Below are positions 1 through 64,000 of a stretch of 64,000 nucleotides of DNA, piece after piece. The position numbers and the translations under genes are program-made. This DNA is from Salipiger pentaromativorans (GTDB taxonomy: Bacteria > Pseudomonadota > Alphaproteobacteria > Rhodobacterales > Rhodobacteraceae), in assembly GCF_024721115.1 (NCBI RefSeq), contig NZ_JAMDHK010000003.1, forward strand, positions 233,403-297,402, read 5' to 3'. The notes under the pieces were generated by a model that saw only the letters and a list, made by a program, of their open reading frames with translations, was not told the origin of the DNA and searched no databases. How positions within the stretch are numbered: the stretch's first letter is position 1; each line of letters begins with the position of its first letter.

Positions 1-174
1 TCCACCCTGAAAGGATATGATCCATCCCCTATGACCGTTATTCACATTCGGCATAACTTTCAGGACAACCACCTGGATATAAACACACTTGCAAAATACA
101 GCACCCGCCCACAGCACGCCCCATCGAAACCAGAGAACAACGTTGAATCTGAAATCTTCAGAAACAAAATAGAC
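1..174. other. Left edge without a supported gene
   Basis: This stretch is clearly poorer in GC than the rest of the window and holds only a 60-codon reading frame on the plus strand that starts without a ribosome binding site and shows no recognisable domain. I see no promoter or repeat that I could defend. It probably is the tail of an intergenic region whose owner lies outside the window. Confidence 0.5.
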
Positions 175-207
175 ACCCCCCTCAAAAAAAGAGAGGGTCA
201 TTTTATT
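175..207 (+). terminator. Terminator-like hairpin for a rightward transcript
   Basis: An imperfect 8-9 bp stem (ACCCC-CTC against GAG-GGGT) closes an all-A loop and is followed by CATTTTATT. It could end a transcript that enters from the left of the window. No upstream gene is visible, so the assignment rests on the hairpin alone. Confidence 0.35.
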
Positions 208-237
208 CCATAAAGATCCCCGCCATTAATAGGGATC
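208..237 (-). terminator. Terminator of the leftward catabolic/ABC operon
   Basis: Arms GATCCC (215-220) and GGGATC (232-237) form a 6 bp stem with an 11-nt loop, 19 nt past the stop codon of the lysR-type gene. On the minus strand the hairpin runs into TTTATGGAAT, a modest T tract. It is well placed to end the long leftward operon. Confidence 0.45.
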
Positions 238-256
238 GCAATTCAAGGAATGCGCC

Positions 257-1189
257 TCAGACGCAATCCTTCTCCCGCGGCGCAACCGCCCCGGACCAGC
301 CCGATCCGCCGGCGGTCTCGCGCAGGATCTGGAGGATCTCCTTCCGGCATTCCCGCACCGCGCGGCTATGGTTCCGCATCGGGTTGGAATAGAGCGCCCA
401 GCCCAGGGTCAGCCCCTCGACCGGCGCCCAGAGCACCCGGCCGCTGGCGACAGGGTTGGTCATCGCGCTGGCCGGAACGACGGTGTAGCCGAGCCCGGTC
501 GCCGAAAGCTCCAGGCAGAGCGCCAGCGTGTCCGTCTCCATCGCGACGTCGAGCGTGGCGCCCTTGCGGGCCATCTCGTGCTCGAATTTCGCGCGCAGCA
601 GGTTCGGTCTGGCCGGGATGATCATCTTGCGGCCCGCCAGATCCCGAATACGGACGGGCCGGTCGGGCGACAACCCGGACCGCGGCCCGCCGGCAAGCAC
701 CAGCGGCTCGCGCACCAGCAACCGTTGGCGGTGCTCCTGATTGAGCGAGGTGTCTTCCGGCGCGATGCACATATCCAACAGCCCGGCGTCCATCTGCTCG
801 CGCAGCATATGGCTGACGGTCTCGCTGACCCGCACCTTGATCCCCAGGTTCCGGGTAAGGATCCGCTCGGCGAATTTCCGGGTCAGCACGCTGCGCAATG
901 CGGTGGGAAACCCGATGGTTACATTGCCCTGCGCTTTCTGGCCGATCTGTTCGCGCAGCAGATCGAACTGCCGCAGCAGCGGCCGGCTCTGGTCGCGCAG
1001 GATCTTCCCCGCCTCCGTCGTCCGGACCCCGCCACGGCTGCGCACCAGAAGATCGGTGCCAACCTCATGTTCGAGCAGCGCCAGATTGCGCGACAGGGTC
1101 GGCTGGGACATCCCCAGGTCGATGGCGGCCTTGTTGATGCTGCCCAGCTCGACGATGCGGAGAAAATACCCCAAGAGCTTGATGTCCAT
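257..1189 (-). CDS. LysR-family transcriptional regulator
   Basis: A 310-aa LysR-type regulator, of normal length for the family. The N-terminal winged helix-turn-helix (about residues 1-60) is clear (AAIDLGMSQPTLSRNLA), and the rest matches the effector-binding periplasmic-binding-protein fold (residues about 90-295). The start is an ATG preceded by GGAGGGG. It lies 21 nt downstream of the ABC ATPase gene on the same strand, so it is probably the last gene of the transporter operon rather than a divergently placed regulator. Inference: it senses the imported substrate or its CoA thioester and controls the upstream catabolic genes. The inducer cannot be read from sequence. Confidence 0.9.
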   Translation of the reverse strand: MDIKLLGYFLRIVELGSINKAAIDLGMSQPTLSRNLALLEHEVGTDLLVRSRGGVRTTEAGKILRDQSRPLLRQFDLLREQIGQKAQGNVTIGFPTALRSVLTRKFAERILTRNLGIKVRVSETVSHMLREQMDAGLLDMCIAPEDTSLNQEHRQRLLVREPLVLAGGPRSGLSPDRPVRIRDLAGRKMIIPARPNLLRAKFEHEMARKGATLDVAMETDTLALCLELSATGLGYTVVPASAMTNPVASGRVLWAPVEGLTLGWALYSNPMRNHSRAVRECRKEILQILRETAGGSGWSGAVAPREKDCV

Positions 1190-1210
1190 ATCCCCCTCCG
1201 GCGCCCGGGC

Positions 1211-1969
1211 TCAGCCCGCGTCCCGCGTCCGCTTGCCCAGATAGGCGTCATAGATCCGGTGATCCTCCAAAAGCGCCTCGCTGCGGCCCTCCATCGTCAC
1301 CAGACCGTTCTCCAGCACATAGGCCCGCGTGCTGACCTGAAGCGCCGCGCGGGCGTTCTGCTCGACCAGCACGATGGCGGTGCCGGCATCCGTCAGGTCG
1401 GAGATGATGCTGAAGATCTCCCGCGTGATGATCGGTGACAGGCCGAGGCTGGGCTCGTCCAGCATCAGAAGCTGCGGCTTCGACATCAGCGCCCGGCCCA
1501 GCACAAGCTGCGCGCGTTCGCCGCCCGACAGCGTGCCCGCCTGCTGGCGCAGCCGCTCCTTCAGCTTGGGAAACCGGTGAAACACCTCGTCCATGGTCTG
1601 CCGGTAGTCCCGGTCGCCATTGGTGAAGGGGCGGAAGGCGCCGAGGATCAGGTTGTCTTCCACGCTCATCGTCATGAACAGCTCGCGTGTCTCGGGCACC
1701 AGGCTGACATGTTCCGCGACCCGCTGCTCGACCGTCAGCGACGCGATGTCCCGCCCGCGCAGCCGGATCTCGCCACGCGACCGGAGCAGCCCCATGATCG
1801 CCGAGAGCATGGTGGTCTTGCCGGCGCCGTTCGCGCCGATCACCGAGACGATCTCGCCCGGATCCACCCGGAGGCTCACCCCGAACAGCGCCTCGACATT
1901 GCCATAGGCGACATGCAGGTCGTTGACGGCCAGAACCGCCTCGGTCTCGTTGGAGTGTTCGGAGCTCAT
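1211..1969 (-). CDS. livF: Branched-chain-type ABC transporter ATPase (LivF-like)
   Basis: A 252-aa cytoplasmic ATPase of the HAAT (hydrophobic amino acid/aromatic acid) ABC import family. Walker A GANGAGKTT (about residue 45), the signature LSGGERAQL, and Walker B LLMLDEPSLGL are all intact. The ATG overlaps the stop codon of the preceding permease-ATPase fusion (ATGA, 1966-1969), and AGAGGAAG serves as ribosome binding site, so translation is probably coupled. It pairs with the ATPase half of the fusion to power import. Although named livF by homology, the neighbouring CoA ligases and hydratase argue for a carboxylic or aromatic acid substrate rather than leucine. Confidence 0.93.
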   Translation of the reverse strand: MSSEHSNETEAVLAVNDLHVAYGNVEALFGVSLRVDPGEIVSVIGANGAGKTTMLSAIMGLLRSRGEIRLRGRDIASLTVEQRVAEHVSLVPETRELFMTMSVEDNLILGAFRPFTNGDRDYRQTMDEVFHRFPKLKERLRQQAGTLSGGERAQLVLGRALMSKPQLLMLDEPSLGLSPIITREIFSIISDLTDAGTAIVLVEQNARAALQVSTRAYVLENGLVTMEGRSEALLEDHRIYDAYLGKRTRDAG

Positions 1970-3738
1970 GCTTCCTCTCCCAGATAGGCCCTGATGACCT
2001 CGCGGTCGCTCTGGACATCCGCGGGCGTGCCTTCGGCGATCTGGCGGCCGAAGTTCATCACGACCACCCGGTCGGCCAGCCCCATCACGAACTCCATGTC
2101 ATGCTCCACCAGCACGATGCCCAGCCCCTCGGCGCGCAGCGACCGCAGCAGATCCGCCAGGGCGCGCTTTTCGGTCAGCCGCAGCCCCGCCGCCGGTTCG
2201 TCCAGCAGCAGAAGATAGGGATCGGAGGCAAGCGCCCGCGCGATCTCGACGATGCGCTGGTCGCCGAGCGGCAGGTCGGTGGGCGACAGCGCCTCCTTGC
2301 CCTGCAATCCGACCCGCGCGATCTGCGCCGCCGCCTCGCCAAGCATGCCCGCATTCTCGGCGCGTTCGGCGCGCAGCGATGCGGCAACGAACCCCGCGCG
2401 GCCACGCAGATGCGTGCCCAGCGCGACATTCTCCAGCGTCGTCATGGTGGGGACGAGCTTCACATGCTGAAAGGTCCGGCTGATCCCAAGCTCGGTGATC
2501 CGGTTCGGCAGCCGTCCGCTCACCTGGTCGCCGCAGAAGGACACCGTGCCGGAACTGGGTTTAAGAACGCCGGTGATGATATTGAAAAGTGTGGTTTTTC
2601 CGGCGCCGTTCGGCCCGATGAGCGCAACAATCTCGCCGGCCCGCACGGACATGGTGACATCGTCGATGGCCACCAGCCCGGCAAAGCGCTTGCCGACATT
2701 GGTGATGCTGAGCAGCTCTGCACCGGGGTCCTTGCGGAGCTTGCGCGGCAGCGTCCGGCCGCCGCTCGGGCTGCGGTCGGGCGTGCGCAGCGCGGGCAGC
2801 ACGCCGCCGACCCGCCGCGCCAGGGACCAGAGCCCGCCGGGGCTCCATTGCAGGATCGCCACCACCGCGACGCCAAAGACCAGCGCCTCGATATTGACGT
2901 TGCTGCCGAGCAGCTTGGGCAGCGTATTGGTCAGCACGTCCTTGAGCGCGACGACGATCCCCGCCCCCAGCAGCGCCGCGACCACCGAGCCGGTGCCGCC
3001 GATCACCGCCATGAAGAGATATTCCATGCTGGCGATCAGGTTGAATGGCGCCGGGCTGACAAAGCGCTGCATATAGGCAAAGAGCCAGCCGGCGATGGCG
3101 GCAAGCATCGCCGCCGCGACAAAGATCGCGATGCGGGTGCGGAAGATGTCGATGCCCATCGCCGAGACCATGACACCGCCGCTTTTCAGCGCCCGCACCG
3201 CGCGGCCCTCGCGCGAGTGCAGCAGGTTGTGCACGGCGATCATCATCGCGATGACGATGCTCCATTCGAGATAGAAAAAGGCCCGCGCCTGGGTCAGCGA
3301 CACGCCCAGAACCGTGATCCCGGGAATATTGCCGATCCCCGTATGACCGCCCAGCATGTCCAGCGTACCGAAGAGGTAATAGGCCCCAAGCCCCCAGGCG
3401 ATGGTCGCGATGGAAAGGTAATAGCCCGAGAGCCGCAGCGTGATCGCGCCGACCAGCAGCGCCAGGGCGAAATTCACCGCAAGCATGATGACCAGCGTCA
3501 GCCCCGCCGGCATCGCATGGGCGGTGGCGAGATAGGCGGTCGTATAGGCGCCGACGCCGACAAAGGCCGCCTGTCCGAACGAGATCAGCCCGCCGATGCT
3601 GGTGAGCAGGTAGAGCCCGGTCGCCACCAGCGTGGCGATCCCGACATAATTCATCAACACGATACGGTGTTCGGAAAAGACCAGCGGCGCCGCGAAAAGC
3701 GCGAAGATCGCGGCGGCGGCGAAAACGAGACGGCTCAT
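1966..3738 (-). CDS. Fused ABC permease-ATPase (LivM-LivG fusion)
   Basis: A 590-aa protein that joins two usually separate HAAT transporter parts. Residues about 1-310 are a LivM-type permease with many hydrophobic helices; residues about 345-590 are a LivG-type ATPase with Walker A GPNGAGKTT (near residue 372), a degenerate signature LPLGDQ, and Walker B LLLLDEPAAGL. I chose the ATG at 3738, not the longer frame, because it overlaps the stop of the upstream permease gene (ATGA) and begins directly with the first membrane helix (MSRLVFAAAAIFALFAA). The fusion keeps the permease and its ATPase at 1:1 stoichiometry. Such fusions occur elsewhere in this family but are less common than separate genes. 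Confidence 0.92.
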   Translation of the reverse strand: MSRLVFAAAAIFALFAAPLVFSEHRIVLMNYVGIATLVATGLYLLTSIGGLISFGQAAFVGVGAYTTAYLATAHAMPAGLTLVIMLAVNFALALLVGAITLRLSGYYLSIATIAWGLGAYYLFGTLDMLGGHTGIGNIPGITVLGVSLTQARAFFYLEWSIVIAMMIAVHNLLHSREGRAVRALKSGGVMVSAMGIDIFRTRIAIFVAAAMLAAIAGWLFAYMQRFVSPAPFNLIASMEYLFMAVIGGTGSVVAALLGAGIVVALKDVLTNTLPKLLGSNVNIEALVFGVAVVAILQWSPGGLWSLARRVGGVLPALRTPDRSPSGGRTLPRKLRKDPGAELLSITNVGKRFAGLVAIDDVTMSVRAGEIVALIGPNGAGKTTLFNIITGVLKPSSGTVSFCGDQVSGRLPNRITELGISRTFQHVKLVPTMTTLENVALGTHLRGRAGFVAASLRAERAENAGMLGEAAAQIARVGLQGKEALSPTDLPLGDQRIVEIARALASDPYLLLLDEPAAGLRLTEKRALADLLRSLRAEGLGIVLVEHDMEFVMGLADRVVVMNFGRQIAEGTPADVQSDREVIRAYLGEEA

Positions 3739-4787
3739 GCCTCTTCCTCCAGGTCTTGGTGGCCGGCAAGCACGAAGCGCCACATGAGCAGCGGGATCAG
3801 CAGGCTGAACAGGATGATCTCCTTGTAGGCACTGGCGAAAAACGCCGAGTAGGATTCGATAAGCCCGAGGATGACGGCGCCCGCGGCGGCGGCCGGAAAG
3901 CTCGCAAGCCCGCCGAAGACCGCCGCGATCAGCCCTTTCAGCGTCAGCACGAGCCCGGTGTCGTAATAGATCGTGGTGATGGAACCGATCAGGATGCCCG
4001 AGACACAGCCGATCGCCGAGGCCATCGCAAAGGACAACATGCCGCTTTGGGCGGTGCTGATGCCCATCAGCCGCGCGCCCACCCGGTTGGAGGCGGTGGC
4101 GATCAGCGACTTTCCATAGACCGAATTGCTGAAGAACAGGAACAGCACCACAATCAGCAGGAGGCTTGTCACGATGATCGCGATCACCTGCCCCGAGATC
4201 AGCACCGGACCAAGCGCGAACTGGGCATCGGTCAGCGCCGGGGTGCGCCAGCCCTCGGCCCCGAAAAAGATCAGCGACAGGCTGATGATGACGAAATGCA
4301 CCGCCGTGGCAACGACCATCAGCACCAGAATGCTCTTGTCCGCCAGCGGCTGGAAGGCGATCCGGTAAAGCAGCGGGCCGATGGGCCCAACCAGCGCGAT
4401 CGTGGCGAGGATGTCGATGGCCAGCCCCAGTTCCTTGCCCGAGAACCAGGCGACGCCGCCGCCGACCAGCGCCGGCACCAGCAGGCAGAACAGCACCGCC
4501 CGCAGCGCCCGCCGGCGGCTGCGTTCCCGCAGCGCCTGCGCGCCTTCCATCGCGAAGGCCAGCAGCGCAAGCCCGGCAAGGATCCAGACGGTGCCCGGCA
4601 CCCGGCCCAGCTGCAACTGCGACAGGGTCAGCGCACCGAGGACGAGAAAGTCGCCCTGCGCGACGAAAAGCACGCGCGTCGTCGTGAACACGAGGATGAT
4701 CGCGATCGCCATCAGGCAGTAGATCGCCGCACTGTTGAGCCCGTCCTGCAAGAGGAAGGTGAAGATGCCGAAATCCATCCGGAGCAC
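3735..4787 (-). CDS. livH: Branched-chain-type ABC permease (LivH-like)
   Basis: A 350-aa inner-membrane permease of the HAAT family, rich in hydrophobic segments. The typical LivH N-terminal stretch is present (LLQDGLNSAAIYCLMAIAI) and the C-terminal core has GLIAAVFGGLASFPAA, matching the family's 'GGxGxxxGA' cytoplasmic loop that docks to the ATPase. It is longer than a minimal LivH (about 290-310 aa) because of an arginine-rich loop near residues 70-95. It lies 69 nt downstream of the binding-protein gene and is followed by an ATGA overlap with the fused permease-ATPase, forming the second transmembrane subunit of the importer. Confidence 0.92.
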   Translation of the reverse strand: MLRMDFGIFTFLLQDGLNSAAIYCLMAIAIILVFTTTRVLFVAQGDFLVLGALTLSQLQLGRVPGTVWILAGLALLAFAMEGAQALRERSRRRALRAVLFCLLVPALVGGGVAWFSGKELGLAIDILATIALVGPIGPLLYRIAFQPLADKSILVLMVVATAVHFVIISLSLIFFGAEGWRTPALTDAQFALGPVLISGQVIAIIVTSLLLIVVLFLFFSNSVYGKSLIATASNRVGARLMGISTAQSGMLSFAMASAIGCVSGILIGSITTIYYDTGLVLTLKGLIAAVFGGLASFPAAAAGAVILGLIESYSAFFASAYKEIILFSLLIPLLMWRFVLAGHQDLEEEA

Positions 4788-4808
4788 CCTTTCGGTAAGA
4801 TCTGTCTG

Positions 4809-4826
4809 GCGGGCGGACCGCCGCCG
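4809..4826 (-). promoter_or_regulatory. Hairpin between binding-protein and permease genes
   Basis: The 69-nt gap between the binding-protein stop and the permease start contains a GC-only inverted repeat (GGCGG / CCGCC). Hairpins at this position commonly stabilise the upstream message so that the binding protein is made in excess of the membrane parts. No T tract follows, so it is not a simple terminator. Confidence 0.3.
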
Positions 4827-4856
4827 TGACGGGGCGGCCCGGCCGGTCTCAGCGCG

Positions 4857-6008
4857 TCACGGCTTCAGCTTGAACGCGCCGTCGGTGACCTGGACGAGCA
4901 CGACGCTGCGCTCATCGACCCCGGTGTGGTCCTCGGGGGTCATCGCATAGATCGCCGTGGCCCCGATCACCTCGTCGCCGCTGTTCTCGATCGCCGCGCG
5001 CACCGCCGCGCGATAGGCCCCGGTTCCGGGCTCGGCGGTTTCGGCGGCCTTGACCGCCGCGGTGGCGGCAAGCACGAAGGCGTCATAGGAATAGCCCGCG
5101 AAGGCGTTCTTGCTGCCGGCGCCGAACGCGGCCTCGTAAAGCGCCGCCGCCGCGGCTGCGGTCGCCTTCAGCGGATGGTCTTCGGGCAGTTGCTCGCCGA
5201 CGACGAAGGGACCCGAGGGCGCAATCGCGCCTTCGACCTTGGCCCCGCCGACCCGCAGGAACTCGGGGATGATCGTGGCGTGGGTGTGGAAGATCGGGCC
5301 CTTGAAACCGCGCTCGACTAGCGTCACGTTCGGCAGCGCGGCGGCAACGCCCGAGGCCCCCACCAGCACCGCGTCGGGACGGGCAGCGACCAGCTTCAGG
5401 ACCTGGCCGGCAACGCTGGTGTCGGCGCGGGCGAACCGCTCTTCGGCGACCACGGAAATGCCGGTGCCTTCGGTGATGGCCTGAAACGCGCCAAGCACGA
5501 TGTCGCCCCAGGCATCGCTGTAGCCGATATAGCCGACGCGCGTCACACCCTCCGCTTTCATGTCGTTCACAACCGGCGTCAGCATCGTGTCCACCGCATG
5601 TGGCACGACAAAGACCCAGTCCATGCCCTTGACCTGCTGGTTGACCGCCGAGAGGGCCAGAAAAGGCGTCTGGGTCTCTTCCGCCACTTCCGCGATAGCC
5701 AGCGCCGCCGGAGAGCTCGACCCGCCGATGATGATATCGACCTTATCCTCGTTGATCACCTTGCGCGCATTGCGCACCGAGGTCGAGGGATCCGACGCAT
5801 CGTTGAGATGGATGAGGCGGAAGCTCTCGCCGCCGAAAGTGTCCGGCACGACCGTGAGCATATTGTTATAGGGGATCCCGATCGAGGCGTTCGGGCCGGT
5901 GGTGCTCAGCAACACGCCGATGCGGATTTCCGCGGCGGCGGCCGTCGCCATGACGGATACGGACAATGCCGCAGCCAGGACATGGCCCATCTTCTTTCGA
6001 AATTCCAT
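4857..6008 (-). CDS. ABC transporter periplasmic substrate-binding protein
   Basis: A 383-aa type I periplasmic binding protein (Peripla_BP_6 / HAAT family). Residues 1-26 are a Sec signal peptide ending in ATAAAAEIRIG; the mature protein starts with the family hallmark IRIGVLLSTTGPNASIG. The ATG has a strong GGGAGGAA site. It is the first of the transporter genes, followed by permease, fused permease-ATPase and ATPase, and lies 79 nt after the acyl-CoA ligase gene on the same strand. In this family members linked to CoA ligases usually bind aromatic or aliphatic carboxylates; that is inference here, as ligand-contacting residues cannot be judged by eye. Confidence 0.92.
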   Translation of the reverse strand: MEFRKKMGHVLAAALSVSVMATAAAAEIRIGVLLSTTGPNASIGIPYNNMLTVVPDTFGGESFRLIHLNDASDPSTSVRNARKVINEDKVDIIIGGSSSPAALAIAEVAEETQTPFLALSAVNQQVKGMDWVFVVPHAVDTMLTPVVNDMKAEGVTRVGYIGYSDAWGDIVLGAFQAITEGTGISVVAEERFARADTSVAGQVLKLVAARPDAVLVGASGVAAALPNVTLVERGFKGPIFHTHATIIPEFLRVGGAKVEGAIAPSGPFVVGEQLPEDHPLKATAAAAAALYEAAFGAGSKNAFAGYSYDAFVLAATAAVKAAETAEPGTGAYRAAVRAAIENSGDEVIGATAIYAMTPEDHTGVDERSVVLVQVTDGAFKLKP

Positions 6009-6087
6009 TTCTTCCTCCCTTTGATTTATTGTGTTTTTCGTCCCGAAGCCTCGGCGGCGTCCTCCACTCCGCCGCCGGGGCCCGTCT

Positions 6088-7632
6088 TTACTCGGCGGCG
6101 CGCAGCGCGCGCTTGAGTATTTTTCCGGTCGAGGTCATCGGCAATTCGGGACGGAATTCCACGATGCGCGGGTATTTGTAATTCGCCATTTGCGCCTTGC
6201 CCCAGGCGATCAGCGCATCGGCGGTCAGCGCCGCGCCCTTGCGGGGCACGACCACCGCCTTGATCTCCTGGCCAAGCCGGGGGTCCGGCACCCCCACCAC
6301 CGCGACGAGAACGACATCCGGATGGGTGGACAGCACCTCCTCGATCTCGCGCGGATAGACGTTGTAGCCACCGCGAATGACCAGATCCTTGGCCCGGTCC
6401 ACGATGTAATAGAACCCCTCGGCATCCCGCCGCGCCAGATCGCCGGTGCGGAACCAGCCGCCCTCGAGACTGGCGGCGTTTTCCTCGGGGCGGTTGTAAT
6501 AGCCCTTCATGACATTGGGCCCGCGAATGACGATCTCGCCCACTTGCTCCGGCCCGTGCCCCTCGACCGGCGCGCCCTCGTCATCGACCAGACGCACCCC
6601 GATCCCCCAGCCGGGAACCCCGATGGAACCCGGCCTGTAATCCTGCTCGGGATCGAGGAACATCGTCAGCGAACATTCCGAAAGCCCGTAGACATCGAGA
6701 ACCCGGACCCCCAGCCGGTTATGGATCCGCTGGATGACATCCACCGGCGTCGGTGCCCCGCCGCAAAGGGCCACGCGCAGGGTGGCCGCGATCTCGTCGG
6801 TGGCGGCGCTCTCCTCCAGCACCTCGAGCAGACCGATATACATCGTCGGCACACCGGCGAAGAAGGTGATCTTCTCCTGCCGCATCAGCGCCACCGCCTG
6901 CGCGGGATCGAAGCGCGGCATCAGGACCAGCGTCGCCCCCGCGCCGAACCCGCCGTTCATGTGCATCGTCGCGCCGAAGGAATGAAACGGCGGCACCACG
7001 ACGAGGTGCCGTTCGTGCCGGGACAGCAGGGAACCGATGACCCGCGTGCAGGTCAGCGCGCTGACAAGCAGGTTGCTGTGGCTCAGCTCCGCGCCCTTGG
7101 GTTGCCCGGTCGTTCCCGAGGTGTAAAGGATCACCGCCGTGTCCGAGGCGGCCCGCGACACATAATCGAACCGGTCCGGCTGCCCCGCCGTGAGCGCCGC
7201 CAGCGATCCCGCGCCCGCCGGCGGCGCGCCGATGGCGATGAAATCGGTGCAGCCCGGGGCCGCCTCGAAGCCTTTGCGCCCGTTCTCGCCGATGGGCAGC
7301 TCGGGGCTGCCCTCGGCGCAAAGATAGGCCCGCGCCCCGGAATCCGTCAGTTGAAACGCGATCTCGCGCCCCTTGAGCATGACGTTCAGCGGCACCACCA
7401 CGCCACCCGCCTTCAGGATGCCGTAGTAGCAGATGTAGAATTCGGGCTGGTTGGCGCAGCTCAGCGCAACCCGGTCGCCCGGGCAGAGGCCCCTCTGCAC
7501 CAGCAGATTGGCAACCCTGTTCGCGGCGGCATCGACCTCGCGATATATCAGCCGCCGGTCGCCCGCGACAAGCGCCTCGCGCTCCGGGAAGCGCCGGGCG
7601 CTGTCTTCCAGCAGGATCGAAAGGTTGAGCAT
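6088..7632 (-). CDS. Acyl-CoA ligase (AMP-binding, class I adenylate-forming)
   Basis: A 514-aa adenylate-forming CoA ligase of the long-chain fatty acid/aromatic acid type. The P-loop motif is LYTSGTTGQPKGAELSH (near residue 170), the YGLSE motif is present (DVYGLSECS), the hinge motif reads GWFRTGDLARRD, and the catalytic C-terminal lysine lies in TSTGKILKRALR. It converts a carboxylic acid, ATP and CoA into an acyl-CoA via an acyl-AMP. The gene sits 10 nt behind the DUF35 gene and just ahead of the transporter genes, so uptake and activation are genetically linked. It is the second ligase of the region; the feruloyl-CoA-synthase-like protein at 10506-12401 is the other. Confidence 0.9.
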   Translation of the reverse strand: MLNLSILLEDSARRFPEREALVAGDRRLIYREVDAAANRVANLLVQRGLCPGDRVALSCANQPEFYICYYGILKAGGVVVPLNVMLKGREIAFQLTDSGARAYLCAEGSPELPIGENGRKGFEAAPGCTDFIAIGAPPAGAGSLAALTAGQPDRFDYVSRAASDTAVILYTSGTTGQPKGAELSHSNLLVSALTCTRVIGSLLSRHERHLVVVPPFHSFGATMHMNGGFGAGATLVLMPRFDPAQAVALMRQEKITFFAGVPTMYIGLLEVLEESAATDEIAATLRVALCGGAPTPVDVIQRIHNRLGVRVLDVYGLSECSLTMFLDPEQDYRPGSIGVPGWGIGVRLVDDEGAPVEGHGPEQVGEIVIRGPNVMKGYYNRPEENAASLEGGWFRTGDLARRDAEGFYYIVDRAKDLVIRGGYNVYPREIEEVLSTHPDVVLVAVVGVPDPRLGQEIKAVVVPRKGAALTADALIAWGKAQMANYKYPRIVEFRPELPMTSTGKILKRALRAAE

Positions 7633-7642
7633 CGCGGCACAC

Positions 7643-8074
7643 TCACCCCCCCGACTTGCGGAATTTCGCGAGCGTGACCTCGGGCGTGACGTCGTCGAAG
7701 ATCACCTCGACGGGCATGTCGAAATCCAGCTCCTCCACCCCGGTCCCGACGATATGCGACAGGACGCGCGGCCCCTCCTCCATCTCGATCACCACCTGGG
7801 CGAAGGGCACCTCGGTAAAGGACGGGTGCATCGGGCGATAGGTCGTCGTCCAGGTGTAGAGCTTGCCCTTGCCCGACGAACGCGCCCATTCCCAGCCGTC
7901 GCTGCCGCATTCCGGGCAAAGCTCGCGCGGGACGTGCCGCCAGTGCCCGCAGCCGGTGCATTTCTGAAAGCGCAGCTCGTGCTTCTTGAGCCAGCCGAAC
8001 CATTCGCCGGTCATGCCCTTCAGCCGGGGCAGCGGTTTTGTGTAATTCCCCTCGGTCGTCGTCTCTGATGCCAT
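7643..8074 (-). CDS. DUF35 zinc-ribbon/OB-fold acyl-CoA-binding protein
   Basis: A 143-aa member of the OB-fold nucleic-acid-binding-like, zinc-ribbon family (DUF35/DUF35_N). Four cysteines (C39, C42, C53, C56 in CTGC...CPEC) form the rubredoxin-like zinc knuckle; the rest is the OB fold. I start it at the ATG at 8074, preceded by GGGGAGG, instead of the longer frame at 8128. Proteins of this family are obligate partners of thiolase-like lipid-transfer proteins (known from Ltp2-ChsH2 in steroid side-chain degradation), where they hold the CoA substrate. The thiolase-like gene lies directly upstream with a 50-nt gap, which supports that partnership here. Confidence 0.88.
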   Translation of the reverse strand: MASETTTEGNYTKPLPRLKGMTGEWFGWLKKHELRFQKCTGCGHWRHVPRELCPECGSDGWEWARSSGKGKLYTWTTTYRPMHPSFTEVPFAQVVIEMEEGPRVLSHIVGTGVEELDFDMPVEVIFDDVTPEVTLAKFRKSGG

Positions 8075-8124
8075 GTCGTTTCCTCCCCGTAACCGATTGT
8101 CTGAAGCCTTGCGTCGCCGACCGG

Positions 8125-9297
8125 TCACTTCCGGGTCAGGACCGCGAGGCTGCCGTCGCCGAAATCGCCCCAGCCGGTCACCAGACCGGCCCTTGCGCCC
8201 TCGACCTGCCGGTCCCCGGCCTCGTGGCGCAACTGGCGCACCGCTTCGGTGATATGGGTCATGCCCAGGATATGCGCCTCGGACAGAAGCCCGCCGTGGG
8301 TGTTGATGGGCAGCTTGCCGCCCAGCTCGATCGCGCCGTCGCGGACAAAGCCCGCGCCCTCGCCCCGGGCGCAGAACCCGGCCTCTTCGATCTGTTGCAG
8401 CACCTCGAAAGTGAAGCAGTCGTAGATCTGGGCGAAATCCATGTCCTCTGGGCCGATCCCCGCCATCTCATAGGCTTTCGGCGCGGCATGGGTCAGCCCG
8501 ATGGTGAACATGTCGGGCCGGTTGATGATGTCGTCCGCCGGATAGGGATGCCCCTCGGCGACGCCGGAGATATAGATCGGCGCATGCCCCGTCAGCGCCT
8601 TCGCACGCTCGGGCGTGGTGACGATCACCGCCGCCGCGCCATCGGTTTCAAGCGAGCAGTCGAACAGGCGATAGGGTTCCGAGATCCAGCCCGAGGCAAG
8701 ATAATCCTCCATCGTCAGAGGCTTGCCCCGCATGATCGCCTTTTCGCTGAACTGAGCGTGCTTGCGGCAAGCCACCGCGATGGCGCCCAGCGCCTCGGGC
8801 GGTGTTTGGTAATCGTGCATGTGTCGGCGGGCCATCACCGAATACCATTGCGGCGGCGCGTTGAACCCGAAAGGCAGATAGTAGTCGCGGGCGGTGTGGC
8901 CGAGCTGGAACTCGATATCCGCCTCGGTGATCTCGCGCGCGCGCACCCCCGAATAGCCATTCCAGCCCGCCGGAACGAGCACGTAATCGGCGATGCCGTT
9001 CGCCACCACCATCGCCGCCGTCTGAAGCGATGCGACGGGCGCCGCCCCGCCCATATTGACCTGCGCCGCGTAGCGCAGGTTCTCGATCCCGAGATTGGCC
9101 GCGAAATCCTCGGCGGTGCCGCCCAGGATCGGCACCATCAGCCCGTCGATATCCGAGACCTTGAGCCCCGCATCCGCGATGGCGCGCTGCGATGCCTGAA
9201 GCATCAGCTTCAGCTCGCTCATGCCCGAGCCGGGCTTGCGGTAATACTCGGTCTCGCCGATGCCGACGATACAGGCCTGATCTTTCAGCGTAGTCAT
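8125..9297 (-). CDS. Thiolase-like (Ltp/SCP-x type) protein lacking the catalytic cysteines
   Basis: A 390-aa thiolase-fold protein. It has the family's glycine-rich loops (NMGGAAPVASLQTAAM, NTHGGLLSEAHILG, GWGDFGDGSLA) and a central YDCFTFE motif. The nucleophilic Cys expected in the first loop and the second Cys expected near the C terminus (CxGGG) are both absent by reading, so it should not act as a true ketothiolase. Known relatives of this kind, paired with DUF35 proteins, are acyl-CoA retro-aldolases (Ltp2). The start has a very strong GGGAGGAGGA site. Inference: it cleaves the beta-hydroxyacyl-CoA made by the neighbouring hydratase into an aldehyde and acetyl- or propionyl-CoA. A lyase other than this, or a scaffold role, remains possible. 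Confidence 0.85.
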   Translation of the reverse strand: MTTLKDQACIVGIGETEYYRKPGSGMSELKLMLQASQRAIADAGLKVSDIDGLMVPILGGTAEDFAANLGIENLRYAAQVNMGGAAPVASLQTAAMVVANGIADYVLVPAGWNGYSGVRAREITEADIEFQLGHTARDYYLPFGFNAPPQWYSVMARRHMHDYQTPPEALGAIAVACRKHAQFSEKAIMRGKPLTMEDYLASGWISEPYRLFDCSLETDGAAAVIVTTPERAKALTGHAPIYISGVAEGHPYPADDIINRPDMFTIGLTHAAPKAYEMAGIGPEDMDFAQIYDCFTFEVLQQIEEAGFCARGEGAGFVRDGAIELGGKLPINTHGGLLSEAHILGMTHITEAVRQLRHEAGDRQVEGARAGLVTGWGDFGDGSLAVLTRK

Positions 9298-9324
9298 GGA
9301 TTGTCCTCCTCCCTCGACGCGCGC

Positions 9325-10101
9325 TCAGTTGCCGGAATAGACCGGCTTGCGCTTTTCCATGAAGGCGCGCGGGCCTTCCTTGGCGTCGTTCGAGGCAAAG
9401 ACCTTCTTGGTCAGATGCGACTCGAAGGCAAAGGGCGCCTCGAGCGCAAAGGACCGCACGACGATCTCCTTGGCCGTCTGCACCGCCATCGGGCCGTTCT
9501 GGCAGATGACATCGGCCAGCTTGCGCGCCTCCGTCATCAGATCCTCCTGCGGCACGATCTTGTTGATCATGCCGATCTGATAGGCCCGTTCGGCCGAGAT
9601 CGGGTGCCCCGTAAGGATCATCTCCATCGCCACGGCCCAGGGGATCTGACGCGGCAGGCGCACGTGCGAGCCGCCGCCCGGCACCAGCCCCCAGCGCACT
9701 TCGCCCAGCCCGAACACCGCGTTCTCGGAAGCGATGCGCAGGTCGGTGCCCTGAAGGATCTCCATCCCGCCGGCCACGCAGAAGCCGTTCACCGCGCCGA
9801 TGATCGGCTTGAAGACATCCGAGAAGAACCGCTTGCTCGGATCGCCCATGAGCTGGTCGAAATTGCCCGAGGCCATGATCGGAATGGTCTGCTCGAGATC
9901 CGCCCCGGCGCAAAACGCCTTGTCCCCCGCGCCCGTCAGGATGGCGACGCGCAGGCTGTCATCCCGGTTGAAATCGTCGAACGCCGCGTTGAGCCCGGCC
10001 ATCATGTCCGGCGTCAGCGAGTTGTTCACCTTGGGACGGTCGAAGGTGACGATCGCGACAGGCCCGTCCTTCTCGTACTTGATTTCCTCGGGGAGCTTCA
10101 T
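9325..10101 (-). CDS. Enoyl-CoA hydratase/isomerase (crotonase family)
   Basis: A 258-aa crotonase-fold enzyme of standard length. The oxyanion-hole segments AGDKAFCAGADL (around residue 60) and NGFCVAGGMEI (around residue 110) are intact, with the downstream LGEVRWGLVPGGGSHVRLPR typical of hydratases. It would add water to an alpha,beta-unsaturated acyl-CoA; some relatives (feruloyl-CoA hydratase/lyases) also cleave the product to an aldehyde. It is the first gene after the operon promoter, has an AAGGAAGGA site, and lies 27 nt ahead of the thiolase-like gene. The presence of a cysteine-less thiolase-like/DUF35 pair suggests that cleavage is done by those partners. Confidence 0.9.
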   Translation of the reverse strand: MKLPEEIKYEKDGPVAIVTFDRPKVNNSLTPDMMAGLNAAFDDFNRDDSLRVAILTGAGDKAFCAGADLEQTIPIMASGNFDQLMGDPSKRFFSDVFKPIIGAVNGFCVAGGMEILQGTDLRIASENAVFGLGEVRWGLVPGGGSHVRLPRQIPWAVAMEMILTGHPISAERAYQIGMINKIVPQEDLMTEARKLADVICQNGPMAVQTAKEIVVRSFALEAPFAFESHLTKKVFASNDAKEGPRAFMEKRKPVYSGN

Positions 10102-10170
10102 CTGCGTCCTTCCTTTTCTTGAAACACACGGGGTCCAGCCATATGGGGCCGGCTTGTTGCGTCATGATTG

Positions 10171-10193
10171 GACAATAACACAATTATTGTCAA
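10171..10193 (-). promoter_or_regulatory. Operator palindrome over the promoter of the acyl-CoA operon
   Basis: A perfect inverted repeat, GACAATAA (10171-10178) and TTATTGTC (10184-10191) separated by CACAA, lies 70 nt upstream of the enoyl-CoA hydratase in an AT-rich island. Read on the minus strand its left edge forms TTGACA (10193-10188), an ideal -35 box, so a bound repressor would cover the promoter. The -10 is weaker (CAATCAT at suitable spacing). The TetR regulator at 14291 and the LysR regulator at 257 are the local candidates; the symmetric 8-5-8 design is more like a TetR site. Confidence 0.6.
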
Positions 10194-10347
10194 CTAGTAT
10201 ATTTCATGACCAAACAGCATCTTGATAAACTTAAAGAAAACAACGTAAGAATATAAAAACTAATACTTTATTTAGATTTCCACACAGCCCCTCAGATGCC
10301 TCCCGACGGCAAAACCGGAGGCAGATCGGCCCGAAACACAGGCTGTT
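10194..10347. other. AT-rich intergenic segment
   Basis: Between the feruloyl-CoA-synthase-like gene and the hydratase promoter the base composition drops (10200-10280 is strongly AT-rich), after which GC-rich sequence resumes. No reading frame with support lies here. It may carry upstream promoter or regulator-binding sequence for the hydratase operon. Confidence 0.4.
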
Positions 10348-10376
10348 CCCTACCGGCGCCAGAGGCGCCGGTAGGG
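10348..10376 (-). terminator. Perfect 13-bp hairpin behind the FCS-like gene
   Basis: Arms CCCTACCGGCGCC (10348-10360) and its exact complement (10364-10376) flank a 3-nt AGA loop. It lies 130 nt past the stop of the feruloyl-CoA-synthase-like gene and upstream of the next promoter, where a terminator is expected. No T run follows on either strand, so it may be a Rho-assisted stop or a message-stabilising end. Confidence 0.45.
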
Positions 10377-10505
10377 GATCCCGGCACAGCACAAAGGGAG
10401 CACAAACCGGCCCGGCAGAGGGCCGAACGCATGTGCCGCGCCGGGAAGGCCGCGGTCCGCATGCGCGCGGACCGCGGGGCCGGTCACGTCAGCGACGGGT
10501 GCCGG

Positions 10506-12401
10506 TCACAGGTGGCCATAGAAATATTCCGGGCCCTCTTCACCGTCATGAAGCGCCCTGATCTTGTCGCAGCGCCGCTTCAGCACCGCCGCGAAACTCA
10601 GGGTCTTCTTGTCCGTCAGCTCCATGCCCGAGGGATCTTCGTCGATGACCACCGCCCGGGTGAGGCGCGTGGACGACCCGCTCCCCTCGGCGATGAGCGC
10701 GTCCAGCCTGTCCTGAAGGAATTTCCGGAACGGCGGCAGCCTCAGAAGATCCGCGATGCCTGCGGCACCCTCGCAGCCCGGCAGCTTGCGGCACTGCTCG
10801 AGGATCGGGAACAGCACGAGGCCCAGCTCGTCCCGCCCCTCGCCGGTGACGACGACATCGTTGACGACGGGCGCCAGCATCTCTGTCGCGTGGGCGCGCA
10901 GCGGCGCCACGGCGACCCAGGTGCCGCTGACGAGCTTGAAATTCTCCGACAGGCGCCCCTCGAAGACGAGCCCCTCCATCGGGTCGTCCTTGTTCGCGAA
11001 CTGCACCGAGTCGCCCATGCAGTACCAGCCATCCGCGTCGAAGGCGTTTTTCGTCGCCTCCGGGTTGCGCCAGTATCCGGGCGTGACGTTCGGACCCTTC
11101 ACGCGCAGCTCGTAGCGCCCTTCGTTCGGCACCAGCTTGACCTGCGTTCCCGGCATCGGCAGCCCCAGGATGCCCGATTTTCCCGGATCCCAGGTGCAGG
11201 TGATCGTGGTGGGCGCCGTCTCGGTCGCGCCGAACCCCGAGGTGGTAAAGATTGCCCGGCCCATTTCCCGATGCACCAGATCGCGCAGATCGGCATAGAC
11301 CTTTTCCGGCAGGCTGGCCCCCGCGTAGAAGAACACCTGCATCCGCCCGAAAAACGCCGCGCGCAAGGCGGCATCCTCTCTCAGATGCGGCAGCAAAAGC
11401 TGATAGATCCCCGGCACCGCGAGGAAGAAGTTCGGCTCGACCGAAATCAGGTTCTCGACGGTGCGCTTGATCCCCTCGGGCGTCGGGCTGCCATCGTCGA
11501 TATAGATCGCGCCGCCATGGAACATCGCGATCCCCATGACCATGTTGGACCCCAGCGTGTGGCTCCACGGCGCCCAGTCGAGCGTCACCGGCGGGCGGTC
11601 CTGAAGAAAGCGCCAGACCTGGCCGTGCATGCGCGCGTTGGAACACAGCATCCGATGCGTGTTGATCACCCCCTTGGGATTGGCGCTCGACCCCGAGGAA
11701 AACAGGATCTTGCCCACCGTGTCCCCTGTGACGCTTGCCTTGGCCCGGGTCACGGCATCGCCGGGCTCGTCCGCGAGCAGCGCCGCATAGGGCGTGACAT
11801 CGCGGTCCGGCAGCGCCCCCGCGCCCGCCACGATCTCGACCCGCTCCGGCACCACGGCCATGAGCGCTTCGGAAAAGCGACTGGCGTCAGAGACATAGAC
11901 CATGCCGGGATTGAGGATGTCGAAAGCGTGCTGAAGCCGCGCGTAATCGCTCGACAGGGTGACATAGCCCAGCGACACCGGCGAATAGGGCAGCCCGACA
12001 TGCAGCGCCGCCAGCCCCAGAAGCGCGTTGTCGATGGTGCTGGGCGACAGGATCATGATCGGCCGGTCCGGCCCGAGATCGGGCCGCTGCAACAGCGCCT
12101 GGCCGATCCGCTCGATCCGCGCCAGCGCCTCGCTGTAAGAGACCGTCCGCCACCCCTCGCCGTCGCGCTCTGCCAGAAAGACGCGGTCTGGCCCAAGCCA
12201 GGCCCAGCGTTCGAGCGCCTCGGTGAATCTGTCCGGATAGGGCCGGAGCGGCTCGTCCTTGCCGAGAAGGATTTCGCCATTCTCCCCGTACTCGATCGAG
12301 TATTTCCGTTCGCCCAGCCTGGCGCGTTGCCTCGCCTTCATTCGCAGGTCCTCCCATTTCTCCCAAACCGTCGCACGCGGCGGTTCCGCCGACCCGTTCA
12401 C
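10506..12401 (-). CDS. Feruloyl-CoA-synthase-like acyl-CoA ligase
   Basis: A 631-aa adenylate-forming ligase, longer than ordinary acyl-CoA ligases and of the size and pattern of feruloyl-CoA synthases. The P-loop reads FSSGSSANPKGVINTHRM; the family-type stretch LDWAPWSHTLGSNMVMG follows, and FGATETAPT replaces the usual YG-TE motif. A lysine near the C terminus (LTDKKTLSFAAVLKRR) is the adenylation-stage catalytic residue. Translation starts at GTG 12401 with an AGAGGAGG site. Substrate prediction (ferulate or another hydroxycinnamate/phenylpropanoate) rests on family resemblance. It lies 78 nt behind the acyl-CoA dehydrogenase gene on the same strand, suggesting co-transcription. Confidence 0.8.
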   Translation of the reverse strand: MNGSAEPPRATVWEKWEDLRMKARQRARLGERKYSIEYGENGEILLGKDEPLRPYPDRFTEALERWAWLGPDRVFLAERDGEGWRTVSYSEALARIERIGQALLQRPDLGPDRPIMILSPSTIDNALLGLAALHVGLPYSPVSLGYVTLSSDYARLQHAFDILNPGMVYVSDASRFSEALMAVVPERVEIVAGAGALPDRDVTPYAALLADEPGDAVTRAKASVTGDTVGKILFSSGSSANPKGVINTHRMLCSNARMHGQVWRFLQDRPPVTLDWAPWSHTLGSNMVMGIAMFHGGAIYIDDGSPTPEGIKRTVENLISVEPNFFLAVPGIYQLLLPHLREDAALRAAFFGRMQVFFYAGASLPEKVYADLRDLVHREMGRAIFTTSGFGATETAPTTITCTWDPGKSGILGLPMPGTQVKLVPNEGRYELRVKGPNVTPGYWRNPEATKNAFDADGWYCMGDSVQFANKDDPMEGLVFEGRLSENFKLVSGTWVAVAPLRAHATEMLAPVVNDVVVTGEGRDELGLVLFPILEQCRKLPGCEGAAGIADLLRLPPFRKFLQDRLDALIAEGSGSSTRLTRAVVIDEDPSGMELTDKKTLSFAAVLKRRCDKIRALHDGEEGPEYFYGHL

Positions 12402-12479
12402 GCCGAAGCGCCTCCTCTGAACAGGGTCCGGCCGAACCGCCGCTGACCGCGCGGCCCCGCCGGAACGGGGCCGCGCGGA

Positions 12480-13634
12480 TTAGAAGCCAAGCTGTTTCGC
12501 GGCAAGCTCCTTCATGATTTCCTCGGTTCCCCCGCCGATCGCCATGACCTTGACCTCGCGATAGATCCTCTCGACCTTGGAGCCGTTCATGAACCCCGCG
12601 CCGCCAAAGATCTGCACCGCCTCGTTGGCGCAGAATGCCAGCGTCTGCGTCGCCTGGTTCTTCAGCAGCGACAGCTCTCCCACCGGCGCCCGGCCCGCAT
12701 CGACCCGCAGCGTGACCGACAGCAGCATGGCGCGGGTCGCCGCCAGCTTCTGCGCCATATCCACCAGCTTGTGGCGGATCACCTGATGTTCGAGGATCGG
12801 CTTGCCAAAGGTCTTGCGGATGCGCGCATAGTCCAGCGCCTCCTCAAAGGCCGCGCGGGCGGTGCCATAGGCAGAGGCGGCGATATAGAGCCGCTCGTCG
12901 TTGAAATTGTTCATCAGGATCGCGAAACCCCGGTTTTCCTCGCCGACCAGATTGGCGGCGGGCACGCGGCAATCCTGGAAATGCAGCGTCGCGGTGTCCG
13001 AGCAGTGCCAGCCCATCTTGCGCAGCCGCATGCGCGTCAGCCCGGGCGTGTCTCCCTCGACCACCAGAACCGAGATCCCGCCGCGCCCGCGGTCGCCGGT
13101 GCGCACCGCCACCGTCAGAACATCGGCCCGCATCCCCCCGGTGATAAAAGTCTTTTCGCCGTTGACGATATAGTGGTCGCCATCCCGGCGCGCGGTTGTG
13201 GCGATGCTGGCGACATCCGAGCCGCCCCCCGGCTCGGTGATCGCCAGAGCCGCCAGCCAGTCGCCGGACAGGACCGGCGGGACGATCCGCGCGCGCAGCT
13301 CTTCGCTTCCGTGGCTCAGGATCGGCGGCAGCGCCAATGTATGGGTTGTCAGATTGGCCCCGACCGCCGGTGCGGCAAAGGCGATTTCCTCGTGATGGAT
13401 CATCGTGAAGAAGCGGTCGATCTCGATGCCGCCATATGTCTCGGGAAACCGCGCCGGCAGGATCCCGACCTCCGACGCCTTGCGATAAAGCTCTCTCGGA
13501 AACGTCCCCGCATCGTCCCATGCCTGGATGTTGGGGCTGATCTCGGTGGCGACAAAGCGCCGGATCTGATCCCGATAGGCGATATGCTCTTCCGAAAAGA
13601 ACAGATCGTCGCCGAAGTTTGGTGCCGTCGTCAC
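12480..13634 (-). CDS. Acyl-CoA dehydrogenase
   Basis: A 384-aa FAD flavoenzyme of normal length. FAD/substrate-binding segments are clear (LAITEPGGGSDVAS, NGEKTFITGG, RKTFGKPILEHQVIRHKL), and the C terminus carries the MAIGGGTEEIMKELAAKQL signature. The reading frame is open to 13784, but the upstream codons have no support; the GTG at 13634 stands 7-9 nt behind GGAGGAGGGAG, while the nearest ATG (13655) overlaps that very site, so GTG is the better start. It would introduce the 2,3-double bond into a CoA-activated acid, giving the substrate of the hydratase encoded downstream. In this subtype the catalytic base is not in the C-terminal motif, as the usual Glu position reads Gly. Confidence 0.9.
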   Translation of the reverse strand: MTTAPNFGDDLFFSEEHIAYRDQIRRFVATEISPNIQAWDDAGTFPRELYRKASEVGILPARFPETYGGIEIDRFFTMIHHEEIAFAAPAVGANLTTHTLALPPILSHGSEELRARIVPPVLSGDWLAALAITEPGGGSDVASIATTARRDGDHYIVNGEKTFITGGMRADVLTVAVRTGDRGRGGISVLVVEGDTPGLTRMRLRKMGWHCSDTATLHFQDCRVPAANLVGEENRGFAILMNNFNDERLYIAASAYGTARAAFEEALDYARIRKTFGKPILEHQVIRHKLVDMAQKLAATRAMLLSVTLRVDAGRAPVGELSLLKNQATQTLAFCANEAVQIFGGAGFMNGSKVERIYREVKVMAIGGGTEEIMKELAAKQLGF

Positions 13635-13847
13635 TATGCGCTCCCTCCTCCGCATCGGCCAGACGCCAGACAGCCGGCCCGTCGCACGAGACGGCGCCCG
13701 ACATCCCGATCCGCCCGCAGCCGGTGTCCGGGCGGGCAGTGCCGGCACTCCGGCACGTCGCTGATGCAGTCCTCCTCCCAGCAAAAGCAGCCCGCCGCCG
13801 AGGCCCGAGCCCTTTTACAGATGGGAACCTCTCACTCCCATGTCATC

Positions 13848-13876
13848 CAGATATACAAATGGACGATTTCTGTCAA
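13848..13876 (-). promoter_or_regulatory. Sigma-70-like promoter upstream of the acyl-CoA dehydrogenase
   Basis: On the minus strand TTGACA (13876-13871) is followed by TATATC with 15 nt or TATCTG with 17 nt spacing. It lies in a short AT-rich island about 215 nt upstream of the GTG start. The match to a consensus -35 is exact; the long leader is the weak point. Confidence 0.4.
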
Positions 13877-14150
13877 TTCATTTACTTTACCCCTCTCCCG
13901 CGATAGGCTCGCGACAGCTTACCCTTGTCGGCGCATGATACAGCGCCCGTCCGACCGATGCTTTCGAAAGGCGCGCCCTTGGCCCTCTTCCAGATCGGCA
14001 CAAAGACCGCCCGGCCCGTTCCGCCCCGGCAAGGCACGGGCCAAAGGTTTTGCCGGCATTTCCGGGACATACCGGGACAGAAAACGAACAGCGCTTGGGC
14101 GGATTGCGCGGCAAACCCCCATCCCGGGGCCTCTGCCGGGCCGGAATGCC
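13877..14150. other. Intergenic region upstream of the TetR gene, no gene seen
   Basis: The reading frames here are the usual GC-rich shadows on both strands and none has a ribosome binding site or known domain. The region separates the leftward dehydrogenase promoter from the rightward TetR gene. Confidence 0.4.
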
Positions 14151-14190
14151 CCCTGTGGCTGCGGCACCCTTTCAATGCCGCAGCCACGGG
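14151..14190. promoter_or_regulatory. Long hairpin upstream of the TetR gene
   Basis: GTGGCTGCGGCA (14155-14166) pairs perfectly with TGCCGCAGCCAC (14176-14187) around a 9-nt loop, and CCC/GGG extend the stem across a one-base bulge. There is no T run. It lies 100 nt upstream of the TetR start and could be a leader structure, an insulator against read-through, or a repeat element. Confidence 0.4.
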
Positions 14191-14290
14191 TGTAGGGAAG
14201 TTTGCGCTCGGCCCGAACGAGCCGCGATGGCCCCGCCGAGGGATGACAACGTCCGGCGCGAGTCACTGAACCACGGACAGGGAGCAGATC

Positions 14291-14893
14291 ATGAACAAGA
14301 GGATCACGCCGAAAGGTCAGTCAGACCACCGGGAAATCAACGACCGGATCCTCGACGCCACTGCCGAATGTCTCAGTAAGTTCGGAAACCGCCGTACCTC
14401 GGTGAACGACATTGCCGCCAATAGCGGGCTGTCCCGCGCCACGATCTACAACCATTTCAAGAATCGCAGCGCGATCACCACCGCGCTGATGCGCCGCGAA
14501 CTGTCCCGGATGCAAAGCTCCATCCTGTCCGGGCTGAACGGCTCGACCTCCTCCGAGGACATCATCGTCGAATGCGTCACGCTGTTCGTGCTGAGCATTC
14601 GCTCTCACCCGCTGTTCCAGCGCATGATAGAGCTCGAGCCGGGGCTGGTTCTGCCGTGGTTCACCACCCGATCCGGCTTTCTCGCCCGGTCGGGCACGCA
14701 GCTCTTTGTCCCCTATCTGGACGCCGCCATGGATCGCGGCGACTTCACCTGCCACGACAAGACCGAAACCGCCGAATGGCTGACCATGGTCGCGCTGAGC
14801 CTTGTCTTCGCGCTGGACACCTTCCCGCATCTGCGCGACAGCGATCTGCGCGATCTGGTCCGCACCCATGCGGTCCGGGGCCTGGTGTCGTAA
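14291..14893 (+). CDS. TetR/AcrR-family transcriptional regulator
   Basis: A 200-aa one-domain-plus-ligand-pocket repressor. The helix-turn-helix occupies about residues 10-60 (ILDATAECLSKFG, VNDIAANSGLSRATIYNHF), and the C-terminal helical ligand domain has no recognisable subtype. The ATG is preceded by GGGAG. It is the nearest dedicated regulator to the acyl-CoA dehydrogenase, ligase and hydratase genes, which run the other way. TetR proteins next to acyl-CoA genes usually respond to an acyl-CoA; that this one binds the palindrome at 10171-10191 is inference. Confidence 0.9.
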   Translation: MNKRITPKGQSDHREINDRILDATAECLSKFGNRRTSVNDIAANSGLSRATIYNHFKNRSAITTALMRRELSRMQSSILSGLNGSTSSEDIIVECVTLFVLSIRSHPLFQRMIELEPGLVLPWFTTRSGFLARSGTQLFVPYLDAAMDRGDFTCHDKTETAEWLTMVALSLVFALDTFPHLRDSDLRDLVRTHAVRGLVS

Positions 14894-15067
14894 AATCGCC
14901 CCGCAAAGCCTCTGCCTCCCCGCCTCGTCTGCGGCCTGAGTGGCGTTCCACGACATGAGTGATGTAGAGAGTCCCCGCCCGGCCTCTCGGCCGCTCGGGC
15001 GGGCTTGCGGCTCTGGCGGTAGAATGCCACCGTGCGTCCACGACGGATCAAGCGGAGTGCGATTACA

Positions 15068-15346
15068 ATGACCAGACCCATGGCTTTTCTGGCAGGTTCC
15101 CTGACCCTTCTGGGCCTTGCCGCCTGCGAGCCGGTGCCCACCAGCGACGTGACGGGCACGCGGGGTCTTGTCACCGTGCCCGAGTCGGTCTCGTCCATCG
15201 CGGCGCCCTATCAGGATCTGTCCACGGCGCGGATCCGCACCGAAGACGGCTGCTACTGGTACAGCCACAGCGGCCCGGTCGAGACCACGCTGCTGCCGCT
15301 GCGCACGACAAACGGCAACCCGATCTGCACCCGGCCGCAAAGCTGA
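15068..15346 (+). CDS. Small putative lipoprotein
   Basis: A 92-aa secreted protein. Its N terminus is a lipoprotein signal (MTRPMAFLAGSLTLLGLAAC) with the lipobox LAAC, giving a mature lipid-anchored Cys at residue 20. The mature part is short with two further Cys residues (C68, C88 region: EDGCYWY, NPICTR) that might form a disulfide. I start at the ATG at 15068, where the signal peptide begins, instead of 15032. No family is recognised. It runs convergently into the L,D-transpeptidase gene with only 15 nt between, so both may act in the envelope, though nothing shows a direct link. Confidence 0.75.
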   Translation: MTRPMAFLAGSLTLLGLAACEPVPTSDVTGTRGLVTVPESVSSIAAPYQDLSTARIRTEDGCYWYSHSGPVETTLLPLRTTNGNPICTRPQS

Positions 15347-15361
15347 GCCGGGGCGCGGGCG

Positions 15362-16006
15362 TTACAGCGCGCTGCCGTCGGTCGGGTAGAGATAGGCGGT
15401 AACGCCGGTCTCCACCTCATCGTAGAGCGTGTTGATATGCGCCATGACCATGCGCACACAGCCCGAACTGGCCCGCGTCCCGATGGAGCGCGGCGCCGGC
15501 GTGCCATGGATGCGCAGATAGGTGTCGCGATTGCCCACATAGAGATAAAGCGCCCGCGACCCCAGCGCATTTTCCGGGCCCGGAGGCATGCCGCCCGCCC
15601 AATGGGCGTAATGCTCGGGCTCGCGCTTGACCATTGCGGCGGTGGGCGTCCAGGTCGGCCATTTCGCCTTGCGCTTGATCGTGTAGACGCCGGGCTCGTA
15701 AAGCCCGTCACGCCCGATCGCCACGCCATAGCGCATCGCGCTGCCGTCGGCCTGGATGTGATAGAGATAGCGCGCCACCGCATCGACATGGATATCGCCC
15801 GGCTTGAGCCCCGGATTGGCGGTCACGCGCCGGGGCAGCAGCCGCGGATGCAGGCCCCAGGGATTGCTTGTCCCGAGATCGAACTCGGCGGGCGTCACCT
15901 GCGCATCCCAAGCGTCCCAGTCGCCGGTGGCGGCGAATGCCGGACGGGCGATTGCCGGCGTGGCCAGCGCTGCGAGAGAGGCGATCATGTCGCGTCGCGT
16001 TACCAT
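15362..16006 (-). CDS. L,D-transpeptidase (YkuD domain)
   Basis: A 214-aa exported cell-wall enzyme. The N terminus is a Tat-like signal (MVTRRDMIASLAALATPA) ending at AFAA. The YkuD catalytic motif is complete: RIHGTPAPRSIGTRASSG then CVRM, with the nucleophilic Cys in SSGCVRM and the His in IHGT. Such enzymes make 3-3 cross-links in peptidoglycan or attach proteins to it, working in the periplasm. The longer frame up to 16075 was rejected as the signal peptide starts at 16006. Close Rhodobacterales relatives have this length and an upstream GDWDAWDAQ-type mature start. Confidence 0.9.
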   Translation of the reverse strand: MVTRRDMIASLAALATPAIARPAFAATGDWDAWDAQVTPAEFDLGTSNPWGLHPRLLPRRVTANPGLKPGDIHVDAVARYLYHIQADGSAMRYGVAIGRDGLYEPGVYTIKRKAKWPTWTPTAAMVKREPEHYAHWAGGMPPGPENALGSRALYLYVGNRDTYLRIHGTPAPRSIGTRASSGCVRMVMAHINTLYDEVETGVTAYLYPTDGSAL

Positions 16007-16230
16007 AATGAGACCTTTCGAGACTGCGGACCAAGGCGCGGGCGCCCCCGAGGGCGCACCCGACATCGCCTGCATGAAAGGCGCAAGCGCGCGCCGAGTT
16101 CAAACGCATTCTGCCCGCGAGATGTCATTTTTCGGCGCGATGTGGTCTCGGGGCTGCGGCGGCGGGCGCTTGACGGGCACTGCACCCCACGAGGCGCAGT
16201 GCCACGCGGCCCCGCTGCCGGAACACACCG

Positions 16231-16497
16231 CTACAGCAGGAAATCGAACCCATCGGTCAGATCGGGCGGCACGTTGTCCTCCCAGACCGGCTCGGCATCG
16301 CGGGGGGTGTCGATGTTGCGTGCGATCACCTCTTGCGCCTTGCCGAAATTCTCGAAGGCCCGGTAATGGTCGCCGGCGGGAAAGCTGCCGTTCGGCCAGC
16401 TCAGCGCGTTACTGGCGTTGCGGACCGCATGGTCGTCGGCGATGGTCTTGCCATCGGCGGTTTCCCAGAACAGAAATCCAAGTCCATCTTCAGCCAT
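16231..16497 (-). CDS. Small protein of unknown function (88 aa)
   Basis: An 88-aa acidic, soluble-looking protein without signal peptide or membrane segment. It begins MAEDGLGFLFWETADGKTI and is rich in aromatic and acidic residues. The ATG at 16497 has a textbook AAGGAG site 8 nt upstream, which is the main support that it is real; the in-frame extension to 16566 lacks one. I do not recognise a family. It stands alone between the L,D-transpeptidase and the sulfotransferase genes, both also leftward, with more than 130 nt on either side. Confidence 0.65.
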   Translation of the reverse strand: MAEDGLGFLFWETADGKTIADDHAVRNASNALSWPNGSFPAGDHYRAFENFGKAQEVIARNIDTPRDAEPVWEDNVPPDLTDGFDFLL

Positions 16498-16629
16498 GAT
16501 CAACTCCTTTTTCAAATGCGCTCCGAAAAGCGCCGCTGTCCAGGAAATGCTCTGAACGGGGATCAAGATAGCTGAAAGGGAGCGCGCCCATCAGTCAGGA
16601 ATACCCGACGCCCCGATCCGGTCGGGCGC

Positions 16630-17502
16630 TCAGGCTGCCCAGCCCTCCGGCACGGCATCCCCGAAGCGCGCCCGGCAAAAGCTGTACTGATCCGCCAGCC
16701 GGGTGCGGAACGCCTCGCGCGCGGCATCGGGCAGCGGCGTCCGGACCTCGGTCTCGTTCTGCGGCGCGCGGGTTTGCGGAGGGCGAAAGGCCAGGCCGGC
16801 AAAGGCGCAGAGCCGGCGCAGGCTGTGATCGGCCAGAAGATCCTCGTAGAAGAGGAACAGCAGATCGTCCGACGGAAAGACCGCCTCGAGCGCCTCGATG
16901 GTGGCGCGGTAATCGGCGCGCGCCAGCAGCGCCTCCGAGCGCAACGCCTCGGGCCACTTGCACAGCGCGTCGTTCTCCGGGTTGAGCTGTTCGAGCTGAC
17001 GCAGTTGCGACCAGAAGCGCGTGACCGGATCGCGCAGGATGAACAGCAGCTTCGGCGCGACTTTCTGAGAGGCCGCAAACGCCCGAAGATAAGCGAACCC
17101 CTCGGCGCCGATGGCGGCATAGGCGGGGGTTATGTCGCAAAAGGCCCGGGTCTCGGGGCCGCAGAGCCGCGCGAAATGCGCAAAATAGGCATTGTCGTCA
17201 TAGACCATCTGGGCGCGGTCGACGCTGGCGCGGAAATTCGGCCTGTCGCGCAGGTTCTGCACCGGATCGCCGGGCTGACCGAGGTGAAAGCGCAGCCGGG
17301 CCACGGCAAGCCCCTCCATGTCGCCCAGCGCGTTCTGTGGAAACCTGACGTTGAAGAAATGCACTTCCTTGAGGGGCGAGACGGTGGCGTCGGGCAGGCT
17401 GTGCAGATAGCCATGCAGCCAGCTTGTCGCACATTTCGCGGCGCCGACGCAGACCAGGAAGGTCTTGCCGTCAAGCGCCGGGTATCGCAGCAGCGATGGC
17501 AT
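16630..17502 (-). CDS. Sulfotransferase-family protein
   Basis: A 290-aa PAPS-dependent sulfotransferase-fold protein. The 5'-phosphosulfate loop is near the N terminus (FLVCVGAAKCATSWLHGYL, with the invariant Lys) and the 3'-phosphate loop is LRDPVTRFWSQL. The start at 17502 was chosen because it lies just ahead of the first beta strand; the extra 26 codons upstream are arginine-rich and unsupported. Bacterial members sulfate lipids, sugars or secondary metabolites in the cytoplasm. It lies 1.3 kb from the PKS-NRPS operon end, so it might decorate that product, but a 667-nt non-coding stretch separates them. Confidence 0.85.
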   Translation of the reverse strand: MPSLLRYPALDGKTFLVCVGAAKCATSWLHGYLHSLPDATVSPLKEVHFFNVRFPQNALGDMEGLAVARLRFHLGQPGDPVQNLRDRPNFRASVDRAQMVYDDNAYFAHFARLCGPETRAFCDITPAYAAIGAEGFAYLRAFAASQKVAPKLLFILRDPVTRFWSQLRQLEQLNPENDALCKWPEALRSEALLARADYRATIEALEAVFPSDDLLFLFYEDLLADHSLRRLCAFAGLAFRPPQTRAPQNETEVRTPLPDAAREAFRTRLADQYSFCRARFGDAVPEGWAA

Positions 17503-18169
17503 GGCATGTGTCAGACCCGGCCCTCCCGTTCTCCGGCGGCGATACCGTCGCAGGGTGCCACAGCCGGCGTTTCCGCTCAACGCGGGATGCGGGTGCGGTG
17601 CCGGCGAGTTCTCTAAAATGCGCTCTTTTCGGGAAAGCGGGCACCCTCGCCGGATTCCGCCGGCATCTTTTCCGGGCGGGCTCAGGCGCCCCCTTGTGCC
17701 GCTATACTGGCAATGCCAGCGGCACAGGGTTTTCGCGCCAGACCAGCGCGTATTTTCCCGAGATAATTTCCTGTGAAGGCGACATATGAGACGGAAAGGA
17801 AACCTCCATCTTCGATCCTTTCGGCAAGAATTGGCCGAAACCTATCAAAAAGACGTTACGCTCCCACGGCGCCGAACCGGAGACTTAGACCGGCATTCAT
17901 TTATTCATGCTATCAGCGCGTCTATTTCCAAAATCCGAATATATCATCGAAATATACCCGTCGCGCATCGGAAAACGCCAGATTTCCATCTCCCGCCCGC
18001 CGTTTTCGATTGGACCATGGCACCGAGCACCACGCGAGAGCGCACCGCCCCGGCGCCCGGAAGCGCGGGTCGTCCGCACCGCCGCCGCGTTTTCCGAACG
18101 CTTTTTCGCAAGCCCCGGCGCCGGTCCATCCGAGCGGCTTCCGGCACCGCTCGCGACGCGCAGAACCCG
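17503..18169. other. Non-coding stretch between sulfotransferase and RHH gene
   Basis: No reading frame here has a credible start or domain; those that exist overlap on both strands. The part 17770-18000 is poorer in GC than its surroundings. A hairpin with arms GTGCCGCT (17696-17703) and AGCGGCAC (17718-17725) is the only clear structure. The region may hold promoters for the sulfotransferase or unannotated small RNA, but nothing decides this. Confidence 0.45.
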
Positions 18170-18550
18170 TCACGCCCGTTGGCGCATCGCCCAGTTTGCC
18201 GGTTCAAGCGTCTTGCACCGTTCGCTGCCGATCCGTTTCGGCGGCTTGCTGGAAAGCCCCGTCCCCAGAAGGCCTTCGAGGTCGTCGATCTCGTTCTGGG
18301 TGATGAATGCCAGACAGGCGCAACGCAGCAGAGAGGTGAAATTCGTGGCCTCGCCGTGGAAATACAGAACCTCGTCATGCAGGGTGGAGAGGAACTTTCC
18401 GAGGCTCTTGTTCTCTTCGCTGGAGATATGCTCGAGAACCTTCCAGAACAGAGCCTCCAGACGGATCGACGTCGAATGGCCATTCAGCCGCACCGATCTG
18501 ACCTGCGATACATAAAGTTGCGGGTCCAGATCGGTAAAAATCCTACACAT
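18170..18550 (-). CDS. Ribbon-helix-helix domain protein (RHH_4 type)
   Basis: A 126-aa protein with an N-terminal arylsulfotransferase-regulator-like ribbon-helix-helix domain (RHH_4): SVRLNGHSTSIRLEALFWKV in about residues 18-40, followed by the conserved FLSTLHDE and a hydrophobic SLLRCACL segment. The C-terminal about 35 residues are basic and of low complexity. GGGAGGAAG precedes the ATG. RHH_4 proteins are frequent, mostly uncharacterised small DNA-binding candidates in Alphaproteobacteria. It lies downstream of the phosphopantetheinyl transferase gene with a 221-nt gap on the same strand, so it could be a cluster regulator, but a separate promoter is likely. Confidence 0.82.
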   Translation of the reverse strand: MCRIFTDLDPQLYVSQVRSVRLNGHSTSIRLEALFWKVLEHISSEENKSLGKFLSTLHDEVLYFHGEATNFTSLLRCACLAFITQNEIDDLEGLLGTGLSSKPPKRIGSERCKTLEPANWAMRQRA

Positions 18551-18771
18551 TGACTTCCTCCCATTCCGCCCTCGCCACCCCGAAGACGTTCAACCATTCC
18601 ATTCTGCCCGCAGGCGTCGGCAGGGATCAAGACCGAACCCTCTTTGCGGCGGATTTTATCGCCCCGGAAAATCGCAATTCCCGAAACGCCCCGCAAAAAT
18701 TGCGCATCCCCGGAAAACCGGATTGCACAAGTCCTTTTATTGCGCGCCGATGTCCCGAATTCCGCATCGCC

Positions 18772-19569
18772 TCAGGCCCCGCATGCGGCGACGGCGGCGC
18801 GCGCGCCCTGCCGCAAGCCTGCCGCGCCGGTTTCCGGCCCCCGGAGAACCGCCATGGAAAGCGCGTGATCCGCTCCCGCCGGACAGTGCCGCAACTCCCA
18901 GCCCGGGCCGCCCCGCGCCAGCGCCGGTTCGGCCTCGGGCAGCCCGTGACCGAGATCGGGGATGATCCCTCGCGGATCCTGCGACAGACCGGCGCCCGTC
19001 GCTTTCAGGATCGCCTCCTTGAGCGTCCAGAGCCGGACAAAATGGCGGGGGACCGCCTGACCGATCAGCCGGGAGCCGGCGCGCAGCTCGGCCGGGGCAC
19101 AGAACAGAGCCGCGCCGCGGACGATGTCCTCCCTCAGACACGGCTCGACATCCACGCCGATCCGGCCCTGCCAGCAGAGCGCGACAGCCACCGCGCCGCG
19201 GCAGTGGCTCAGGCTGGCATCGGGCGCAGGCGCGGTGGAACGAAGGTGCAGGCGCGGCTTCGCGCCGGGCGCGGGCTGCCTCAGGCGCGCCTCGCCCAGA
19301 CCCGCGCGCCGCGCCGTCAGCGCCATCAGCCCGTGGGCGGCCACGTAATCCCGCCGGTCGGCCGGGCGCTGAAACTGCGCGGCACGGGCGCGCTGCTCGT
19401 CATGGAGCGCCGCCAGCAGTGCGCGCATCTGGCCGGGGCCGATGCGCCCGGTCGCCATGAAGAGCACCACAAAGGCGCCGTCGCGGCAAAACGGGCTGTA
19501 GACGGGCAGTCCGTGCCCCGCGCGCAGCCGGGCCGCAATGCGGCCCAGCCCGCGCCCGGCGCCGCTCAT
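18772..19569 (-). CDS. 4'-Phosphopantetheinyl transferase (Sfp type)
   Basis: A 265-aa Sfp-type transferase that attaches the phosphopantetheine arm of CoA to carrier domains. The magnesium/CoA motif GRIGVDVEP and the active-site helix RLWTLKEAILKATGAGL are complete, as is the RDYVAAHGLM segment before them. The ATG overlaps the stop of the RidA gene (ATGA, 19566-19569), so it is the last gene of the PKS-NRPS operon. It would activate the ACP of the PKS and the PCP of the NRPS. Having a dedicated transferase in the operon supports a self-contained, functional assembly line. Confidence 0.92.
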   Translation of the reverse strand: MSGAGRGLGRIAARLRAGHGLPVYSPFCRDGAFVVLFMATGRIGPGQMRALLAALHDEQRARAAQFQRPADRRDYVAAHGLMALTARRAGLGEARLRQPAPGAKPRLHLRSTAPAPDASLSHCRGAVAVALCWQGRIGVDVEPCLREDIVRGAALFCAPAELRAGSRLIGQAVPRHFVRLWTLKEAILKATGAGLSQDPRGIIPDLGHGLPEAEPALARGGPGWELRHCPAGADHALSMAVLRGPETGAAGLRQGARAAVAACGA

Positions 19570-19961
19570 CCCGCCGTCACCGCGGCCACCGCCGAAATCT
19601 CGACCAGCGCGTCGGGATGGGCAAAGCGCGCGATTTCCAGCAGCGTCGTCGCCGGCATCGCCCGGCGGAATGCCGCGCCATGCGCCTCGCCGACACCCTC
19701 CCACCGGGAAATATCGGCGACATAGACCTTGGTTTCGACGACATCGTCGAGCCCCGCGCCAAACGTCGCCAGCGCCGCGGCGATACGGTCGAGGATCACC
19801 TCGGCCTGCGCCTTGGCATCGCCCGGATGCGAGATCTCACCGGTGTCCAGCCGGGCCAGCGCCCCCGAGACGAAAATCAGGTCACCCACCCGAACCGCCC
19901 GCGAATAGCTGGCCAGCGCGGCGGTCGCGCTTCCGGCATCGAGCCGCTCGACCCGGCTCAT
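19566..19961 (-). CDS. RidA/YjgF-family protein
   Basis: A 131-aa RidA-fold protein: YSRAVRVGDLIFVSGALAR near the N terminus, VVETKVYVADISRW in the centre, and a C-terminal HPDALVEISAVAAV. The typical catalytic/ligand Arg lies in many members in an 'R-x-x-V' context near the C terminus; here that segment reads HPDALVEI, so imine deaminase activity is uncertain. The gene overlaps both neighbours by ATGA, within the PKS-NRPS operon. Inference: it removes reactive enamine/imine by-products or catalyses a condensation or cyclisation step on the product. Its presence inside the tightly coupled operon argues for a pathway role. Confidence 0.88.
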   Translation of the reverse strand: MSRVERLDAGSATAALASYSRAVRVGDLIFVSGALARLDTGEISHPGDAKAQAEVILDRIAAALATFGAGLDDVVETKVYVADISRWEGVGEAHGAAFRRAMPATTLLEIARFAHPDALVEISAVAAVTAG

Positions 19962-20824
19962 TCCCGCGCCTCCCGGCTCGAAATCGCCTCCCGGATGGAA
20001 TCTGCCATGAGCTGATGCACCTTGGTGGTCGGAAAGACCTCGGTCAGAAACACATGGCTGCCCTCGTCGCGGCCGCCCGCCTCCAGCAACGGCGCCAGCG
20101 GCTCGGTCGTATTGGCAAAGCCGAATTGCGCCCCGTCGCTCAGCAGACGCCGGAAGAAGGCGTCGAAGCTCCAGCGCAGGAAACGGATCTGGAGCTTTTG
20201 CTCCAGCGCCAGCAGCATTCGGCGGAAACAGCGGTTGTAGATTTCCGACAGCAATTGCGCCCGCGCCGGATCGCCCTGCATGCGGATCAGCGGCAGCACC
20301 GAGACGTCGATGAAATCGGGCGCCATGACGTGTTTTGCCCCGGCCTCGACCAGCCGCCGCAGCGCCCGTTCGAGCCCGTCGATCGCATCCATCAGCAATT
20401 GCACGCTTTCGGCATTGTCCTGGGTCATCACCGCCTGGATGACATCGTTGCCGCCATTGAAGACGAAATAGAGCGCATTCGGGTCGGCCGCGCCGTCCAC
20501 ACTGTCGAGATAGGCAGAGACCTGTCCGGCAAGGTCGCCGGGCCGGTCGCCGGCGGCCATGGCATCGCGCACGGCGAAATTGCTGCCCTTGACCGGCCCC
20601 ACCAGATGCATCGAGGGCTGCACGCTCAGCCCCAGGCTCCGCGCCAGCAGCTCCCCGGCAACGGGGCCGTTGGTGGTGCGCCCCTCGAAAAAGGGTTTCG
20701 GCGACGCGCCGTGGAGGGAATCGTAATTTCCGTTGTCCGACAGCGCACCGCTGAATTCCACCATGGCGCTGAAGCGCCGGTTTCTGCGGTCGTCCAGGGA
20801 TTCGACGGATCTGACCTCGTTCAT
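19958..20824 (-). CDS. SGNH/GDSL-fold protein with all catalytic residues replaced
   Basis: A 288-aa protein that aligns with the thermolabile-hemolysin/GDSL-lipase branch of SGNH hydrolases: block I FSGALSDNGN (residues 24-33), the following GRTTNGPVAGELLA and GSNFAVRDA, block III NGGND (near residue 125) and block V LTEVFPTTKVH. Canonical block I is FGDSLSDxGN; here Ala27 stands at the catalytic Ser. Canonical block V is DxxHPT; here Thr261 and Phe264 replace Asp and His. The fold is well kept but the triad is gone, so it should be a non-hydrolytic binding or scaffold protein. It follows the NRPS gene after 11 nt (AGAGGTT site) and overlaps ridA by ATGA. Confidence 0.85.
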   Translation of the reverse strand: MNEVRSVESLDDRRNRRFSAMVEFSGALSDNGNYDSLHGASPKPFFEGRTTNGPVAGELLARSLGLSVQPSMHLVGPVKGSNFAVRDAMAAGDRPGDLAGQVSAYLDSVDGAADPNALYFVFNGGNDVIQAVMTQDNAESVQLLMDAIDGLERALRRLVEAGAKHVMAPDFIDVSVLPLIRMQGDPARAQLLSEIYNRCFRRMLLALEQKLQIRFLRWSFDAFFRRLLSDGAQFGFANTTEPLAPLLEAGGRDEGSHVFLTEVFPTTKVHQLMADSIREAISSREARE

Positions 20825-20835
20825 GACTGTAACCT

Positions 20836-23800
20836 CTACTGCGTCAGCTTGCGGGAAAGAGCATGGGCCAGCTCGGCGACATGGGGTTCGGCGAGCATGG
20901 TGATGTGATGGCCGGGCGTGTCGGTCACCGCGACCGGGCCGGTGGCGAAGCGGTCCCAGCCGAAGGCGCGGGCGGCGTCGTCCACGGCGGAATAATCGTA
21001 GTCGCGATGGGCCTGCGCCGCGCGGAACAGCGCGATGGGCAGGGTCGGGCGCTGCTCGGGCCGGTAGATTGCGGTGCTGTTCGACAGGAAGACGCGGAAC
21101 AGCGCGCGGACCTGTGCCTCGCCGGCGCCGCAGGGCACGATGCCGGCGGCTTCGAACCCGCCCGCGATCCGCCGCAGCAGCGTGTCCTGCGTCTCGCCCG
21201 ACAGATCGTCGGGCAGATCGAGCGCGGCATCGCTGTCCTCGGAAAAGGCCTTGGCGAATTTCGCCACCCAGACCGGATCGTCGGAGGCCGGCCGGCCGGC
21301 ACCGCAGGAGGCCGCAAGCCCCGGCCCCGGCGCATCGAGCACGGCGAGCAGTTCGACCTCCTCGCCCATCTCCACAAGCTGGCGGCCGATCTCGTAGGCC
21401 ACCCAGCCTCCGAAACAATGTCCCGCCAGCAGATAGGGCCCCGAAGGTTGCAGCGCGCGGATATGGGCTAGATACCCGCGCGCCGCCTCTTCGACACTGG
21501 CCTTGGGAGGAGCTCCATCCAGGCCGAAGGACTGTATGCCGTAGAACCCGATCTCTTCGGGAAGATGCGCGGCGAGATGGTAGAAATAGACGACATTTCC
21601 GCCGCCCCCCGCGACGCAGAAAAGCCGCCGCTCCCCCTGCCCCTCGCGGATCGGCACAATGGGCGACCAGGCCCCGCCGGCACCCGCGCGCAGCGTCTCG
21701 GCCAGCCGCGCCACGGTCTGCCGGCTCATCAGCGCCGAGACCGGCAGCCGGACGCCGAATTCGCGCTCGATCTCGGCCATCATGGCGACCGCCAGAAAGG
21801 AATGCCCGCCGAGCGCGAAGAAATTGTCGTCGATGCCCAGCGTGTCGCGGCGCAGCAGGTTTTGCCAGATCCGCAAGAGCCGCTGTTCGGTCCAGTCGCG
21901 CGGCGGCGCCATCGCGGCGACGCTGTCCTGCCCCCGGTCGGGCCGTGGCAGGGCCGCGTCGTCGATCTTGCCATTCGCATTGAGCGGGAAGGCGTCGAGA
22001 AACACGACATCGGCGGGCACCATGTAATCGGGCAACCGCCCGGCGACATGCTGGCGCAGCGCCTGAACCGAGCTCTGCGCCCCGTCCCGGACAACCGCAT
22101 AACCGATCAGCCGGGTCTCCTCGCCCTGCCCCACCGGGCGCACGATGGCCGAGCGCAACGCGGGGTGGCTGGCCAGCGCATGTTCGACCTCTCCCAGCTC
22201 AATGCGGAAGCCGCGCAGCTTGACCTGCCGGTCGGCGCGGCCGCCGTATTCGACATCGCCGTTGCGCCGCCGCACCGCCAGATCGCCCGAGCGGTAGAGC
22301 CGCCCGCCCGGTTCCCGCCCGAACGGATCGGCGACAAAGCGCTGCGCCGTCAGCTCGGGCCGGTTGTGATAGCCCACGCCGACCCCGTCGCCGCCGACAT
22401 AGATCTCGCCACGCACGCCAAAGGGCACCGGCTCCATCCGGTCGTCCAGCAGGTAGATCCGCAGATCCGGGAAGGGCTCGCCGATCATGCTCGACGGCCG
22501 GTCGATGTCCTCGGCCCGGATGCGGCGGTACATGGCATGCACCGTGGTTTCGGTGATCCCGTACATATTGACGATCTGCGGCTGCGCATCGCCCGCCAGC
22601 GCCACCCAGGGCCGCAGGATCTGCGGCTCGAGCGCCTCGCCGGCAAAGCTGATGAGCCGCAGCCGCCCCTCTTTCGCCAGATCCGGCAGGGTCGCGGCCT
22701 TGGTCAACAGCCGGAAGGCCGAAGGCGTCTGGTTCAGCACCGTCGCCCCCTCGGCCACCAGCAGCGTGACCAGATCGTCCGGCGCGCGCACGGTCTCGTG
22801 CGGCACCATCAGCAGCCGCCCGCCATAAAGGAACGCGCCCCAGATCTCCCAGACCGACACGTCGAAGGCGAAGGAATGCAGCAGCGGCCAGACATCCTCT
22901 GTAACAAACCCGTAATAACCGTCGGTGGTGAGGAACAGCCGCAGCACGTTGCGATGGGTGATGACCACGCCCTTCGGCCGCCCGGTGGTGCCCGAGGTGT
23001 AGATCACATAGGCGGCGCGGTCGGGATCGCCCGGTGGCACCGGCACGGCGCCACCGCCCTGCGCGATGGCTGGCCAGTCGCTGTCGAGGCACAGCACGTC
23101 GACGCCCTCGCCCGCACGGTCGACCAGATGCGCCTGGGTGAGCAGCATCTCGACCCCGCTGTCGGCGAGGATGAAGCGCTGGCGCTCGGCGGGGCTCTGC
23201 GGGTCGATGGGCACATAGGCGCCGCCCGCCTTGAGAATGCCCAGCATCCCCACCAGCATCTCGACCGAGCGCTCGACACAAAGGCCGATGCGCTGGCCAG
23301 CCAGCCCACGGCGCTGCAACTCGGCCGCCAGCAGGTCCGAGCGCGCATCGAGGTCGCGATAGCTGAGCGCAAAACCCACGCCATTCAGCGCGATCCGGTC
23401 GGGGTGGCGGGCGGCGGTGGACCGGAACGCGGACCCAAGATCGGTCTCGACGGGAAACCGCGTGGCGATGTCGCCCGCCGCGTCCAGACACAGCGCCCGC
23501 GCCGCCTGGGGCTGAAGACGCAGCGCGCCCAGCGGGCGGTCCATGGCCTCGAGCGCATCCGCCAGCAAGGTGACGAAGCTCTCGGCGATCTGCGCCACCT
23601 CCGCCTGCCCGAAGAGCGCGGCATCGGCCTTGAGCCGTCCGAAGATCTCGGCCTCGCCGTCGATCAGCTCCAGCGTCAGGTCAAGCTGGCCTTCCTGCTG
23701 GCGGATGTCGAAGGCCGAGGCCCCGAGCCCGCCCCAGTTGCCGGGCCGGCTTTCGCCCTCCGGCGCCAGAAGATCGAACACCGATCCGGGCTGCGGCGCG

Positions 23801-24914
23801 CGCTGCAGCACAATCGAGGACTGGAAGACCGGCGAACAGCCCGGGTGGCGCGGCGGCGCCAGCCGCTTGACCAGCATCCCGAAGGGCAGCCCGCCATGTT
23901 CCCGCGCGTCGAGCAGATGTTCGAGCGTCTCGGCCACCAGCGCATCGAAGGGCCGGTCGCCGTCGAGCCCGGAGCGGATCGGGAGCTGGTTGACGAAATG
24001 GCCCGCGACGCGGGCAAAGGCGCCCTCGCGCATCCCCGCCACCGGCACGCCGATCACGATGTCGGACTCGCCGGAATAGCGGTGCAGCAGCGCCTGGAAG
24101 GCCGCCAGCAGAAGGGCATAGGGGGTGGCGCCGGCCTCGCGGGCACGGCTCCGCAGCCGCGCGGTCAGCCCCGCGCCCAGGCGCAGCGGGCAGGACAGGC
24201 CGCTCAGCGAGGGCTCGGACGGGCGCGGCCCGGCGATCGGCAGGGTCAGCGCCGGGGGCACCCCCTCCAGCCGCTGCTCCCAGTAGCGCCAGCTCGCTGC
24301 GGCGCCCGGCGCGGTCAGCGCCGCGCGCTCGCGCAGCACATAGTCGCGATAGCTGGGCCCCGGGCCGGTCTCCGTGCTGTCGCCGGCATAACGCGCGCCC
24401 AGCTCGTCCATCAGCATCCACAGCGTCCAGCCGTCGCAGACGATGTGATGCGCCGTCACCAGCAGCACATGCGACCGCGCGCTTTGCCGGAACAGCTCGA
24501 AGCGGTAAAGCGGCCCGGTCTCCAGATCGAAGGGCGCGTCGTGATGCGCCTGCACCGTCTCGCGCAGCGCCTCGGGCGTCGCACCATCGAGCGCGGTTTG
24601 GCGCAGCGGCACCTCCCTGTCGGCGAGGATCCTCTGCCACAGCACGCCGTCGCGGTCCTCGAACCGGGCGCGCAGCGCGTCGTGGCGGTCGACCATCGCC
24701 TGACAGGCCCGTTGCAGCGCCGCGATGTCGGGCGGATCGGCCAGCGCCAGGGCAAAGCCCACGTTATAGGCCGGGCTGCGCGGCGCCGACTGGTGCAGAT
24801 ACCACAGCGCGGTCTGGCCTTCCGAACAGGGCCAGACGCGGGTGCCGTCCTGTGTCTGGCGCAGCAGGATCTCACGCGCCTTGGCGCGCAGCATGGCGGT
24901 GGCGTCGGCGCCGC

Positions 24915-24918
<4 letters not shown>
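20836..24918 (-). CDS. Nonribosomal peptide synthetase, C-A-PCP-TE
   Basis: A 1360-aa single-module synthetase. Condensation domain: residues about 20-450, HHIVCDG motif near 155. Adenylation domain: about 500-1000, with YTSGTTGRPKG (near 641), NMYGITETTVH and GRADRQVKLRGFRIELG. Hand-read specificity pocket, aligned to GrsA positions: D V W N S A M V H K, closest to the threonine code (DFWNIGMVHK). Peptidyl carrier: NFFALGGHSFLAV (near 1036). Thioesterase: about 1120-1350, with AGHCFGGW, so Cys1168 replaces the usual Ser nucleophile, and a HHITMLAEPH His. The start overlaps the PKS stop by ATGA. It should condense the PKS acyl chain with one amino acid, and release it through the Cys thioesterase. 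Confidence 0.93.
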
Positions 24919-31127
<6,209 letters not shown>

Positions 31128-31288
31128 TACACGCTCCATGTTTGCAGGACGGGATCCGTCGTCACTCTCGTAGCTGAGAGTAACGGGGGTCGTTCGCGCC
31201 TAGGTAGCATGCCTGTACCGCATGGTTTTTCTCGTCACGATTTCGAATTGCGCCTATAGTCGGGAATGAAAGACCGGGAGTTTTGAAA
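31128..31288. promoter_or_regulatory. Divergent promoter region of PKS operon and dipeptidase
   Basis: This 161-nt gap must carry the promoter of the leftward PKS-NRPS operon and that of the rightward dipeptidase. An inverted repeat ACTCTC (31164-31169) / GAGAGT (31176-31181) with a 6-nt spacer is a candidate operator. A TATAGT at 31254-31259 could be the -10 of the dipeptidase, with only a weak -35. No consensus promoter for the PKS stands out. Confidence 0.4.
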
Positions 31289-32269
31289 ATGACACACCCA
31301 ATGCTTATAGATATTCACTGCCATTCCAGGCGCATCCTTTATCCGAATACCGCGCCCGAGGATTTTGCGGGCGCCCTGCGGCGGAATCGCGTTTCAGTCG
31401 CCGTTCTGAACGTGGTGCCCGACGGGCCGCTTCTGGCCTTCACGCCGGGCGGTATCTCGGTTTCGGCGCCCACGGACGACCGGCAGATCGGGCGCTATGT
31501 GGCCAAGGTGTTCGAGATCATCGAATCGATGGTCGCCGCAGGCGAGGTGCAGCGCATCACCAGCAGCGCCGAGCTGGCGGCGCTGAGCGAAACCGGCACT
31601 CCGGGCATCGTCGTCGGCATCGAAGGGGCCGACCATCTGGGTGGCGATCTGTCGCGCATCGACCGTGATTACGACCGCCACAAGCTGCGCCAGATGGGGC
31701 TGGTCCACTATCTGAAAAGCGCCCTTGCCGACAATCAGACGGAAGAGGAAAGTCACAACGGTATCAGCGCTTTCGGGAAGAAAGTTGTCCAGCGCTGCAA
31801 CGCCTTGGGCATCATCGTCGATCTCGCCCATCTGTCGGAGCGGGCGATGCGCGCGGTGATCGCTTGCAGCGCGGCGCCGGTGATCTGTTCGCACAGCTCG
31901 ATCCGCGACCCGGGCGATGACAATGTCAGGCTGATGCCCGCCGAGATTGCGCGCGAGATTGCCGCCACCGGCGGGCTGATCGGTGTCTGGCCGAACGCGA
32001 CGATCTTTCCGACACCCGAGTGCTATGCCGCCGGGCTCTACCGTCTGGCGCAGGACATCGGTGTCGATCATGTCGCCATCGGCACGGACCGGGCGGGGCT
32101 GCAAACAAGCCTGTTTCCGGATTATACCGGCGCCGAAAATCTGCCGGAGCATCTGCAACGAAGCGGCTTTTCCGACCCCGATACGCGAAAAATTTTGGGC
32201 GAAAATTATATTCGTGTCTTCGCTGAAATCGAAAAAATCGCCGCGCAGAAAGAATATAAATCGGCCTGA
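31289..32269 (+). CDS. Membrane-dipeptidase family (peptidase M19) protein
   Basis: A 326-aa M19 (renal-dipeptidase-like) metallohydrolase. Expected zinc ligands: the first motif reads IDIHCHS, that is HxH where the family usually has HxD; Glu in GIEGADHL, His in VDLAHLSERAM and His in ICSHSSIRDP are kept, as is Asp in IGTDRAG. It lacks a signal peptide. The ATG at 31289 follows GGGAG; a TTG six bases earlier is also in frame. M19 enzymes cleave dipeptides, D-amino acid dipeptides and some beta-lactams. It is divergent from the PKS gene across 161 nt, so it may process or detoxify the NRPS product, but this is inferred from position only. Confidence 0.85.
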   Translation: MTHPMLIDIHCHSRRILYPNTAPEDFAGALRRNRVSVAVLNVVPDGPLLAFTPGGISVSAPTDDRQIGRYVAKVFEIIESMVAAGEVQRITSSAELAALSETGTPGIVVGIEGADHLGGDLSRIDRDYDRHKLRQMGLVHYLKSALADNQTEEESHNGISAFGKKVVQRCNALGIIVDLAHLSERAMRAVIACSAAPVICSHSSIRDPGDDNVRLMPAEIAREIAATGGLIGVWPNATIFPTPECYAAGLYRLAQDIGVDHVAIGTDRAGLQTSLFPDYTGAENLPEHLQRSGFSDPDTRKILGENYIRVFAEIEKIAAQKEYKSA

Positions 32270-32297
32270 TTTTTACTCCCATCCCTCAATAAAATAT

Positions 32298-32325
32298 CGA
32301 GGACCCCGGACAACCGGGATCCTCG
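32298..32325 (-). terminator. Terminator of the GMC dehydrogenase genes
   Basis: Arms CGAGGACCCCGG and CCGGGATCCTCG pair at 11 of 12 positions around ACAA. On the minus strand the hairpin is followed by ATATTTTATTG, a good Rho-independent tail, 45 nt past the GMC oxidoreductase stop. It also lies between two convergent genes and may stop the dipeptidase transcript. Confidence 0.65.
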
Positions 32326-32369
32326 AATGATCTGTCAGACAGGCTCTCTGAATCCGCCCTAAGGTTGTG

Positions 32370-33938
32370 TCAAAGGTCCTTCCTCGACATGGCGTCGGCG
32401 ATATGATCCGCCTGCCGGATCGCCAGAGCGACGATGGTCAGGGTCGGGTTGCAGGAGGCACCGGTGGTGAACTGGCTGCCATCCGAGATGAACAGGTTCG
32501 ACACGTCATGCGTCTGCCCCCATTTGTTGCAGACCCCATCCCGCGCCTTTTCGCTCATCCGGTTGGTGCCCAGGTTGTGGGTGCTCGGATAGGGCGGCGT
32601 CGGATAGGTCGCGACCGCGCCGACCGACTTGTAAAGCGCCGAGCCCTGCTCATAGGCATGGTTGCGCATCATCACGTCGTTGGGGTGATCGTCGTAATGC
32701 ACATCCGCGACCGGCATCTCGTTCTGATCGACGATGGTCGAGTGCAGGGTGATGCGGTTGGTCTGCTGCGGCATGTCCTCGCCGACGATCCACATCCCGG
32801 CCAGGTTCTCGTACTGGTCGAGTGCAGAGGTGAAGGTCCGGCCCCAGCCGCCCGGCTTCATGAAAGCGGCCATCAGGGGCACGCCCAGCGACAGCGTCTC
32901 CAGCTCGTAGCCGCCGACGAAGCCACGTCCGGGGTTGTTTTCCGACTCGTCCCGGATGATCCCCGCCATGACCGTGCCGCGATAGAAATGCACCGGCTTT
33001 TCGAAGGCGGCGTAGACGCTGCCGGTCACGTGACGCATGTAGTTGCGCCCGACCTCTCCCGAGCTGTTGGCCAGCCCGTCGGGGAACATGTTCGAGGCGC
33101 TGTTCAGCAGCAGGCGCGGGCTCTCGATCGAGTTTCCGGCCAGGCAGACCACGCGCGCCTTCTGACGCTGGGTATTGCCGTCGCCATCGACATAGACCAC
33201 GCCGGTCGCCTTGCCGGCGTCGTCATGCTCGATGCGGATGGCCATGCTGTTCGGCCGCACCTCGAGATTGCCGGTGTCCTCGCCCTTGGGGATCTCGGTG
33301 TAGAGGGTCGACCATTTCGCGCCGCTCTTGCAGCCCTGGAAACAGAACCCGAGTTGCAGGCAGGACCCGCGGCCATCGCGCGGCTCGCTGTTGATCGCCA
33401 TGCGCCCGGTATGGACCTCTTTGTAGCCCATGCGCTTGGCGCCGGCGGCCATCACCTTGAAGTTGTTGTTGGGCGGCAGGCCGGGGATGTTGTTGGTGCG
33501 CGTCACGCCCATCTTGTCCTCGGCCTTTTCGTAATAGGGCTCGAGATCCGCCAGGGTGATCGGCCAGTCCAGCAGGTTGGCGCCGGTGATGTTGCCATAG
33601 GTCTCCTGGGTCCGGAATTCGTGCTCCTTGAAGCGCAGCGAGGCGCCGGCCCAGTGGGTGGTGGAGCCGCCGACCGCCTTCACGATCCAGGCGGGGAGGT
33701 TCGGGAAATCCGTCGCCACCTGCCACGAGCCGGAGCCGGTGCGCATGTCGCGCCAGCCGAGCTGGGCAAAGCTCTCCCATTCGTCGTTGATGAAATCCTC
33801 TTTTTCGTACCGGCCACCGGCCTCGAGGATCACGACCTTGATCCCCTTCTGCGCCAGTTCGTTGCCCAAGGTGCCGCCGCCGGCCCCCGAACCGATGATC
33901 ACGACAAGGCTGTCGTCGTTCAGGTCAAAATTTGCCAT
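32370..33938 (-). CDS. GMC-family FAD dehydrogenase, large subunit
   Basis: A 522-aa GMC oxidoreductase of the gluconate/glucose/sorbitol dehydrogenase branch. The FAD-binding motif is at the N terminus (VVIIGSGAGGGTLGNELAQ). A cysteine patch GSCLQLGFCFQGCKSG in the middle resembles the region that holds an iron-sulfur cluster in FAD-dependent glucose dehydrogenases. The C-terminal half has STHNLGTNRM and TTGASCNPTLTI, the usual active-site and FAD-closing segments. It has no export signal of its own; relatives are carried across the membrane with the Tat-tagged small subunit encoded 11 nt upstream. It would oxidise a sugar, polyol or alcohol in the periplasm and pass electrons to a cytochrome c. 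The substrate is not readable. Confidence 0.9.
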   Translation of the reverse strand: MANFDLNDDSLVVIIGSGAGGGTLGNELAQKGIKVVILEAGGRYEKEDFINDEWESFAQLGWRDMRTGSGSWQVATDFPNLPAWIVKAVGGSTTHWAGASLRFKEHEFRTQETYGNITGANLLDWPITLADLEPYYEKAEDKMGVTRTNNIPGLPPNNNFKVMAAGAKRMGYKEVHTGRMAINSEPRDGRGSCLQLGFCFQGCKSGAKWSTLYTEIPKGEDTGNLEVRPNSMAIRIEHDDAGKATGVVYVDGDGNTQRQKARVVCLAGNSIESPRLLLNSASNMFPDGLANSSGEVGRNYMRHVTGSVYAAFEKPVHFYRGTVMAGIIRDESENNPGRGFVGGYELETLSLGVPLMAAFMKPGGWGRTFTSALDQYENLAGMWIVGEDMPQQTNRITLHSTIVDQNEMPVADVHYDDHPNDVMMRNHAYEQGSALYKSVGAVATYPTPPYPSTHNLGTNRMSEKARDGVCNKWGQTHDVSNLFISDGSQFTTGASCNPTLTIVALAIRQADHIADAMSRKDL

Positions 33939-33949
33939 TTCGTGTATCC

Positions 33950-34498
33950 TCAGTCTTCCGGCAGCCAGTCGATGTCGTCGAAGCCACGGTGCAGATAGCC
34001 GCCATGCTCAAAGGACGATCCTTCGTAGCCGAATTTCGGCCATGCCTCTTTCTGGTTGTAGAGCGACACCACAAGGTCGCCGCGGATCCTCTGGAAGAAC
34101 TCCGAGTCCTCGATCTCTTCGAGAAGTTCGACCCGGTCCTCTTCCCAGCCGACCCCCGCATAGGGTGCCTTGAAGCGGGTGGTGGCGAGGCTGTCGAGCT
34201 GGGCCACGCCGGCTTCGATCACCCCCTTGAGCGCATCGTCCTGCGCGGCCTTCTCGTCCCAGGGCATGACGGCCACGATGTAGAAATGATCCGACAGGAA
34301 GTCGTGCGGATAGATGTCGCGGGCCATCTTGGCCAGCGTCTTCATGGTCGCCGGCGACAGCGCCTTGCCGCTGTCGGCCCAGGCGTCCTCGATGCTCAGC
34401 CCCATGCTGCCGGCGAATGCCGCCGCCGGAGCGCCCGTCGCCATCCCTTTCAGGACCGTCCGCCGGTTGTATTTTGATCTTTTGTCGACCAGTCGCAT
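33950..34498 (-). CDS. Gluconate 2-dehydrogenase subunit 3-family protein (Tat-exported)
   Basis: A 182-aa small subunit. The N terminus has a twin-arginine signal (NRRTVLKGMATGAPAAAFAGS), and the remainder matches the subunit 3 family (MARDIYPHDFLSDHFYIV near the centre). AAGGAGAG precedes the ATG. In characterised three-part FAD dehydrogenases this subunit is needed for maturation and acts as the hitchhiker carrying the folded FAD subunit through the Tat pore. Gene order here (small subunit, then large subunit, 11-nt gap) fits such a complex. Confidence 0.9.
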   Translation of the reverse strand: MRLVDKRSKYNRRTVLKGMATGAPAAAFAGSMGLSIEDAWADSGKALSPATMKTLAKMARDIYPHDFLSDHFYIVAVMPWDEKAAQDDALKGVIEAGVAQLDSLATTRFKAPYAGVGWEEDRVELLEEIEDSEFFQRIRGDLVVSLYNQKEAWPKFGYEGSSFEHGGYLHRGFDDIDWLPED

Positions 34499-34650
34499 TT
34501 TGGCTCTCCTTCTTACCTACTTGCGGTGGTTTCACACACTCGGATTGAAAATTTCTCGAATATTTTCTTTATGTTAGGCCGCAAAAGCCACCCGCCCTGA
34601 ATCGGGCGTCACGGCATGCGGCGCTCAGCCCTCCGAAACCGGATGGCGCG
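34499..34650 (-). promoter_or_regulatory. Gap between cytochrome c and dehydrogenase genes
   Basis: A 152-nt region with an AT-rich centre (34545-34580, including TTTCTCGAATATTTTCTTTATG) and a short GC hairpin CGCCC/GGGCG near 34600. It may hold both the terminator of the cytochrome gene and a promoter of the dehydrogenase pair. No precise boxes are clear. Confidence 0.3.
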
Positions 34651-35046
34651 TCACTCGATGTGTTTCAGAAACGCGATCACCTTCTCGCGCACCTCGGGCT
34701 TGGCCTGGCGGTAGGACATGAAGGTGCCCTTGATCATCTTCTGCGGATTGGTCAGCCAGGCATCGAGGCTCTCCTCGTCCCAGACCACCTCCGCCCCGGC
34801 CAGACCCGAAGAGTATTTGAACCCTTCGATCGTGCCCGCCTTGCGCCCGAAAATATCGTGCAGCGGCGGCCCTTGCCGCGGCGGTGCTTCGGGGTCGAGC
34901 GTGTGGCAGGCGGCGCATTGGCGCTTGAACAGCTCCTGCCCCTCGCTCTCCCCTCCCGCACCGTCGGCAAAAGCCGCACCGGCCGCGCAAAAGGCGGCAG
35001 GGAAAACCAACAAAATGAGACTGTTCGCGGCATTCCGCTGTGTCAT
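34651..35046 (-). CDS. Monohaem c-type cytochrome
   Basis: A 131-aa exported class I cytochrome c. Residues 1-27 are a signal peptide (SLILLVFPAAFCAAGAAFA). The haem site CAACH follows (FKRQCAACHTL), and the distal Met ligand is in KGTFMSYR. The fold positions match cytochrome c2/c550 types with KAGTIEGFKYSSGL. GGAGGAG lies before the ATG. Located 152 nt upstream of the GMC dehydrogenase subunits on the same strand, it is the likely periplasmic electron acceptor that links substrate oxidation to the respiratory chain. Confidence 0.92.
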   Translation of the reverse strand: MTQRNAANSLILLVFPAAFCAAGAAFADGAGGESEGQELFKRQCAACHTLDPEAPPRQGPPLHDIFGRKAGTIEGFKYSSGLAGAEVVWDEESLDAWLTNPQKMIKGTFMSYRQAKPEVREKVIAFLKHIE

Positions 35047-35219
35047 TTACCCACTCCTCCGACAGGTGGAAAAGGGGTAATACACTTCGCTTTTCCGGTG
35101 GTGGTACGTGACTAGCACATCTGCCTTTCCGCCGATTTTCGGCGCCTTTGCCCGGCCCCGAAAAGACAAAGGGCGGCCCGATCCGGACCGCCGTCTTTCG
35201 CAACGCCGATGCTCTGCGA

Positions 35220-36092
35220 TCAAAGCGGGTCGCGGCTGCGCTGCAACTCCTCGCCGATGGTACAGGACACCCTCGGCCCGGCGATCCGGATCGGCTCGGC
35301 CCGGGCAGAGGGCATCGCCCGCGCCACTTCGAGCATCAGCTTGGTACGGATCGAGCTCCGGAACTGATCCTTGGAGGTGATCGGGATCACAAAGCCACGG
35401 TCTCCGCCGACCACGCAATATTGGAAATACAGGTCGAGATCCTCGATATCGACCGGCGAGGCGGCAGGATCGCGCAGCATGATCGGCAGGCCGTTGATGG
35501 TGATGCCCCGCGCGACGGCCAGATCGCGCGCCGCGGTCACCGGGATGCCCTCGTTATTCGGCCCGTCCGCCGAAAGATCCAGCACCGGCTCGCCCCGATA
35601 AGGGCTGCGTTCGAACAGATCCACCGCATGCAGGATGGCAGCGGAGATCGAGGTGCGGGCCGCGCGCGAGATCGGCGCGCTTTGCAGACGCGCCGCGAAA
35701 TCGGCGGCGGCCTCGGCGCTGTCCAGAAGATGCCAGTCGGCCACCAGCCTCTGCTCGCCGGGGCCCGCCCATTCGAAATAGGCGATGGCGATGGCGCCGT
35801 GCCGGCCCCCGGTGATCAGCCGGACGAACTCCGGAGAGCGGATCGTATCGGCATAGCCGTTGCGTTGCAGGATCTGCTCGCCCGGATCCATCGAGCGCGA
35901 GACATCGACGGCCAGAACAAGGGCGACATCCACCTCGACCGGCCCGTCCCCGTCCTGAACCCGGACGGGAGAAAGAGGGCCGGACGCCGCAACGCTCGCG
36001 GCCATCGCAAAAGTTGTGGCCGCCGCGAGGCGCTGCAACATGGGACGTGCCAGCGCCGATCGCTGTCGTGCAAAATGTCTAAGGCGTTTCAT
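35220..36092 (-). CDS. DUF1194 (von Willebrand factor A-like) secreted protein
   Basis: A 290-aa exported protein of the DUF1194 family, which is widespread in Rhodobacterales. A signal peptide covers about residues 1-42 (RLAAATTFAMAASVAASG). The mature part begins with a VWA-like strand and MIDAS-type motif, VDVALVLAVDVSRSMDPGEQ, followed by further family segments DLSADGPNNEG and YFQYCVVGGDRGFV. A second start at codon 18 (MLQRLAAA) would also give a good signal. VWA folds bind metal and protein partners; no function is established for this family. It is leftward, 173 nt from the cytochrome gene. Confidence 0.9.
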   Translation of the reverse strand: MKRLRHFARQRSALARPMLQRLAAATTFAMAASVAASGPLSPVRVQDGDGPVEVDVALVLAVDVSRSMDPGEQILQRNGYADTIRSPEFVRLITGGRHGAIAIAYFEWAGPGEQRLVADWHLLDSAEAAADFAARLQSAPISRAARTSISAAILHAVDLFERSPYRGEPVLDLSADGPNNEGIPVTAARDLAVARGITINGLPIMLRDPAASPVDIEDLDLYFQYCVVGGDRGFVIPITSKDQFRSSIRTKLMLEVARAMPSARAEPIRIAGPRVSCTIGEELQRSRDPL

Positions 36093-36357
36093 GCGCCGGG
36101 TTGTAGGCCCGATCCGGCCGGCACGGGCAGTAGCCCTGTACCACAGTCCCGGTCCCGGCCCCGAGACAGGGCGCCGGAGGCGTTCGGACCCGGTCGCGCC
36201 CGGTGGCTCTCACGCCGCCGATACCCGTCCCTGACATGCGCGCATCCGCCTCCGGCAATGGCTGTCGCCAAAGCTGGAAACGGGTGCAAGACTTCGGCAG
36301 AGGGGACGGAACCACCCACCCGTGCAAGGCTGGCGGCCCTTCCGCGCCAAGACGCGC
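36093..36357. other. Intergenic, no gene seen
   Basis: A 265-nt GC-rich stretch between the DUF1194 gene and the first gene fragment of the decayed region. The frames present are antisense or out-of-frame shadows. I see no hairpin with a T run and no clear promoter. Confidence 0.4.
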
Positions 36358-36745
36358 TCAGCTCTCCTGAAATTTCGGCGCGCGCTTCTCGTGGAAGGCC
36401 AGCACGCTCTGCGGCGCGGGCTTGGTGATCGTGGTACAGCCCACCGCCAGCGAGCGGATCAGCAGCACGGCGGCGGCAAAGGCGGCGAGCCGTTCGAGCC
36501 CCCGGCAGTGGCGCAGATGCATGCCCACCACCGAGCCCGCCAGCGCATAGACGCCCAGCATCGAGGTGGTCGCGACCAGCGCGATCTCGTACCACGCGCC
36601 GTTCATCACCAGCGCCGGGTTGTAGACGAAGGCGAAGGGCACGATGAAACCGGGCAGCGTGAGCTTGAACGCGGTCAGGCCGGTCTTGGTACTGTCGGTC
36701 TTGGCCAGGGCCGCCGAAATCACCGTCGCGCATGAGACCAGCTGG
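36358..36745 (-). pseudogene. TRAP transporter fused permease, C-terminal fragment
   Basis: About 125 codons that match only the extreme C terminus of the large TRAP 4TM/12TM fused permease (normally more than 600 aa): KTGLTAFKLTLPGFIVPFAF, VYNPALVMNGAWYEIALV and MLGVYALAGSVVGM. The upstream codons do not continue the protein; the match stops at about 36745, exactly where a plus-strand UbiX fragment begins. No start codon or ribosome binding site belongs to it. It is a truncated relic of an uptake system for small carboxylates. Confidence 0.8.
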
Positions 36746-37162
36746 AAGATCGCCGACATCCGCGCGCTGGCCGACCGCTGGTACAAGCCGGAGGATATCG
36801 GCGCCTCGATCTCCAGCGGCTCATTTCACACGCTGGGCATGGTGATGGCGCCCTGCTCGCTGCGCTCCGCCTCCGAGATTGCCAATGGCGTGACCTCGAC
36901 CCTACCCACACGCGCCGCCGATGTGGTGCTGAAGGAACGCCGCCGTCTGGTGCGGATGCTGCGCGAGACGCCGCTGCATCTGGGTCATCTGCGCACCCTG
37001 ACCACGCTGGCCGAGATCGGCGCCATCCTCGCGCCGCCGGTGCCCGCCTTCTACGCCAGGCCCGAGACGCTGGACGACATGATCGGCCATATGCTGGGCC
37101 GGGTGGTGGATATGTTCGACATCGAGACCGGCACCGTCAAGCGCTGGAAAGACGACGCCTGA
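36740..37162 (+). pseudogene. UbiX/Pad-type flavin prenyltransferase, C-terminal fragment
   Basis: About 140 codons of the C-terminal two-thirds of a UbiX/Pad-like flavin prenyltransferase: ISSGSFHTLGMVMAPCSL, TRAADVVLKERRRLVRMLR, ETPLHLGHLRTL and PPVPAFYARPETLDDMI. The N-terminal flavin-binding segment with its GASG motif is missing; the frame upstream (36644-36740) reads antisense through the TRAP relic. Such proteins make prenyl-FMN for UbiD-type decarboxylases of aromatic acids. A truncated UbiX cannot bind FMN, so it should be dead. Confidence 0.8.
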
Positions 37163-37168
37163 GCGGCG

Positions 37169-37690
37169 TTACAGGCAGAGCGCCACCAGCTTGGCGCGCG
37201 GCTCCGCTGCGCCTTTGCCCTTGGGCGCCAGGGCCGCGAAGGTGTCGAGATTTCCCGTCATCGTCGCGGCGCGGTCAGTGCCGGCCTCAACGAGCGCGGG
37301 CTCTGCCACCATCAGCCCTTCATAAAGCGCAAAGAGCATGCCCTGCTCCAGCCGCTCGGCCTCGATCTCCCATTTCTGGATGCCCGCGCGCAGGGTTTCG
37401 CGCGGCGCCTCGGGGCAGACCTGCCAGCCCTTGAGCCGCCGCCGCACCGCACGCAGCGGGCGCACGATCTCGGCATGCCAGGCAGAGACCTCCCCGGCGC
37501 AGCGCGCGGCCCCCGCCCCTGTGATGCCCCAGCCCTCGGACCCCAGCCAGAGCCCGAAGAGCAGCAGGTTCACATCGGCGCCGGTCTCTTCCTGGATCTC
37601 CAGACAGAGCGGCGGCACCCCCGACCGCCCATAGCGGTCGAGGGAAAAGCGCCAGAACGGATGCGCGTCGGGGTCAGGCTGGATAAGCAT
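37169..37690 (-). CDS. TIGR02444-family protein
   Basis: A 173-aa cytoplasmic protein of the TIGR02444 (DUF2390) family: HPFWRFSLDRYGRSGVPPLC then LEIQEETGADVNLLLFGLWL in the first 60 residues are the hallmark. It is intact from an ATG at 37690 to its stop, unlike its neighbours. The function of the family is unknown. It sits convergent to the UbiX fragment with 6 nt between, and 40 nt beyond the end of a broken FMN-dehydrogenase gene, so it is the only whole gene in the decayed stretch. It might be a remnant of an older gene order. Confidence 0.85.
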   Translation of the reverse strand: MLIQPDPDAHPFWRFSLDRYGRSGVPPLCLEIQEETGADVNLLLFGLWLGSEGWGITGAGAARCAGEVSAWHAEIVRPLRAVRRRLKGWQVCPEAPRETLRAGIQKWEIEAERLEQGMLFALYEGLMVAEPALVEAGTDRAATMTGNLDTFAALAPKGKGAAEPRAKLVALCL

Positions 37691-37730
37691 CGCGGTGCCG
37701 GATCGTCACATTGGGCAGATCGGAGACGCT

Positions 37731-38105
37731 CTATGCCCCCGACTGCGCCATGGTGACGGCGAATTCCTCGGGGATCAACCCGGCGAAATGGCTGCCTCCA
37801 CCGTCCCCCACCGCCGCCAGCGTATAGAGGGAGGCCCGCCCGCAGCACGCAGCCTCCGCCCCCAGCGCCAGGTCGAGCCCCGAGCGCACGCCGCTGTCGA
37901 AGAGCCGCGTCGCCTTGCCATCCACCTTGTCGCGGATGATCGGCAGCACCTCGGCGGGGCTGGGCGCCGCGTCGGACTGGCGCCCGCCACGGTTCGAGAC
38001 CAGAATGCCGTCGCCCCCGGCCTCCACCGCCGCGACAGCATCGTCGGGATGCAGCACGCCCTTGACGATCAGCGCCCGGTCCCAGACCCGGCGCATGCGG
38101 GCAAC
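37731..38105 (-). pseudogene. FMN-dependent alpha-hydroxy-acid dehydrogenase, C-terminal fragment
   Basis: About 120 codons of the C-terminal third of a lactate/mandelate dehydrogenase-type TIM barrel: RALIVKGVLHPDDAVAAVEA (substrate/FMN lysine), DGILVSNRGGRQSD (with the catalytic-site Arg segment) and RLFDSGVRSGLDLALGAEAA. The N-terminal two-thirds are absent. At about 38105 the sequence switches, with a change of frame, to a piece of a thiamine-diphosphate enzyme. The stop codon is intact. It is a deletion relic. Confidence 0.82.
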
Positions 38106-38460
38106 AGGCCGAAATAGCTGCCGGGCTCGGTGCGCGGGCAATGCTCGACCCGCAGCGGGTATTCGTTGACGATGGCCGCCTCTGGCGCGGCGATCTCGCC
38201 GATCACCCGGCTGATATATTCCGGCGTCAGCGCCTCTTTCGGCTCCCCCTTGGCGCGGGAGGCCGCGCGGTCCGCGGCGATCTTGGCCGTAAGCGCCTCG
38301 CCTTTCGGCCACAACGGGCCGAGGAGGTCCAGCAGCCCCTCCAGCACATCCGCCGGGCGCCCGGCGAGCGACATGTCGGAACGGAAGCTGCGCATCGGGT
38401 GGCGGGCAAAGACCGGGTCTTCGCCGGCATGCACGATCCCGGCCTCGGCACGGCCCCTCC
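38105..38460 (-). pseudogene. Thiamine-diphosphate-dependent enzyme, internal fragment
   Basis: About 115 codons from the middle of an acetolactate-synthase/benzoylformate-decarboxylase-like enzyme: AGIVHAGEDPVFARHPMRSF, SDMSLAGRPADVLEGLLDLL and EALTPEYISRVIGEIAAPEA, followed by VNEYPLRVEHC and PGSYFG. Both ends are missing and the downstream end is fused out of frame to the FMN-dehydrogenase relic. ThDP decarboxylases and alpha-hydroxy-acid dehydrogenases are consecutive steps in mandelate-type pathways, so the two relics may come from one lost operon, collapsed by a deletion. Confidence 0.75.
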
Positions 38461-38992
38461 ACAGGGCGCCATCCCCGCATCGCCTGTGGCCCCCGCACCG
38501 CCCCTTGTCGCTTCAACATGCAAGGTGATGCGCAAAGCCCTCCCGGCTCCGAAACCGAGGGGCGCCAAATAGACAGAAGGGCAAGAGGCGTCGCCCCCAA
38601 AGCGCCGGCAGATCTTGGGGCGTCGCTCTGAGGAACGGCTTGCCGGATATCATCACCGACCGCCCCGCACCGCCCATCGCAGAGAACCGTCTGCCGAGCG
38701 GTGTTTCACCGACCAGCAAACGGAGAGCCCAATTTTAATCACTCCGGAAACTGTCCAATCCATTGGAAGCGACGCAGTCGCCGGGATCAGCCTCGGTGAA
38801 CGTCAATGCCCGCCTGCAATTCCACACCGGTCACAGCCCGGGAAAGTCGGCGGGCAGTTCCGAGTTAAAAAACGGTGTAGTTCTCCAGAAACGATGCATA
38901 CGCTAGAATAGCGGCCTGACCCTGTTCCTATCAGCGACCGCACTCACCGCAACCGTCCTCTTCTGGCTATGAAAATCAAAAATCCGGAGCCA
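38461..38992. other. Region between gene relics and cas3
   Basis: No gene is supported. The composition falls towards 38700-38960 compared with the relics on the left. Small frames on both strands have no start signals. The promoter of the cas operon should lie in the last 150 nt, but I cannot name clear boxes. The sequence looks like an old recombination boundary. Confidence 0.4.
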
Positions 38993-41251
38993 ATGATTTA
39001 CGCGCATTCCCTAAAGGACCGTGGCCCTGCCGACTGGGAGACGCTCCTCGACCATTCTTTCGCCGTTGCGCGGAGTACGCGCCGGAATGCCTCCGCATTC
39101 GCCCCGGAGCTCGGAGAAATCATCGGTTGGGCGCACGACCTGGGAAAGACGAAGCCGCGTTTCCAGGAGCGGTTGCACAACTCCGATATCCACGAACCCC
39201 ACGCAGCGGCCGGCGCGCGCTATCTGTTCTTTCGTCAGCCCCATGCACTCTCCGCCATCATGGCACAGATCGTCCTGGGCCATCACGCGGGGTTGAGCGA
39301 TGGCGGTGGGCCCGAGCGTTTACTGCGCGCACGTCTAGAGGAGGAGCAGGTTCTTTTGCCGCCAGAGGATTGGCCCGTCCCCAGGCTGACCAAACGCCCA
39401 ACAGCGCTCGCGGAGCTCGACGGGAAGGACCTCGGCAACGCCAATTATCACTTCGCCTTCCTCGGGCGGATGCTGTTTTCCGCCCTTGTCGATGCCGACC
39501 GGAGCGAGACCCGCGCTTTCTACGACCGCGCCGAGGGCCGCGCGGCCCCCGAGCCCGAACCCGTCGCGCTGGACGAACTGCGCCGCCGCCTCGACACGCA
39601 TATGGCGGAGCTGAGCGGCGAGGGTCCGGTCAACGCCCTGCGCCACGGGGTCCACACCCATGTGCGGGCGCAGGCCGCGCGCGATCCGGGGCTTTTCAGC
39701 CTCACCGTGCCGACCGGCGGCGGCAAGACGCTGGCGGCGCTCGGCTTTGCGCTCGACCATGCAATAGCCCATGGGCAGGACAGGGTGATCTTTGTCATCC
39801 CCTACACCTCCATCGTCGAGCAGACGGCGGCGGTGTTCCGCAAGGTTCTGGACGATCCGCAAGGCAGGACCGTGCTCGAACACCATTCCGCCTTCGACTG
39901 GCAGGAGCACGAAGACGACGAGGCGCGCGATCTCAAAACCGCCGCCGAGCGCTGGGACCGGCCCGTCATCGTCACCACCGCCGTGCAGTTCTTCGAAAGC
40001 CTGCACGCGGCGCGCACCTCGCCCTGCCGCAAGCTGCACCGCATCGCCAATGCGGTGGTGATCCTCGACGAGGCGCAGACCCTGCCGCGCCCGCTTCTGC
40101 GGCCAAGCCTGGCCGCCATCCGCGAACTGGCGCGGGGCTATCGCAGCAGCCTCGTGCTCTGCACCGCGACCCAGCCTGCGCTGCTTAAGGAGGACGGGTT
40201 TCCCCATCCCGAAGCGCTGTCGCGCGATGGCCCCCTGCCCCTGCGCGAACTCGCGCCCGATCCGAAGGGCCTGTACCAAAAGCTGAAGCGCGTGCGCGTG
40301 GAGCAGGCCGGCCCGCTCTCCAACGCGGCGCTGGCGGACCGGCTGGCCGCGCCCGAGGGCGGGCTCGCCATCCTCAACAACCGGCGGCAGGCGCGCGCGG
40401 TCTTCGAGCTGATCCGCGATGTGCCGAACGCCTGCCATCTCTCGACCAATATGACCGCGCGGCACCGCCGGGTGGTATTGGAAAAGGTGCGGGGGCAACT
40501 CGCCAGCGGCGCCCCCGTCCGGCTTGTCAGCACCAGCCTGATCGAAGCGGGCGTCGATGTAAGTTTCCCCGTGGTCTACCGCGCGCTTGCCGGGCTCGAC
40601 AGCATCGTGCAAGCCGCCGGGCGCTGCAACCGCAACGCCGAGGGCGCCGAGCCGGGCCGGGTGGTGGTCTTTGAACCGGCCGCAGAGGAGGCAGGCCAAT
40701 ACAAGCCCCCCGAGGAGCTGCACCAACTGGCCGAGACCGCACGAAGCGTGCTGACCCGCTTTTCCGAAGACCCGCTCTCGCTGGAGGCGATCAACGCCTA
40801 TTTCAAGGATGTCTTCTGGCAGAAGAAACAGAAGATGGATGCGGGCAAGGTGGACGGCCAGGACTACCCGATCCTGCAAGCCATCGCCAATGCCGGGGGC
40901 GGGGCCGAGTTGAACCTCCCCTATGCCTCTGTCGCGAAAGCCTTTCGCATGATCCCCGAAGGCGCGATGCCGGTGGTGATCCGCGGCGGCGACTGGGGCC
41001 TTCCCGACCGCGACTGGGAGAAGGTGCAGTATCTGACAAGCGCGGGCGCCGTGGCGCGCCTCCTGCAAAGCTATCAGGTGCAGATCCCCGAGAAGGCGCG
41101 GCAAAAGATGCTTGGCGCCGGTCTGCTGGTGCCGCTTCGGGAAACGGAGTTCGGGCTGCAATTCCTGCTCCTCGACCGTCCGGAGCTTTATGACGGGGAG
41201 ACCGGGCTCAAATGGGACGATTGGGAGGATCTGGGGTTTCTGAGCTATTGA
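38993..41251 (+). CDS. cas3: CRISPR-associated helicase/nuclease Cas3 (subtype I-C)
   Basis: A 752-aa Cas3. The N-terminal HD nuclease domain (about 1-200) starts YAHSL and carries IIGWAHDLGKTKPRFQ, with the HD pair. The superfamily 2 helicase follows: Walker A TVPTGGGKTLA (near 245), DEAQ-box VVILDEAQTLP (near 355) and motif VI VQAAGRCNRN (near 545). The ATG at 38993 has GGAG 5 nt upstream and begins at the usual I-C start; an in-frame ATG at 38969 has no such site. Cas3 is recruited by the crRNA-bound Cascade to unwind and shred invading DNA. It is the first gene of the cas operon. Confidence 0.95.
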   Translation: MIYAHSLKDRGPADWETLLDHSFAVARSTRRNASAFAPELGEIIGWAHDLGKTKPRFQERLHNSDIHEPHAAAGARYLFFRQPHALSAIMAQIVLGHHAGLSDGGGPERLLRARLEEEQVLLPPEDWPVPRLTKRPTALAELDGKDLGNANYHFAFLGRMLFSALVDADRSETRAFYDRAEGRAAPEPEPVALDELRRRLDTHMAELSGEGPVNALRHGVHTHVRAQAARDPGLFSLTVPTGGGKTLAALGFALDHAIAHGQDRVIFVIPYTSIVEQTAAVFRKVLDDPQGRTVLEHHSAFDWQEHEDDEARDLKTAAERWDRPVIVTTAVQFFESLHAARTSPCRKLHRIANAVVILDEAQTLPRPLLRPSLAAIRELARGYRSSLVLCTATQPALLKEDGFPHPEALSRDGPLPLRELAPDPKGLYQKLKRVRVEQAGPLSNAALADRLAAPEGGLAILNNRRQARAVFELIRDVPNACHLSTNMTARHRRVVLEKVRGQLASGAPVRLVSTSLIEAGVDVSFPVVYRALAGLDSIVQAAGRCNRNAEGAEPGRVVVFEPAAEEAGQYKPPEELHQLAETARSVLTRFSEDPLSLEAINAYFKDVFWQKKQKMDAGKVDGQDYPILQAIANAGGGAELNLPYASVAKAFRMIPEGAMPVVIRGGDWGLPDRDWEKVQYLTSAGAVARLLQSYQVQIPEKARQKMLGAGLLVPLRETEFGLQFLLLDRPELYDGETGLKWDDWEDLGFLSY

Positions 41252-41315
41252 GAGCGGTTCTTGTTGACAGAGAACCGTTCGAGGCTTCAGATCAGAATAA
41301 GTCCGGAATGTTTGA

Positions 41316-41984
41316 ATGTCCTACGGTATAAAGTTGCTGATCAAAGGCGATTACGCCTGTTTCACCCGGCCTGAAATGAAGGTCGAGCGTGTTTCCTACG
41401 ATGTCATGACACCCTCTGCCGCGCGGGGAATCATCGAGGCAATCCACTGGAAACCCGCCATTCTCTGGGTGATCGACCGCATTCACGTCTTGGCGCCGGT
41501 CCGGTTCGAAAACATCCGCCGCAATGAAATTGCCTCCAAGATCCCGGCCAGCAATGTGAAGACAGCGATGAAGGCGGGATCCGTGGCCGGGCTGCACCTG
41601 AATGTCGACGAAGACCGCCAGCAGCGCGCCATGATGGCGCTGCGCAATGTGGTCTATGGCGTCGAGGCGCATCTCGAGATGACGCCGAAAGCGGGCCCCG
41701 AGGACAACCCCGCGAAACATATCGAGATGGCGCGCCGCCGGGCGGAAAAGGGGCAGCATTTCCACCAGCCCTGCCTTGGCGTTCGGGAGTTTCCCGCCGA
41801 TGTGACGCTGGTCGAAGGCTTTCCGGAAACCGCCCTGCCCGCAGCGGATCGGAACCGCGATCTGGGCTGGATGCTCTATGACATCGCCTATGACCGCGGG
41901 CGCGACGCGCTGTTCTTTCACGCGCGCATGGAGGACGGCGTGATCGACGTGGAGAAAGCCCGGCAGGCGGGGCTGGCGCGATGA
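41316..41984 (+). CDS. cas5c: Cas5c, crRNA-processing endoribonuclease (subtype I-C)
   Basis: A 222-aa Cas5 of the I-C (Dvulg/Cas5d) type. The N-terminal RAMP strand and family stretch are intact (IKLLIKGDYACFTRPEMKVE, then RVSYDVMTPSAARGII). In subtype I-C, which lacks Cas6, this protein cuts the pre-crRNA at the base of the repeat stem and stays on the crRNA 5' handle. It lies 64 nt after cas3 and overlaps cas8c by ATGA (41981-41984), so it is translated as part of the Cascade block. Confidence 0.95.
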   Translation: MSYGIKLLIKGDYACFTRPEMKVERVSYDVMTPSAARGIIEAIHWKPAILWVIDRIHVLAPVRFENIRRNEIASKIPASNVKTAMKAGSVAGLHLNVDEDRQQRAMMALRNVVYGVEAHLEMTPKAGPEDNPAKHIEMARRRAEKGQHFHQPCLGVREFPADVTLVEGFPETALPAADRNRDLGWMLYDIAYDRGRDALFFHARMEDGVIDVEKARQAGLAR

Positions 41985-43795
41985 CGATCCTGTCGTCTCT
42001 GGCCGCGCTTTACGAGCGGATGGCCGAGGCGGGCGAGGCTCCGGCGCCGGGCTATTCCGACGAAAAGATCGGCGCCGAGCTGGTGCTGAGCGCAGATGGA
42101 AAGCTGATCGCCTGCCACTCCCTGCTGACGCCCGAGGGCAAGCGGATGGTGCCGGAAACCTTGTCCGTGCCGGCGGCGATCAAGCGCTCCTCGGGCATCG
42201 CGCCGAATTTCCTCTGGGACAAGACCGCCTATGTGCTGGGCGTCACGGCGCTCAAGGACGCGCGCAAGAAACCTCTCCCCGACGACGCGGGCCAGTTGCA
42301 ACCCTGTCAGGAACACCGCACGGCGGACGAGCATGCCGCTTTTGTCGCGCGCCATCATGAACGGCTCGATGGCACGGACGATCCCGGCCTGCGCGCCTTT
42401 CTGGCCTTTCTCGACGCCTGGTCCTGGGAGGATTTCGCCGCAAAGGCCCTGCCTCCCGAGATCCTGGATCAGAACGTGGTCTTCAGCTTCGAAGAGCGCG
42501 GGCGCTACCTGCACCGGCGCCCCGCCGCACGGTCGCTCATCGTGCCCACAGCCGACGCCGAGGGGCCACTCTGCCTGGTCACCGGCGAACAGGCCCCGCC
42601 CGCACGGCTGCACCCAAGCATAAAGGGCGTGATGGGCGCGCAAAGCTCGGGCGCCTCGCTGGTGTCGTTCAACGCCTCGGCCTTTGAATCCTTCGGTCAC
42701 AAGCAGGGCGACAACGCCCCTGTCTCGGAACATGCCGCCTTTGCCTATGGCACCGCGCTCAACGCGCTTCTGGCCCGTTCGGGCAAGGGTCCGGGGCGGC
42801 GCGCGCTGCGCATCGGCGACACCACCACGGTGTTCTGGGCCGAAACCGCCACGCGCGAGGCCGACGAAGCCGCCGAAATGGTCTTTGGCGATCTCTTCGA
42901 CGCCCCCAATCCCGATGAGATGGGCGAGGACGAAAAAACCGCGCATCTGAAGCTGCAATTCGCGATGGAGGCGCTGGCCAAGGGGCGCGTGCCCGACGAT
43001 CCGCGCTTTGCCCCCTCGACGCGGGTCTATGTGCTGGGGCTCGCGCCCAACGCCGCGCGACTTTCGGTGCGGTTCTGGCTGCCCGGCACGCTGGGAGATT
43101 TCGCCCGCCATGTGCAGCGCTTCCGTGACGATCTGGCGATCGAGCCCGCGCCGTGGAAGCGCCCGCCCGCCGTCTGGGCGCTGCTCTACGAAACCGCGCT
43201 CCAGCACAAGGCCGAGAACATCCCGCCGCTGCTGGGCGGCGATCTGATGCGCGCCGTGCTGCTGGGCACGCCCTATCCGCGCCTGCTGCTCGCTGCCGTG
43301 ATCGGCCGCATCCGCGCGGACGGGGTGATCAACGGCGCCCGCGCCGCGATCTGCAAGGCGGTCATCGCCCGCAATCTCAAGGAGGAATTTCCCGTGAGCC
43401 TCGATCCCGAAAACCCGAGTGCCCCCTACCGGCTCGGACGCCTCTTCGCGGTGCTCGAAAGCATTCAGCAGGCGGCGCTGCCGGGACTGAACGCGACGAT
43501 CCGCGACCGCTATTTCGCCGCCGCCTCGGCCACGCCCGCGCGGGTCTTTCCGCTGCTGACCAAGACCGCGACGCATCACCTGTCGAACCTGCGCAAATCC
43601 GACAAGGGCGGGCTTGCGCATTGGTTCGACGAGGAGATGGGGCAGATCTGGTCCGGGCTCGACCCGAACCTGCCCGGCAGCCTGACGCTGGAGGATCAGG
43701 GGCGCTTCGTCGCCGGCTACTACCACCAGAAATACCACAAGAAACCGAAGGATGCCGGGGCCGAACACCCGGTCGCCGAGGGGGAGACCACATGA
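41981..43795 (+). CDS. cas8c: Cas8c (Csd1), Cascade large subunit (subtype I-C)
   Basis: A 604-aa Csd1-type large subunit, of typical length. Family stretches include PNFLWDKTAYVLGVT, DDPGLRAFLAFLDAW and the mid-protein LVSFNASAFESFGHKQGDNA, with a C-terminal helical part (MGQIWSGLDPNLPGSLTLED) of the kind that supplies the small-subunit (Cas11c) product through an internal start in other I-C systems. It recognises the PAM and binds target DNA. It overlaps both cas5c and cas7c by ATGA. Confidence 0.95.
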   Translation: MTILSSLAALYERMAEAGEAPAPGYSDEKIGAELVLSADGKLIACHSLLTPEGKRMVPETLSVPAAIKRSSGIAPNFLWDKTAYVLGVTALKDARKKPLPDDAGQLQPCQEHRTADEHAAFVARHHERLDGTDDPGLRAFLAFLDAWSWEDFAAKALPPEILDQNVVFSFEERGRYLHRRPAARSLIVPTADAEGPLCLVTGEQAPPARLHPSIKGVMGAQSSGASLVSFNASAFESFGHKQGDNAPVSEHAAFAYGTALNALLARSGKGPGRRALRIGDTTTVFWAETATREADEAAEMVFGDLFDAPNPDEMGEDEKTAHLKLQFAMEALAKGRVPDDPRFAPSTRVYVLGLAPNAARLSVRFWLPGTLGDFARHVQRFRDDLAIEPAPWKRPPAVWALLYETALQHKAENIPPLLGGDLMRAVLLGTPYPRLLLAAVIGRIRADGVINGARAAICKAVIARNLKEEFPVSLDPENPSAPYRLGRLFAVLESIQQAALPGLNATIRDRYFAAASATPARVFPLLTKTATHHLSNLRKSDKGGLAHWFDEEMGQIWSGLDPNLPGSLTLEDQGRFVAGYYHQKYHKKPKDAGAEHPVAEGETT

Positions 43796-44706
43796 CCGCT
43801 CTGACCAACCGCTACGATTTCGCGCTGTTCTTCACCGTCAAGGACGGCAACCCCAACGGCGACCCGGACGCGGGCAACCTGCCCCGCATGGACCCCGAGA
43901 CCAACAACGGCCTCGTCACCGACGTGGCGCTGAAACGCAAGGTGCGGAACTACATCGCCATGGCCAAGGGCGACGAGCCGGGCTTCGGCATCTATTTCAC
44001 CGAACGCGCGGTGCTGAACACGCTGCACAAAAAGGCCTATGACGCGCTGGAGCTCAAACCCGAATCCAAGAAGCTGCCGAAAAAGGCCGAGGAGGCGGCG
44101 CAGATCACCGGCTGGATGTGCCGGAACTTTTTCGACATCCGCACCTTCGGCGCGGTGATGACCACCGAGGTCAACGCAGGCCAGGTGCGCGGCCCCGTCC
44201 AGCTCTCCTTTGCCCGGTCGGTCGAGCCGGTCATGCCTCTGGAAGTGTCGATCACCCGCTCCTCGGTGACCAATGAAAAGGATGTGGACAAGGAACGCAC
44301 CATGGGCCGCAAGCACATCGTGCCCTTCGGCCTTTACGTGGTGCATGGATTCATCAACGCCAAGCTGGCGGAAAAGACCGGCTTCTCCGAAGAGGATCTG
44401 GCGCTGTTCTGGACCGCGCTGCGCGACATGTTCGACTTCGACCGTTCGGCGGCGCGCGGCGAGATGGCGGCGCAGGAGCTGGTGATGTTCAAACACGACA
44501 GCGCGCTCGGCAACGCCCAGGCGCACCGCCTGTTCGAGCGCATCGCAGTGCTGCGCAAACGTGGAGACGAGGTGCTGCCCGCGGGCGACGAACGCACCCA
44601 CAACTGGCCCCCGGCCCGCGCCTATTCCGATTACGACATCCGGGTGGACGACAGCGCCCTGCCCTCCGGCGTCACCCTGCTGCGCCCCTGGTCCGGTGCC
44701 GCCTGA
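43792..44706 (+). CDS. cas7c: Cas7c (Csd2), Cascade backbone subunit
   Basis: A 304-aa Cas7 of the I-C type. It begins with the canonical RYDFALFFTVKDGNPNGDPD and has ITGWMCRNFFDIRTFGAVM and the glycine-rich GQVRGPVQLSFARS, which wraps the crRNA spacer. Several copies form the backbone of Cascade. The start ATG (43792) overlaps the cas8c stop. The reading frame continues far upstream but those codons are a shadow of cas8c. Confidence 0.95.
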   Translation: MTALTNRYDFALFFTVKDGNPNGDPDAGNLPRMDPETNNGLVTDVALKRKVRNYIAMAKGDEPGFGIYFTERAVLNTLHKKAYDALELKPESKKLPKKAEEAAQITGWMCRNFFDIRTFGAVMTTEVNAGQVRGPVQLSFARSVEPVMPLEVSITRSSVTNEKDVDKERTMGRKHIVPFGLYVVHGFINAKLAEKTGFSEEDLALFWTALRDMFDFDRSAARGEMAAQELVMFKHDSALGNAQAHRLFERIAVLRKRGDEVLPAGDERTHNWPPARAYSDYDIRVDDSALPSGVTLLRPWSGAA

Positions 44707-45343
44707 GGCCAAGGACATCAGCCTGCCGATCTCGGCGCTTCAGCACTGGCTCTACTGCCCGCGCCAATGCGCCCTGATCCATGTCGAACGGCTCTGGGCG
44801 GAGAACCAGCTCACCGCCGAGGGCCGGGTGCTGCATGCCCGCGCCGACGGCGGCACCAGCGACAAACACAAGGGCATCCGCAGCCTGCGCGCGGTCGCAC
44901 TGGGCTCGGAGCGGCTGGGGCTGCACGGGGTGGCCGATGTGGTCGAGCTGCACAAGGGCAGAGTCTACCCGGTCGAGTACAAGCGCGGCCGCCCCAAAGC
45001 GCACCGCGCCGACGAGGTCCAGCTTTGCGCCCAGGCGCTGTGCCTCGAAGACATGACGGGCCAGACCATCCCCGAGGGCGCGCTGTTTTACGGCGAGACA
45101 CGCCGGCGCGTCGTGATAAGCTTCGACCAAGACCTGCGCTCTTTGACATCGTCCATCGCCAATGAGGCCCGCAGCGCGCTCGCCGCCGGGAGGCTTCCGC
45201 CTGCGCATTACGCGGCCGGACGCTGCAAGGCCTGCTCGCTCCTCTCGCTCTGCCGCCCGCAGGTGCTGGAATCTCCGCCCTCGGTGCGCGGCTGGATGGC
45301 CCGTGCCCTGGCCAGCGACGCGATCCCGGACGGCCCCGAATGA
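44696..45343 (+). CDS. cas4: Cas4 exonuclease, spacer-acquisition factor
   Basis: A 215-aa Cas4 with the RecB-type nuclease fold. Cysteines for the iron-sulfur cluster are present at both ends (YCPRQCAL near residue 20, and CKACSLLSLC near residue 185), together with the catalytic GVADVVEL and YPVEYKRGRPK motifs. The best start is GTG 44696, which overlaps the end of cas7c by 11 nt; there is no ATG in the right place. Cas4 trims prespacers and selects those with a correct PAM, with Cas1-Cas2. It overlaps cas1 by ATGA. Confidence 0.92.
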   Translation: MPPEAKDISLPISALQHWLYCPRQCALIHVERLWAENQLTAEGRVLHARADGGTSDKHKGIRSLRAVALGSERLGLHGVADVVELHKGRVYPVEYKRGRPKAHRADEVQLCAQALCLEDMTGQTIPEGALFYGETRRRVVISFDQDLRSLTSSIANEARSALAAGRLPPAHYAAGRCKACSLLSLCRPQVLESPPSVRGWMARALASDAIPDGPE

Positions 45344-46374
45344 AGAAGCTCCTCAACACGCTTTACGTGACCTCCGAGGGTGCAGCGCTGCGCAAGGACG
45401 GGCAGAACGTGGTGGTCGCCATAGACGGCCACGACCGCGGCCGCGCGCCCGCCCATCTGCTCGGCCAGATCGTCTGTTTCGCCCAGGCCACAATCAGCCC
45501 GCCGCTCATGGCCTTCTGCGCCGAAAGCGGCATCTCCATCGCCTATCTCTCCACCACCGGACGGTTCCTCGCCCGCGTCGAGGGGCCGCAATCGGGCAAT
45601 GTGCTGCTGCGCCGGGCCCAGCACAAGGCGAGCGACTCGCCGGCTCTGGCGCTGCCCGTCGCGCAATCCGTGGTCGCCGCCAAGGCGGCGAACCAGCGCG
45701 GCCTCTTGCGCCGCGTGCTGCGCGATTACGGCAAGACCATGGATCCCGCGCCCTTTGCCCTGCTCGACACCTGCGAACGCCGCCTGTCGGACGCCGCCCG
45801 CCTGGCGCTCGACGCCCCCGATCTCGAGACCCTGCGCGGCCAGGAGGGCGAGGCCGCCAATGCCTATTTCACCGCCTTCCCGCAGTTCATCCGCAACCCC
45901 GGTTTCAGCTTTGCAAACCGCAGCCGCCGCCCGCCGCTGGACCCGGTCAACGCGGTTCTGTCGCTGCTCTACGCGCTGCTGGCGCAGGACTGCCGCGCGG
46001 CCTGCGAGACCCATGGGCTCGATCCGCAAATGGGCTTTCTGCACCGCGACCGTCCCGGCCGCATGAGCCTTGCGCTCGATCTCATGGAGGAATTCCGCGC
46101 CCCGCTCGCCGACCGCACCTGCCTGACGCTCCTGAACCGCCGGCAGTTGTCGGCAGGCGATTTCCGCTTTGAGGAAACCGGCGCGGTGCTGCTCTCCGAC
46201 GACGGGCGCGAAACCGTGCTCAAGGCCTGGCAGGAGCGCAAGCGCGAGACCGTCCGGCATCCGTTTTTCGAGGAAACCGCGCCGCTCGGCCTGTTCCCGC
46301 AGATGCAGGCGCAGCTCCTCGCCCGCCATCTGCGCGGCGAGCTGGACGGCTACCCCGCCTGGATCTGGAGGTGA
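45340..46374 (+). CDS. cas1c: Cas1 integrase (subtype I-C)
   Basis: A 344-aa Cas1 with the expected N-terminal beta domain ([20 protein letters not shown]) and C-terminal catalytic helical domain. The metal ligands can be read: Glu in [12 protein letters not shown] (about residue 167), His in [14 protein letters not shown] (about 231) and Asp in [10 protein letters not shown] (about 246). It inserts new spacers at the leader end with Cas2. All catalytic residues are intact and the gene overlaps cas4 by ATGA. Confidence 0.96.
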
Positions 46375-46375
46375 C

Positions 46376-46666
46376 ATGCTGGTGCTGATCACCTACGACG
46401 TCCGCACCGACAGCCCGGCCGGGCGCCGGCGGTTGCGCGGCGTCGCGAAGGCCTGCGAAGATTACGGCCAGCGCGTGCAGTATTCGGTCTTCGAATGCGA
46501 CCTGTCCCCGGCGCTCTGGACGGCGTTGCGCGCCCGTCTCGTGGCGCTGATCGATCCCGAGCAGGACAGCCTGCGCTTCTACATGCTCGGGGCGAACTGG
46601 CGGTCGAAGGTCGAGCATGTCGGCGCCAAGCCCGCCACGGATTTCGACGGGCCGCTGATCTTCTGA
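46376..46666 (+). CDS. cas2: Cas2, adaptation complex subunit
   Basis: A 96-aa Cas2 with the ferredoxin-like fold: [20 protein letters not shown] at the N terminus (Asp8 in YDV) and [20 protein letters not shown] following. It bridges two Cas1 dimers during spacer insertion. The ATG lies one base after the cas1 stop, with GGAGGTGAC as ribosome binding site. The frame continues upstream within cas1, but that part is a shadow. Confidence 0.95.
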
Positions 46667-46843
46667 TGCGAACCCCAAGCGCCCCGGCTGGAGCTCATGG
46701 GGTCGCGAACCGGATTGCGCGTGCCGGGGCAACGATTTAGCCAAGGATGTTGCGACCACGGACCGCCAAGACGAATGCGGCGATGGGAGGTTCGCGAAAA
46801 TGCGGCGACTTCCCTTTTTCTTTCAACCGAGTAACAAGAGACC
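46667..46843 (+). promoter_or_regulatory. CRISPR leader
   Basis: The 177 nt between cas2 and the first repeat is the expected leader, containing the array promoter and the site where new spacers enter. Its last 50 nt are AT- and pyrimidine-rich (TTCCCTTTTTCTTTC), unlike the GC-rich array. The degenerate repeat at the far end of the array confirms this orientation. No exact promoter boxes are proposed. Confidence 0.75.
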
Positions 46844-49179
46844 GTCGCGCCCCTCGCGGGCGCGTGGATAGAAACATCAACAATATCAATCTGATCACGA
46901 ATTGGGATGTCGCGCCCCTCGCGGGCGCGTGGATAGAAACAGAACATCAGTAATAGTCTGTATGTAACTCTCTAGTCGCGCCCCTCGCGGGCGCGTGGAT
47001 AGAAACAACTAGTTTATAGTAGTAATAGGAAATAAGAACATGTCGCGCCCCTCGCGGGCGCGTGGATAGAAACTGGTGGGGGCCTAACATACCTAAAGAT
47101 GCCAGCAGGTCGCGCCCCTCGCGGGCGCGTGGATAGAAACAGCTATATCTTGACGCTCAGTCCGCCCTCCGGTTGTCGCGCCCCTCGCGGGCGCGTGGAT
47201 AGAAACCCTCCCCTCTACGAAGACGTTTGGTCATTACAATGTCGCGCCCCTCGCGGGCGCGTGGATAGAAACTCGTCAATAGTACGCATAAGGGTGGGGA
47301 TGAGGGTCGCGCCCCTCGCGGGCGCGTGGATAGAAACTTACACGAGGTCAGAGATGTAAGTACCGAGCGAAGTCGCGCCCCTCGCGGGCGCGTGGATAGA
47401 AACAGCAGCATATAGTACGGCACCTACTGTAGAATCGGTCGCGCCCCTCGCGGGCGCGTGGATAGAAACTGCCTCCGTCTGGGTAAACACCCAAGGGTAT
47501 GCGTCGCGCCCCTCGCGGGCGCGTGGATAGAAACAGCTATATCTTGACGCTCAGTCCGCACTCCGGTTGTCGCGCCCCTCGCGGGCGCGTGGATAGAAAC
47601 TGGTCTTTATTAGGTCCAGCTACACCAGACTTATGTCGCGCCCCTCGCGGGCGCGTGGATAGAAACTGCTAGATAATCGGCAGGCATACGGCCTACAGGG
47701 TCGCGCCCCTCGCGGGCGCGTGGATAGAAACTGGTAGGTAGAGCGGTCGCAGTCCTGCACCCAGGTCGCGCCCCTCGCGGGCGCGTGGATAGAAACTCAA
47801 TAAAATCAGTATCTTGATATATATCTACGTCGCGCCCCTCGCGGGCGCGTGGATAGAAACACCCAGACCGAACTGGACACCATCAACGAGGCCCTGGAGT
47901 CGCGCCCCTCGCGGGCGCGTGGATAGAAACGCGCCGAATGCGCCGAGGCGCACATGGCCTGCAAGTCGCGCCCCTCGCGGGCGCGTGGATAGAAACGCCC
48001 TCTTGGACGGCGCACCATGGTGGTCATTTGGTCGCGCCCCTCGCGGGCGCGTGGATAGAAACATGGCTGGACGCCGGGACATCATGGGATGGCCTAGTCG
48101 CGCCCCTCGCGGGCGCGTGGATAGAAACCGGCTCGATCCTATTTCTGGCGCGGCTGGGATGGTCGTCGCGCCCCTCGCGGGCGCGTGGATAGAAACAATG
48201 ATGGCGTGAATATTCGGCCAGATGGCCTTGTCGCGCCCCTCGCGGGCGCGTGGATAGAAACGCATCTCCATTCCGAGATGGCGGCGCGCTGCGGTCGTCG
48301 CGCCCCTCGCGGGCGCGTGGATAGAAACGTAGATTTCGAGGATGCCAGGCTCGCCCTTCACGTCGCGCCCCTCGCGGGCGCGTGGATAGAAACCCGTTGC
48401 GATAGGCCCCCACCTTACCTGTCGGGTGTCGCGCCCCTCGCGGGCGCGTGGATAGAAACCATCGCGGCGGGGGACCGGCTTTGCGCGCTCGAGGCCGTCG
48501 CGCCCCTCGCGGGCGCGTGGATAGAAACGCCACCGTCTTCTTGGGTTGCGGCTCGTCACTGGTCGCGCCCCTCGCGGGCGCGTGGATAGAAACCAGACGG
48601 TCTCGGCCAAGTCTGGGCGCTCGTGTCGTCGCGCCCCTCGCGGGCGCGTGGATAGAAACATGATGCCGGCGGCATTCTGGGCCGGGACGGTAAGTCGCGC
48701 CCCTCGCGGGCGCGTGGATAGAAACCCGTGTGGTTGGCCCGCGCGAGCAGTGTCGCATCGTCGCGCCCCTCGCGGGCGCGTGGATAGAAACCCGCGCGCG
48801 CTTCCCAGAAGCCCGCCGAGAAATCGTCGCGCCCCTCGCGGGCGCGTGGATAGAAACACGGCGACGAGCTGCCCTATGGGCTCGACCTCGGTCGCGCCCC
48901 TCGCGGGCGCGTGGATAGAAACCGGGTAAGCCGGAGGCTCCGATAGCGTGAATGTGGGTCGCGCCCCTCGCGGGCGCGTGGATAGAAACTCTGGCCTCCA
49001 CGGGATCGACCCGATGTCGGGCGTCGCGCCCCTCGCGGGCGCGTGGATAGAAACTGGCACCAATGGGCCATACCGCACATACCTGACTGGTCGCGCCCCT
49101 CGCGGGCGCGTGGATAGAAACACCCTCGCGCATTGGGGCGTGGTGGTGGGAGATCGGTCGCGCCCCTCGCGGGCGCGTG
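46844..49179 (+). CRISPR. Subtype I-C CRISPR array, 36 repeats and 35 spacers
   Basis: Repeats are 32 nt: GTCGCGCCCCTCGCGGGCGC followed by GTGGATAGAAAC. Repeat starts advance by 64-70 nt (first ones at 46844, 46909, 46975, 47042, 47109, 47175). Thirty-five repeats look identical; the last (49157-49179) keeps only its first 23 nt, marking the trailer end. The repeat can fold as CGCGCCC-CTCGC-GGGCGCG with the GAAAC-ended handle, typical of I-C. Spacers are 32-38 nt, mostly 33-35; outliers are 47861-47898 (38 nt), 48460-48496 (37 nt) and 48129-48164 (36 nt). Spacers 5 (47141-47174) and 11 (47535-47568) differ by one base. Leader-proximal spacers are AT-richer than distal ones. Confidence 0.98.
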
Positions 49180-49310
49180 AAAGTACATCCGCGCTCGTCG
49201 CGCCGGGTCTGTCTGACAGGCCGCCTGTCAGCGAAACATCGGCGCCAGCGCCCGGATAAACGAGAAGAACGTCCCGGCCAACGGCCCCGATATCCAGGGG
49301 GCCAAGCCGG
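49180..49310. other. CRISPR trailer flank
   Basis: Sequence after the degenerate last repeat and before the tRNA. It holds a perfect stem CTGACAGG (49213-49220) / CCTGTCAG (49224-49231) with a 3-nt loop, not followed by T, and no gene. The stem may end the array transcript or the leftward tRNA transcript. Confidence 0.4.
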
Positions 49311-49400
49311 TGGCGGAGGCTGTGGGATTCGAACCCACGGGACGCTCTCACGCCCAACGGTTTTCAAGACCGCCGCATTCGACCACTCTGCCAAACCTCC
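49311..49400 (-). tRNA. tRNA-Ser (anticodon UGA)
   Basis: The minus strand reads a 90-nt class II tRNA: acceptor arms GGAGGTT and AGCCTCC, discriminator G and an encoded CCA (49313-49311). The anticodon stem-loop is CGGTCTTGAAAACCG with anticodon TGA, decoding UCA. The T arm GTGGGTTCGAATCCCAC is perfect, and a long variable arm, as serine tRNAs have, separates it from the anticodon arm. It lies between the CRISPR trailer and the SPOR gene; the CRISPR-Cas block therefore ends close to a tRNA, a common integration landmark. Confidence 0.95.
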
Positions 49401-49663
49401 GGTCCGGCACCTCTACCCGCGCTCACGCGATTCTGAAAGCGCGCGCCCGGGGAAAAACCGCCGATCACGGCATTGCGGGCTTTCCTTGAAACGGCCAAGC
49501 CGCTAGTCTCCCGCGCAACGGCCGGGCTTCCCGGCCCAAGGCGGTTGAGGCAGGCCGATCCGGGCCACAGCCCCGTCACGAACCATCAAACCCGGCGCAA
49601 AGATCCGGGGCGCAGAGCAGGCACAAGGGCAAGACGACCCTCAGGACAGGCAAGGGGCAGGAC

Positions 49664-50560
49664 ATGGGCAGAGAGTTTCCGAAGCGGCGGGGCGCGGCAT
49701 GGCCGGCCGTTCTGCTTGTGGCCGGAGCCGCCGCATTGAGCGGCTGCGACGAGGGCCAGATGCCCGCCTTCCTGCAACCCAAGGATACCGCCGCCGACAG
49801 CGGCAGCGAAACCGTCAGCCGCGCCGGACGCAGCGTCGAACGCGACATCGAGGCGCCCGAGGTGTTCCACGCCACCGAGGCCGGGCTCTGGGACGGGCGC
49901 CCCTCGCTGGGCGGCGTCTGGGTCGCCCACCCCGAGGTCAAGGACCCCGAGCGCGTCATCGTCCGCAACCAGCAGAACGGCAAATTCGTCATCGGCGCCC
50001 TGTTCCGCCGCGAACACGAAACCCCCGGGCCGCGGCTTCAGGTCTCGTCCGATGCCGCCGCGGCGCTGGGAATGCTGGCCGGCGCCCCCACCAATCTCGA
50101 CGTGATCGCGCTGCGCCGCGAGGAAGTTCCCGCTGATCCCGATCCGGTGCCCGCCGCCCAGGCCGAGACCACCGCCGTGCCCGAGGCGCCCGAGGTCTCC
50201 GAGGGGACGCTTGATCCGGTGGCCGGCGCGGCCGCCGCCGCCATCGACGCCGCCCCGGCCACGCCGCCGCAGGCAACCGAGACCGCCGCCGCCGCGCCGA
50301 AGCCGGCGCCGAAACCGACCTCGAAACTGGACAAGCCCTATCTTCAGATCGGCATTTTCAGCGTCGAGCAGAACGCCAATAACACCGCCACCGCGATGCG
50401 GCAGGCGGGCATGGTGCCGACCGTCCTGAAACAGTCCAGCTCGGGGAAAACCTTCTGGCGGGTGATCGTCGGGCCGGCCCAGAGCAGCTCGGAACGTGCA
50501 GCGCTGCTGAAGAAAATCAAGGCGGCGGGCTTTACCGACGCCTATGCCGTGACCAACTGA
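49664..50560 (+). CDS. SPOR-domain lipoprotein
   Basis: A 298-aa envelope protein. The signal peptide ends in a lipobox (AAALSGCDEGQ), anchoring the mature Cys at about residue 27. A Pro/Ala-rich linker (about 160-220) leads to a C-terminal SPOR domain (about 222-298: LDKPYLQIGIFSVEQNANNT and GKTFWRVIVGPAQ), which binds denuded glycan strands at the division septum. GGGGCAGGAC precedes the ATG. It is followed after 49 nt by the D,D-carboxypeptidase gene, so both probably act on peptidoglycan at the septum. Confidence 0.92.
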   Translation: MGREFPKRRGAAWPAVLLVAGAAALSGCDEGQMPAFLQPKDTAADSGSETVSRAGRSVERDIEAPEVFHATEAGLWDGRPSLGGVWVAHPEVKDPERVIVRNQQNGKFVIGALFRREHETPGPRLQVSSDAAAALGMLAGAPTNLDVIALRREEVPADPDPVPAAQAETTAVPEAPEVSEGTLDPVAGAAAAAIDAAPATPPQATETAAAAPKPAPKPTSKLDKPYLQIGIFSVEQNANNTATAMRQAGMVPTVLKQSSSGKTFWRVIVGPAQSSSERAALLKKIKAAGFTDAYAVTN

Positions 50561-50609
50561 CCCCCCGGCCCTGCGCGGCCCGGGGAAACCAAGGACAAGG
50601 AGCTGCCCG

Positions 50610-51788
50610 ATGATCCTTTCCCGTTCCCTCCGCCGGCTGCTTGCCGCCGCCTCGGCGGTGGCGCTGATCGCCAGCCAGGCCAGCGCCTTCGACACCCGCG
50701 CCCGCGCGGCCTTTGTGCTCGATTACACCACCGGCACGGTGCTGATGGCCAAGAATGCCGACGAGGCGCTGCCGCCCGCGTCGATGTCGAAGCTGATGAC
50801 GCTCTACATGGCCTTCGAGGCGATCCGCGACGGCCGGCTGCGGCTGGACGAGCGGCTGCCGGTCTCGTCGCATGCCATGTCTTATGGCGGCTCGACCATG
50901 TTCCTCGACACCACCGACCGGGTGCGGGTCGAGGATCTGCTGCGCGGCATCATCGTGCTTTCGGGCAACGATGCCTGCGCGGTGATCGCCGAGGCGCTGT
51001 CGCCCGACGGCACCGAGCCGGGCTTTGCCAAGCTGATGACGCGGCGCGCGCAGCAGCTCGGCATGACCAATTCGACCTTTGCCAACGCCTCGGGCTGGCC
51101 TGCGCCCGGGCACCGCATGTCGATGCGCGACCTGACGCTGCTGGCCACCCATATCATCGAGGATTTCCCCGAGTTCTACCCGATCTTCTCCGAGACCCGG
51201 TTCGCCTTCGACGGCCGCGCGCCGCAGAACGTCAACAATCGCAACCCGCTGCTGAAACTCGGCATTGGCGCCGACGGGCTCAAGACCGGCCACACGACCG
51301 AGGCGGGCTACGGGCTGGTGGGCTCGGCCACGCAGGGCGAGCGGCGGGTGATCTTTGCCATCACCGGGCTCGACACCGACCGCACCCGCGCCGAGGAAAG
51401 CGAGGCGATCGTCAACTGGGCCTTCCGTCAGTTCGCCGAACGCAAGCTGGTCACCAAGGAAACCGAGATCGCCAGCGCCAAGGTCTGGATGGGCGCCGAG
51501 GACAGCGTCGGCCTGGTCTCGCGCGAGGATGTGACGCTTCTGGTGCCGGTGACGCCGGGCACCCAGCTTGACGCCGAGGTGGTCTATACCGGCCCGCTCA
51601 AGGCGCCGATCACCGAGGGCCAGAAACTGGCCGAGCTGATCATCCGCCCCGAGGGGCTGCCCGAACATCGGGTGCCGCTCTATGCCGCCCGCGCGGTGGC
51701 CGGCGGTGGCTTTGCCAAGCGCATGATGGTGGTGAGCCAGGTGCTGCTCAACCGCCTGCAGGAACAGCCGTCCGGGGAGGCGATGTGA
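50610..51788 (+). CDS. dacC: D-alanyl-D-alanine carboxypeptidase (PBP5/6 type)
   Basis: A 392-aa exported serine peptidase S11. The signal peptide covers residues about 1-26 (ASAVALIASQASAFD). All three penicillin-binding motifs are present: SMSKLM (SxxK), SGNDACAV (SxN) and KTGHTTEAGYG (KTG). A C-terminal beta domain (about 280-360) and a final amphipathic helix (MMVVSQVLLNRLQEQ) anchor it to the membrane. It trims the terminal D-Ala of pentapeptides. Its stop overlaps the start of tmk, so it belongs to an operon with SPOR protein, tmk and holB. Confidence 0.93.
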   Translation: MILSRSLRRLLAAASAVALIASQASAFDTRARAAFVLDYTTGTVLMAKNADEALPPASMSKLMTLYMAFEAIRDGRLRLDERLPVSSHAMSYGGSTMFLDTTDRVRVEDLLRGIIVLSGNDACAVIAEALSPDGTEPGFAKLMTRRAQQLGMTNSTFANASGWPAPGHRMSMRDLTLLATHIIEDFPEFYPIFSETRFAFDGRAPQNVNNRNPLLKLGIGADGLKTGHTTEAGYGLVGSATQGERRVIFAITGLDTDRTRAEESEAIVNWAFRQFAERKLVTKETEIASAKVWMGAEDSVGLVSREDVTLLVPVTPGTQLDAEVVYTGPLKAPITEGQKLAELIIRPEGLPEHRVPLYAARAVAGGGFAKRMMVVSQVLLNRLQEQPSGEAM

Positions 51789-52411
51789 CCCGCGGCACCG
51801 GGCTGTTCATAAGTTTCGAAGGCATCGACGGCTCTGGCAAGTCCACTCAGGCACGGCTTCTGGCCGAGCGCCTGCGCGGCGAGGGCCGCGAGGTGGTGCT
51901 GACCCGCGAGCCGGGCGGTTCGCCGGGCGCGGAAGAGATCCGCGCGCTGGTGCTGCAAGGCGACCCCGACCGCTGGTCGGCGGAAACCGAGCTGCTGCTC
52001 TTCACCGCCGCCCGGCGCGATCATCTCGAACGCACGATCCGCCCGGCCCTGGCGCGGGGTGCCACGGTGATCTGCGACCGCTTCGCCGATTCCACCCGCA
52101 TGTATCAGGGTCTCTCGCGCGGCGATCTGCGCCAGGCGGTGGACACGCTGCACGAGCTGATGATCGGGGTCGAGCCCGACCGGACCATTCTCATCGACAT
52201 GGATCCCGCCGCCGCGCTGTCCCGCGCCAAGGCGCGCGCCACGCCCGAGGAACGGTTCGAGGATTTCGGCCTCGGGCTACAGGAAAAGATGCGTGCGGGC
52301 TTTCTGGCGCTGGCCGCCGAATTCGCCGGGCGGTTCCGCGTGATCGACGGCAACCGCGCGCCGGAAGCGGTGGCGGAGGATGTCCGCGCCGCGCTAGAAG
52401 CGCGGGTATGA
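51785..52411 (+). CDS. tmk: Thymidylate kinase
   Basis: A 208-aa dTMP kinase. The P loop is at the N terminus (FISFEGIDGSGKSTQARLL), the dTMP-binding LTREPGGSPGAEEIR follows, and the DRF-type motif CDRFADSTRMYQG is intact. It phosphorylates dTMP to dTDP for DNA synthesis. Translation starts at GTG 51785, overlapping the carboxypeptidase stop (GTGA), and the gene overlaps holB by ATGA. The tmk-holB pair is conserved in many bacteria. Confidence 0.96.
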   Translation: MTRGTGLFISFEGIDGSGKSTQARLLAERLRGEGREVVLTREPGGSPGAEEIRALVLQGDPDRWSAETELLLFTAARRDHLERTIRPALARGATVICDRFADSTRMYQGLSRGDLRQAVDTLHELMIGVEPDRTILIDMDPAAALSRAKARATPEERFEDFGLGLQEKMRAGFLALAAEFAGRFRVIDGNRAPEAVAEDVRAALEARV

Positions 52412-53529
52412 GCGACACCGAGATTCCCCAGCCCGACCGCGTCGAGGGCGCGCCGCATCCGCGCGAAACCCCGCGCCTCTTCGGACAGGACAAGGCCGAG
52501 CGGGATTTCCTTTCGGCCTATAGCTCCGGCCGACTGCATCACGGCTGGCTGCTGACCGGACCGAAAGGGCTTGGCAAGGCAACGCTCGCCTGGCGCATCG
52601 CAAGGTTTCTGCTGGCAACGCCCGACCCCGATGCCGGAGACGGCCTGTTCGGTGCGCCGCCGCCGCCCGAAACGCTGGACATCGCGCCCGACCACCCGGT
52701 CGCGCGGCGCATGCTGGCGCTGTCCGAGCCCGGGCTCTTCCTGCTGCGCCGCGCCTGGGACGACAAGGCCAAGCGGCTCAAGACCCAGCTCACCGTGGAC
52801 GAGGTGCGCAAGCTCAAGGGCTTCTTCACCCTCTCGGCCGCCGAGGGCGGGCGCCGCGTGGTGATCGTGGACAGCATGGACGAGCTGAACACCAACGCCG
52901 CCAACGCCATCCTGAAGCTGCTCGAGGAACCGCCGGCGCGGACCACGCTGCTGATGGTGGCGCATCAGCCCTCGCGCCTACTGCCGACGATCCGGTCGCG
53001 CTGCCGCGAGCTGCGCCTCGCCCCGCTCGGCCCCGAGGACATGGCCCGCGCGCTCGCCCAGGCGGGCGCCGAGGTCGCCCCGCAGGAGGCGCAGGCCCTC
53101 GCGGCGCTGTCGGTGGGCTCGGTCGGGGCGGCGATCCGGCTGCTCAATCACGACGGGCTGCGGCTTTACGGCGATCTGGTGCAGATCCTCGATACCCTGC
53201 CCCGGCTCGACCGGCCGCGCGCCATCGCCCTTGGCGAAAGCACCGCCGGCAAGGCCAACGAGGCGCGGCTCGATCTGACGCTGACGCTGATGGACACGCT
53301 GCTGGCGCGGCTCGCCCGGACCGGCGTCACCGGCCAGCCCCCCGCCCCCGAGGCCGCGCCGGGCGAGTCGGCGATGCTGGCGCGGCTCGCTCCCGACCCG
53401 GCCAAGGGCCGCGCCTGGGCGCAGATCGCGCAGGAGGCGGGCGACCGCGCCCGCCATGCGCGCGCGGTCAATGTCGATCCGGCCGCGCTGGTGCTCGACA
53501 TGATCCTGCAACTGCACAAGGTCGCCTGA
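52408..53529 (+). CDS. holB: DNA polymerase III subunit delta'
   Basis: A 373-aa clamp-loader subunit. It has an AAA+ fold with a Walker A-like GPKGLGKATLAWRIA (near residue 50), the sensor-adjacent DSMDELNTNAANAILKLLEE and PPARTTLLMVAHQPSRLLPT (the delta/tau family SRC neighbour is RSRCREL). The usual Cys-rich zinc site of clamp-loader subunits is largely missing, as is common in alphaproteobacterial delta'. It sits behind tmk with an ATGA overlap and is the last gene of the operon; the convergent mrp gene follows after 30 nt. Confidence 0.95.
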   Translation: MSDTEIPQPDRVEGAPHPRETPRLFGQDKAERDFLSAYSSGRLHHGWLLTGPKGLGKATLAWRIARFLLATPDPDAGDGLFGAPPPPETLDIAPDHPVARRMLALSEPGLFLLRRAWDDKAKRLKTQLTVDEVRKLKGFFTLSAAEGGRRVVIVDSMDELNTNAANAILKLLEEPPARTTLLMVAHQPSRLLPTIRSRCRELRLAPLGPEDMARALAQAGAEVAPQEAQALAALSVGSVGAAIRLLNHDGLRLYGDLVQILDTLPRLDRPRAIALGESTAGKANEARLDLTLTLMDTLLARLARTGVTGQPPAPEAAPGESAMLARLAPDPAKGRAWAQIAQEAGDRARHARAVNVDPAALVLDMILQLHKVA

Positions 53530-53559
53530 CCCGGTGGCCCGGTGCCTGCGCTGCCGCCG

Positions 53560-54624
<1,065 letters not shown>

Positions 54625-54860
54625 TCGACATCCTTTCCATTTCTGCAAGCCGACGTAAGGTCGCTTTGCTGTGGATGCAATCCTCACATTCTTTCCGCTC
54701 ATTTTTTACGCTTAACGCATTGCTTTCGCTTAGCTCTCAGCCATGCGCCCTATGCGCCCGCCGCATAGCGGCATTGAGTTTCCACGGGATTGTGCAGTTG
54801 CAGCATTTAGCCCAAGTTAAGGCCAACGACGCAATAGACCCACGCAGGCAAGAGACGCAA

Positions 54861-55079
54861 ATGGCATACGCAACCGAACAGAACTCGCGCAACCAAAGCG
54901 GTTTGACCGGACGCTTCGCCACTTTCGCCGCAGGTCTCCGCGAACAGATGGCCCGGCGCCGGCTCTATAAAGAGACCTTCCGCGAACTCGCGGCGCTGAG
55001 CAACCGCGAACTGGGTGACCTCGGGCTGCATCGCTCGATGATCCGCAGGATCGCATGGCAGGCCGCCTACGGCGCCTGA
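54861..55079 (+). CDS. ccaF1: DUF1127 small RNA-binding protein (CcaF1-like)
   Basis: A 72-aa basic protein with a C-terminal DUF1127 motif: RETFRELAALSNRELGDLGL-like segment (KETFRELAALSNRELGDLGL) followed by HRSMIRRIAWQAA. In Rhodobacter sphaeroides the DUF1127 protein CcaF1 is encoded immediately upstream of the CcsR1-4 small RNAs, transcribed with them under stress sigma-factor control, and binds RNA. The same order is seen here: five sRNA units begin 15 nt after the stop. Orthology to ccaF1 is inferred from this synteny and size, not from a search. Confidence 0.88.
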   Translation: MAYATEQNSRNQSGLTGRFATFAAGLREQMARRRLYKETFRELAALSNRELGDLGLHRSMIRRIAWQAAYGA

Positions 55080-55094
55080 AACACGGAATTGGTT

Positions 55095-55169
55095 TCGAAG
55101 GGCTCTCTCCTCCTCCCTGAGCCCTTCGATATCGGCGGCGGCCTCACTCCTCCTCCCGAGGCCGCCGCC
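55095..55169 (+). ncRNA. CcsR/cuckoo-type sRNA unit 1
   Basis: Two hairpins: 55095-55129 (TCGAAGGGCTC against GAGCCCTTCGA) and 55134-55169 (GGCGGCGGCCTC against GAGGCCGCCGCC). Both loops expose CTCCTCCTCCC, complementary to the Shine-Dalgarno core. This is the two-hairpin layout of the CcsR (cuckoo) RNAs of Rhodobacter. Confidence 0.85.
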
Positions 55170-55203
55170 GCAAAGAACAAAAGGGCCGCAAGGCCCAAGA
55201 CAT

Positions 55204-55277
55204 CGAAGGCCCTTCTCCTCCTCCCTTGGGTCTTTCGTGTCCGCGACGGTGCCTCTCCTCCTCCCTGGCACCGTCGC
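55204..55277 (+). ncRNA. CcsR/cuckoo-type sRNA unit 2
   Basis: Hairpins at 55204-55237 (CGAAGGCCC/GGGTCTTTCG, with a G-T pair) and 55243-55277 (GCGACGGTGCC/GGCACCGTCGC), each with a CTCCTCCTCCC loop. The second stem is identical to that of unit 4. Starts 109 nt after unit 1. Confidence 0.85.
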
Positions 55278-55308
55278 ACCTAACATCCGGGCACTGACGC
55301 CCGACAGT

Positions 55309-55383
55309 TCGGAGACCCCTCTCCTCCTCCCTGGGGTCCTTCGATGCCGCGGCGGGGTCTCTCCTCCTCCCTGACCCCGCCGC
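55309..55383 (+). ncRNA. CcsR/cuckoo-type sRNA unit 3
   Basis: Hairpins at 55309-55344 (GACCCC/GGGGTC core with looser base) and 55349-55383 (GCGGCGGGGTC/GACCCCGCCGC), both with a CTCCTCCTCCC loop. Starts 105 nt after unit 2. Confidence 0.83.
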
Positions 55384-55416
55384 ACTCTCATTCGGGGCTG
55401 CAAGGCTCCACCGGAA

Positions 55417-55490
55417 CGAAGGCCCTTCTCCTCCTCCCTTGGGCCTTTCGTGACCGCGACGGTGCCTCTCCTCCTCCCTGGCACCGTCGC
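55417..55490 (+). ncRNA. CcsR/cuckoo-type sRNA unit 4
   Basis: Hairpins at 55417-55450 (CGAAGGCCC/GGGCCTTTCG) and 55456-55490 (GCGACGGTGCC/GGCACCGTCGC), loops CTCCTCCTCCC. It is nearly the same as unit 2, which points to recent duplication. Starts 108 nt after unit 3. Confidence 0.85.
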
Positions 55491-55522
55491 ACTCTCATTC
55501 GGACCGAACGGTCCAACAGGTT

Positions 55523-55601
55523 TCTGGAGCCCCTCTCCTCCTCCCTGGGGTTTCCGGAAAATTGACGGCGGTGCCCTCTCCTCCTCCCTGGGCACCGCCG
55601 T
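55523..55601 (+). ncRNA. CcsR/cuckoo-type sRNA unit 5
   Basis: Hairpins at 55523-55558 (GGAGCCCC/GGGGTTTCC, with one wobble or mismatch) and 55565-55601 (ACGGCGGTGCCC/GGGCACCGCCGT), loops CTCCTCCTCCC. The last stem doubles as the array terminator because TTTTCTTTTT follows it. Confidence 0.85.
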
Positions 55602-55610
55602 TTTCTTTTT
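55565..55610 (+). terminator. Rho-independent terminator of the DUF1127-sRNA transcript
   Basis: The 12-bp perfect stem of the last sRNA hairpin is directly followed by TTTTCTTTTT, the only strong T run behind any hairpin of the array. A single long transcript from the DUF1127 gene through all five units, processed afterwards, would end here. Confidence 0.8.
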
Positions 55611-55802
55611 CCGCCACCCCGCCACGATCCCCCGCCACGATCCCCTGTCGCCGCAACGCTCGTTGCGACTCGAGTCGCGCCGTTTTCGGAAAATCCCGGA
55701 CCCCGGGGCGGGATCCTGCCCTGCCCGCAGGCCTCAAACGCTTGTCATATGAGCTTTACCAAGCCGCGTTACTGCTGACGTCAACACTGTATCTTGCGAG
55801 GC

Positions 55803-55858
55803 TTGCCAGAGGGAAAACGCGAGATATAGTATTTTCAGGCTGGGGCGGGACGTCCCGC
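55803..55858 (+). promoter_or_regulatory. Promoter and palindrome upstream of the HNH gene
   Basis: TTGCCA (55803-55808) and TATAGT (55825-55830), 16 nt apart, form a fair sigma-70 promoter. Just downstream lies the perfect 14-bp palindrome GCGGGACGTCCCGC (55845-55858), a candidate operator. Two more overlapping palindromes lie at 55653-55678 (GCAACG/CGTTGC and GCGACTCGAGTCGC). The HNH start is at 55905. Confidence 0.45.
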
Positions 55859-55904
55859 TCTGGTGCTTCGAGACGGGCAGACAGGGCAGGGAACGATTCA
55901 CTCC

Positions 55905-56489
55905 ATGGACGGCGATTTCAGAACCCATTTTGTCAGGGAACCTTCCGCGCTGAAACATCACCCGGCGCTGGTGCTGAATGCGGATTACCGGCCGCTTTCC
56001 TACTACCCGCTGTCGCTCTGGCCCTGGCAGGAGGCGGTCAAGGCGGCCTTTCTCGACAGGGTGGACATCATCGCCGAATACGACGAGGAGGTCCGAAGCC
56101 CGTCGATGACGCTGAGAATTCCCAGCGTGGTGGTGCTGAAAGATTACGTAAAACCGAGGAAGCGCGTGGCATTCACGCGCTTCAATCTTTTTCTGCGGGA
56201 CGAATTCCGCTGCCAGTACTGCGGATCCAAGGGCGATCTGACCTTCGATCATGTGGTGCCCCGCGCCGCCGGCGGCGTGACGAGCTGGGAAAACGTGGTT
56301 GCCGCCTGCGCACCCTGCAACCTGCGCAAAGGATCGAAATCGCTGCGCCGCGCCGGCATGTCCCTGCGCAAGATCCCGCGGCAGCCCGGCGCCTCCGAGC
56401 TGATGAATGTGGGGCGGAAATTCCCGCCGAACCACCTGCACGAAAGCTGGCTCGACTTCCTCTACTGGGACGCCGAGCTCGAAGCCTGA
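55905..56489 (+). CDS. HNH endonuclease-fold protein
   Basis: A 194-aa protein of the HNH nuclease family common in Alphaproteobacteria. The HNH/zinc core is complete: CQYCG (first zinc pair), LTFDHVVPRAAGGVTSWENV (DH with the catalytic His and the Asn helix) and CAPCNLRKG (second zinc pair). The N-terminal half (PALVLNADYRPLSYYPLSLW) is the family-specific extension. Its cellular target is not known; conserved, single-copy chromosomal members are not obviously part of a defence or mobile element. The start at 55905 (MDGDF) is favoured over 55863. Confidence 0.9.
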   Translation: MDGDFRTHFVREPSALKHHPALVLNADYRPLSYYPLSLWPWQEAVKAAFLDRVDIIAEYDEEVRSPSMTLRIPSVVVLKDYVKPRKRVAFTRFNLFLRDEFRCQYCGSKGDLTFDHVVPRAAGGVTSWENVVAACAPCNLRKGSKSLRRAGMSLRKIPRQPGASELMNVGRKFPPNHLHESWLDFLYWDAELEA

Positions 56490-56588
56490 GCCTCTGCCCG
56501 CCCTGGCCCCGGCGGCAAGGCTTGCCACGATGCCGCCCCCGGCCTAAGCCCGCCCTGCGGGCGCGAGGGAACGCCCGGAAGGGGTTCC

Positions 56589-57800
56589 ATGCTGCTTTAT
56601 CGCCTGCTCGTCTCGATCTTCGCGCTCTGGGTTCTCGCCGGGCTGGTGCTGCGGCGCGATCGGACAGCGCTGCGCCAGAGGCTCGCGGCGGGCCCCGCCG
56701 AGCCCGGCCCGCATCTGTGGCTGCACGCCGCCTCGAACGGCGAGCTGGCCTCGGCCCGGCCGCTGGTCGACGCGCTGCGCGGCGCCCGTCCCGATCTGCC
56801 CCTGCTCGTCACCTGCAACTCGCCCACCGGCGTCGCGCTGGCGCAAAGCTGGGGGCTGGCGGCGCGGCTTGCGCCGCTCGATCTGGGCTGGGTGGCGCGG
56901 CGGATGCACCGCAAATGGCAGGTCCGCGGCCATATCGCGATGGAATCGGAACTCTGGCCGCACCGGGTGCTGACCTGCCCCGGCCCGGTCTTCGTCATGG
57001 GCGGGCGACTCACCGAGGGCACCGCCCGGGGTTGGCGCCTGTTCGGCGCGCTGCAACGCCGGCTGCTGCGGCGCATCGCCTATGTCTCCGCCCAGGACGC
57101 GGGCTCTCTCGCCCGCTACCGCGCGGCGGGCCTGCCCGCAAGAGCGGCGGGGCCCGTCGTCGATCTCAAGGCGCTCTACACGCCCGAGACCCGGCGCGAT
57201 CCGGCGCTTTGCGCGACGTTCGACCGCCGCCTGACCTGGCTGGCCGCCTCCACCCATGAGGGCGAGGAAGAGGTGGTTCTGGCCGCCCATCTCCGCGCCC
57301 GCGCCGAGATCCCCGGCCTGCGCCTGATCCTCGCTCCGCGCCATCCGCGCCGCGCCGAGGCGGTGCTGCGCCTCATCGTTGAGACCGGGCTGTCCTGCGC
57401 CCGGCGCAGTCTTGGTCAGGATCCCGCCACTGCCGAGGTCTATCTTGCCGACACGATGGGCGAGATGGGGCTGCTCTACCCGCTGGCGGGGCGCATTTTC
57501 ATCGGCGGCACGCTGACCGACCGCGGCGGACACACCCCCTACGAGCCCGCCGCCTACGGCGCGGCGCTTCTGCACGGCCCGGATGTCGCGAATTTCCGCG
57601 CACCCTTCGCCCGGCTCGACGCCGCGCATGCCGCACTCCAGGTCGCGAGCGCCGAGGACCTGGGCGCCGCCCTGATCCGCCTCGCCCCGCCCGATGCCCA
57701 GGACGCCCTGGGAGGCGCCGCGCAGGCAGCGCTGCGTCCGGAGGCAGATGCGCAGGAACTGGTGCGCGAACTCACAGAGCGGCTGGACGCAGCGGGCTGA
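56589..57800 (+). CDS. waaA: 3-Deoxy-D-manno-octulosonic acid (Kdo) transferase
   Basis: A 403-aa GT30 glycosyltransferase. An N-terminal membrane anchor (LLVSIFALWVLAGLVL) is followed by the family stretch LWLHAASNGELASARPL, with a Glu expected to be the catalytic base, the acceptor segment AMESELWPHRVLTCPG, and the C-terminal donor-binding region (GTLTDRGGHTPYEPAAYG). It adds Kdo from CMP-Kdo to lipid A precursor at the inner membrane. GGAAGGGG precedes the ATG. The sequence reads as a somewhat divergent member (HAASNGE where HAVSVGE is common), so it might be a paralogue of the main enzyme. Confidence 0.88.
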   Translation: MLLYRLLVSIFALWVLAGLVLRRDRTALRQRLAAGPAEPGPHLWLHAASNGELASARPLVDALRGARPDLPLLVTCNSPTGVALAQSWGLAARLAPLDLGWVARRMHRKWQVRGHIAMESELWPHRVLTCPGPVFVMGGRLTEGTARGWRLFGALQRRLLRRIAYVSAQDAGSLARYRAAGLPARAAGPVVDLKALYTPETRRDPALCATFDRRLTWLAASTHEGEEEVVLAAHLRARAEIPGLRLILAPRHPRRAEAVLRLIVETGLSCARRSLGQDPATAEVYLADTMGEMGLLYPLAGRIFIGGTLTDRGGHTPYEPAAYGAALLHGPDVANFRAPFARLDAAHAALQVASAEDLGAALIRLAPPDAQDALGGAAQAALRPEADAQELVRELTERLDAAG

Positions 57801-57839
57801 GCGCGTCACTCTCGGCGCGAGTCGTCTCGCATCCGCGCC

Positions 57840-58301
57840 ATGCCCCTGATTTCCGCCCCCAACCAACCCCAGACCGCCCGGCCCGCGCAGGTTCCGCACC
57901 TGCAATACGCGGCGTTGTGCTATCGCCTGCGCGGCGGCAAGCTCGAGATCCTGATGATCACCAGCCGCGGCGGTCGGCGCTGGACCTTGCCCAAGGGCTG
58001 GCCGATGCGCGGCCGCACCCCTGCCGAGACCGCCGCGCGCGAGGCCTGGGAAGAGGCCGGTGTCCGGGGCACGCCGCATCGCAACTGCGTGGGCGGCTAC
58101 ACCTATACCAAGCATACCGACCCGCATCTGCATCTCGCGATGGTCTTTCCGGTCGAGGTCGCCCGGCTGGAAAAACGCTTTCCCGAACGCGGCGAACGCA
58201 AGCGGCGCTGGATGAGCCGGACCAAGGCCGCCACGCTGGTGGCCGAGGCGGAGTTGGCGCAGATCCTGCTGCGCTTCGATCCCAACGCCCTCGGCCGCTG
58301 A
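57840..58301 (+). CDS. Nudix hydrolase
   Basis: A 153-aa Nudix enzyme. The box is complete: GWPMRGRTPAETAAREAWEE followed by AGVRG (Gx5Ex7REUxEExGU). The sequence before it (LMITSRGGRRWTLPKGW) and the family pattern resemble the diphosphoinositol-polyphosphate/diadenosine-polyphosphate hydrolase branch. It cleaves a nucleoside diphosphate linked to another moiety; the exact substrate is not readable. It lies 39 nt behind the Kdo transferase gene on the same strand. Confidence 0.9.
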   Translation: MPLISAPNQPQTARPAQVPHLQYAALCYRLRGGKLEILMITSRGGRRWTLPKGWPMRGRTPAETAAREAWEEAGVRGTPHRNCVGGYTYTKHTDPHLHLAMVFPVEVARLEKRFPERGERKRRWMSRTKAATLVAEAELAQILLRFDPNALGR

Positions 58302-58375
58302 GCCCCCCCCTATCGCGCCGCTTGAACTTCCTTGCGGAAAGGTTAGGTATTTCAGGATACAGTCGGGCAAAGTCC

Positions 58376-58810
58376 ATGATCAGCTATTCTCTCAAATGCG
58401 CGCAGGACCACCGCTTCGACAGCTGGTTCCAGTCCGCAAGCGCCTTCGACAAGCTGCACGCCGCCGGTCTGGTGACCTGCGCGGTCTGCGGCACGTCCGA
58501 GGTCGAGAAGGATCTGATGGCACCGCGCGTGAACGCCGGCGCCGACAAACCCGGCGACAGCCCCGCGCCCAGCCTGAGCGACAGCGCCTCGCCCGAAGAG
58601 CAGGCGCTGAAAGCGCTGCGCGACGAGATCGAGAAACATTCCGATTACGTCGGCAAGGATTTCGCCCGCGAAGCCCGCGCGATGCATTCCGGCGATGCGC
58701 CGAAACGTGCGATCTGGGGCGAGACGCGCGGCGACGAGGCCCGCAAGCTGATCGAGGACGGCGTGCCCGTCGCCCCCCTGCCCTTCCGACCGACACGGAG
58801 ATCGAACTGA
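58376..58810 (+). CDS. DUF1178 family protein
   Basis: A 144-aa cytoplasmic protein of the DUF1178 family. It starts MISYSLKCAQDHRFDSWFQS and has CAVCG, forming with the first Cys a possible zinc site; a variable acidic linker (about 60-85) precedes the conserved C-terminal YVGKDFAREARAMHSGDAP and IWGETRGDEARKLIEDG. Function unknown. It overlaps nothing but is one base from the SDR gene start, so the two are likely co-transcribed. Confidence 0.9.
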   Translation: MISYSLKCAQDHRFDSWFQSASAFDKLHAAGLVTCAVCGTSEVEKDLMAPRVNAGADKPGDSPAPSLSDSASPEEQALKALRDEIEKHSDYVGKDFAREARAMHSGDAPKRAIWGETRGDEARKLIEDGVPVAPLPFRPTRRSN

Positions 58811-58811
58811 T

Positions 58812-59456
58812 ATGCGCATCCTGATCACGGGCGCCAACCGCGGCATCGGCGCCGCGCTCGACCGCGAGCTGACGGCGCGCTGCGCCGAGGTGATCGGCAC
58901 CGCCCGCAACCATCCGGACTATCAGCCGCTCGACGTCACGCAGCCCGCCTCGGTGGCCGCGCTGGCCGAACGGCTGGACGGCGCCCCGCTCGATGCGCTG
59001 ATCTGCAACGCCGGGGTCTATCTCGACAAGGGACAGGCCCTGGCCGATGGCTACCCGGCACAGATGTGGGCCGATGAATTCGCGGTGAATGTCACCGGCG
59101 TGTTCCTGAGCGTGCAGGCGCTGCTGCCGAATCTCCGGCAGGGCAGCGCGCCCCGGATCATGATCATCTCCTCGCAGATGGCCTCGCATACCCGCGCCCC
59201 CGGCGGCAGCTACATCTACCGCGCCTCCAAGGCGGCGGCGCTGAACCTCGGGCGCAACCTCGCCACCGATCTCAAACCCATGGGCATCGCCGTCGGCATC
59301 TACCATCCGGGCTGGGTGCAGACCGATATGGGCGGCACCGCCGCCGAGATCACCCCGGAGATGGCCGCACGCGGCCTCGCCGACCGGCTCGAGGCGCTCG
59401 GCCCCGGCAATACCGGCTGTTTCGAGACCTGGGATGGCCAGCCCCACGCCTACTGA
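58812..59456 (+). CDS. Short-chain dehydrogenase/reductase
   Basis: A 214-aa classical SDR, rather short. Cofactor motif TGANRGIGAA at residues 6-15, NAGVY near 64, and the catalytic YIYRASKAA (YxxxK) with an upstream Ser (ISSQMAS). It probably reduces or oxidises a small carbonyl compound with NAD(P)(H); the substrate is unknown. The gene overlaps the next one by 23 nt. Confidence 0.9.
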   Translation: MRILITGANRGIGAALDRELTARCAEVIGTARNHPDYQPLDVTQPASVAALAERLDGAPLDALICNAGVYLDKGQALADGYPAQMWADEFAVNVTGVFLSVQALLPNLRQGSAPRIMIISSQMASHTRAPGGSYIYRASKAAALNLGRNLATDLKPMGIAVGIYHPGWVQTDMGGTAAEITPEMAARGLADRLEALGPGNTGCFETWDGQPHAY

Positions 59457-59892
59457 ACCCGAGGCCTTCCCCGCCGCCTTCGCCCGCGCCTGGGCGACGC
59501 GCGAGGGCACCGAGATTGCCGCGCTTTTCACCGAAGACGCGGATTTCGTGAATGTCACCGGGCTCTGGTGGACCGGACGCGACCGGATCGCGGCCCCGCA
59601 TGACTACGCGCTGAAGAGCTTCTTCGCCGGGACCGAGCTGCGCCCGGGCCGTATCGCCGTGCGGCGGCTGGGCGACGACATCGCGCTGGTGCGCTGCCGC
59701 TTCACCCTGACCGGCCAGCGCCTGCCCGATGGCGCCGCCGCCGGTCCGCGCCAGACCATCCTGCTGTTCGTGCTCCAGCGCGGCCCCACCGGCTGGCGCG
59801 CGGTGACCGCGCAGAACACCGATGTGGTGCCCGGCATGGAAACCCATGCAAACGACGGCACATTGCGGGCGGTCGATTACCGAACGCCCTGA
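59434..59892 (+). CDS. NTF2-like (SgcJ/EcaC-type) protein
   Basis: A 152-aa single-domain protein of the SnoaL/NTF2-like cone fold: FARAWATREGTEIAALFTED then ADFVNVTGLWWTGRDRI and a C-terminal TGWRAVTAQNTDVVPG. Family members bind small hydrophobic molecules or act as isomerases/hydrolases without a fixed catalytic triad. It overlaps the end of the SDR gene by 23 nt; the frame and the family match argue that this start is right. Confidence 0.85.
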   Translation: MASPTPTEPEAFPAAFARAWATREGTEIAALFTEDADFVNVTGLWWTGRDRIAAPHDYALKSFFAGTELRPGRIAVRRLGDDIALVRCRFTLTGQRLPDGAAAGPRQTILLFVLQRGPTGWRAVTAQNTDVVPGMETHANDGTLRAVDYRTP

Positions 59893-60023
59893 CCCCGGCC
59901 TTTCATCTTTCTGCAAATACTCAAAAAACCGCCCCGCCCCGGGGCAGACCCCGCCGCCTCTTGCGCGAACCGCCCCCCCGGCGTAAACCCCGGCTGATTC
60001 AAGACCACCCCGGGGAAAGCCTC
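59893..60023. other. Intergenic region upstream of aspartate kinase
   Basis: A 131-nt stretch holding the short stem GCCCC/GGGGC near 59936-59947 and no gene. It probably carries the lysC promoter; no consensus boxes are clear. Confidence 0.35.
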
Positions 60024-61262
60024 ATGCCCGTTCTCGTGATGAAATTCGGCGGCACCTCCGTCGCGACGCTCGACCGGATCCGGCGGGCGGCAAAGCGCGT
60101 GGGCGTCGAGGTGGCCAAGGGCTATGACGTGATCGTCATCGTCAGCGCCATGTCCGGCGAGACCAACAAGCTCGTGGGCTATGTCGAGGAAACCTCGCCG
60201 CTCTTCGACGCGCGCGAATACGACGCCGTGGTCAGCTCGGGCGAAAACGTCACCGCCGGGCTGATGGCGCTGACGCTTCAGGAGATGGACGTTCCGGCGC
60301 GCAGCTGGCAGGGCTGGCAGGTGCCGCTGATGACCACCTCCGCCCACAGCTCTGCCCGCATCGTCGACATCCCGACCGAGAACATCACCCGCAAATTCGG
60401 CGAGGGCATGCGCGTCGCCGTGGTCGCGGGCTTCCAGGGCATCTCGCCCGAGGGCCGCATCACCACGCTGGGCCGGGGCGGATCGGACACCACCGCCGTG
60501 GCCTTCGCCGCCGCCTTCGACGCCGAGCGCTGCGACATCTACACCGATGTGGACGGGGTCTATACCACCGACCCGCGCATCTGCGACAAGGCCCGCAAGC
60601 TCGACCGCATCGCCTTCGAGGAGATGCTGGAGCTTGCGAGCCTCGGCGCCAAGGTGCTGCAGACGCGCTCGGTGGAACTGGCCATGCGCTACAAGGTCAA
60701 GCTGCGGGTGCTCTCCAGCTTTGAGGAACAATCGGACGAGGCCGGGACGCTGGTCTGCGACGAGGAGGAAATCATGGAACTGAACGTTGTTTCCGGGGTC
60801 GCCCATTCGCGCGACGAGGCCAAGATGACCCTGATTTCGGTCGCCGACCGCCCCGGCATCGCCGCCGCCATCTTCACCCCGCTTTCGGAGGCGGGGATCA
60901 ATGTGGACATGATCGTGCAGAACATCTCGGAAGAGGGCCGCACCGACATGACCTTCTCCTGCCCGACGAACCAGGTGGCCCGCGCCGAGGAGGCCTTGAA
61001 AAAGGCCAAGGAGGCGGGCGAGATCAATTTCCACGATCTCGTCGCCGACACCAATGTCTGCAAGATCTCGGTGGTGGGAATCGGCATGCGCTCGCATACG
61101 GGCGTGGCAGCCAAGATGTTCAAGGTACTCTCGGATGAGGGGATCAACATAAAGGTCATTACAACCTCCGAGATAAAAATTTCCGTTCTCATCGACCGGA
61201 AATACATGGAACTCGCGGTTCAGGCGCTGCATGATGCGTTCGAACTGGAGAAGGCGGCCTGA
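60024..61262 (+). CDS. lysC: Aspartate kinase
   Basis: A 412-aa monofunctional aspartokinase. The catalytic domain starts with VMKFGGTSVATLDRIRRAA and contains GRGGSDTTAVAFAAAF; two ACT domains follow (about 265-410), including SVADRPGIAAAIF and VGIGMRSHTGVAAKMF, which bind lysine/threonine for feedback control. It catalyses the first step from aspartate to lysine, threonine and methionine. I start at 60024, where the KFGG strand begins. Aspartate kinase followed by ptsP is a common order in this group. Confidence 0.96.
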   Translation: MPVLVMKFGGTSVATLDRIRRAAKRVGVEVAKGYDVIVIVSAMSGETNKLVGYVEETSPLFDAREYDAVVSSGENVTAGLMALTLQEMDVPARSWQGWQVPLMTTSAHSSARIVDIPTENITRKFGEGMRVAVVAGFQGISPEGRITTLGRGGSDTTAVAFAAAFDAERCDIYTDVDGVYTTDPRICDKARKLDRIAFEEMLELASLGAKVLQTRSVELAMRYKVKLRVLSSFEEQSDEAGTLVCDEEEIMELNVVSGVAHSRDEAKMTLISVADRPGIAAAIFTPLSEAGINVDMIVQNISEEGRTDMTFSCPTNQVARAEEALKKAKEAGEINFHDLVADTNVCKISVVGIGMRSHTGVAAKMFKVLSDEGINIKVITTSEIKISVLIDRKYMELAVQALHDAFELEKAA

Positions 61263-61310
61263 GATGATCCGGGCCGGCCTTATGCTGGGACGGGGACAGG
61301 TCTGACCGAT

Positions 61311-63545
61311 ATGCCGGATGGCTCGGAAAGCGAAAGCCGCAAGCTGCTTGGCCGGCTGCGCGACACCATGGCCGAAGAGGCCGCGGGTCAGGCGCGACTG
61401 GACAAGATCACGCATCTGACGGCGGATTCGATGGGCACCGAAGTGTGCTCCATCTACCTGTTCCGTGACGAGGACACGCTGGAGCTTTGCGCCACCGAGG
61501 GTCTCAACAAGGAGGCCGTGCACCAGACGCGCATGAAGCTGGGCGAGGGTCTGGTCGGCCGCGTGGCGCGCACCGGCAAGATGGTCAACACCGCCGACGC
61601 GCCCTCCGAGCGCGGCTTCCGCTACATGCCCGAGACCGGCGAGGAGATCTTTTCCAGCTTCCTCGGCCTGCCGATCCAGCGGCTGGGCGAAAAGCTGGGC
61701 GTGCTGGTGGTGCAGACCAAGGCCAAGCGCGAGTTCACCGCCGACGAGATCTATGCGCTGGAAGTGGTGGCGATGGTGCTGGCCGAGATGGCCGAGCTCG
61801 GCGCCTTTGTCGGCGAGGGCGCGGCTCTGAAGGCCCGCCACACCCAGGCGACGATGCTGCGCGGCGTCACCGGCCAGGAGGGCACCGCCGAGGGCCATGT
61901 CTGGCTGCACGAACCGCGCGTGGTGGTGACGAACCTCGTCTCCGACGACCCCGAGCGCGAGCGCGAGCGCCTGAAGGCGGCGGTCGAGAAGCTGCGGGTC
62001 AGCGTCGATGAGATGCTGGCGGGCGCCAGCGGCGAGCAGCTCGAGGTGCTCGAGGCCTATCGCATGTTCGCCAATTCCAAGGGCTGGCGGAAGCGCATGG
62101 AAGAGGACATCGACCGCGGGCTGTCCGCCGAGGCGGCGGTGGAAAAGGAACAATCCGCCGCCCGCGCCCGCATGGCGCAGGTGGCCGACGCCTATCTGCG
62201 CGAGCGGCTGCACGATCTCGACGACCTGTCGAACCGGCTGCTGCGCATCCTCACCGGCCAGGGCAGCGAGACCGGCGCCGAGATGCCCACCGACCCGATC
62301 CTCATCGCCCGCAATATCGGGCCGGGAGAGCTGCTGGATTACGGCCGGCGGCTCAAGGGCATCGTGCTCGAGGAGGGCTCGGTCGGCAGCCACGCGGCGA
62401 TCGTCGCCCGGGCGCTGGCGATTCCGCTGGTCATCCACGCCGCCCGCATCACCACCGAGGCGCTGAACGGCGACCATATCATGGTGGATGGCGATCAGGG
62501 GCTGGTGCATCTGCGCCCCGACGAAAGCGTGGTCAGCGCCTTCCGCGACAAGATCGCCATGCAGGCGCAGGCGCAGGAGCGCTATGCCTCGATCCGCCAG
62601 AAACCGGCGATGTCGCTTTGCGGCAAGCGCGTGCATCTGTTCATGAATGCCGGCCTTCTGGCCGACCTGCCCTCGCTGCCCAGTTCCGGCGCCGAGGGGG
62701 TGGGCCTGTTCCGCACCGAGCTGCAATTCCTCATCCGCAACCAGATGCCCCGCCGCAACGAACTGGTCGAGGTCTACAAGCGGGTTCTGGATTCGGCGGG
62801 CGACAAGCCGGTGGTGTTCCGCACCCTCGACATCGGTTCGGACAAGGTGCTGCCCTATATGAAACCCACCGACGAGCCGAACCCGGCGCTCGGCTGGCGG
62901 GCGATCCGTGTCGGGCTCGACAAGCCCGGTGTGATGCGGATGCAGATCCAGGCGCTGCTGCGCGCCGCCGAGGGGCGCTCGCTGTCGGTGATGTTCCCCT
63001 TCGTCGCGCAATACGAGGAATTCCGCGCCGCCCGCGCCGAGGTCGACAAGGCCGTCGCCATCGAGCGAAAGCTCGGTCATGTGGTGCCCGAGAAGATCAC
63101 CATCGGCACGATGCTCGAAACCCCGAGCCTCGCCTATGCTTCGAAGAAATTCTTCGAGGATGTGGAGTTCATCTCCATCGGCGGCAACGATCTCAAGCAG
63201 TTCTTCTTCGCCGCCGACCGCGAGAACGAGCGCGTCCGCCGGCGCTATGACACGCTGAACGTCAGCTTCCTGACCTTCCTCGAAGGCATCGTTCAGCGCT
63301 GTTCGGAATCGGGCACCTCGCTGAGTTTCTGCGGCGAGGATGCCGGGCGCCCCATCGAGGCGGTCTGCCTCGCGGCGATCGGGCTGCACCGTCTGTCGAT
63401 GCGCCCGGCCTCGATCGGCCCGGTGAAAAGCCTGATCATGCGCACCGATCTGGATGCGCTTTACGATGTGATCTGCGACGCCCGCGAGCGCGGCGAACAA
63501 TCGGTGCGCGCCTCCGTCCTCGATTACCTGCGTTGGAGCGGCTGA
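61311..63545 (+). CDS. ptsP: PEP-protein phosphotransferase of the nitrogen PTS (EI-Ntr)
   Basis: A 744-aa EI-Ntr. An N-terminal GAF sensory domain (about 15-155) precedes the EI part: phosphohistidine segment EGSVGSHAAIVARALAIPLV (about 355), the PEP-binding TIM barrel (GVGLFRTELQFL, FRTLDIGSDKVLPYM) and the C-terminal LSFCGEDAGRPIEAV with its Cys. It transfers phosphate from PEP to NPr and links carbon/nitrogen state to regulation rather than to sugar uptake; GAF domains in this family sense glutamine. Normal length, no defects. Confidence 0.95.
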   Translation: MPDGSESESRKLLGRLRDTMAEEAAGQARLDKITHLTADSMGTEVCSIYLFRDEDTLELCATEGLNKEAVHQTRMKLGEGLVGRVARTGKMVNTADAPSERGFRYMPETGEEIFSSFLGLPIQRLGEKLGVLVVQTKAKREFTADEIYALEVVAMVLAEMAELGAFVGEGAALKARHTQATMLRGVTGQEGTAEGHVWLHEPRVVVTNLVSDDPERERERLKAAVEKLRVSVDEMLAGASGEQLEVLEAYRMFANSKGWRKRMEEDIDRGLSAEAAVEKEQSAARARMAQVADAYLRERLHDLDDLSNRLLRILTGQGSETGAEMPTDPILIARNIGPGELLDYGRRLKGIVLEEGSVGSHAAIVARALAIPLVIHAARITTEALNGDHIMVDGDQGLVHLRPDESVVSAFRDKIAMQAQAQERYASIRQKPAMSLCGKRVHLFMNAGLLADLPSLPSSGAEGVGLFRTELQFLIRNQMPRRNELVEVYKRVLDSAGDKPVVFRTLDIGSDKVLPYMKPTDEPNPALGWRAIRVGLDKPGVMRMQIQALLRAAEGRSLSVMFPFVAQYEEFRAARAEVDKAVAIERKLGHVVPEKITIGTMLETPSLAYASKKFFEDVEFISIGGNDLKQFFFAADRENERVRRRYDTLNVSFLTFLEGIVQRCSESGTSLSFCGEDAGRPIEAVCLAAIGLHRLSMRPASIGPVKSLIMRTDLDALYDVICDARERGEQSVRASVLDYLRWSG

Positions 63546-63558
63546 GGCGCTCGGGGAT

Positions 63559-63617
63559 GGTGGGCAGATTGCCCACCCTAGCGGAGAGCGCTTCGTAGGG
63601 TGGGCAATCTGCCCACC
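63559..63617. repeat. 22-bp perfect inverted repeat (REP-like)
   Basis: Arms 63559-63580 and 63596-63617 are exact inverted copies built around GGTGGGCAGATTGCCCACC, with a 15-nt loop. Each arm is itself partly self-complementary (GTGGGCA/TGCCCAC). It lies 14 nt past the ptsP stop. It may serve as a terminator and is of the kind that recurs in Rhodobacterales intergenic regions. There is no transposase nearby. Confidence 0.8.
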
Positions 63618-63650
63618 GTGCGCTCGACATTCTGATTGGCGCCCGGTACG

Positions 63651-63666
63651 GTATGCAAAAGCATAC
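63651..63666. promoter_or_regulatory. Palindrome ahead of the VOC gene
   Basis: GTATGC (63651-63656) and GCATAC (63661-63666) flank AAAA, directly before the ATG at 63669. A symmetric site here could be an operator or a small hairpin covering the ribosome binding region. Confidence 0.4.
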
Positions 63667-63668
63667 AA

Positions 63669-64000
63669 ATGGATATTGCCATGCTTCTTGCCCAACATCA
63701 TGTGCAGCTCGCCATGCCGCGTGGTGGCGAGACCGAGGCCATCGCCTTTTACGCCGGGGTTCTGGGTCTGGAAACGGTCGAGAAACCCGAAGCGCTGCGC
63801 GCGCGCGGCGGCGTCTGGTTCGAACGCGGCCCGCTGCGGGTGCATCTGGGGGTCGAAGAGCCCTTTGCCCCCGCGCGCAAGGCGCATCCGGCCTTTCAGG
63901 TCACAGCACTGTCCACGGCCATCGCGCGGCTCGACGCCGCCGGCTGCGCCTGGCGCCGCGACATCGACCTGCCCGGTCTGGCCCGGATCTATGTCGATGA
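63669..64000 (+). CDS. VOC/glyoxalase-family protein (partial, cut by window end)
   Basis: At least 110 codons of a vicinal oxygen chelate fold protein, open at the right edge. It reads HHVQLAMPRGGETEAIAFYA then GVLGLETVEKP and FERGPLRVHLGVEEPF, the pattern of small VOC proteins with paired beta-alpha-beta-beta-beta modules. The metal/ligand His in HHVQLA and Glu in HLGVEEP are typical positions. Starts at 63669 or at the in-frame ATG at 63681; no strong ribosome binding site separates them. Substrate unknown. Confidence 0.85.
   Translation, partial: MDIAMLLAQHHVQLAMPRGGETEAIAFYAGVLGLETVEKPEALRARGGVWFERGPLRVHLGVEEPFAPARKAHPAFQVTALSTAIARLDAAGCAWRRDIDLPGLARIYVD

Follow-up and report, generated by a model that had tools for sequence, protein, structure and literature searches.

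The window analysed here is a 64,000-nucleotide stretch of DNA from Salipiger pentaromativorans (contig NZ_JAMDHK010000003.1). It carries a tight operon, all on one strand, for a polyketide synthase (PKS), a nonribosomal peptide synthetase (NRPS), a GDSL protein, a RidA-family protein and a 4'-phosphopantetheinyl transferase (PPTase), the ends of which overlap or nearly touch. The features of the operon and of the NRPS thioesterase (TE) domain are as follows.

24915..31139, minus strand: type I PKS of 2074 aa, KS-AT-DH-KR-ACP, with an ATGA overlap with the NRPS start.
20836..24918, minus strand: NRPS of 1360 aa, C-A-T-TE, with C motif HHIVCDG (HHxxxDG) and T-domain Ser1040; Pfam domains Condensation 29-473, AMP-binding 498-851, AMP-binding_C 910-984, PP-binding 1012-1076 and Thioesterase 1097-1351.
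20866..21630, minus strand: TE domain of the NRPS, motif AGHCFGGW (Pfam PF00975, residues 1097-1351).
21415..21417, minus strand: Cys1168 codon TGT (reverse complement of ACA), nucleophile position.
21334..21336, minus strand: Asp1195 codon GAT, triad Asp at position I, directly after strand beta6.
20905..20907, minus strand: His1338 codon CAC, triad His.
19958..20824, minus strand: GDSL/SGNH-fold protein in which the triad Ser, Asp and His are replaced by Ala, Thr and Phe (PF00657, alignments and fold search).
19566..19961, minus strand: RidA-family protein (Ribonuc_L-PSP), overlapping the GDSL stop.
18772..19569, minus strand: PPTase (HetI-like), with an ATGA overlap with the RidA gene.

The C, A, T and TE domains of the NRPS all scored above the Pfam cut-offs, upholding an earlier sequence-only reading of the enzyme as a single-module NRPS; the span which that reading gave to the release domain (20836-21560) takes in most of the TE domain (about 20866-21630). 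In the PKS, the KS Cys, AT Ser, DH His/Asp, KR Ser/Tyr and ACP Ser were retained both in the window and in the four relatives described below, with the Gly of the DH motif kept in three of the five operon copies. No ER domain was reported by Pfam in the window PKS. Given the presence of the KR and DH motifs and no reported ER, a 2-enoyl thioester is the expected PKS chain. The retained KR and DH residues also make a beta-keto chain unlikely, and tetramate formation by the TE was therefore rejected. Downstream of the operon lies a sulfotransferase-family gene (16630-17580, minus strand), the gap between holding an RHH_4 gene, and a membrane dipeptidase (M19) gene (31283-32269, plus strand) is divergent from the PKS start.

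The sequence-only reading had assigned a cysteine nucleophile to the TE (GHCFGG, Cys1168, TGT at 21415-21417). This assignment was borne out, and Asp1195 and His1338 complete the triad. In an AlphaFold2 model of the TE (12 sequences, mean pLDDT 87.4), Asp1195 follows the strand at 107-113 (beta6) and thus occupies position I; it lies 27 residues after Cys1168 and aligns with the Asp of AB3403 and of Vlm2. The RifR position-II column of a 62-row alignment held Ala in the window TE and Phe, Ala, His and His in the Skermanella, Paracoccus, Rhodobacter and Cereibacter copies, with a position-II Asp in none of the five operon copies. Furthermore, the window TE reads His-Cys-Phe and does not carry the Gln-Cys-Asn motif reported for SulTE (PMC11298585). 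From its residues and predicted fold, the domain is classed as a canonical-triad Cys type I TE (Cys, position-I Asp, His) of the AB3403/BulbE kind.

The window A-domain code, read at the usual pocket positions (those of GrsA) and with the tenth position, Lys (Lys517 in the window), taken as given, is DVWNSAMVH. The Skermanella, Rhodobacter and Cereibacter copies read DVWNIAMVH, and the Paracoccus halophilus copy DFWNVGMVH. Both DFWNVGMVHK (PMC9113097) and DFWNIGMVHK (PMC12283262, PMC4169593) are reported as Thr codes. The Paracoccus code is identical to a published Thr code, the window code agrees at 7 of 10 positions, and codes in all five operon copies are Thr-like, in agreement with the Thr-like A domain proposed from the sequence alone. 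These matches make Thr or a close analogue the likely, though not certain, putative substrate of the window A domain. Hydroxyornithine, for which DVWNIGLIHK is reported (PMC12283262), was considered a less likely substrate, since that code shares 6 of 10 positions with the window code and the Thr code 7 of 10.

Relatives were obtained from a GHCFGGxxAxE pattern scan of one genome per species (84,980 species), which returned 53 stretches; phmmer (E 1e-3 or better) found a TE in 32 of these. The same operon, with PKS, C-A-T-TE NRPS and GDSL genes in order, was present in four, from Skermanella aerolata, Paracoccus halophilus, Rhodobacter xinxiangensis and Cereibacter flavus, all named strains in the scan records. 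By tblastn, the A domains are 48-54% and the TEs 39-46% identical to those of the window; in another comparison the TEs stood at 37-45%. The window Cys is no isolated case, GHCFGG being found in all four operons, but since the scan demanded this motif, its recurrence cannot be counted as an independent sign of constraint. Searches that started from the GDSL partner and so imposed no Cys condition returned no further operon from 198 genomes of the family, 390 of the order and 385 of the class, or from the genera of P. halophilus (121 genomes), Skermanella (5) and R. xinxiangensis (7); these sets overlap. Consequently, Cys conservation cannot be separated from the search condition. Peptide patterns from the window TE yielded no confirmed close relatives, and 198 genomes of the family, searched with the NRPS, showed no recognisable second operon copy. 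Among the matches listed from the open-access literature, titles and abstract openings contained no description of the operon family.

The best PDB sequence match of the window TE (3.6e-24) was AB3403 (PDB 4zxh), an Acinetobacter baumannii NRPS and ortholog of A1S_0115, which was also the rank-1 fold match of the TE model (E 7.3e-20, TM 0.83 over the model). The two enzymes share C-A-T-TE architecture, a Cys nucleophile (GWCFGG in AB3403) and the position-I Asp, the last two features being those reported for the AB3403 TE (PMC6668435, PMC11298585). AB3403 differs in that its A domain is reported to bind glycine and its operon to include an ACP (PMC5376624); its proposed product, Ac-505, is moreover not a threonine compound. 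By its reported residue positions, the BulbE-TE of the bulbiferamides also resembles the window TE: in its triad of Cys961, Asp988 and His1097 the Asp follows the Cys by 27 residues, as in Cys1168/Asp1195/His1338. However, the substrate of BulbE-TE is a multi-residue peptide, which the enzyme cyclises to an indolyl macrolactam, and substitution of its Cys by Ser is reported to lead to hydrolysis (PMC11536411).

ObiF/ObiF1 (obafluorin) and SulM (sulfazecin) resemble the window TE in their Cys nucleophile and in acting on a small N-acyl beta-substituted amino acid, the kind of substrate predicted here. Both are reported to carry the triad Asp at position II and to group with type II TEs (PMC6668435, PMC11298585), whereas the window TE has its Asp at position I. 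In ObiF1, replacement of Cys by Ser is reported to result in hydrolysis (PMC6668435, PMC11298585), and a double mutant with an EntF-like triad to have lower activity (PMC6668435). Neither ObiF1 nor SulM was among the 36 PDB sequences matched by the window TE at E 0.001; a Cys type II TE matched both (4.4e-15 and 1e-9). With no position-II Asp and no type II TE grouping, membership of the ObiF/SulM type was rejected. Three type II-like TEs (L037, L079 and L085) combine Cys in GHCFGG with a position-II Asp, the geometry reported for ObiF1 and SulM.

The placement of the operon TEs among Cys and Ser enzymes, put forward in the sequence-only reading as a check, gave a divided answer. In a 50-row tree, built with the nucleophile column removed and the Cereibacter near-copy left out, the four operon TEs that it included did form a Cys clade (98/92), but this clade is set among Ser TEs, and 8 changes between Cys and Ser were counted (7-9 over bootstrap trees, with 3 forced by starred branches). 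AB3403 fell outside the operon clade, with Ser TEs around it. A 100/100 split separated the operon TEs from RifR and from three type II-like TEs with Cys in this tree, from which ObiF1 and SulM are absent; three of its four type II-like TEs have Cys. A first, quick tree of 62 rows had placed the Ser TE L089 within the operon clade, next to the window TE (86); in the 50-row tree, which included eight more Ser TEs, L089 no longer held that position. The first tree was built without five GHCFGG loci (L045, L062, L072, L076 and L077), and for the second 20 rows were taken out, comprising near-copies and long branches and including the Cereibacter copy; L088 (a window copy), L106 (own genome, Ser) and L054 were kept out of the trees.

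The repeated interchange of Cys and Ser is what would be expected if Cys were a tolerated change and the TE released linear N-enoyl-threonine by plain hydrolysis. Against this stand the retention of Cys in five operon copies at 37-45% TE identity to the window, albeit that the scan for four of them required Cys, and the reported behaviour of Cys TEs tested elsewhere, ObiF1 and BulbE (PMC6668435, PMC11536411). Plain hydrolysis appears improbable to us.

Cys is unusual at this position. Searching 385 genomes of the class with the window TE located 20 TE places outside the window, 18 with Ser and 2 with Cys (L096 and L108), the latter both aligning without the catalytic His. On plasmids, all eight TEs read (8 of 40 listed, of 318 records) have Ser. 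The lowest E-value among the plasmid TEs listed (2e-43) belongs to a Ser TE on a plasmid of Nostoc ATCC 53789, where genes for a P450, a dioxygenase, an aspartate decarboxylase and an FAD oxidoreductase are its neighbours. This strain is reported to make cryptophycins from crpA-crpH (PMC6835634); the plasmid genes look like its cryptophycin cluster, which forms a macrolactone, and the TE gene would presumably be crpD. Elsewhere, ten cyanobacterial GHCFGG TEs (L038, L041, L049, L050, L060, L063, L066, L067, L073 and L084) have Cys and Asp aligned but not the catalytic His, and two acidobacterial ones (L035 and L057) have Glu in place of the triad Asp, with no His aligned.

The sequence-only reading had further taken the Cys as a mark of strained-ring closure, a claim which our comparisons do not sustain: the Asp is at position I rather than at position II as in ObiF1 and SulM, the nearest structure, AB3403, binds glycine, and BulbE-TE, in which Cys and Asp are spaced as in the window TE, makes a macrolactam. 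Additionally, eight other GHCFGG TEs from the scan (L038, L047, L050, L056, L063, L066, L073 and L086) follow an A domain with a complete D-initial code, and none of these codes is Thr-like; that of L086 is Gly-like. The whole triad is present in three of the eight (L047, L056 and L086). The other five align without the His and, to judge from their sequences, may be inactive or different, so that the non-Thr argument against Cys as a marker rests on three cases. Cys does not appear to predict a strained ring in general. The trait common to the tested Cys TEs is a demanding acyl transfer (beta-lactone, beta-lactam or indolylamide).

We propose that the PKS makes a 2-enoyl chain and would hand it over to the NRPS, which would activate Thr or a close analogue to give N-enoyl-threonyl-S-PCP. 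The TE would then take the N-enoyl-threonyl group onto Cys1168 as a thioester, His1338 and Asp1195 being predicted to activate the Cys in an ordinary EntF/AB3403-like geometry. Release would occur mainly through a nucleophile other than water, for which the Thr beta-hydroxyl is the likeliest candidate; we consider it probable that release follows some non-hydrolytic route. In an acyl-capped product of a single Thr module, no obvious internal nucleophile other than the Thr hydroxyl is available; its attack would give a beta-lactone within one unit or a cyclic oligoester across several.

EntF, the enterobactin synthetase, uses a Ser nucleophile and a catechol starter, where the window enzyme has Cys and a polyketide chain. 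Its Ser, like that of Vlm2 and the cryptophycin-like TE, counts against a reading in which the Cys TE would iterate in the manner of EntF, storing N-acyl-threonyl units and closing a cyclic oligoester (diolide or triolide) through the Thr hydroxyls, and we know of no reason for Cys in an oligomerising TE. The architecture of EntF nonetheless fits, for it shares the single-module C-A-T-TE organisation, a beta-hydroxy amino acid and the position-I Asp (PMC6668435), and the plasmid TE with the lowest E-value among those listed looks macrolactonising. On balance, an oligoester seems unlikely.

Alternatively, an external amine might take the acyl-threonyl group from the Cys thioester to give an amide. 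Aminolysis is favoured by thioesters, and BulbE-TE, with the same Cys-Asp spacing, is reported to form an amide (PMC11536411). However, an amine-supplying gene was not recognised among the five operon genes, and we judge aminolytic release distinctly unlikely. A product other than a beta-lactone, an oligoester, a hydrolysis product or an amide is very unlikely.

The best explanation, which we advance tentatively, is that a canonical-triad Cys TE releases N-(2-enoyl)-threonine by a non-hydrolytic route, a beta-lactone being the likeliest single product; it builds on the observed domains, motifs, triad position, operon and relatives. That the product is in fact an N-acyl-threonine beta-lactone, the likeliest single outcome, is a possibility that we hold with reserve. 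The intact Cys/Asp/His triad, the five Thr-like codes of five and the Cys clade of four operon TEs (98/92) are in its favour, and by analogy with ObiF1, SulM and BulbE, where Cys is reported to serve a difficult ring closure (PMC6668435, PMC11298585, PMC11536411), the Cys of the window TE may do likewise. The position-I Asp argues against it, since ObiF1 and SulM, both characterised strained-ring Cys TEs, have position II, and the reduced activity reported for the ObiF1 double mutant with an EntF-like triad (PMC6668435) may, by the same analogy, point the same way. So do the glycine-binding nearest structure, AB3403, and the Ser of the seemingly macrolactonising plasmid TE that was listed at the lowest E-value; in addition, four of the five copies came from a search that required the Cys.

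The GDSL motif FGDSLSD is altered to FSGALSD or FSGALTD across the operon copies (FSAAFSD in Paracoccus), and the catalytic Ser and His are lost in all five (the window copy, L118, L080, L122 and L064), the His being replaced by Phe or Tyr. By comparison, the GDSL homologues L128, L110 and L132 keep their motifs, and the matches of the GDSL search in G268, G1035 and G182 are GDSL proteins with intact motifs. A GDSL model of middling confidence (mean pLDDT 67.8) was nearest to ChoE esterase structures. The conservation of a dead esterase beside the synthetase suggests, at the level of sequence, a role in binding or handling. By eye, four GDSL copies have a signal-peptide-like N-terminal stretch, which the window copy does not.

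The R. xinxiangensis, C. flavus and P. halophilus operons contain a GloB-like MBL-fold gene, preceded in the Rhodobacter and Paracoccus operons by a predicted outer-membrane protein. A beta-lactamase-fold (AcmB-like) esterase is present in the R. xinxiangensis operon, and a similar, Pfam-untested gene in that of C. flavus. The GloB-like MBL-fold and beta-lactamase-fold genes lie at the following positions, and neither kind was seen in the window operon.

L122:18139-18948.
L122:18930 onward.
L124:796-1599.
L120:7560-8375.

On one reading, which would speak for the beta-lactone, these hydrolases are a protection against an electrophilic product: they could, as a prediction, break open such a lactone or remove the glutathione adduct formed from it. 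Their absence from the window operon, as far as seen, speaks against that use of them, and they were rejected as proof of a lactone or lactam, their best matches being the general hydrolase models GloB and AcmB, far below cut-offs.

Taken as a conserved alphaproteobacterial family, these operons would produce N-(2-enoyl)-threonine beta-lactones by means of a position-I Cys TE and a dead GDSL handler, with metallo- and serine-beta-lactamase-fold hydrolases giving self-protection in some, a wider picture that we regard as doubtful. The family offers a way to ask whether product type can be predicted from Cys in NRPS release domains. Should the window TE make no beta-lactone, Cys alone should no longer serve as a strained-ring marker. 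If, conversely, a Cys TE with a position-I Asp closes a beta-lactone, the position-II rule based on ObiF and SulM does not hold generally, and beta-lactone genome mining should be widened. An N-(2-enoyl)-threonine beta-lactone family, if true, would constitute a second, independent route to TE-formed beta-lactones.
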